In this document: positions 1-32,428 of the stretch, piece by piece
Layout of the letters: each line of letters starts with the position of its first letter
Numbering within the stretch: the stretch's first letter is position 1
Assembly: GCA_030656555.1 (NCBI GenBank)
Contig: JAUSPN010000035.1
Span: 1 to 32,428, forward strand
From: Candidatus Desulfaltia sp.
Lineage (GTDB): Bacteria > Desulfobacterota > Desulfobacteria > Desulfobacterales > ETH-SRB1
Length of the DNA: 32,428 nt
Reading direction: 5' to 3'
The notes under the pieces: generated by a model
Seen by the model: the letters and a program-made list of their open reading frames with translations, nothing else
Database searches by the model: none
Told to the model about the DNA's origin: nothing
Program-made: the position numbers and the translations under genes

Positions 1-126
1 CTCAACAGTCTCGTTCAGGCGGCCAAGGCAAAGGCGAGAGGCTACAGAACCTTTAAGAACCTTAAAACCATGATCTATATGCTTACAGGAAAACTGGACT
101 ACAGTAAGGTGGGGCTACCCACTTAA
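1..126 (+). CDS. ISL3-family (IS204/IS1001/IS1165-type) transposase, C-terminal end
   Basis: Frame 1 is open from the window edge to the TAA at 124-126 and gives 41 residues. The stretch NSLVQAAKAKARGYR, followed by an aromatic/basic helix and TGKLD, is the typical C-terminus of ISL3-family DDE transposases. Only the last part is visible, so the catalytic residues cannot be checked and it is unknown whether the element is intact. The stop codon lies inside the presumed terminal inverted repeat, which is common in compact insertion sequences. Confidence 0.75.
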   Translation, partial: LNSLVQAAKAKARGYRTFKNLKTMIYMLTGKLDYSKVGLPT

Positions 127-140
127 AATGAGAAAGAGCC
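1..140 (+). mobile_element. Right end of an ISL3-family insertion sequence (partial)
   Basis: The window opens inside an insertion sequence. It holds the last codons of the transposase and, overlapping the stop codon, what looks like the right terminal inverted repeat at about 111-140. Read on the minus strand from 140 this starts GGCTCTTTCTCATTTTAAG, which resembles ISL3-family ends. The boundary at 140 is supported by the neighbour: bases from 141 restore the NLFDL motif of the nuclease gene if one A is put back. ISL3 elements usually make 8-bp target duplications, so 141-148 (ACCTTTTT) is the expected duplication. The left end lies outside the window. Confidence 0.75.
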
Positions 141-1333
141 ACCTTTTTGATCTTAGCATGGAGGGAACGGAATACCCGGAGTATATTCCGAATACCGGCT
201 ATGGTTGGACTAAGGATATTGCAAATATTAAATACACCAATATTGCCGGAGTGATAAAGGATATGGGAGGTGATGTTGTCGCTTTGCAGGAAGTCGAGTC
301 AAAAAAAGCCCTTATTACTTTACGTGACAGGTTGAAAGACTTCGGTGTAGATTACCCTTATCTTAAAATTGCAGACTCCATGGCCACATCGGTGAAGTGC
401 GCTATTCTGTCTAAGTTTCCAATTGTTGAGAAAGAAGAAATACCGGTTGATAATAAAGTTGCCAGAAATATTCTTAAAATAACTCTTGATGTCGATGGTA
501 ATCGTTTCATCCTTTTTATCAATCACTGGAAATCGAAGCAAGGCCCTGAAAGTATGAGAATAGGTTACGCCAAAGCACTCAGGAGAGAGATTGACAAACT
601 AAAAGGGGATGTTGACTTCATACTGATAGGTGATTTTAATTCGAACTACAATGAATACAAAACCTTTCGAAATTCCGGCAGACTAAACGATACTAATGGT
701 ATTACAGGAATCAATCATGTCTTGGGGACTATCAAAGATTCGGAAATGGTCAATGAAAAGATACTGACAAAGCAGGCCGCGAATGAATATCTGTATAATT
801 TATGGCTTGAAGTCAGTAAAACCGGACGTTGGTCTTACAATTTTTTCGGAGAGAAGGGCAGTCCGGACAATATTATCGTATCCAAAGGACTTTATAATGA
901 TAAGGGGATTTCCTATATCGATAATTCGTTTAATAAGTTCCAACCGGACTACCTGTTCAAGGGGAAGGCCGTTTATCGCTGGCAAATGGTCGAAAGTGGC
1001 CGGGGTAAGCATCTGGGCGAGGGGTACTCGGATCACCTGCCGATTTTCGCGTATTTTTCCACTGAACCCTTCCGTTTTAAAAACAATGACACTGTTTCCA
1101 ATGATATCGTTCCCCCAAAGTTGGAAAAACCCGAATCTCCACAAGGCTTGCTTGACCTGAATAGCGCTAGCAAAGAAGAACTTATGACTATAAATGGAAT
1201 CGGTCCTGTTCTTTCAGCGCGAATCATAGCTGAACGTCCTTATAGAAGCGTCGATGATTTGCTCAAGGTAAAAGGAATTGGCCCCAAAACATTTGAAAAT
1301 ATTCAGCCTTATATTGTAATAAGGCCGGAATAA
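128..1333 (+). CDS. Endonuclease/exonuclease/phosphatase family protein with C-terminal HhH domain, 5'-truncated by IS insertion
   Basis: The Mg2+-dependent EEP nuclease/phosphatase fold is clear: ALQEVE (E55), FINHWKS (H133), LIGDFNSN (D169, N171) and the final SDH (D302, H303). Residues about 341-401 form a ComEA-like helix-hairpin-helix DNA-binding domain with two hairpins (NGIGP and KGIGP). Family members normally begin with an export signal and a motif like FNVENLFD. Here the frame enters directly from the IS end and only LFDL survives at residues 6-9, so the N-terminal strand and any signal peptide are lost. The ATG at 128 lies inside the IS terminal repeat and is not the original start. 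The remnant might be expressed from an IS-borne promoter but probably folds poorly; it is effectively an interrupted gene. The family is often extracellular, acting on DNA; substrate unknown. Confidence 0.8.
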   Translation: MRKSHLFDLSMEGTEYPEYIPNTGYGWTKDIANIKYTNIAGVIKDMGGDVVALQEVESKKALITLRDRLKDFGVDYPYLKIADSMATSVKCAILSKFPIVEKEEIPVDNKVARNILKITLDVDGNRFILFINHWKSKQGPESMRIGYAKALRREIDKLKGDVDFILIGDFNSNYNEYKTFRNSGRLNDTNGITGINHVLGTIKDSEMVNEKILTKQAANEYLYNLWLEVSKTGRWSYNFFGEKGSPDNIIVSKGLYNDKGISYIDNSFNKFQPDYLFKGKAVYRWQMVESGRGKHLGEGYSDHLPIFAYFSTEPFRFKNNDTVSNDIVPPKLEKPESPQGLLDLNSASKEELMTINGIGPVLSARIIAERPYRSVDDLLKVKGIGPKTFENIQPYIVIRPE

Positions 1334-1390
1334 AGAAATAACATTGGTTAAACGTCAAATTATAACAAAATGAAAGGGGGGATAAGAAAT

Positions 1391-1882
1391 ATGAAGTGTA
1401 GAATACAAAACATGGCAATATCGATGGTACTGGTGGCGGCAATTTCAATTTTTCTTTTTGCAGGAATTGCCGTTGCGCAGAATTTTTCTGCTGACATGGT
1501 ATCTACAACCGGGGAAGTAATTGTAACTGGAAAAACTTTTGTTGCAAAAGAAAAAACGAGGATGGAAACACCTCAGGCCATCACTATAACAAGAATAGAC
1601 AAAAATGTAGTCTGGATACTCATGCCGGCACAAAGTATGTATATGGAACAACCCTTAAAGCCTGAAAATGTGGCTGCTACAACAGACAAAATGCAGGGTG
1701 AGATTGGGCGAAAACTTATTGGTAAAGAAACAATAGACGGGAAAACAACTAATAAATATAGAATAGTTTATACAGCAGCCGATAAAAAAGAGACCATCTT
1801 CCAATGGATTACTGTTGACTCAGGTTTACCGATAAAGACAGAGGCTGCGGACGACAGATGGACAATTGAACCGCAAAAGTGA
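1391..1882 (+). CDS. Exported DUF4412/LolA-like small protein
   Basis: I chose the ATG at 1391 because a GGGGGG Shine-Dalgarno lies 8-15 bases upstream; the ATG at 1370 would place that sequence inside the gene. The product is 163 residues. A signal peptide covers about residues 1-30 (basic start, hydrophobic core, cleavage near AVAQ). The mature part has beta-rich spacing with VIVTGKTFVAKEKTRME, a tract on interpreting potency (VWILMPAQSMYME) and IGKETIDGKTTNKYRI, which matches the DUF4412 / outer-membrane lipoprotein-sorting-like group. These proteins are thought to sit in the periplasm and bind hydrophobic ligands, but no function is established. It stands alone, downstream of the broken nuclease. 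Confidence 0.65.
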   Translation: MKCRIQNMAISMVLVAAISIFLFAGIAVAQNFSADMVSTTGEVIVTGKTFVAKEKTRMETPQAITITRIDKNVVWILMPAQSMYMEQPLKPENVAATTDKMQGEIGRKLIGKETIDGKTTNKYRIVYTAADKKETIFQWITVDSGLPIKTEAADDRWTIEPQK

Positions 1883-1887
1883 GCGCA

Positions 1888-1909
1888 TTCCCCGCTGCTT
1901 GCGGCGGGG
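1888..1909 (+). repeat. GC-rich REP-like hairpin, copy 1
   Basis: CCCCGCTGC at 1890-1898 can pair with GCGGCGGGG at 1901-1909, with one G.T wobble. It begins 6 bases after the DUF4412-like stop codon. There is no T-run, so it is not a standard terminator. The same core recurs at 1951-1981. Confidence 0.6.
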
Positions 1910-1950
1910 TTAGCGAGCGAATCCAAAAATGGCAAACTTCCTTACGGTCG

Positions 1951-1981
1951 AAGATTCCCCGCTGCTTGCGGCGGGAATCTT
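1951..1981 (+). repeat. GC-rich REP-like hairpin, copy 2
   Basis: This palindrome has AAGATTCCCC-GCTGC against GCGGCGGGAATCTT (one bulged C and one wobble), about 14 paired bases. It repeats TTCCCCGCTGCTTGCGGCGG from copy 1, 62 bases downstream. It looks like a mobile palindrome family rather than a terminator. The proximity of a RAYT transposase remnant supports a REP-type reading, as an inference. Confidence 0.6.
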
Positions 1982-2157
1982 CAATACAAAAATCTAAAAA
2001 TCGGCAAACAGCCGGATACCCTTTTTGAGATTCCAGCAGGATATCAGAAATTCTCTCTTGGCATGGGACTTCCGGGGCTACTTCCGGGATGCCCCTAAAA
2101 TTATAATTTTCTATTTTATCTGTTATATGATACGGTCTTAGCTGTAAAATCCATATT

Positions 2158-2342
2158 GCTCGTATTGATGCTCCTGGTGCCCTTCATCATATTGCTATAT
2201 TGCTGCAAAAAGCATCGAACGGAGAAAAATATTTAAAGACAACACCGACAGAAATAATTTTTTTGGATCGGCATGGAAAGGTGCTCTAAGAAACCGGCAC
2301 AAAATGTTTTGCATGGGCCCTGATCCCCAACCACTTTGAGAT
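2158..2342 (+). pseudogene. REP-associated tyrosine transposase (Y1_Tnp/RAYT) remnant
   Basis: Three frames together spell a recognisable RAYT N-terminus. Frame 1 at 2158-2193 gives ARIDAPGALHHI. The frame starting at 2214 gives IERRKIFKDNTDRNNF. The first frame resumes at about 2263 with LDRHGKVL, a TAA at 2287-2289, then ETGTKCFAWALIPNHF. RAYT proteins read roughly RIDAPGALHHII-RGIERR-IF-D--D---FL-RL and -CYAWALMPNHFHLL. So there are two frameshifts (one in a T-run at 2259-2264), a nonsense codon, and loss of sequence after PNHF, exactly at the catalytic His-x-His. There the palindromic element at 2343 begins. The gene is dead; the C-terminal half, including the catalytic Tyr, is absent. 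Confidence 0.7.
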
Positions 2343-2476
2343 CTTTGCATAACCTCTGCTTTTGTCCAATTTTAGTCATTGCGAGGAGCAAGACGACGTG
2401 GCAATCTCGTAGCTTATCAATGTGTTATAAAATTGCTTCGCTTCGCTCGCAATGGCAATATCGGGGTTATGCAAAG
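2343..2476 (+). repeat. MITE-like palindromic element, copy 1
   Basis: Perfect 12-bp outer inverted repeats CTTTGCATAACC (2343-2354) and GGTTATGCAAAG (2465-2476) bracket an inner palindrome. That palindrome starts GTCATTGCGAGGAG at 2375 and ends TTCGCTTCGCTCGCAATG at about 2454. The inner core is shared, in the same orientation, with 4519-4605. The outer match may extend to GAG/CTC after a 2-base mismatch. There is no coding capacity, so any mobility would need a transposase in trans. Confidence 0.7.
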
Positions 2477-2555
2477 GGCTCAAACTATGGCACTGCCCCA
2501 CGGGATGTGGTACAATTCGGCGCATAACAGTCATCGAAGACAGGAGGCACCACGA

Positions 2556-4337
2556 ATGTTTCGCATCAGGCGCATATATGACGATACCCTTCCCCGCGAC
2601 CACGAGGCCATCGCTCAGGTCCAGGCCATACTGCGGAACCAGTTCGCAGGTCTTGACGAACAGGACATCGCCAAACTCCCCCTCCAACTCGGCAACCCCA
2701 TGAAGTACCGCTTCAAGTCGATCCTCTTCGTGGCGGACGGCCAACGGGGGGATGTGAAGGGCTTTGCCCTCCTCCAGCACGCCACCGACGTGGGATTCTG
2801 CTATCTCGATTACATCTCCATCGAGCCAAAGCAGCCGGGGCGCGGGGTCGGCGGAGCTCTCTACGACAGGGTCAGGGAAGAAGCGGCAGCGCTAAGCGAG
2901 GCAGGGCTCTTCTTCGAGTGCCTCCCCGACGATCCCCGCCTGTGCAAGAGCGAGACGGAACTGGCCCAGAGCTCCAAGCGGCTGCGGTTCTATGAGCAGT
3001 ACGGGGCCTACCCGGTCATCAATACCGCCTACGAAACTCCCTTCAGGCCGGGGGGCGACTGTCCTCCCTACCTGGTTTTCGATCCTCTGGGGAGGGACAC
3101 ACCCCTCTCCGCGGCCCTCCTCCGGATGATCATACGGGCCATCCTCGCAAGAAAGTACGGCGCTTCCTGCCCACACGGTTATATCGATATGGTGGTTTCC
3201 TCGGTCACCGATGATCCTGCACGGGTCCGTCCGCCGAGATACACCCGGACCCACCCCGCGGCTCCCGTTCATACCACACGGTCGATCGAGAAGCGGATCG
3301 CCCTGGTGGTCAACGACAAACACGATATCCATCATGTCCATGAGCGGGGGTACGTCGAGGCCCCGGTGCGGATCGAGCGGATACTGGAGGGAATCAGGAA
3401 TCTCGACCTCTTCGAGCGGATGAGGCCCCGCCACTTTTCCGAAAAGCACATCAAGGCCGTTCACGACACCCATTATGTGGAATACTTCAAAAGGATGTGT
3501 TCCCTTCTCAAGCCGGGAAAATCGGTCTACCCCTACGTATTCCCGATCCGCAACAAGGCGCACCCCCCCAAGGAGATGCCCGTTCGGGCGGGGTACTACT
3601 GTATCGACACCTTCACGCCTCTGAACAAGAACGCCTACCTGGCAGCCAAGCGCGCCGTTGACTGCACGCTGACGGCGGCCGAGGCGATCCTGGAGGGTTA
3701 CCGTCTCGCCTATGCCTTGGTACGCCCGCCGGGACACCACGCGGAGCGGAGCGCCTTCGGGGGCTTCTGCTACTTCAATTCCGCCGCCGTGGCGGCGCAC
3801 TTTCTCAGCACCTACGGAAGGCTGGCGATCCTCGATATCGACTATCACCACGGAAACGGGACGCAGGAGATCTTCTACGAGCGGCCCGACGTTCTGACGA
3901 TATCGATACACGGCCACCCCCGTTTCGCCTACCCCTACTTCAGCGGGTTCCCCAACGAGGAAGGGGAGGGGTCGGGAAAGAGCTACAACGTCAACTACGC
4001 CCTCCCCGAAAAGGTGAGCGGGGCGATCTACGAAAAGGCGCTTGACAAGGCCCTGAAGAGGATAACCCGGTTCCGGCCGCGTTTCCTCATCGTCGCCTTC
4101 GGTCTGGACACCGCCCGGGGTGACCCCACGGGGACATGGAACCTCTTGGCAAAGGATTTTTACGAAAACGGCAGCAGCATCGGGTCCCTGCGCCTACCCA
4201 CGATCATCGTCCAGGAGGGAGGATACCGCACTCGGTCGCTGGGCGCTAATGTTTCTCACTTTCTCTTGGGACTCTGGGAGGGCTTCAACGGGATACCCCT
4301 GCAGACGGGGAAGCAAAAACCCCTTAAAGATTCGTAA
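2556..4337 (+). CDS. GNAT acetyltransferase - histone deacetylase family fusion protein
   Basis: The start is the ATG at 2556, 9 bases after an AGGAGG; upstream in-frame codons belong to the palindromic element. The product is 593 residues. Residues about 1-165 are a GNAT domain: the acetyl-CoA loop is QPGRGVGGA (93-101), followed by a helix and FYEQYGA. Residues about 245-590 are a class I/II-type histone deacetylase/acetylpolyamine amidohydrolase domain: RPPGHH (390-395), GFCYFN, zinc ligands D429 and H431 in DIDYHHGNG, D518 in FGLD, and the catalytic tyrosine Y557 in EGGY. All key residues are present. Opposed activities in one chain recall separate AcuA (acetylase) and AcuC (deacetylase) of Bacillus, which control acetyl-CoA synthetase; a similar role here is inference. 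Codons are strongly G/C-ending, unlike neighbouring genes, and palindromic elements lie on both sides, suggesting transfer. Confidence 0.88.
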   Translation: MFRIRRIYDDTLPRDHEAIAQVQAILRNQFAGLDEQDIAKLPLQLGNPMKYRFKSILFVADGQRGDVKGFALLQHATDVGFCYLDYISIEPKQPGRGVGGALYDRVREEAAALSEAGLFFECLPDDPRLCKSETELAQSSKRLRFYEQYGAYPVINTAYETPFRPGGDCPPYLVFDPLGRDTPLSAALLRMIIRAILARKYGASCPHGYIDMVVSSVTDDPARVRPPRYTRTHPAAPVHTTRSIEKRIALVVNDKHDIHHVHERGYVEAPVRIERILEGIRNLDLFERMRPRHFSEKHIKAVHDTHYVEYFKRMCSLLKPGKSVYPYVFPIRNKAHPPKEMPVRAGYYCIDTFTPLNKNAYLAAKRAVDCTLTAAEAILEGYRLAYALVRPPGHHAERSAFGGFCYFNSAAVAAHFLSTYGRLAILDIDYHHGNGTQEIFYERPDVLTISIHGHPRFAYPYFSGFPNEEGEGSGKSYNVNYALPEKVSGAIYEKALDKALKRITRFRPRFLIVAFGLDTARGDPTGTWNLLAKDFYENGSSIGSLRLPTIIVQEGGYRTRSLGANVSHFLLGLWEGFNGIPLQTGKQKPLKDS

Positions 4338-4374
4338 GGAATTGCACCTCGCGTGCGGCGGGGCGCAATTCCTT
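4336..4374 (+). repeat. Hairpin after the GNAT-deacetylase gene
   Basis: AAGGAATTGC at 4336-4345 pairs perfectly with GCAATTCCTT at 4365-4374. The 19-base GC-rich loop includes TGCGGCGGGG, also seen in the REP-like hairpins at 1888-1981. It overlaps the stop codon. It may act as a 3' end stabiliser; it has no U-tract, so intrinsic termination is doubtful. Confidence 0.5.
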
Positions 4375-4497
4375 GATCTCGCCGTCGTAATCCATGCTAT
4401 ATTCTGCTTTTGTCGTCAAGTAAGCTTGATCGTCAAGAAAAACCAAAGGCTATAAAAACCACCCTCAGCTAAAATATGAGTTTCAACATTGATAGTC

Positions 4498-4626
4498 TCG
4501 TAAAAAGTCATTCCCTAAGTCATTGCGAGGAGTGCAACGACGAAGCAATTTAATAAATATAGGCACTTAACTTATACGAGATTGCTTCGCTTCGTTCGCA
4601 ATGACATGTTTTTCAACTTTTTACGA
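4498..4626 (+). repeat. MITE-like palindromic element, copy 2
   Basis: Outer inverted repeats TCGTAAAAAGT (4498-4508) and ACTTTTTACGA (4616-4626) are perfect over 11 bp. The inner palindrome begins GTCATTGCGAGGAG at 4519 and ends TTCGCTTCGTTCGCAATGAC at 4605. The inner core matches copy 1 at 2375-2456, but the outer repeats are unrelated to those of copy 1. Confidence 0.7.
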
Positions 4627-4788
4627 ATTCATCAATATTTATTAAACAAATTAAAACAACGAAATATTAATACTTACAATGTGGTAAGTAAAATTGAAAT
4701 AATTGAGGATCATCCTGTGTTTATTGAAATATCGGGTGATATAAAAAGCTGGGAAATTAAGAATATAATTAAGTTGGCTGTGCAATAA
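4582..4788 (+). CDS. Small unrecognised ORF, 68 aa, possibly a gene fragment
   Basis: The frame starts inside the right arm of the palindromic element, so the first dozen residues are element sequence. The rest, about residues 22-68, is A/T-rich and protein-like: KLKQRNINTYNVVSKIEII, then a hydrophobic strand (HPVFIEISG) and an amphipathic C-terminal helix. I do not recognise a family and see no Shine-Dalgarno. It could be the 3' end of a gene cut by the element, or chance. It converges with the thioesterase gene. Confidence 0.2.
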   Translation: MLRFVRNDMFFNFLRIHQYLLNKLKQRNINTYNVVSKIEIIEDHPVFIEISGDIKSWEIKNIIKLAVQ

Positions 4789-4796
4789 GTGCTTCT

Positions 4797-5219
4797 TTAT
4801 TTTACAAACTGCTCATTCTTTCGATATGCCAGATCCTGACTTTTAGCCACTAATTCCCCTGTTTGCTCATCGCGCACAGTTATGTCATACAAAGCCATCC
4901 TTGCTCCTGCATGGTTTTCGTTTGCCTCTGCCACCAGTTTATCTCCTGCTTTGGTTGCCTTCAAAAAGCTGATACTGACATTTAAGGCGACCGCCATAAG
5001 CCCGTGAGAGTTGCTCGCGGCTGCAAATGCCATGTCACCCAACGCAAAAATCACACCGCCATGGGTGGTACCGTGGAAATTTGTCATTTCTTCGGTTACA
5101 GTAAGTGAAACCCGGCTGTGACCGGGCTTTATAATTTCTATTTTCGCTCCCAGATGTGCGGCAAACGGATCTTTCTGAATGTATTTATTGATAGCTTGCC
5201 GGCGGATAGTATCGTCCAT
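4797..5219 (-). CDS. PaaI-family hotdog-fold acyl-CoA thioesterase
   Basis: The 140-residue product has the single hotdog domain of PaaI/PaaD thioesterases. The active-site segment is NFHGTTHGGVIFALGD: HG at 49-50, HGG at 53-55 starting the long helix, and D62, the acidic catalytic position. The C-terminal strands GLMAVALNVSISFLKA and GELVAKSQDLAYRK are typical. Such enzymes hydrolyse aryl- or acyl-CoA esters in the cytoplasm; here the substrate cannot be told. Length is normal. It is a single-gene unit, divergent from the Trm112-like gene, with about 210 bases between for both promoters. Confidence 0.85.
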   Translation of the reverse strand: MDDTIRRQAINKYIQKDPFAAHLGAKIEIIKPGHSRVSLTVTEEMTNFHGTTHGGVIFALGDMAFAAASNSHGLMAVALNVSISFLKATKAGDKLVAEANENHAGARMALYDITVRDEQTGELVAKSQDLAYRKNEQFVK

Positions 5220-5432
5220 TCAAATCTCCATTGATTAAGGCTTTTACAATATGGTAAGCGGCTGACAGCGCAAACCTCAGTAATAATTATGATACTTTTT
5301 CAGCGTAAAATAATATAAAAAATTTAATTTTGCAACATCTGCTATTGTCTGCTATGAATATAATTTATGCTGTCTATAATTAAGGACACAAAGAATCATT
5401 TAACAAATATTGTAAAATAAACGGAGGAGATT

Positions 5433-5606
5433 ATGGCTGTCAGTAAGGAGCTTCTTGATATTCTGGCCTGTCCCAAGTGCAAGGGGGACATATATCTAAA
5501 CAAAACCAAAGACGGGCTTATATGTGATAATTGTCGGCTTTTATATGAAATAAAAGATGATATCCCGATTATGCTTATCGATGAAGCCAAACCCATAGAA
5601 CCCTGA
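5433..5606 (+). CDS. Trm112-family zinc-ribbon protein
   Basis: This 57-residue ORF starts at ATG 5433 after GGAGGAG. It begins MAVSKELLDILACPKCKGD and has a second CDNC pair, giving the CPKC...CDNC four-cysteine zinc ribbon. It ends in the family's acidic IKDDIPIML segment. In eukaryotes and archaea Trm112 activates methyltransferases; bacterial YcaR-type relatives are small and of uncertain partner. It is first in a run with DUF4416, yicC, remA, gmk and rlmB, and the latter is an rRNA methyltransferase, which fits loosely but proves nothing. Confidence 0.85.
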   Translation: MAVSKELLDILACPKCKGDIYLNKTKDGLICDNCRLLYEIKDDIPIMLIDEAKPIEP

Positions 5607-5624
5607 ATCTTGAACCTAAATAAC

Positions 5625-6143
5625 ATGAGCATACCTCAACCACCTGAACCTGCAAAACTTGTTGTCAGCCTTTTTTTAAAGGAAAAGGACATCGTTGCTG
5701 ATGTGGCAAAAGACCTTTCCGATAAATTCGGCCCCCTTGATGTGGTAAGCTCATGGTTCTCGTTTGACTATACCGAATATTACGAAACTGAAATGGGGTC
5801 TCCCCTGTTCCGGCGGATTTTTGCATTTAAAAACCTCATAAAACAAAGCGCTCTGGCCGAGATAAAACTTGCAACAAACAATATTGAGAATAAATACTCA
5901 AAAAACGGCAAACGCATGGTCAATCTTGATCCAGGCTATATGATTAAGTCGAAGTTTGTTCTTGCCACAGGAAAAAATTATTCCCACAGAATATATATCG
6001 GCAAGGGAATTTATGCTGATTTGACACTGATTTATACAAAAGGCTTGTTTCAAAAGCTTCCATGGACATATCCCGATTATGCAGATAAAATAATGCTCAG
6101 CTATTTTAATTTAATACGCAACAAATATCTAAAAGATTTATAA
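5625..6143 (+). CDS. DUF4416 family protein
   Basis: The likely start is ATG 5625, giving 172 residues beginning MSIPQPPEPAKLVVSLFL, as usual for DUF4416. A TTG at 5610 in frame adds five residues; neither start has a strong Shine-Dalgarno. Recognisable segments are SFDYTEYYETEMG, the FRRIFAFKNLI tract, KRMVNLDPGYM and the C-terminal PWTYPDYA. The family is found mostly in Desulfobacterota and relatives; it has no known function. It is soluble, with no signal peptide. Its constant position between trm112-like and yicC genes suggests a cytoplasmic role tied to RNA or nucleotide metabolism, as inference only. Confidence 0.75.
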   Translation: MSIPQPPEPAKLVVSLFLKEKDIVADVAKDLSDKFGPLDVVSSWFSFDYTEYYETEMGSPLFRRIFAFKNLIKQSALAEIKLATNNIENKYSKNGKRMVNLDPGYMIKSKFVLATGKNYSHRIYIGKGIYADLTLIYTKGLFQKLPWTYPDYADKIMLSYFNLIRNKYLKDL

Positions 6144-6156
6144 GGAATAATAAATA

Positions 6157-7038
6157 ATGATAAAAAGCATGACCGCCTTTGCAAGAGCTGAAAACACACA
6201 AGATGATCTGACCGCTGTAATCGACATCCGATCTTACAATAGCAAATTCCTTGATATTGCCTTACATATCCCGCAGAAATATATGTTCCTTGAAGACAGG
6301 ATTAAGCGCCTTGTCTCAGACAGGTTATCAAGAGGACGCATTGAAATTAAGTCACAGATCATTGATGTTTCTAAGGCGGCGGACGCCTTTGAAGTCAATG
6401 AACCAAAGGCGTCTGCGTATTATAACGCCCTTATTCAATTGAAAAACAGATTAAATATTGATGCGGAAATTTCGCTTGATATTATGGCAAATGTCGCCGG
6501 CATTATAAAACCGGTTGAAAATACAAACGATATTGAAGGTTGCTGGGCTGTTGTAAAGGATTGCATAAGCAATGCGCTGGATGAACTTTGTTTAATGAGA
6601 CAAAAGGAAGGGGACTTTATAGCCGGAGATATTGCAAGCCGCCTTGATTATATAGAAAAAACTACCGGACAAATAGCCAAAATATCAGACAACCTTTTAC
6701 CCATGTACCAGGATCGCCTTAAGGAACGCATACAGGCTTTAACAAAAGGTCTGGTAGAGCTGGATACAGGAAGGATAGCTCAGGAAGCGGCCTTTTTAGC
6801 AGACAGAAGCGATATCTCCGAAGAAATCGCAAGGGTTGCCAGCCATATAAATCAGTTTCGATCCATCATGAATTCAAAAGAACCCTCTGGCAGAAAACTC
6901 CTTTTTCTGCTCCAGGAATTTAACAGGGAATTCAATACAATGGGCTCCAAGGCAGGAAGCGCGGATGCGTCATACATGATCGTCGACATTAAGGCAGAGC
7001 TTGAAAAGATACGTGAACAGTTACAAAATGTGGAATAG
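6157..7038 (+). CDS. yicC: YicC family endoribonuclease
   Basis: The 293-residue protein starts MIKSMTAFARAE, the usual YicC opening, and has the N-terminal YicC domain (SYNSKFLDIALHIPQKY). It ends with the conserved C-terminal block NREFNTMGSKAGSADASYMI followed by ELEKIREQLQNVE. E. coli YicC is an Mn2+-dependent endoribonuclease that targets small RNAs such as RyhB. The protein is cytoplasmic and of normal length. It lies 13 bases after the DUF4416 gene, probably co-transcribed, and upstream of remA and gmk, an order conserved in many bacteria. Confidence 0.9.
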   Translation: MIKSMTAFARAENTQDDLTAVIDIRSYNSKFLDIALHIPQKYMFLEDRIKRLVSDRLSRGRIEIKSQIIDVSKAADAFEVNEPKASAYYNALIQLKNRLNIDAEISLDIMANVAGIIKPVENTNDIEGCWAVVKDCISNALDELCLMRQKEGDFIAGDIASRLDYIEKTTGQIAKISDNLLPMYQDRLKERIQALTKGLVELDTGRIAQEAAFLADRSDISEEIARVASHINQFRSIMNSKEPSGRKLLFLLQEFNREFNTMGSKAGSADASYMIVDIKAELEKIREQLQNVE

Positions 7039-7117
7039 AGGCCGGAGATCAGAGGTCGGGGGTCAGGGTTCAAAACAACCAACCGTGAACCTAACAACCT
7101 GAGTAGTAAGAGGTGAT

Positions 7118-7372
7118 ATGGAAAACAATTTACTTAATATAGGATTCGGGAATTCTGTGGCTGCTGAACGCGTTGTAGCCATTGTCGCCCCCAATTCAGC
7201 CCCGATGAAGCGGCTTAAAGATGAAGCAAGGGACAACAAACATCTTGTTGATGCGACACACGGCCGCAAAACCCGTTCTATTATTATCATGGACAGCAAC
7301 CACATTATACTTTCAGCTGTTCAGCCGGAAACAATGGCTCAACGATATGCCAGCCTTAAGGAATCGCAATAG
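7118..7372 (+). CDS. remA: RemA/DUF370 family regulatory protein
   Basis: The 84-residue product reads [20 protein letters not shown], then [20 protein letters not shown] and [15 protein letters not shown], which is diagnostic of RemA (DUF370). In Bacillus subtilis RemA binds repeated DNA sites and activates matrix genes. In proteobacterial yicC-remA-gmk clusters its targets are unknown. The start follows AGAGGTGAT by a few bases. The gene is 6 bases before gmk and 79 bases after yicC; that gap carries short TCAGGGTTC-type repeats. Confidence 0.88.
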
Positions 7373-7378
7373 GTTGTT

Positions 7379-7930
7379 ATGAGAAAGCTCTTTATTATTT
7401 CAGCGCCGTCAGGGGCCGGCAAAACAACCCTTTGCAGGGAGGTAATGAAACGGTTTAAGGATATAACCTATTCTATATCCTATACAACAAGGATGCCCCG
7501 CAACGGTGAGCGAGATGGAATTGACTATTATTTCATAACAAAAGAGGAATTTAAAAGGAAAATTGAAAACAATAAATGGGCGGAGTGGGCAGAGGTTTAC
7601 GGCAATTTTTACGGTACCTCGGCGGAATTTCTGGATACCTGTTTAGCATCAGGAAAGCGCATACTCCTTGATATAGATGTTCAGGGAACCATGCAGATCA
7701 AAAAGCTGTATCCTGACAGTATTACAATTTTCATCATGCCCCCTTCATTGGAAGCGCTGAAAACCCGTCTAAAATCAAGAGGCACCGACACCAGGCAGGT
7801 TGTTGAAAGACGTCTTGAAGCTGCAAAAAAAGAAATGGAGAAAAAGGATCTTTATCGCCATGTTATTATTAACGATCAGCTGTCAAGGGCTGTTTCCGAA
7901 CTAATCAAAATCATAGAAAGCTATTGTTGA
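7379..7930 (+). CDS. gmk: Guanylate kinase
   Basis: The enzyme phosphorylates GMP to GDP with ATP. The P-loop APSGAGKTT is at residues 9-17. The GMP-binding region follows: SYTTRMPRNGERDGIDYYF and EWAEVYGNFYGTS. LLDIDVQGTMQIK, and the lid with LKSRGTD and RL...AAKKEM, are typical. At 183 residues it is slightly shorter than the roughly 200-residue norm but no motif is missing. It starts 6 bases after remA and is followed 12 bases later by rlmB. Confidence 0.95.
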   Translation: MRKLFIISAPSGAGKTTLCREVMKRFKDITYSISYTTRMPRNGERDGIDYYFITKEEFKRKIENNKWAEWAEVYGNFYGTSAEFLDTCLASGKRILLDIDVQGTMQIKKLYPDSITIFIMPPSLEALKTRLKSRGTDTRQVVERRLEAAKKEMEKKDLYRHVIINDQLSRAVSELIKIIESYC

Positions 7931-7942
7931 GTTTTTCTCAAT

Positions 7943-8683
7943 ATGAAAACTGAAATACTTTACGGAATCCATCCGGTATCAGAAGCTCTAAAGGCGGGCA
8001 GAAGAAAAATTTTTGAGGTTTATTTAGCGCAGCATAAGGACTCAAAGCGTGCTGAAAAAACAGCAACAATTGCCGAATCTTTAAACATACCCCTGAAAAA
8101 GGTAAAAGCTTTTGAGCTTTCATCCATCACAGGCAACGACCGGCATCAGGGGATTGGAGCCAGGGTAAGCCCATATCCTCTTGCAGAACCAACCGATATT
8201 TACGACAACATCAAAGCTGATAAAAATCCATTTTTGCTGCTGCTGGATTCCATTATAGATCCTCACAACCTTGGCGCCCTTATTAGAACCGCCCTTTGTG
8301 TAGGCATAGATGGCATACTAATTCCAAAGGATCGATCAGCTTTGCCGACTCCGGCTGTATCCAGTGCTTCTGCAGGAGCTCTCGAGCATATCCGCCTCGC
8401 CCTTGTCACAAATATGGTTAATGCAATAAAGGATTTAAAAAAAATGGGTGTGTGGATTGCAGGAATGGATAAAAGCGCACAAAAATCGATTTTCTCCTTT
8501 GATTTTTCCTGCCCTTTAGCTATTGTTATCGGCGGAGAAGAAAAAGGAATTCGCTCTCTTGTAAAAAAACATTGCGATTTTTTGATTTCTATTCCACAAA
8601 AAGGGGAAATTAATTCTCTTAACGCGTCCGCGGCAGGGGCGGTCGTAATGTACGAGGCGTTCAGACAGAGGGAAACTAAATAA
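7943..8683 (+). CDS. rlmB: 23S rRNA (guanosine-2'-O-)-methyltransferase RlmB (TrmH/SpoU family)
   Basis: The 246-residue protein has the L30e-like substrate-binding domain (LYGIHPVSEALKAGRR) and a SPOUT methyltransferase domain. The domain motifs are LDSIIDPHNLGALIRTA (motif 1), VIGGEEKGI (motif 2) and IPQKGEINSLNASAAGAVV (motif 3), which forms the AdoMet-binding knot. RlmB methylates the ribose of G2251 in 23S rRNA. TrmH-type tRNA enzymes are the alternative, but the N-terminal domain and IPQKGEINSLN favour RlmB. It is the last gene of the trm112-like operon. Confidence 0.88.
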   Translation: MKTEILYGIHPVSEALKAGRRKIFEVYLAQHKDSKRAEKTATIAESLNIPLKKVKAFELSSITGNDRHQGIGARVSPYPLAEPTDIYDNIKADKNPFLLLLDSIIDPHNLGALIRTALCVGIDGILIPKDRSALPTPAVSSASAGALEHIRLALVTNMVNAIKDLKKMGVWIAGMDKSAQKSIFSFDFSCPLAIVIGGEEKGIRSLVKKHCDFLISIPQKGEINSLNASAAGAVVMYEAFRQRETK

Positions 8684-8690
8684 AAAAACA

Positions 8691-8815
8691 ACCGTTCAAG
8701 GTTCAGGGTTCAGGGTTCAGGGTTAATCGCCTCGCAAATTTTTCCAATGTCACTGATTTCACTGGGCAAGCATCATGAATCTGTCAACCTTTGAACTTTG
8801 AACGTTTGAACCTTT
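8691..8815 (+). repeat. Heptamer-based inverted repeat (TTCAGGG type)
   Basis: Four tandem TTCAGGG/TTCAAGG-type heptamers at about 8694-8723 are matched in opposite orientation by CCTTTGAAC-TTTGAACG-TTTGAACC at 8788-8813. It sits between rlmB and icd. Shorter relatives occur at 7063-7091 and 27745-27833. Confidence 0.55.
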
Positions 8816-8838
8816 AATTAACAAGGACATGTATAATT

Positions 8839-10068
8839 ATGGAAAAAAACAGCAGGATAATAATAAATAACGATCAAACCTTGCTTGTTCCGGATTGCCC
8901 GATTATTCCTTTTATTGAAGGCGACGGGATAGGCAGCGATATATGGCATGCAGCAAGAATGGTAATGGACGCTGCAGTGCATGCCGCATACAGCGGTAAT
9001 AAAAAAATATCCTGGCTTGAGGTTTATGCCGGAGAAAAGGGATATCGGGAAACAGGCGAATGGCTCCCATCTGAAACACTTGATACAATAAAAAAATACG
9101 TAATTGCCATAAAAGGGCCCTTAACCACCCCTGTAGGAAAAGGAATAAGAAGCTTAAATGTCACTATAAGACAGGAACTGGACCTTTACGCATGCGTCAG
9201 ACCTGTAAAGTACATTGATCATGTTCCAAGCCCCATGAAGAATCCTGAAAAGGTCGATATGGTTATTTTTCGGGAAAATACAGAGGATGTATATGCCGGG
9301 ATTGAATGGGAATCAGGAAGCGAGGAGGCAAAGCGCGTAATATCCTTTCTTAAAAACAGCATGAATGTTTCCATCCCTGATGATGCTGGAATAGGAATAA
9401 AACCTATAAGTGAAAAAAACACCAAGCGGCTGGTGGCAAAAGCCATCGAATATGCCATTGAAAACAGGCTCCCCACAGTGACTCTCATGCACAAGGGAAA
9501 CATCATGAAGTATACGGAAGGAGCTTTCAACAAATGGGGATATGAAGTTGCCAGGGATATGTTCGGAGATAAAACCATAACTGAAAATGAGCTCTTTGAT
9601 AAATATAACGGCATCATCCCAAAAGATACGGTTGTCATAAAAGATCGGATTGCCGACATGCTTTTTCAGCAGACGCTTCTAAGGCCCGAAGAATATCATG
9701 TGATCGCCACTCCAAACCTGAACGGCGACTATCTTTCAGACGCGCTTGCAGCACAGGTCGGCGGTCTGGGCATAGCGCCCGGAGCAAACATAGGGGATTC
9801 TTGCGCGGTTTTTGAAGCAACCCACGGCACAGCCCCAAAGTATGCGGGCCAGGACAAAGTAAACCCAAGCTCCTTGATCCTCTCGGGAGCAATGATGTTA
9901 GACTACATGAAATGGAATGAGTCGGCGGCCCTGATTAGAAAGGCTCTTAAGTTAACTATAGCCGATGGCACGGTAACATACGATCTGGCACGTCAAATAC
10001 AAGGCGCAAAACAGATAAAATGCTCTGAGTTTGCCGAAGGAATTGTTAAAAAAATTGGTGAGCAATAA
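8839..10068 (+). CDS. icd: NADP-dependent isocitrate dehydrogenase
   Basis: The enzyme oxidatively decarboxylates isocitrate to 2-oxoglutarate in the TCA cycle. The 409-residue product is full length. Isocitrate-binding residues lie in [20 protein letters not shown] (S105, N107, R111, R121), with [12 protein letters not shown], the Lys of [15 protein letters not shown], and [16 protein letters not shown]. Coenzyme choice is indicated by [16 protein letters not shown]334 and Y335 match the NADP-selecting Lys-Tyr of E. coli Icd. In a sulfate reducer it may run in either the oxidative or the CO2-assimilating direction. It overlaps the start of the ComF-type gene. Confidence 0.94.
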
Positions 10069-10906
10069 AGCGAAACATCTCATCAGAACAATCATAGCGG
10101 CTCTGCAAGAGGCTGTTTTCCCGACAAGGTGCCTTGTTTGCAAAGCCTTTTTGGAAAGCAGGCAACAGAAAAGTCTTTCCCAGGATTTTGAAGATAATGC
10201 CTCTTTTAACTGCCGAAACAGGCTTTCATTTCAAAACCTGATGACAGAATTTTTATGCCCGACCTGTATAAAAGGCTTTATTCCTGTTAAACCCCCGATG
10301 TGTCCTGTATGTGGGATTATGTTTAAAAGCCGCGAAGGGGAGGATCATGTTTGCGGCGAATGTTTGACATCTCCGAAAAGATTCAGGATATCCCGCTCTC
10401 CGGGCATATACGACAGGGAATTTATGGCTGTAATCCATTGCCTGAAATATAAAGGAAAGATCCAGCTTGCAAGGCCCCTTGGAATACTTCTCTTTTCCGC
10501 TTTTATCAGCTTCTGGGGTATAAACAGTATTGATATTATCGTGCCTGTCCCTCTTCATATTAAACGATTTAGAAAACGGGGTTTTAATCAGGCCTATCTT
10601 CTGGTAAGAGACTGGAAGCGGATTGCGGAAAATTTAAATATCGATCTGTCTAACATCAAAATTGATAAGGATGTTCTTATAAGAAACAGGTGGACTGATC
10701 CGCAAACCGGTCTGGATCGAAAGAAACGGATGACAAATATTAAAAATGCCTTCAGTGTCAACGATCAGGCTGTAATTAAAAATAAAAGGATACTCCTTGT
10801 AGATGATGTTTATACCACAGGAGCAACCGCCAATGAATGCGCAAAAACTCTTTTGAGCGGCAAGGCCGAATATGTTGATGTGCTTACCCTGGCCAGGGCC
10901 ATGTGA
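10058..10906 (+). CDS. ComF family phosphoribosyltransferase-like protein
   Basis: From GTG 10058 the product is 282 residues; a TTG at 10031 would extend it by nine. Both overlap the icd end, so the exact start is uncertain. The N-terminal half has four Cys-x2-Cys pairs (C25/C28, C67/C70, C82/C85, C99/C102) that should bind zinc. The C-terminal half is a type I phosphoribosyltransferase with the PRPP loop [13 protein letters not shown] (245-257) preceded by [18 protein letters not shown]. ComF proteins are needed for transformation in some bacteria (ComF/GntX), but many homologues lie outside competence systems. There is no competence gene nearby. Confidence 0.85.
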
Positions 10907-11721
10907 AAAAAGAAATGAACAATAACATGAAAAACAAACAACCTTTCAAAGCAGGCATTGTGCAATTTGATGTCAGACCCGGAGATATTGAGTCAAATCT
11001 ATCGTCAGCGCTCAAAGGGATAGATCAACTCAAAGCCCAAAACGCAAAAATCGCTCTTCTTCCTGAGATGTGGTCATGCGGTTTTGATAATAAACGCCTG
11101 TGTGAGCATTCTGAAAAAACAGGTAATATTATTGATAAACTTACCATGATAGCATCCAGATACAATATGATCATAGCAGGCTCTCTGCCTGAACTTTCAG
11201 GCAACGATATTTTCAACACCATGTATCTTATCGACGGAGACAGAGGCCTTATAAATACCTACAGGAAAATTCATCTTTTTTCTCGTGCACACGAAGATAA
11301 ATATTTTTGCGCTGGCAACAGGGCCGTTGTTTGTGAAACTTCTGTGGGCCCTGTCGGCCTGTTGATATGCTATGATCTTAGATTCCCTGAACTTTGCCGC
11401 ACACTTACCCTTTCAGGCGCCATATTGGTTCTAACGTCTGCGCAATGGCCTTTAGAACGCATAACCCACTGGGATATCCTCCTGCGGGCAAGGGCTATTG
11501 AAAACCAGATTTTTATGGTAGCGGCAAACAGGTGCGGCATGGAAAACAGCATGAAATACGGAGGCCGTTCTCTGCTGGTTTCTCCATCCGGAGAAATTCT
11601 TGCCAGGGCCGAAGACAGGGAATGTATTATAAGCTCCGAAATAGACCTCGAACAACTATTTGAATACAGGCGTAAAATTCCCTGCCTGGATGAAAGGATG
11701 CCTGATACATATGATTTCTAA
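10903..11721 (+). CDS. Carbon-nitrogen hydrolase (nitrilase) family protein, probable omega-amidase-like
   Basis: The Glu-Lys-Cys triad of the nitrilase superfamily is present: E55 in LLPEMW, K122 in YRKIHLF and C156 in ICYDLRFPE. The 272-residue length and WPLERITHWDILLRARAIEN match the omega-amidase/Nit2-like branch, which hydrolyses 2-oxoglutaramate or related amides in the cytoplasm. This exact activity is inference. The start is GTG 10903, overlapping the ComF TGA by 4 bases; an ATG at 10915 is a possible alternative. Its 3' end overlaps rfaE2 by 11 bases, showing a tightly packed operon. Confidence 0.85.
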   Translation: MKKEMNNNMKNKQPFKAGIVQFDVRPGDIESNLSSALKGIDQLKAQNAKIALLPEMWSCGFDNKRLCEHSEKTGNIIDKLTMIASRYNMIIAGSLPELSGNDIFNTMYLIDGDRGLINTYRKIHLFSRAHEDKYFCAGNRAVVCETSVGPVGLLICYDLRFPELCRTLTLSGAILVLTSAQWPLERITHWDILLRARAIENQIFMVAANRCGMENSMKYGGRSLLVSPSGEILARAEDRECIISSEIDLEQLFEYRRKIPCLDERMPDTYDF

Positions 11722-12190
11722 AATTGTGAGGGTAAAAGAGCTCATCGATATAATAGCGCCTCTTCGCAGGTCAGGCAAACAGGTTGTTTTTACAAACGGA
11801 TGCTTTGATATCATGCACGCCGGTCATGTGCGTTATCTCGCAGCAGCAAGGTCAAAAGGAGAAATCCTGGTAGTGGGCCTAAATTCCGATAAATCAATAA
11901 AATTAATCAAAGAGAAAAACAGGCCGATCATTCCGCAGGATCAAAGAGCTGAGGTTCTTGCCGGCCTGTGGTGCGTTGATTATGTTGTTTTTTTTGATGA
12001 GCCCGACCCCTTAAGGCTGATTCAGGCAATAAAGCCGGATACCATTGTTAAGGGAGAGGACTGGGATGAAGATAAAATAATAGGGGCCGATTTTGTAAAA
12101 GCTGACGGCGGCAAGGTGGTAAGGATCTCCGTTGTTCCGGATATTTCAACATCAGCAATAATTGAAAAGATTATCAAGATGTATTGTTAA
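11711..12190 (+). CDS. rfaE2: D-glycero-beta-D-manno-heptose 1-phosphate adenylyltransferase
   Basis: The 159-residue protein corresponds to the stand-alone C-terminal (adenylyltransferase) half of HldE. It begins with a regulatory helix, then has the nucleotidyltransferase signature FTNGCFDIMHAGHVRYL with HAGH at 36-39, and later SDKSIKLIKEKNRP-type sequence, IVKGEDW and DISTSAIIEKI. It makes ADP-heptose for lipopolysaccharide core, so the organism has an outer membrane. I chose ATG 11711 because longer in-frame starts would extend far into the amidase gene. The kinase half (rfaE1) is not in the window. Confidence 0.9.
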   Translation: MISKIVRVKELIDIIAPLRRSGKQVVFTNGCFDIMHAGHVRYLAAARSKGEILVVGLNSDKSIKLIKEKNRPIIPQDQRAEVLAGLWCVDYVVFFDEPDPLRLIQAIKPDTIVKGEDWDEDKIIGADFVKADGGKVVRISVVPDISTSAIIEKIIKMYC

Positions 12191-12222
12191 GTTAGAACCA
12201 AGTTTGTTAAGGGCACTATGGT

Positions 12223-13002
12223 ATGATTCTAAAGGAAAAAAACGGGGTTTTACTTTTTCAGTTTCCCAACCTTGCTAAATTTTCAGATGTCCGGCATGGA
12301 ATATTCACAAAAAATTGCGGCCATAGCAAAAATCCTTATCAAAGCATGAATGTAAGCCTTTCAGTTGGTGACAATGACAGCGATGTCAAGGAAAACAGGC
12401 GCATTATTTCAAAATGCATGGGAGGAAACGAGCTTGTCTTTGCAAACCAGGTACATGAAACAAATGTATTGATACTTTCAAAAAACAATCCGCCGCCAAT
12501 CGAGAAGGCTTTTGGTAAACCTGATGTCGGAGACGCTATGGTTACCGATATTCCTGAAAAATTTCTCCTGGTTCAGGTAGCCGACTGCCAGGCCGTGCTC
12601 ATGTACGATCCATTCCGGCGCGTGGTCGCAAATGTGCATTGCGGATGGCGCGGAAGCGTAAACAATATCATAGGCAAAACAATAAAAATAATGACCGATG
12701 TTTGGGGCTGCAATGCATCTCATATTGTTGCAGGCATATCCCCTTCTCTTGGCCCATGTTGTGCTGAATTTATCAATTATAAGACAGAAATTCCAGACAG
12801 GTTGTGGAAATACAAAGACAGGTCAAATCATTTTGATTTCTGGTCATTAAGCCTGGATCAGCTCTGCAATTCAGGGGTTTTAATTGAAAATATCTGTTTA
12901 AGTCAAATATGCACAAAGTGTAATACACATCTGTTTTTTTCCTTTCGCGGACAGAAAACTACAGGAAGAACGGCAGCGGTTATAGGTTTAATATATGCTT
13001 AA
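12223..13002 (+). CDS. pgeF: Peptidoglycan editing factor PgeF (YfiH/laccase-domain family)
   Basis: Family motifs are clear: QVHETNVL (H78), VADCQAVLMYDP (C122), VHCGWRGSV (H139), GISPSLGPCCAEF and the C-terminal CTKCNTHLFFSFRGQKTTGR. H78, C122 and H139 form the metal/active site. The family was called polyphenol oxidase; members act on purine nucleosides or edit UDP-MurNAc-L-Ser in peptidoglycan synthesis. The length of 259 is normal. An AAGGG precedes the start. It overlaps pyrK by 8 bases. Confidence 0.9.
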   Translation: MILKEKNGVLLFQFPNLAKFSDVRHGIFTKNCGHSKNPYQSMNVSLSVGDNDSDVKENRRIISKCMGGNELVFANQVHETNVLILSKNNPPPIEKAFGKPDVGDAMVTDIPEKFLLVQVADCQAVLMYDPFRRVVANVHCGWRGSVNNIIGKTIKIMTDVWGCNASHIVAGISPSLGPCCAEFINYKTEIPDRLWKYKDRSNHFDFWSLSLDQLCNSGVLIENICLSQICTKCNTHLFFSFRGQKTTGRTAAVIGLIYA

Positions 13003-13786
13003 GGAAAAAGCTAAGGTTTTATTTAACAAAAAGGCAGGACCCTCATACTTTAGAATCGGTTTAACGTGCCATAATGGTTATGCAAAGGCAAAACCCGGCC
13101 AGTTCATAATGGTTCACCTTGCAGACCAGAAAAACTCGATTCTTCCACGCCCTTTTTCCATACACAGGCTTATTATCGCAAATGGCCGATTGCAAGGCAT
13201 TGAACTGCTTTTCAAAGTTGTAGGCGGATGCACTGAAAAGCTCTCAAGATGCAAGAAAGGAGATTGTCTTGATATTCTTGGCCCGCTTGGCAAAGGTTTT
13301 ATAATTCCGGATAAGTATCAACGAATATTCATTGTGTCCGGCGGAATCGGTGTCGCCCCCCTGTTTTTTCTGGCTTCATCGCTGCTGAAAAAAATACCCG
13401 ATCGTTCAACATGCGAACTGTTTATCGGAGGAAGATCAAAGCATGATATACTGTGCACGGATGACTTTTCAAAACTTGACATAACGATAAGTATTGCCAC
13501 CGACGATGGAACTTTAGGGAAAAAAGGTCTTGTTACCAACCTGCTTGAAAAAGGTATAAAAGAAAACCCACCGGATTTCATCTGTGCGTGCGGCCCTGTT
13601 GCGATGCTCGGCTCTGTTGCACGGATTGCAAAAAAATATGCCGTGCCGTGTCAGGTCTCTATAGAAACCATAATGGCCTGCGGTATCGGAGCATGTCTTG
13701 GTTGTGCTGTTAAAGGTTTAGATAAATACATGCATGCCTGTGTAGATGGGCCTGTTTTTGATGCAACCGTTCTTAAGATTTGGTAA
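12995..13786 (+). CDS. pyrK: Dihydroorotate dehydrogenase electron transfer subunit PyrK
   Basis: This 263-residue protein has the ferredoxin-reductase FAD domain (RPFSIH at 52-57), the NAD(P) domain (IVSGGIGVAPL), and a C-terminal [2Fe-2S] site with four cysteines in CGIGACLGC...HAC (C229, C234, C237, C249). This matches PyrK of NAD-dependent class 1B dihydroorotate dehydrogenase. PyrK needs PyrD (PyrDB), usually encoded next door, but here the next gene is atpZ after 137 bases. Either pyrD lies elsewhere or this is a related flavoprotein, such as a sulfide-dehydrogenase or NfnA-type subunit. The cluster of cysteines favours PyrK. Confidence 0.78.
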   Translation: MLKEKAKVLFNKKAGPSYFRIGLTCHNGYAKAKPGQFIMVHLADQKNSILPRPFSIHRLIIANGRLQGIELLFKVVGGCTEKLSRCKKGDCLDILGPLGKGFIIPDKYQRIFIVSGGIGVAPLFFLASSLLKKIPDRSTCELFIGGRSKHDILCTDDFSKLDITISIATDDGTLGKKGLVTNLLEKGIKENPPDFICACGPVAMLGSVARIAKKYAVPCQVSIETIMACGIGACLGCAVKGLDKYMHACVDGPVFDATVLKIW

Positions 13787-13803
13787 TTTAGTTCGTGCAA
13801 ACT

Positions 13804-13835
13804 GATTATAAAAGTTCATTTATAATCATTATTTT
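13804..13835 (+). terminator. Weak AT-rich hairpin with T-run downstream of pyrK
   Basis: GATTATAAA (13804-13812) pairs with TTTATAATC (13819-13827) around a six-base loop, followed by ATTATTTTT. It is AT-rich, so termination would be weak. Confidence 0.4.
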
Positions 13836-13839
13836 TACA

Positions 13840-13868
13840 TTGACTTGATCGTGATATTGTGTTAGAAA
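13840..13868 (+). promoter_or_regulatory. Putative sigma-70 promoter for the F0 cluster
   Basis: TTGACT (13840-13845), a 17-base spacer, then TAGAAA (13863-13868) lie upstream of atpZ. The -35 box matches five of six consensus bases and the -10 box four. There is no experimental support. Confidence 0.4.
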
Positions 13869-13923
13869 TTTTCAATTAATATATCATTCATTCAGGTCGC
13901 CAAAGGGTACTCTTTGTTTCCCC

Positions 13924-14142
13924 ATGAAAATAGAAACCAAACGCTCAATAAGGGAATTAGCATATTACGGCAGCCTTGGCATGTCGATTGCTCTCTCAAT
14001 TTTTATCGGGCTTGGCATTGGAGTGTATCTTGACAGACGATTTGATACAACACCGTGGTGTACATTTATTTTTCTTGGATTGGGAATCGCTGCGGGATAT
14101 AGAAATATCGGTCTTGCAATAAAAAAGACCAGAAAATATTAA
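13924..14142 (+). CDS. atpZ: AtpZ/AtpI family F0 accessory protein
   Basis: The 72-residue product has two predicted transmembrane helices, about 15-34 (SLGMSIALSIFIGLGIGVYL) and 45-60, separated by a DRRFDTTPW loop. This matches the small AtpZ family, with GLGIGVYLDRR as its signature. AtpZ is thought to help ion supply or rotor assembly in ATP synthase. It is first in a plus-strand run with atpI, atpB and atpE. Confidence 0.8.
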   Translation: MKIETKRSIRELAYYGSLGMSIALSIFIGLGIGVYLDRRFDTTPWCTFIFLGLGIAAGYRNIGLAIKKTRKY

Positions 14143-14158
14143 CTGTGAAATATTAATT

Positions 14159-14545
14159 GTGAAAATTCAACAACGAATTCTAAAATTCGTCATCAGGACA
14201 AACTGGATCCTGTTTTTCGTTGCAAGCATAGTCGGGATTATTGTTTCATCGCCCCGTTTTGCCATGGGTATTATATTCGGCGGCCTGATTGTTACAATAA
14301 ACTTCCATTTATTATATCGCACACTTAAAAAAGCGCTTACCCCACCTCATCTTGCTTCTCTGGGGGTGGTTCTATCCAAATATTATATACGATTCATTCT
14401 GAGCGCTTTAATAATATTTGTTCTTATATCAAGGCATTATGTTGATCCAATCGGCCTTTTTATCGGTCTTTCTGTTGTGGTTGTCAGCATAACTCTTGCA
14501 ACCATGTGTGAATTTAAAAAACTTATTTTCAAGGAGGCAATTTAA
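14159..14545 (+). CDS. atpI: ATP synthase subunit I
   Basis: The 128-residue protein starts with GTG 14159 and has four hydrophobic helices. It ends in a short polar tail. The ILKFVIRTNWILFFVASIVG opening, GGLIVTINFHLLYRTLKKAL and the LSKYYIRFILSALIIFVLI helix match AtpI-like proteins, which aid c-ring assembly. Similarity in this family is low, and assignment rests on topology and position between atpZ and atpB. The stop is one base before the atpB start. Confidence 0.75.
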   Translation: MKIQQRILKFVIRTNWILFFVASIVGIIVSSPRFAMGIIFGGLIVTINFHLLYRTLKKALTPPHLASLGVVLSKYYIRFILSALIIFVLISRHYVDPIGLFIGLSVVVVSITLATMCEFKKLIFKEAI

Positions 14546-14546
14546 A

Positions 14547-15236
14547 GTGGAACATCCCTACTTATTTTTTGTCAAGCTGTTTGAGTTAATAGGCTTGGGA
14601 CATTTTGCAGGCGCCAATGTTCATGTTATATACTCTTGGGTTGTCATGATCCTGCTTATAGTCTTTGGCGCTATCGCAGCCAAAGGCATAAAAATGGTTC
14701 CTACAAAAATGCAAAACGTGTTTGAAATTATCGTCTCTGGAATGGAAGAATTTATGGTTAGCGTTTCTGGGGAGCAGGGCAGATTCCTTTTTCCTATAGC
14801 TGCAACCGTATTTCTATATGTTGCTGCCAGTAATCTTATGGGCCTTATACCCGGGTTTTTCCCGCCAACCGCCAACTTGAATACAACCGCTTCCTGTGCG
14901 CTCACAGTAGTTGTTTTAACCCATATCTTAGGGCTCAAGTTTCATGGCATAAAATATATCAAACACTTCATGGGGCCTGTATGGTGGATGGTTCCTCTCA
15001 TACTTCCTATCGAAATCATCGGCCATTTAGCCCGTATTTTATCCCTTTCTTTCCGTCTTTTCGGAAACATGATGGGTCACGAGCTGGTTTTAGGCATTCT
15101 TTTTGCGCTGGCCGGCGTTTTCTTTGCTCCATTGCCGATCATGGCGCTCGGCGTTTTTGTCGCCCTGGTTCAAGCGTTTGTATTCTTTTTGCTTTCAATC
15201 ATGTATTTCACCGGCGCGGTAGAACATGCACATTAA
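14547..15236 (+). CDS. atpB: ATP synthase F0 subunit a
   Basis: Translation starts at GTG 14547, after AAGGAGG at 14531-14537; the product has 229 residues. The a subunit forms the ion half-channels beside the c-ring. The key arginine R170 is in LSLSFRLFGNMMGHEL, followed by the last helix ALGVFVALVQAFVFFLLS. Several hydrophobic helices span the length, and NLMGLIPG at 96-103 is typical. It lies one base after atpI and 93 bases before atpE. Confidence 0.95.
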   Translation: MEHPYLFFVKLFELIGLGHFAGANVHVIYSWVVMILLIVFGAIAAKGIKMVPTKMQNVFEIIVSGMEEFMVSVSGEQGRFLFPIAATVFLYVAASNLMGLIPGFFPPTANLNTTASCALTVVVLTHILGLKFHGIKYIKHFMGPVWWMVPLILPIEIIGHLARILSLSFRLFGNMMGHELVLGILFALAGVFFAPLPIMALGVFVALVQAFVFFLLSIMYFTGAVEHAH

Positions 15237-15314
15237 GCAACAAGAAGCTAATTACAATAATTTGTTTGCTTTTTACTTTTATGGGAAAATGGAAGAAGCA
15301 AATATAATATATAA

Positions 15315-15617
<303 letters not shown>

Positions 15618-15639
15618 AACATAGACAAACAAATCAACA

Positions 15640-15680
15640 AAAACAGGGTTGTTGCTTTTTAAAGGCAACAACCCTGTTTT
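15640..15680. terminator. Strong bidirectional intrinsic terminator between atpE and uvrA
   Basis: AAAACAGGGTTGTTGC (15640-15655) pairs perfectly over 16 bases with GCAACAACCCTGTTTT (15665-15680) around a nine-base loop. T-runs follow on both strands. It serves the convergent atpE and uvrA transcripts and its right arm runs into the uvrA stop codon (15679-15681). Confidence 0.9.
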
Positions 15681-18528
15681 ATTTTGATCCATTCAGCCGC
15701 AGAACTTTCTTTAAAAACTGTCCTGTATATGACCCGTTAATATCTGCAATCTTTTCAGGGGTGCCGCATCCTGTAATATATCCGCCTTCATCCCCACCTT
15801 CAGGGCCCAAATCTATAATATGATCGGCGGTCTTTATTACATCCATGTTATGCTCTATCACAATCACGGTATTTCCTGATTCCACGAGTTTGTTTAACAC
15901 ATTAAGAAGCTTTTTTATATCATCAAGATGAAGTCCTGTAGTTGGTTCATCAAGAATATAAACAGTTCTTCCGGTGCCTCTTTTGCTAAGCTCCCGTGAC
16001 AGCTTGATTCGCTGCGCTTCGCCTCCTGACAGAGTTGTGGCCGACTGGCCCATACGAATATATCCAATGCCTACATCAACCAGAGTCTTTAACTTTGACC
16101 TGATATTGCCGATATTTTCAAAGAATTTTAAAGACTGGTTCACGGTCATATCAAGTATATCTGCAATATTTTCCCCCTTATATCTGATTTCAAGGGTTTC
16201 CCTGTTGTATCTTTTCCCATGGCAAACATCACAGGCCACATAAACGTCCGGCAGAAAATGCATCTCTATCTTTATGATCCCGTCCCCATTACAAGCCTCG
16301 CATCTGCCCCCCTTAACATTAAAGCTAAAACGGCCCGGCTTGTAACCTCTCATGCGGGCCTCGGCGGTTCTGGCAAAAAGCTCCCTTATATAAGTAAAAA
16401 CAGCTGTATATGTTCCGGGGTTGGAGCGAGGAGTTCTCCCTATGGGAGACTGGTCAATATTAATCACCTTGTCAACATGTTCCATACCCTCTATACTAAC
16501 ATGTTTGCCCGCGGATATTCTGGCATGATACAGCCGCTGAGACAAAGCCCTGTACAAAGTCTCCAGCACCAGCGTAGATTTGCCTGAACCTGATACACCT
16601 GTTACACATATAAAACATCCAAGTGGAAACTCTACATCAATATTTTTGAGATTGTTCTCTGATGCGCCCTTTATTATAAGTTGCCCTTTCTGTCCCAGGC
16701 GCCGCACACAGGGAATTTCAATACGCTTTCGCCCTGAAAGATATTGGCCAGTCAAGGAATTTTTATCCTTTAAAAGCGCTTTTGGCAATCCGGCGAAGAC
16801 TACTTCACCCCCTTTAGCCCCTGCACCCGGACCCATATCGACAACATAATCGGCGGAAAGTATTGTTTTTTCATCATGTTCTACAACAAGCACCGTATTG
16901 CCAAGATCACGCATCTGCAAAAGGGTTTCCAGCAGACGTTGATTGTCTCTCTGGTGCAGGCCTATACTTGGTTCATCAAGAACATAAAGAACACCGGTCA
17001 ACTTTGACCCGATCTGTGTTGCCAGTCGTATTCTCTGACTCTCTCCGCCGGAAAGCGTAAAAGCTGCTCTGTCAAGGGTAAGATAGGAAAGCCCGACATT
17101 TTCAAGAAAACCAAGCCGTTCAATTATCTCTTTTAGAATCCTTGCGGCAATTATCTCTTTCTTGCCGATTAGTTTTAATTCTTTAAAAAAAACATTTGCC
17201 TTTGACACTGAAAGAGCCGTTACTTCAGAAATTGTAAGCCCGCCCACCTTAACAGAGCTACTTGCTTTATTCAGCTTTGATCCCATGCATTCCGGACAGG
17301 GACGGAAATTCATATAACGCCTGATCTCTTCTCTGGACTGAGATGAATCCGTCTCCATATAACGATGCTCTAATTTCGGTATAATTCCTTCAAAGGTTTT
17401 ATGGTAAATAATACGACGATTATTCCGTTCTAAATAGAATCTGATATGTTCATCCCCTGATCCATAAAGAAGAATTTCTTTAAAGCTCTGAGGAAGATCC
17501 TTGTAGGGCATATAGATGTCAATCCCATAGTGCATGGTTAAAGCATCTAAGAATTCGGCGAAATGCACGCTATTTCTGTTGGCCCACAGTAAAACAGCCC
17601 CTTCTCTTAAAGAGAGTTCATGGTTTGGTATTATAAGGTCCGGATCGAATTCAGTAGTTGAGCCAAGACCATTGCATTTTGGGCAGGCCCCCTGAGGGGA
17701 ATTAAAAGAAAAACTGGCAGGTGTAAACTCAGGATAGCTTATTTGACAGTTGATACATGCCGCCTTTTCACTGAATAAAATCGGTTTGCCGATAATATCA
17801 GGCTTTGAGCCTGATACATCAATTGTCACAAGACCGTCTGATTGTGACATGGCCAACTCTAATGAATCCGCCAGCCTGTTTCTCATATTATTCTTTACAA
17901 CCAGTCTGTCCACGATCACATCTATGTCATGCTTTTTGTTTTTATCCAGCTCTCCCGCATCTTCGATCTCCATGGTCTTGCCGTCGATACGCACCCTTGC
18001 AAAACCTTCCTTTTTAAGTTGCTTTAAAAGATTTTCATGCGTTCCTTTCCGGCCCGATATTATGGGAGATAAAATAATAATTTTGGCCCCCTGGTCCAGA
18101 GACATAACCCTGTCCACAATCTGGTCCAGTGTCTGGGAGGTAATCGGCTGTCCGCATTTATAACAATGGGGTGTGCCTGCCCTGGCAAAAAGGAGGCGGA
18201 GATAATCATATATTTCCGTAACCGTTCCAACGGTTGATCGGGGATTATGGCTGGCTGTTTTCTGCTCAATAGCAATAGCCGGTGACAGGCCTTCGATCGT
18301 ATCAACATCCGGCTTTTCCAGACGCTCTAAGAACTGGCGGGCATATGTGGAAAGTGATTCAACATATCTTCGCTGTCCTTCAGCATAAAGTGTATCAAAA
18401 GCAAGCGTTGACTTACCCGATCCTGACAGACCGGTTATAACCACAAACCTGTTGCGGGGTAATTCAACATCGATGTTCTTCAAGTTATGCTGTCTTGCGC
18501 CACGAATAATTATTTTTTCATGGTTCAT
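15679..18528 (-). CDS. uvrA: Excinuclease ABC subunit UvrA
   Basis: The 949-residue ATPase scans DNA for damage and loads UvrB in nucleotide excision repair. Walker [10 protein letters not shown] is at 33-41 and a second copy (GVSGSGKST) lies near the middle. Two ABC signatures ([14 protein letters not shown] and [15 protein letters not shown]) and the two Walker B segments ([11 protein letters not shown] and [11 protein letters not shown]) are intact. Zinc-binding cysteines are present in CINC...CPKC and CEAC...CDVC. The length is close to E. coli UvrA (940). It overlaps pdxA by 4 bases (ATGA), so the pair is translationally coupled. Confidence 0.97.
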
Positions 18529-19553
18529 AAAATATTCTGACTACTTCTTTTTTGAAAAATAACGGCCTGGTGTGTTGCCATATTTATTGCGGCAATAAGA
18601 CTGCCTGGATCCGCCTTGCCGGTTCCGGCAATATCGTAAGCCGTCCCGTGATCAACAGAGGTTCTTATTACAGGAAGGCCAAGCGTCGTATTAACACCAT
18701 CGGTAAAATGTATCATCTTAAAAGGAATCAGCCCCTGATCATGATACATGCATACTACGGCATCGTAATAACCTTTTGCAGCATGATAAAATATTGTATC
18801 GGGAGGAAAAGGCCCTGAAACATCAATCCCTTGCTTTCTTGCGCAATTAACGGCCGGAATAATAATGTTTTCCTCTTCGTTTCCAAACATGCCCCCTTCC
18901 CCGGCATGTGGATTTAGTCCGGCAACCGCAATACGTGGCTTTTCAAATCCAAAACGTTCATATAAGGCATCCCTGGCAATCGATATTGTTTGCACTATTT
19001 TTTCCACGGAAAGAATCAAGGCAACATCCTTTAAGGGAACATGAATGGTCACAAGGATCACGCGAAGTTTGTCACCTGCAAGCATCATGGCAAACTTATC
19101 GGTCTTAGTGCGCTCGGCAAGAAGCTCGGTATGTCCGTTATAAGCATAACCTGCAATCCGCATGGCCATCTTGTTTATCGGACAGGTAACAATAGCCGCT
19201 ATGCTGCCGCAAGCTGCCAGATCTATCGCCCTTATTATATAGCCCACCATTGCCTTGCCTGTCTGCGCCGTGGGCTTTCCCCAATATGTGTTTTCAGGAT
19301 CGCACTTGGAAACAGATAAAAGATCGATAGAGCCGCATTCATATCTGCCGGAATCAGGTGCATCTATTGCCTTAATATTAAGGCTGCTTTTAGTATATTT
19401 TTTTGCCGCCTCCAGCCTCTGAGCACCTCCGATCACAAGCGGCCTGCACGCCTTATAAATCGCAGGCTCGAGAAGGGCCTTCACAATAATTTCAGGGCCG
19501 ATGCCGACAGGATCACCCATTGTAATGCCAATAATCGGTCTATAATCTTTCAT
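18525..19553 (-). CDS. pdxA: 4-hydroxythreonine-4-phosphate dehydrogenase PdxA
   Basis: The enzyme makes the 3-amino-2-oxopropyl phosphate precursor of pyridoxal phosphate. It opens with [14 protein letters not shown]. The three metal-binding histidines H171, H216 and H271 lie in [14 protein letters not shown] and [10 protein letters not shown], and match E. coli H166, H211 and H266. The 342-residue length is normal. There is no reason to think of the related PdxA2 enzymes over PdxA, although paralogues exist. It is downstream of the exported VWA pair, with only about 30 bases between, and may be co-transcribed. Confidence 0.92.
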
Positions 19554-19585
19554 AGGATTTAAAAATTAAGAATATAACTATAAGG

Positions 19586-20260
19586 TTATCTGGTTTCAAC
19601 CTGACCCTCGACAGCATCTCCCTGTTGGTAGTCTGGAGCATAAATGTCTCTTTCCCGTTGTTTCTGTTCGCCACCCATGTCATATTGCTCGAAGCCCGGA
19701 GCATAAGTATCAACCTGACGTCCTGGTCCGGAGTCGGTCTTTTCCCGGTTAGAACCACCAAGACTTTCGAAACCAAGCGGTTCATTTCCACGGGCGGGTG
19801 GAAGATTCTCCTGGATAGATTTATCAAAAATATCTCTTTCCCGTTGTTTCTGTTCGCCACCCATGTCATATTGCTCGAAGCTCGGAGCATAAGTATCAAC
19901 CTGACGTCCTGGTCCGGAGTCGGTCTTTTCCCGGTCGGAACCACCAAGACTTTCGAAACGGAGCGGTTCATTTCGCCTCGCGGGTGGAAGATTCTTCCGA
20001 ATAGATTCATCAACTGTTGCCTGGAGTGCTTTACTCAATTCTGCAGCATTGGATGCCGGGAGATAAGAGCCTCCACCACTCTTGGCTATTTCCTGCAATT
20101 GTTTCTCTTCATTTGAGTTTTTCTTGATGTCGAATCCGATAACCTCGATATCAATCTGCATTCCACTGCCCTGTTCCCCGCTTTGTGCCAACCCCGTCAA
20201 AATCCAAGTTAAACAAACACATATTATGAAAGCAATTTTAATTTTGAAAAGATATCTCAT
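19586..20260 (-). CDS. Exported protein with VWA C-terminal-like segment and two 62-residue tandem repeats
   Basis: The 224-residue product begins with a signal peptide (about 1-25, cleavage near GLAQ). Residues about 36-82 read IDIEVIGFDI...EKQLQEIAKSGGGSYLPASNAAELSKAL, the usual final strand and helix of von Willebrand A domains in Ca-activated channel-type proteins. No MIDAS motif is present. Residues 84-145 and 146-207 are near-identical 62-residue, hydrophilic, probably disordered repeats, each with NLPPAR, FESLGG, TDSGPGRQVDTYAP and MGGEQKQRERDI. A short third start (APDYQQGD) follows. GGGGGAG precedes the ATG. It lies 9 bases after the VWA gene, whose domain lacks just this segment. 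Function is unknown. Confidence 0.7.
   Translation of the reverse strand: MRYLFKIKIAFIICVCLTWILTGLAQSGEQGSGMQIDIEVIGFDIKKNSNEEKQLQEIAKSGGGSYLPASNAAELSKALQATVDESIRKNLPPARRNEPLRFESLGGSDREKTDSGPGRQVDTYAPSFEQYDMGGEQKQRERDIFDKSIQENLPPARGNEPLGFESLGGSNREKTDSGPGRQVDTYAPGFEQYDMGGEQKQRERDIYAPDYQQGDAVEGQVETR
19640..20011 (-). repeat. Two tandem 186-bp repeats inside the exported protein gene
   Basis: Units at 19826-20011 and 19640-19825 are almost identical in DNA and encode 62 residues each. The period is a multiple of three, so the frame is kept and even the opposite strand stays open. High identity at silent positions points to recent duplication. Confidence 0.85.
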
Positions 20261-20269
20261 GATCTCCCC

Positions 20270-21502
20270 CTACTTGATATCAAAAATCTTGTAAGTCGTA
20301 CAGATGGTTTTAGCCGCTTCAACGGGATTACCACTGCAACTTTCTCCGCCATCGGAAAGAAGAATAATTTTCCCTCTTTTCCCGCTGCCGTTTTGTCTTA
20401 GATAATTTGATGCTTTTTGCAGGGAATAAGCGATAGGAGTTCCCCCTCGAGCTCCAAAATTGAGTTTAGATATAATATTATTAGGATCTTGCGTAAAGCC
20501 CTGCAACATGCTGCATGAGCCACAGTCACTAAATACAAATAAAGCCATTTCCACTCCCAGGTCGGTTTTTAAAGCCGCGACGGTATCGCGTACTGCGTTC
20601 TTGGCTGCGTCGAGTTTGGACCCCGACATGCTTCCTGAAGCATCAACGACAAAAACTATGGAAAAGTTTATGTCTATGGGAGTTTCGCATTCGTTATATC
20701 CTCGGAAAAATTCTTGTTTAACTACATTCTCTTTTTCTATCCATTTAGCATATTCTTGCCCGACAATTTCTTTTATATCCTCCCGATTGACTGTTTGGAC
20801 CTTTCTGCCCAAAAGACAACCGTGTTTGTAAGCAGCAGTTTTTAGGGCCTCTTCCGGATCATAATTCCCGTCAATTTTTGTTACATTAATGTAAACCCAG
20901 TCAAAACTTTTCGCCCAGTCTTCAAACCTCGTATATTTTTTCTTCCAGGCATCAAGTACCAGTGCATTTTTCCATGCCTCTTTTTCTAAATCATTGAGTC
21001 TGCCGTCAGAACTAAAAATATCATTCCATGATGGAATTTTACCATTTACAAGTATAGGAGCTCCATTAATGTCAGTTGGAACAACGAGATTGGCCCCATG
21101 AGCCCATTCCTTTCCAAAATAATTTTTGTTTCCTCTTATAACAAGTATTTTGCTATTAAAGCTGTCTGGATAGTGTTTTGCAATATACATGGCAAGATCA
21201 CCGCAATTACCGACACCGGTTTGTTCTACCACCTCGGCATAGGCTCCTCCTAACTTTTTCCCTGTCCCCAGAAGGTAGGGGATTCTATAGGTAACGATTT
21301 GAGAGATGTAAAATGGTGTATAAGGTAAAGAACCAGAAACAAAACCACTGAGACGAGTACCTAAAATATTGTTAAACCACCTTATAGAATCTTTTTCATT
21401 AGGCCCCCAGTTTTCATCTGCAGTAGCTGAATAAGAAAATCCAACAAGTCCAATGAAAATCGCAATAAAAAAGATAATTAGATGGATAATTGGCTTTTTC
21501 AT
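20270..21502 (-). CDS. Exported Cys/His protease-like plus von Willebrand A domain protein
   Basis: The start is ATG 21502, 8 bases after AGGAGG; the GTG six bases upstream is too close to it. The product has 410 residues. A signal peptide spans about 1-28. Residues about 85-165 have GVGNCGDLAMYIAKHY (C100) and EWAHGANLVV (H135), a Cys-His arrangement that resembles transglutaminase/papain-like peptidases, though I could not assign the family. Residues 281-410 are a VWA domain with the MIDAS DASGSMS (D287, S289, S291), T355 in RGGTPIA and D384 in LSDGGES. It ends abruptly after KIFDIK, before the last VWA strand. This missing segment appears in the next gene. It is probably periplasmic. Confidence 0.75.
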   Translation of the reverse strand: MKKPIIHLIIFFIAIFIGLVGFSYSATADENWGPNEKDSIRWFNNILGTRLSGFVSGSLPYTPFYISQIVTYRIPYLLGTGKKLGGAYAEVVEQTGVGNCGDLAMYIAKHYPDSFNSKILVIRGNKNYFGKEWAHGANLVVPTDINGAPILVNGKIPSWNDIFSSDGRLNDLEKEAWKNALVLDAWKKKYTRFEDWAKSFDWVYINVTKIDGNYDPEEALKTAAYKHGCLLGRKVQTVNREDIKEIVGQEYAKWIEKENVVKQEFFRGYNECETPIDINFSIVFVVDASGSMSGSKLDAAKNAVRDTVAALKTDLGVEMALFVFSDCGSCSMLQGFTQDPNNIISKLNFGARGGTPIAYSLQKASNYLRQNGSGKRGKIILLSDGGESCSGNPVEAAKTICTTYKIFDIK

Positions 21503-21901
21503 GCACACAACCTCCTTTCTGTTTTAGGTTCCCAATGAACTGCCTCGTCGCAAGCAGCGTTGCATCTTCAAAAGTATTAAACGCCCCAAAGGTGCGGAAA
21601 ATAAAACCCGGCGCCCAAAGGACGTGGCTTTGATTTTCACCCCGGAGAGGTTCAGTTTACCTCTATTGGAATGGTGGAATGATGGAAAATATGACCTGGC
21701 CCAGAAAACCAAGTTTTCCATGCTGGAATAAATAAGAATATATCAAACAAAGATCAATTGTAAAGTGGTTTTCAGAGGTTAAGGTAATCCATGGGCATGC
21801 AAATCTGTCCACAACACAGCGTTATCTTGGCAATATCGGTTAAACAGAAGCTATTCGATGTATTGGCTGTTGTTCTTCCGGGCATACGGATCACGCGCCA
21901 C
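21503..21901. other. 399-base intergenic region
   Basis: Apart from the Shine-Dalgarno of the VWA gene at 21511-21516, I see no gene here with a start codon and ribosome site. A plus-strand open frame without ATG (21531-21731) ends FSMLE. TGGAATGGTGGAATGATGG at 21669-21687 is a short repeat of TGGAATGG units. The promoter of the VWA pair must lie in this region, but I cannot pick it out. Confidence 0.4.
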
Positions 21902-22645
21902 TTATTCCATGTTCCGAATTCGCACCTCAATTCCCTTTTGATCTTGAAGCAATTTCATAAGGTTCGAGGTATCTGTGTCGCCAAAATGATAGGGGTATAA
22001 AATTTTTGGCCGAAACGCGGTCGCAGCATCGACGACCATCTCAGGTGTCATCGTATGCGGCAGGTTCATTGGCAAAAAGGCGCGGTCGATCTCTCGCAGT
22101 GATTTCATTTCAGGGATGTTTTCTGTGTCCCCGGCAACATACACCCGCTTATCCCCAAAGGTGATGATGTACCCGTTCCCTACACCTTTGGGATGAAAGG
22201 GTTGTCCGTTATCGCGCCTATGAATGAGATTATAAGCCGGAATCGCCTCTATTTTCAATCCGCTTACGGTTTGGACATCTCCGTTTTTCATAACAATGCC
22301 GTTTTTTACCTGTTTTGAACAGGTTTGGGTCAACACTACCTTTGTTTTTTCAGTCCGGACAAGTTCCAGTGCTTTCAAGTCCAAGTGGTCGCGGTGCTCA
22401 TGGGTGATCAAGACAAGATCCGCTTTCGGGAACTTCGCAAAATCTGCGACGTTGGTGTATGGATCAACATGGATAATCTTGGTGCCAAAAGTAAACATCA
22501 GTGTCCCATGTCCGATAAATGTGATCTTTAAATCATCGGTGGATGTTTTTATGATATTTGTTTCATATGTTTTTTTGACGGACGCTGAAGCTGAGAACGT
22601 TAAAGTCATGCTGAAAAACAAAAGTAAAAAGCATATTTTACCCAT
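21902..22645 (-). CDS. Exported metallo-beta-lactamase fold hydrolase (UlaG/UPF0173-like)
   Basis: The start is ATG 22645, 7 bases from AAGGAGG. The product has 247 residues with a signal peptide (about 1-22, ending SASA). The metal-binding HEHRDH motif is at 82-87, and further motifs are IIHVDPY, YVAGDTE and the C-terminal ILYPYHFGDT. This resembles the UlaG/UPF0173 branch of beta-lactamase fold enzymes. An exported copy is less common than the cytoplasmic type. The substrate is unknown. It is a single gene, divergent from the PxxKW gene. Confidence 0.85.
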   Translation of the reverse strand: MGKICFLLLFFSMTLTFSASASVKKTYETNIIKTSTDDLKITFIGHGTLMFTFGTKIIHVDPYTNVADFAKFPKADLVLITHEHRDHLDLKALELVRTEKTKVVLTQTCSKQVKNGIVMKNGDVQTVSGLKIEAIPAYNLIHRRDNGQPFHPKGVGNGYIITFGDKRVYVAGDTENIPEMKSLREIDRAFLPMNLPHTMTPEMVVDAATAFRPKILYPYHFGDTDTSNLMKLLQDQKGIEVRIRNME

Positions 22646-22842
22646 CGTTATACCTCCTTCACGAAGTGGCTGGTTTGCAAGCAATTTTGTGAAGCTCCCC
22701 TTGACCCCGCCCTAAAGGTCTGGGCTTGCGGGAAGCTTCAATTGTTTTTAATATCATACCTGTATCCACACCTCATCACAACCAGAAACACTTTGTTTAG
22801 CAATTATAATTCTAAAGGTAGGAATTTATAATTAAAATTTTA

Positions 22843-22871
22843 TTGACAATAAATATCTGTTTAAGTATGTT
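22843..22871 (+). promoter_or_regulatory. Putative sigma-70 promoter of the PxxKW gene
   Basis: A perfect -35 TTGACA (22843-22848), a 17-base spacer and TATGTT (22866-22871) precede the gene's Shine-Dalgarno by about 30 bases. Confidence 0.55.
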
Positions 22872-22915
22872 TCGTTGGTTTTATTTTATACTAACTCGTA
22901 AAGGGGGTGATTCCG

Positions 22916-23194
22916 ATGGTTTGCGCAACGATAAAGGAAGGTATAGAGTGTGCTTTTATGACAAAAAAAGGCTGCTCTTACAATGGTGGGATTTGCCATA
23001 AGGTCGTGGACCAGTGCAATGGCTGCAATCGCGGCACTGAGTTTTCATCTGGCTGGTACTGCACTGCATGTCCTGATCCTTCATTAAAATGGAGAAATGG
23101 GGCTTGCAACTTTGCCTCTCATGTTTCCGCAGCTCCTACTGCAATAAAAACAAAGATAAATCCAATCAAGGCGTCCAAGAGAGGGAACAGGTAA
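22916..23194 (+). CDS. PxxKW family cysteine-rich protein
   Basis: The start is ATG 22916, 8 bases after AAGGGGG; the GTG at 22907 would overlap the ribosome site. The product has 92 residues. Nine cysteines lie at 3, 12, 20, 27, 34, 37, 49, 52 and 64, including CNGC and CTAC pairs, and PSLKW at 55-59 gives the family its name. The C-terminal 25 residues are basic and likely flexible. There is no signal peptide, so metal binding in the cytoplasm is more likely than disulfides. The family is seen in Desulfobacterota; the function is unknown. It is a single-gene transcript with its own promoter and terminator. Confidence 0.8.
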   Translation: MVCATIKEGIECAFMTKKGCSYNGGICHKVVDQCNGCNRGTEFSSGWYCTACPDPSLKWRNGACNFASHVSAAPTAIKTKINPIKASKRGNR

Positions 23195-23215
23195 TGCGGT
23201 TTTCGATCTACCGGT

Positions 23216-23249
23216 AAACCCCGTCCAATTACGTGGCGGGGTTTTTTTA
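23216..23249 (+). terminator. Intrinsic terminator after the PxxKW gene
   Basis: AAACCCCG (23216-23223) pairs with CGGGGTTT (23237-23244) and is followed by TTTTTAT. Confidence 0.85.
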
Positions 23250-23332
23250 TTGTAAAAAACAATGTTTTTGTATAAAGTTTTCAGGATTTTTGTTTTCTTC
23301 TTTTAATATCAGCTTTCAAGGAGATTGTATCT

Positions 23333-24652
23333 ATGAATCCCATCGCAAAACAGCTTAACAGCACAATCACCGCGGGTAATCCTCATCTCATGGAGATGTT
23401 GTCTGATGTAGGCAAAAAGCTCTTTTTCCCAAAAGGGATTTTAAGCCAGAGTGCAGAGGCAAAGGAAAAAGCGTTTAAATTAAATGCAACAATAGGAATT
23501 GCAAAAGAACGGGGTAAAACCATGCGTTTTAATTCGGTTATGGCCGCAATTAAGGGCATAAATGCAAGGGAATCATTAACCTATGCCCCATCCTTTGGGA
23601 TTACCGATTTAAGGCAGGTCTGGCAAAATTCAATATTTGAAAAGAACCCTTCCCTTGCAAATAAACATATAAGCGCCCCGATTGTTACCTGCGGCATAAC
23701 TCATGCTATAAGTGTGTTTGCAGATCTCTGGATAAACCCCGAAGACGTAATCATATTGCCTGATATGATGTGGGGCAACTACAACCTGATTATAAATGTA
23801 AGAAAACAAGGAAACATAAGCAAGTATCCCATGTTTTCGGATGATGGCCGATTTAACCTTAAGGCATTTGAGGAAACGGTCATTAATGAAGCAAAAAAAC
23901 ATGACAAGATAATTGTTTTGCTCAACTTTCCGCATAATCCAACCGGCTATACAGTAACAGAGGAAGAAGGAAATAGTATTGTTAAGATTTTAGCCGATCT
24001 GGCCGACAAGGGTACAAACATTATTGCTGTTGCAGATGACGCCTATTTTGGACTCTTTTACGAAGAAAACACCATAAAAGAATCACTTTTTGCCAGGCTT
24101 TGTGATAAACACCCCAGGCTGCTTGCCGTAAAGATGGACGGCGCCACCAAGGAAAATTATGTGTGGGGTTTAAGGGTCGGTTTTATTACCTACGGTTGCA
24201 AAGTCAATGGCGATCCTGCGCCGGTATATGATGCACTGGAAAAAAAGACAGCGGGCGGCGTAAGGGGTTCCATATCAAACGCTTCCCATCTTGGTCAATC
24301 TATCGTGTTAAAGTCCATGCAGCATAAAAATTATCCCGCAGAAAAAAAGGAAAAATTTGAAATACTTAAAAGCAGAGCAAAGTGCGTTAAAGCTGTTTTG
24401 GCTGATCCGAAATACAAAGATGCCTGGGATGTTTATCCGTTTAATTCCGGCTATTTTATGTGTATAAAGTTAAAATCAACAGATGCCGAAACCTTGAGGC
24501 TTCATCTTTTAGATAAATATGGAGTAGGCCTTATTTCGATAGGTGACAAAAATTTAAGAATTGCCTTTTCATGTCTCGAAGAAGAGGATATCCCCGAACT
24601 GTTTGATATTATACTGCAGGGAGTAGAAGATCTGGAAAACACAAAGAGATGA
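23333..24652 (+). CDS. Class I/II PLP-dependent aminotransferase
   Basis: The 439-residue fold-type I enzyme has NFPHNPTG (N202), VADDAYFG (D235/D236, Y238) and the PLP-binding lysine K273 in MDGATKENYVWGLRVG. AAGGAGA precedes the ATG. The long N-terminal part (TIGIAKERGKTMRF) and the GATKEN lysine site are unlike AspC or HisC. Homologues in Desulfobacterota are usually annotated only as aminotransferase; the substrate is not known. The stop overlaps the ClC gene start by 4 bases (ATGA), so the two are translationally coupled. Confidence 0.88.
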   Translation: MNPIAKQLNSTITAGNPHLMEMLSDVGKKLFFPKGILSQSAEAKEKAFKLNATIGIAKERGKTMRFNSVMAAIKGINARESLTYAPSFGITDLRQVWQNSIFEKNPSLANKHISAPIVTCGITHAISVFADLWINPEDVIILPDMMWGNYNLIINVRKQGNISKYPMFSDDGRFNLKAFEETVINEAKKHDKIIVLLNFPHNPTGYTVTEEEGNSIVKILADLADKGTNIIAVADDAYFGLFYEENTIKESLFARLCDKHPRLLAVKMDGATKENYVWGLRVGFITYGCKVNGDPAPVYDALEKKTAGGVRGSISNASHLGQSIVLKSMQHKNYPAEKKEKFEILKSRAKCVKAVLADPKYKDAWDVYPFNSGYFMCIKLKSTDAETLRLHLLDKYGVGLISIGDKNLRIAFSCLEEEDIPELFDIILQGVEDLENTKR

Positions 24653-26460
24653 GATTGAAAAAATGGTTTAATACAACCAGCGTAAAAGACCAATCTTTCA
24701 ACATAGCCCATGCAGGCAAATGGACTTTCAATTTTGTTATAATAGGTATTTTTGCGGGATTAGGCTCTGTTGTTTTTCATTACCTCTGCCAGTTCGGACT
24801 CCATTATTTCATGGATTTTATAGCCGGCTACCGGCCTCCTTCCCCTGCCGGAGAACATCATCTGTTCACGCCGACAAACACCTCTTTCAGCCGTTACACT
24901 CTTTTATTTCTACCTGCTTTTGGCGGACTATTAAGTGGATGGCTGGTATATACCTTTGCACCGGAAGCCGAAGGGCACGGCACGGATGCCGCAATTGATG
25001 CATATCATACAAAAGGCGGATTTATTCGAGGCAGAGTGCCAATAATCAAAACAATAGCATCCGCTATTACCCTTACAACCGGCGGTTCCGGAGGAAGAGA
25101 AGGACCAATAGCACAAATAGGAGCCGGCTTTGGATCATTTCTGGCAACAAAATTAAAGCTTTCAAACAGGCAACGAAGAATAATGATGGCCGCTGGAATC
25201 GGCGCAGGTGTGGGCAGTATCTTCAGAGCGCCCCTGGCCGGCGCCCTCTTTGCCTCGGAAGTACTCTACAGAGATCCCGAGTTTGAATCCGAGGTTATCA
25301 TACCTGCAGGAATCTCTTCGGTAGTGGCATACTGCCTGTATTGCCTGGTGTTTGGCTGGGGATCTTTGTTTCAATCCCCTGATTTTCAGTTCCGCAATCC
25401 ATTGGAGCTGGGACCTTATATTATTCTTGCCTTTGTTCTTGTAGGCACAGGGATATTATATGTTAAATTATTTTACGGCGTAACCGGGCTGTTTAAGTCC
25501 TTTAAGATCCCAAATCATATAAAGCCCGCCATAGGGGGGCTCTGTACAGGCATAGTGGGTTTCTTTTTGCCCCAAACCCTTGCCTTTGGATACGGCTTTG
25601 CTCAGCAAGCCATTAATAATGAACTAACTATTCCCTTCTTATTACTGCTTGCCTTTGGCAAGATAATTACCACATCATTTTCAATAGGATCGGGGGGAAG
25701 CGGAGGGGTGTTCGGCCCATCGGTTGTTATAGGCGGAGCTATGGGCGGCGCTGTCGGAAAGCTGTTTCATCAAATCATGCCGGGCATTGTAACGGAACCG
25801 GGCGCTTTTGTCATAGTCGGCATGGCTGGTTTTTTCACCGCTGTTTCAAACACACCTATTTCAACAATTATATTTGTCAGTGAAATGACCAATTCGTATC
25901 ATCTGCTTTTGCCGAGCCTCCTTGTGTGTTCCCTGTCATACCTGACAGCTAAGAAATGGACTATTTATAAAAATCAGGTCAAAAGCAAAATCGACTCTCC
26001 CGCTCATGCCGGCGAGTTCTTTGTAGACATTCTACAGACCATCAAGGTCAAGGATCTAATGGGTCTCGTGAAAAAGGTAGAGCTGATACCCCAGGATATG
26101 ACCTTTTTAGATTTTAAGAAGTACTTTTCAAAAACAAAACAGCATTATTTCCCGGTTATGGATCAGAATGAAAGGCTTATCGGAATATTTTCCAGCACCG
26201 ACATCAGAGGCGTACTTTTTTCCAAGGACATTGAGCATCTTGTTCTGATGAAAGATATCGCCAACTCTGATATTATCGTAGCTACTCAATCCGATGATTT
26301 AAACACAGTACTTCAAAAATTTACCACAAAAAATATTGATAGCCTTCCGGTAGTTAAGGATGATGATTATCAAATTCTTATCGGGATGTTAAACAGAAGA
26401 GAGGTTATTTCATTTTACAACGAGCAGATACAAAAAATGAAAAACAGGGCTAAAAGATAG
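24649..26460 (+). CDS. ClC-type chloride channel/antiporter with CBS domains
   Basis: The 603-residue membrane protein has about ten to twelve helices over residues 25-435, then two CBS domains from about 465 to 600. ClC selectivity-filter motifs are present: GSGGREGPI with gating glutamate E151, and GSGGVFGPS (350-358). The first filter segment, usually GSGIP, here reads GHGTD (109-113), so the anion-binding Ser is replaced. CBS pairs may bind adenine nucleotides. The gating glutamate suggests a proton-coupled antiporter or a gated channel, which cannot be told apart. It is translationally coupled to the aminotransferase and ends 6 bases from the converging hydrolase gene. Confidence 0.93.
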   Translation: MRLKKWFNTTSVKDQSFNIAHAGKWTFNFVIIGIFAGLGSVVFHYLCQFGLHYFMDFIAGYRPPSPAGEHHLFTPTNTSFSRYTLLFLPAFGGLLSGWLVYTFAPEAEGHGTDAAIDAYHTKGGFIRGRVPIIKTIASAITLTTGGSGGREGPIAQIGAGFGSFLATKLKLSNRQRRIMMAAGIGAGVGSIFRAPLAGALFASEVLYRDPEFESEVIIPAGISSVVAYCLYCLVFGWGSLFQSPDFQFRNPLELGPYIILAFVLVGTGILYVKLFYGVTGLFKSFKIPNHIKPAIGGLCTGIVGFFLPQTLAFGYGFAQQAINNELTIPFLLLLAFGKIITTSFSIGSGGSGGVFGPSVVIGGAMGGAVGKLFHQIMPGIVTEPGAFVIVGMAGFFTAVSNTPISTIIFVSEMTNSYHLLLPSLLVCSLSYLTAKKWTIYKNQVKSKIDSPAHAGEFFVDILQTIKVKDLMGLVKKVELIPQDMTFLDFKKYFSKTKQHYFPVMDQNERLIGIFSSTDIRGVLFSKDIEHLVLMKDIANSDIIVATQSDDLNTVLQKFTTKNIDSLPVVKDDDYQILIGMLNRREVISFYNEQIQKMKNRAKR

Positions 26461-26466
26461 AAAAAA

Positions 26467-27255
26467 TTACTTGAGATGTATAAGAGCTCCTGACTCATGC
26501 TGGGCTGCAGCGCTAATCAGGCTGTTGTGATTTGTCAGCGCCGGCCCTACGGCACTTAAGGCTTTTTCCGGGGTATTGTTTGTTTCGCTTATATGGGCTA
26601 AAATCACATGCTTAAGCCTGTCGTGTTGCACATCCTTTAAAAGATTTCTCGACTCTTCGTTGGAAAGGTGACCGGTTCTGTTCTTAATCCGTTGTTTTAA
26701 TTCCCATGGATAAGGACCGTTTATCAGCATGTCTGTATCATGATTGGCTTCGAGGATTAACAATGAGCAATCTTTGAGATGCTCTTTAACCATTGAGGTT
26801 GCTATCCCGAGGTCGGTTGCGATCCCGATCTTTGTATTGTCGCGGTTTATAGTAAAACCAACGGGGTCCTCTGCATCATGTGATGTTGAAAAGGGATGGA
26901 TTGTCAGGGTGTTTATAAAAAAGGATATGCCGCTTTCAAAGTTTACAATGTCCCGGACATTACCTATTTGTGATGAAGCAGCCTTACCGGTTTGTTTACT
27001 GATAAAAACAGGCAAATTAAATCGGCGCGAAAGAACTCCCACGCTATGGATATGGTCGGCATGTTCATGAGACACCAGAATAGCATCAAGATCGGCAGGG
27101 TAAAGCCCTTTTGACTTTAACCTGCGTTCGATTTCTATTCCGGAAATGCCGGCATCAATAAGTATAGAGGTTAAGCCGTCGGAAACAAATATTGAGTTCC
27201 CCTTGCTGCCGCTAGCAAGCATACATACTGAAAGATTATGGTTTTTGTCCGGCAT
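26467..27255 (-). CDS. YycJ/WalJ-like MBL-fold metallo-hydrolase
   Basis: The 262-residue protein opens with VCMLASGSKGNSIFV, the signature of the YycJ (WalJ) group. It has the metal-binding HEHADH motif (63-68), STSHDAEDPVGF, ATDLG, and ILEANHD. B. subtilis YycJ has been linked to DNA repair and cell-wall regulation with exonuclease activity; the activity here is inference. It lies 20 bases after dut at the end of the pnp operon and has no signal peptide. Confidence 0.85.
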   Translation of the reverse strand: MPDKNHNLSVCMLASGSKGNSIFVSDGLTSILIDAGISGIEIERRLKSKGLYPADLDAILVSHEHADHIHSVGVLSRRFNLPVFISKQTGKAASSQIGNVRDIVNFESGISFFINTLTIHPFSTSHDAEDPVGFTINRDNTKIGIATDLGIATSMVKEHLKDCSLLILEANHDTDMLINGPYPWELKQRIKNRTGHLSNEESRNLLKDVQHDRLKHVILAHISETNNTPEKALSAVGPALTNHNSLISAAAQHESGALIHLK

Positions 27256-27275
27256 AATAAAATGCGAGATTCCTT

Positions 27276-27734
27276 TTACAACCCAGTATGACCGAAACCT
27301 CCGTCGTTGCGGATTGTTTCGTCTAAGTGTTCAACAACCTGCAAGCGGGCCTGATATACCCTTTTAATGACCATCTGAGCAATCCTGTCACCTCTATAAA
27401 TAGTGTAATCCTTTTTACCGAGATTAATAACAGGAATCATCACCTCGCCACGATAGTCAGCGTCTATTGTGCCCGGTGAATTAATAAGCCCTATACCATG
27501 CTTAACAGCCAGACCACTTCTCGGGCGGATCTGTGCTTCAAACCCAGCGGGGATGGCCATGGCAAACCCTGTGGGTATCATGACGATTCCTCTTGTCTCA
27601 ACAACGATCTCTTTTTCTACGGCCGCGCATATATCCATCCCTGCTGATTGGGGTGTCATATAGCAGGGGAGAGGGATATCCTCAAGCAAATCCGGTCTTA
27701 AACGGAGTATTTTAATTATAGGAGCGTGGTTCAT
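27276..27734 (-). CDS. dut: Deoxyuridine 5'-triphosphate nucleotidohydrolase (dUTPase)
   Basis: All five motifs of trimeric dUTPase are present: SAGMDICA, PRSGLAVKHGI, NSPGTIDADYRGE, RGDRIAQMV and the flexible C-terminal GGFGHTG. The enzyme hydrolyses dUTP to dUMP and PPi. The start is ATG 27734 or GTG 27752; neither has a good Shine-Dalgarno. The ATG gives 152 residues, the usual size. It sits between pnp and the YycJ-like gene. Confidence 0.93.
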   Translation of the reverse strand: MNHAPIIKILRLRPDLLEDIPLPCYMTPQSAGMDICAAVEKEIVVETRGIVMIPTGFAMAIPAGFEAQIRPRSGLAVKHGIGLINSPGTIDADYRGEVMIPVINLGKKDYTIYRGDRIAQMVIKRVYQARLQVVEHLDETIRNDGGFGHTGL

Positions 27735-27833
27735 ATTATTGTAATCGTTCACGGTTATCGGTTCACAGTTTTTTCAATGAACTATGCAACGATTGAAGCA
27801 TTTTGGATATTGAAAACAGTTTACGGTTACATA

Positions 27834-29933
27834 TTATTTACTGTCCGAGGCATTTTCTTCTTCCAAAACAGCCTTGCGGCTCAGGCGTATCTTCCCGTCC
27901 TTTGAAACTTCGAGAACCTTGACTTTAACTATGTCGCCTTCCTTAACAATGTCTGAAACCTTTGCAACCCTCTCCGAGGCAAGTTGTGAAATATGTACAA
28001 GACCGTCACAGCCGGGCATTATCTGAACAAATGCGCCAAAATCCATGATTTTCACCACCTTGCCTTCGTAAATTGCACCTACCTCCGGTTCCATTGTAAT
28101 ATTTTTTATCGCTTGTAAAGCTGCATCCGATTCTTCTCGAGAAAAAGCAGCGATTTTAACAAGACCGGTATCATCTACCTCAACTTGTGTGTTTGTTTCG
28201 CTCTGAATCGCCCTGATCATTTTCCCGCCAGGCCCTATGAGATCCCGGATTTTATCAGGATTGATATGTATAGTTATTATCCTGGGGGCATAGGGAGAGG
28301 TTTTGTCCCTGGGCTTTTGCAATGCTTCCAGCATCCTGTCAAGAATAAAAAGCCTCCCCAAACGGGCTTGTTCAAGAGCCTTTTCCAATATGTTCTTTGA
28401 CAGCTCATGAATTTTAATATCCATTTGAAGGGCGGTTATGCCTTCAGATGTGCCAGCCACCTTAAAATCCATATCGCCGGCATGATCTTCATCTCCAAGA
28501 ATGTCGGAAAGGATAATCACATTGTCTCCATCCTTTACAAGGCCCATTGCAATGCCTGCGACCGGGGCCTTTATAGGAACCCCGCCATCCATCAGCGCCA
28601 GAATGCCTGCACATACGGTCCCCATGGATGAAGAGCCATTAGACTCCATCACCTCTGAAACAATCCGAATAGTATAATCAAATTCTTCCTTGGGCGGCAA
28701 AACCTTTTCAATAGCTCTTGTTGACAGCCCGCCATGGCCTATATCTCTCCGGCTTGGGCCTGCAAAGCGTTTTACCTCTCCGACTGAATACGGGGGAAAA
28801 TTGTAATGAAGCATAAACGGTCTGGATTCTTCCCCGCTTAAAGTTTCCACCCGCTGCTCATCACGACCCGAACCAAGGGTTAACACTCCTAATACCTGAG
28901 TTTCTCCCCTGGTAAACAGGGCGCTTCCGTGAGGCCTGGGCAACGTTCCGACTTCACAGGAAATAGGCCTTATTTCATCAAATCTTCTGTTGTCTATCCT
29001 GCGCCCTTCCTTAAGGATAAGATCTCGCATAGTTGATTTAATTAAGTCGTTATATATCTCATATACTTCATCCCTGCGTTTAGTAAAATCATCGCCGAGT
29101 TTTGCAAGGCTATCGGACTTGAAAACGCTAAGAGACTTGTTGCGGTCTTGTTTGCCTGGGATCATAAGAATATCACGTAGCTGTAAGGATGCTTCAGAAA
29201 CAATTTTGTTGACGAGGTCATTATCTTTTTCAGGAAGGATAAATGGACGTTTTTGGACTCCATTGCTTAATTTTAGCTTCTTTTGTATATCAATTATCGG
29301 TTTTAATGCCTCGTGCCCGTAAAATATAGCCTCCAGCATATCCGCTTCCTTGACGATGTTGCCGCCGCCTTCTACCATTACAATTCCGGTTTCAGAACCA
29401 GCTACAATAACATTAATATCGCTTTGTCCATATTCACTTATCAAAGGGTTAATTATAAGCTTGCCGTCTATTCTCCCGACACGAACACATGCGATAGGTC
29501 CGGCAAAAGGAATATCAGATATTTCAAGAGCCGCAGAAGCTCCTATCATTGCCAGAATATCGGGATCATTTTCCTGATCCATGGAAAGAACAAGAGCGAT
29601 AATCTGTGTTTCGCTGCAGTAGCCTTTTGGGAAAAGAGGCCTCATGGGACGGTCGATCAGCCTGGCGGTTAATGTCTCTTTTTCACTTGGGCGTCCGACT
29701 TCACGCCTGAAATAATTACCGGGTATCCGACCTGCCGCATATATCTTTTCCTGATATTCTACTGAAAGAGGCAAAAAATCTACCTCCCGTTGCTCCATGG
29801 ATGATACGGCAGAAACCAGCACAATGGTTTCTCCGTACTGGACTACGACCGAACCAGAAGCCTGTTTTGCAATTTTACCCGAGCTTATGCTTAGAATTCT
29901 TCCACCTACTTCGGTTTTATATATGTTTTCCAT
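27834..29933 (-). CDS. pnp: Polynucleotide phosphorylase
   Basis: The 699-residue 3'-5' phosphorolytic exoribonuclease has two RNase PH domains (about 1-230 and 310-540), an intervening helical domain, a KH domain ([20 protein letters not shown] at about 553-572) and an S1 domain ([18 protein letters not shown] at about 622-639). [18 protein letters not shown] in the second PH domain is typical. It is full length. The ATG follows AAGGAGAC. It lies 180 bases after rpsO, the conserved order, and the gap contains a palindrome at 29992-30061. Confidence 0.97.
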
Positions 29934-29991
29934 TTTGTCTCCTTATAAAGACTAACGATCAATAATGACGGCTTCGCAAAAAATCAAATTT

Positions 29992-30061
29992 ACCGCAGAA
30001 AACACAGAAACACAATTTAATATGTCAATATGTTCTTTGTGCCCTCAGTAGGCTCAGTGGT
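29992..30061. repeat. Imperfect palindrome between rpsO and pnp
   Basis: ACCGCAGAAAACACAG at 29992-30007 is matched by the inverted CTCAGTGGT-type arm ending near 30061 (TTTGTGCCCTCAGTAGGCTC at 30037-30056). It resembles an ACCGCAGAGGACACAGAG-type intergenic repeat that I have seen in related genomes. Confidence 0.45.
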
Positions 30062-30113
30062 GAAAAAAATGACTTGTTAAGAATTCACCAATAAAGGCGG
30101 CTAAATAAATATG

Positions 30114-30383
30114 TTATCTTCTCAGCCCCATAGTTTTAATGATAGAGCGGTATCGCTCAACATCATTGTTTTTGACGTAGTTTAAAAGCCTGCGTCGCCT
30201 TCCAACCAAAACTAACAAACCTCTTCTGGAATGATGATCCTTTTTGTGAATCTTCAAGTGTTCAGTAAGATATACAACACGATGTGTCAGAAGACCAATC
30301 TGAACCTCAGGTGAACCTGTATCAGTTTCATGCAGTTTATATTGATTAATGAGATCTTTTTTAATTTCCGATGTCTGAACCAC
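30114..30383 (-). CDS. rpsO: 30S ribosomal protein S15
   Basis: The 89-residue protein is the standard S15 length with [39 protein letters not shown] and [16 protein letters not shown]. It starts with GTG after AGGAGGAGGC. S15 binds the central domain of 16S rRNA and often represses its own mRNA; no such element can be identified here by eye. It lies between truB and pnp. Confidence 0.97.
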
Positions 30384-30418
30384 TTTATTTGCCTCCTCCT
30401 TTTAATAAATATTTTATA

Positions 30419-31330
30419 TTATTTTGGGAAAACACAGCAATAATGATATTTATCGCTATCTTTTTCCAGATTTAATATTGCCATAAGATTATCATCGGTA
30501 TCAACAATCTTGATGAAATCTTCATAAATACCGGTTTGTTGTAAAATAATATCCTGCCTGGTAATTGTGCCGCCATGTTTTAACTTATCAGTCAAAAGAT
30601 TATCGGCGATATATCTGGGCATATACTGCAACACGTCTGACATACTTATTAGCCGATCTGAAAGCTTGTGCGATAAATGAATATCTTCCATTTCCGGCAA
30701 TGTTAAAGCTTGGCTGATTGTAAATCCACTGCTTTCAATCCTTCTTAGCTCTTTAAGGCACCCTCCGCATCCAAGAGCCGCCCCAATATCAGCACATAGC
30801 GTCCTGATATATGTTCCCGCAGAACAGGATACCTCAAAACGTATCAGCGGTAAACTTATCTCAAGTATTTTAATATATGAAACAAAAACGCTCCTTGCTT
30901 CTTTCTGAACGGGCGTGCCTCTTCGCGCAAGCTTGTATAATGGAACCCCTTTATGCTTTAACGCCGAATAAACCGGAGGCCATTGTTTGATATCCCCTTC
31001 AAATTGCTTAAATGTTAAACGTAACTTCTTGTCCGTAAATGTAGTTTTATCGGATGTTGAAATTATATTTCCTGTAAAATCCTGCGTATCTGTTTCAACC
31101 CCAAGATGAATAACCGCCAGATATTTTTTTTTGTCGTGCAATAAAAACCTGCAAAGCTTTGTAGCATCATTGAGGCAGCAAACCAATAGGCCTGTTGCAA
31201 ATGGATCAAGGGTACCGGCATGTCCTGTTTTTCCTGCGCCAAGCAGTTTCTTAACATAAGCTACAACTTTGGCGGAAGTCATATTCGCCGGTTTATCTAC
31301 AACTAAAATTCCGCTTGATAGATGCTGCAT
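30419..31330 (-). CDS. truB: tRNA pseudouridine-55 synthase TruB
   Basis: TruB makes pseudouridine 55 in the T-loop of tRNA. The catalytic aspartate D42 is in GHAGTLDPFATGLL. Further typical segments are YLAVIHLGVETDTQD, WPPVYSALKHKGVPLYKLAR and SCSAGTYIRTLCADIG. I chose ATG 31330, which shares one base with the nrnA TGA (TGATG); the TTG one codon upstream is less likely. The C-terminal PUA-like tail is present and the 303-residue length is usual. Confidence 0.95.
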   Translation of the reverse strand: MQHLSSGILVVDKPANMTSAKVVAYVKKLLGAGKTGHAGTLDPFATGLLVCCLNDATKLCRFLLHDKKKYLAVIHLGVETDTQDFTGNIISTSDKTTFTDKKLRLTFKQFEGDIKQWPPVYSALKHKGVPLYKLARRGTPVQKEARSVFVSYIKILEISLPLIRFEVSCSAGTYIRTLCADIGAALGCGGCLKELRRIESSGFTISQALTLPEMEDIHLSHKLSDRLISMSDVLQYMPRYIADNLLTDKLKHGGTITRQDIILQQTGIYEDFIKIVDTDDNLMAILNLEKDSDKYHYCCVFPK

Positions 31331-32304
31331 CAAATTTTTTCGGCAAAATTAAAAATCCGGTTTTTTAAATCAATAATTGAAGATTCAATAGCAAAGCCTG
31401 CCGCACTGTAGTGCCCACCACCGCCAAAAGATGAGGCAAATGCAGCGACATCAACGGTTCCATCGGAACGAAGACTGACATGAAATCGGTCCTGCTTTTT
31501 TGATTCTTCGCTCGTGTCGGATACCACGTGAATAAGAACCGCTATCTTAATATTGTTTATAGCCTTTGCGTAATTTATCAGACCGTTTACCTCTTCAGGC
31601 CGAGCTCCTGTTTCATTTAACATCTCCTGTGTAATCGTTATCATGGATAGTTTACCGTTTTTTGATATCTCTATAGAGCCAAGCACTTTATGTAAAAGTT
31701 TCATGTAGCCGGGAGAAAAAGTTTCATATATATTCCTGGCAACATAATAGGGATCAACACCGATATCTATCATCTCCCTGCAAATTGCAAAAGCCGATCT
31801 GTTCGTATTTGAAAAACGGAACGAACCTGTATCGGTTAAAATACCGGTATATATCAGGGTGGCAATATCCCTGCTAATAGGCAATTCCATCTGCTTTAAA
31901 AGACGGTATATTATTTCAACGCTGGCACATGCAGAAGGATCTATTAATTGAAAATCGCCAAAGCCGGTATTGGAAACGTGATGGTCAATATTGATAACAA
32001 CCGGAATGCGGCTTACAAATGAAGCTGCCTTCCCGACACGATGCAAATCGCCACAATCAAGAACAATGGCAGTATCATATATAATTTGTCTGTCAATATG
32101 CCGCACAATACGTTTGACTGAAGGCAAAAAACGATAAACAGCAGAAATGGGGCTTTCGTTATAAAGAGTTGTTTTTTTTTGCCATAAAGCAAGTGAAAGC
32201 TCCATGGCAATAAGAGAGGCTATCGCATCTCCATCCGGATTAATATGAGAACAAAGAAAAATATTATTACTGTTTTTCAAGTGTTGTATTATCTGATTAA
32301 TCAT
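31330..32304 (-). CDS. nrnA: DHH-family bifunctional oligoribonuclease/PAP phosphatase
   Basis: This 324-residue DHH/DHHA1 protein has SHINPDGDAIAS (H20, D24, D26), VLDCGD (D83), the name motif NIDHHVSN (D107-H109) and the C-terminal GGGHYSAAGF. NrnA degrades nanoRNAs and dephosphorylates pAp, an intermediate related to sulfate assimilation. It lies between rbfA and truB, as in many bacteria, and overlaps rbfA by 8 bases. Confidence 0.93.
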   Translation of the reverse strand: MINQIIQHLKNSNNIFLCSHINPDGDAIASLIAMELSLALWQKKTTLYNESPISAVYRFLPSVKRIVRHIDRQIIYDTAIVLDCGDLHRVGKAASFVSRIPVVINIDHHVSNTGFGDFQLIDPSACASVEIIYRLLKQMELPISRDIATLIYTGILTDTGSFRFSNTNRSAFAICREMIDIGVDPYYVARNIYETFSPGYMKLLHKVLGSIEISKNGKLSMITITQEMLNETGARPEEVNGLINYAKAINNIKIAVLIHVVSDTSEESKKQDRFHVSLRSDGTVDVAAFASSFGGGGHYSAAGFAIESSIIDLKNRIFNFAEKI

Positions 32305-32428
32305 CAGTTTTTATTAATTTTAACACATGGTCTATGTGCGATCCATAATCAAAAGATTCATCATAAAAAAATTGCAGATCAGGCATGTAACGCAAGCCCA
32401 GTTTAGCGGCAAGAATCCGTTTTATATA
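32297..32428 (-). CDS. rbfA: Ribosome-binding factor A, C-terminal part
   Basis: The last 43 codons run from the window edge to TAA at 32297-32299. The segment LGLRYMPDLQFFYDESFDYG is the typical RbfA C-terminus. RbfA matures the 5' end of 16S rRNA in the 30S subunit. The gene overlaps nrnA by 8 bases. The N-terminal part lies beyond the window. Confidence 0.88.
   Translation of the reverse strand, partial: YIKRILAAKLGLRYMPDLQFFYDESFDYGSHIDHVLKLIKTDD

Follow-up and report, generated by a model that had tools for sequence, protein, structure and literature searches.

Two adjacent genes on the minus strand of the window, here named P1 and P2, encode parts of one von Willebrand A (VWA) domain that are complementary as judged by sequence, and P2 has a separate start. 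The window is the whole analyzed stretch of 32,428 nucleotides from Candidatus Desulfaltia sp. The best explanation, to which we assign a probability of roughly 0.55, is fission of a gene for an exported VWA protein, with reassembly of P1 and P2 in the periplasm. The VWA domain would be complete only if both proteins meet outside the cytoplasm; in the relatives examined, it is a single chain. We regard P1-P2 as a variant of a known domain; it was seen in a single genome, which limits the claim.

The gene pair and its junction

P1 (410 aa; positions 20270-21502, minus strand) comprises a signal-peptide-like start, an N-terminal region, and a VWA core with a MIDAS. P2 (224 aa) occupies positions 19586-20260 of the same strand. 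The ATG of P2 lies 9 nt past the P1 stop, and both genes share one reading frame. The P1 stop codon TAG and the 9-nt gap, which contains GGGGAG and is in frame with P2, are located at 20261-20272 (minus strand). These coordinates and the 9-base gap are as given in the earlier note. P2 has its own Shine-Dalgarno-like site, with a duplex energy of -9.3 kcal/mol versus -12.3 for P1.

Signal-peptide-like starts were found in residues 1-28 of P1 (21419-21502, minus strand) and residues 1-25 of P2 (20186-20260, minus strand), the cleavage points being placed by eye. The hydrophobic 15-mers in these starts have mean hydropathy values of 3.1 and 2.56, respectively. Base shuffles of the gap, which keep base composition only, gave an in-frame ATG with such a hydrophobic stretch in 4 of 20,000 cases. 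Judged by hydropathy and these shuffles, export of both P1 and P2 is likely. A signal peptide of P2 followed by IEVIGFDI... had been described earlier; a signal-peptide-like start and then IEVIGFDI...GGGSYLPA are seen here. The claim that the split is not a simple frameshift is supported, with both genes in the same frame and P2 having its own Shine-Dalgarno-like site and a signal-peptide-like start that is rare in shuffles.

P1 ends with EAAKTICTTYKIFDIK. Inspection of the alignments by eye puts its final residues on the first half of the following strand, and P2 brings this strand as well (QIDIEVIGF). About seven residues at the cut seem to be present twice, at the end of P1 and in P2. If cleaved after A25, a point chosen by eye, mature P2 begins about 10 residues ahead of the strand formed by residues 35-43.

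Two complementary parts of a VWA domain

The VWA core of P1 (residues 281-410; 20273-20662, minus strand) contains the MIDAS residues D287, S289, S291, T355, and D384, exactly as previously listed. All five belong to the 8 invariant columns of an alignment of 10 rows, herein A5. P1 matched Pfam VWA_2 with 56 bits (cut-off 27) and Pfam VWA with 36.7 bits (cut-off 23.8), the latter match spanning only positions 2-128 of 174. NCBIfam rows across the core had a best E-value of 4e-7, their scores falling far short of the cut-offs. The earlier note held that P1 ends right before the last strand of the domain. The end is indeed missing, but the missing part includes two strands and two helices rather than the last strand only.

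This missing end (strand, helix, strand, helix) corresponds to residues 30-90 of P2 (19991-20173, minus strand), which keep the family pattern VIGFD and GGGxY. No Pfam or NCBIfam match was found for the whole P2 at E ≤ 1, and its first 95 residues had only a weak and unrelated match (E 0.1). A profile was built from 17 one-chain relatives, taken from the 20 non-window frames matching P2 at E ≤ 1 (L007, L025, and L026 were left out). With this profile, neither protein contains a complete VWA domain in one chain: P1 covers positions 5-132 (62.2 bits) and P2 covers positions 135-188 (41.7 bits) of 191. Among the 364 window frames of at least 40 aa, P1 and P2 were the only ones below E = 1. Residues 26-95 of P2 score 45.5 bits with the same profile, the best of 5000 shuffles being 6.4 bits. 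Thus, the profile ranges, the specificity among window frames, and the shuffle scores show that the likeness of P2 is real and that the two parts are complementary. In all 17 relatives, the P2 match starts no more than about 10 residues from the end of the P1 match in the same protein. Directly adjacent P1 and P2 matches were found, for example, in L004 (41-167 and 168-225), L010 (58-197 and 198-250), and L027 (500-635 and 636-692).

The part of P2 that follows the VWA end is a hydrophilic tail carrying a repeat. Two direct 186-nt copies with 92% identity (19639-20010, minus strand) cover mostly this C-terminal tail. Compared in register, the copies differ in 14 of 62 codons, including 8 residue-changing and 6 silent differences, with no indels. 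The ratio of silent to changing differences may favor constraint, but only mildly.

The structure was predicted for a covalent read-through P1-P2 chain with alignment A5, the other rows of which are one-chain VWA segments from 9 of 17 viral loci, picked by eye for a regular VWA. The viral ends were aligned onto P2, with a gap opened across the junction that is ragged in several rows. Without an alignment, the fold was useless (pLDDT 35). With A5, ten-residue means of pLDDT were 75-94 for P1 residues 281-400, 83-96 for model residues 451-510 (P2 37-96), and 56-65 over the junction (model residues 401-450); for P1 1-275 and the tail of P2, most means were lower than 60. In this model, P2 contributes a strand (35-43), a helix (50-61), a strand (66-69), and a helix (72-90). 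A modelled helix in the tail of P1 extends into the read-through residues (393-418); model residues 449-457 (P2 35-43) form the next strand. Both parts are spanned by the matches to solved VWA chains, of which 6tnj is the best (model residues 275-508, Z 23.9, rmsd 2.0, 184 residues aligned). In the viral structure library, the top matches were VWA proteins only, none of them more specific. Both parts are thus predicted to fit one VWA fold. The earlier suggestion of a split protein that reassembles outside the membrane agrees with the model to the extent that one VWA domain is built from both parts; this is a prediction biased towards reassembly by the one-chain rows of the alignment and the covalent query.

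For the N-terminal region of P1, about 250 residues, no relatives were detected in the searches run. Residues 35-277 had no relatives at E ≤ 0.01 in 394 other genomes of the phylum. When the whole P1 was compared with 388 other genomes of the class, none of the matches listed begins before residue 257; at most four candidates were scored per genome, so a weak N-terminal match could be missed. Among the P1 matches listed for 9 plasmid records and 1 phage record, none begins before residue 261. Inside P1 1-275, the libraries gave only weak rows (NCBIfam 258-287, E 0.066; PHROGs, from E 0.083; Pfam, E 0.16), PADLOC gave no match, and residues 31-277 had no match among PDB sequences up to E 10. 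A pattern scan, of a type that detects close relatives only, found none in the viral contigs. In the genome contigs, its sole locus (L032) has a 20-residue match in a different kind of protein and was judged to be a chance hit. Residues 31-277 (20672-21412) contain NCGDL (C100), AHGANL (H135), and VPTD (D144). By eye, these residues may resemble the set of a Cys-His-Asp enzyme, such as a cysteine peptidase or a transglutaminase-like protein; no fitting Pfam match to such a fold was found in P1 1-275, where the model is poor.

Genomic setting and origin of the split

Since the site upstream of pdxA is empty in the same-genus genomes G014, G009, and G012, P1-P2 can be assigned to an inserted segment of about 2.2 kb (19558-21742). 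The ends of this segment contain a 16-nt imperfect direct repeat (19561-19576 and 21727-21742, 88% identical). Upstream of pdxA, both G014 and G009 run straight into the counterpart of the window from position 21727 onward. In G012, the counterpart of the window gene at 21902-22684, a metallo-hydrolase by eye, is located within about 70 bp of pdxA. The pdxA gene was detected in 14 of 17 genomes of the family, window included. Its neighborhoods were compared in ten other stretches, five of them from the same genus and several stopping at contig ends, and neither P1 nor P2 was found in any of the ten (tblastn, E ≤ 1e-3). In the family search with P1, the sole other match was VWA-sized and located in G006 (E 6.3e-5).

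The spot upstream of pdxA (19558-19585 and 21727-21784 in the window; L097-L101) looks like a place of gene gain. At the same spot, G013 (L099) has another short insert, whose ends look inverted by eye, and G011 (L100) has other sequence. A promoter-like match at 21764-21737 sits in the conserved flank of the insert, and P1-P2 may therefore use the former pdxA promoter. Promoter and terminator scans showed no excess over shuffles.

For the origin of the split, the earlier note proposed fission after a partial duplication. Of these two steps, fission is favored, but the partial duplication finds little support beyond an 11-nt near-repeat. The signal-peptide regions of P1 and P2 are unlike in DNA, their score being reached by 25% of 2000 shuffles, and so are the two whole genes (57% of 300 shuffles). 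Derivation of the P2 signal peptide from the start of P1 was rejected, the two regions not being alike. A search of the genome for the source of this signal peptide gave no copy, only short matches, the best other one being 17 nt long (E 0.099). The P1 leader, searched as a repeat, is also present in a single copy in the genome. The near-repeat TTGATATCrAG, found at the end of P1 and in the P2 strand, was equaled by 5.3% of 5000 shuffles in one of three comparisons, and it hints at a trace of local duplication. Because the gap has no copy in the genome and is unlike the start of P1, and because this near-repeat is the sole trace of duplication, fission by insertion or local change is favored over partial gene duplication, though not as a firm answer.

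Interpretation and comparison with other VWA proteins

According to the preferred reading, a ribosome site and a signal peptide would have arisen inside the VWA domain, cutting one gene into P1 and P2. P1 would contribute the first four strands and carry the metal site, and mature P2, translated right after P1 from its own start, would begin with the missing strand-helix-strand-helix. Both proteins would be exported by Sec and would meet in the periplasm, where their back-to-back translation would make for similar amounts. The non-covalent pair would then form a functional MIDAS domain and bind a ligand. The N-terminal part of P1 and the hydrophilic repeats at the end of P2 would hang from the two ends of the domain. 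A more specific proposal, held only tentatively, is that the MIDAS domain is kept split as a working device: P2 would be an end piece exported separately and bearing the last helix, and its assembly with P1 in the periplasm would switch metal and ligand binding on.

A possible but distinctly less probable explanation is that the pair is a remnant of fission, P1 working alone through a truncated VWA or its N-terminal part and P2 being a by-product that no longer pairs. The split is known from one genome, the compared same-genus genomes have no P1-P2 at the site, and the terminal YKIFDIK of P1 could, by alignment, fill part of the missing strand. However, this tail is helical in the model rather than a strand, and P2, instead of decaying, retains the residues typical of the family and has acquired a signal-peptide-like start. 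The common frame and the 11-nt near-repeat on both edges of the gap would also suit read-through of the stop or skipping of the gap by the ribosome, giving one chain in part of the products. We consider this improbable, since the domain of a read-through chain would be interrupted by a hydrophobic helix, the gap resembles a signal peptide, the RNA at the junction does not fold better than shuffles (z -0.56 and 0.62), and the junction had no Rfam match up to E 1.

Still less probable is that P2 serves another partner and that its likeness to the missing end of P1 reflects general family ancestry. The VWA part of P2 does match VWA proteins generally, but P2 follows P1 after 9 nt and supplies the very part that P1 is without, and the one other place matching Pfam VWA_2 in the genome has, by eye, a frame with a full-length domain. 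An assembly or sequencing artefact joining unrelated pieces is the least probable of all: the genome is in 107 contigs, but a chance join would hardly yield complementary domain parts together with a ribosome site and a signal-peptide-like start. If fission with reassembly is true, P1-P2 represents an adhesion-type domain that is naturally split outside the cytoplasm. The cut would lie near a structural boundary, and a signal peptide born inside a gene would have rescued the domain. It would also show a route from a single domain to an obligate two-protein complex and provide a natural split MIDAS pair for probing how the domain end controls binding.

The arrangement of P1 and P2 is known from one genome, with no conservation to show that the split is kept. 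Matches to P1 at E ≤ 1e-5 were found in 61 of 389 genomes of the class, and residues 1-95 of P2 matched 54 places, spread over 47 of the 379 class genomes searched, window included in both cases. No second split of this kind was found in the 43 of the 53 other P2 places that were read, and the remaining 10 were judged by frame length alone. The 43 places are in loci fetched with P2 1-95 (29), in a further fetch (8), and in the class search with P1 (6). In the 82 loci examined here, found via P1 or P2, the domain is full or almost full in 67 frames (58 distinct) outside the window. By the cut used, another 6 frames, in 5 loci, are partial. By eye, the partial frames in L060 and L047 are cut by the end of the locus, the one in L066 is divergent but complete, and no signal peptide occurs at the cut in any of the five loci. 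L074 (2500-3500; G321) contains an incomplete VWA gene broken by stops and frame changes, and L073 (500-1427; G043) a VWA gene without its first part. Among plasmids, one VWA protein matched P2. Literature searches on split or two-chain domains and on VWA adhesins showed no split VWA among the entries listed.

The earlier note proposed a search for single-chain homologues; the relatives examined carry P1 and P2 matches in one chain. One-chain VWA proteins of the same class (for example, L004, L017, and L010) share with the pair a MIDAS and contiguous P1-then-P2 matches; in contrast to the pair, their VWA is uninterrupted, and they have no sequence match to P1 1-275. A Rhodococcus VWA protein (NZ_CP133330.1) has 42.3% identity to P1 281-406, and its chain continues, by eye, with a P2-like part; unlike P1-P2, it is one chain, annotated as belonging to the cutinase family. 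The best structural match of the combined model is the VWA of Mfa5 (6tnj), which has 22% identity and, in contrast to the pair analyzed here, is one chain and part of a pilus tip protein.
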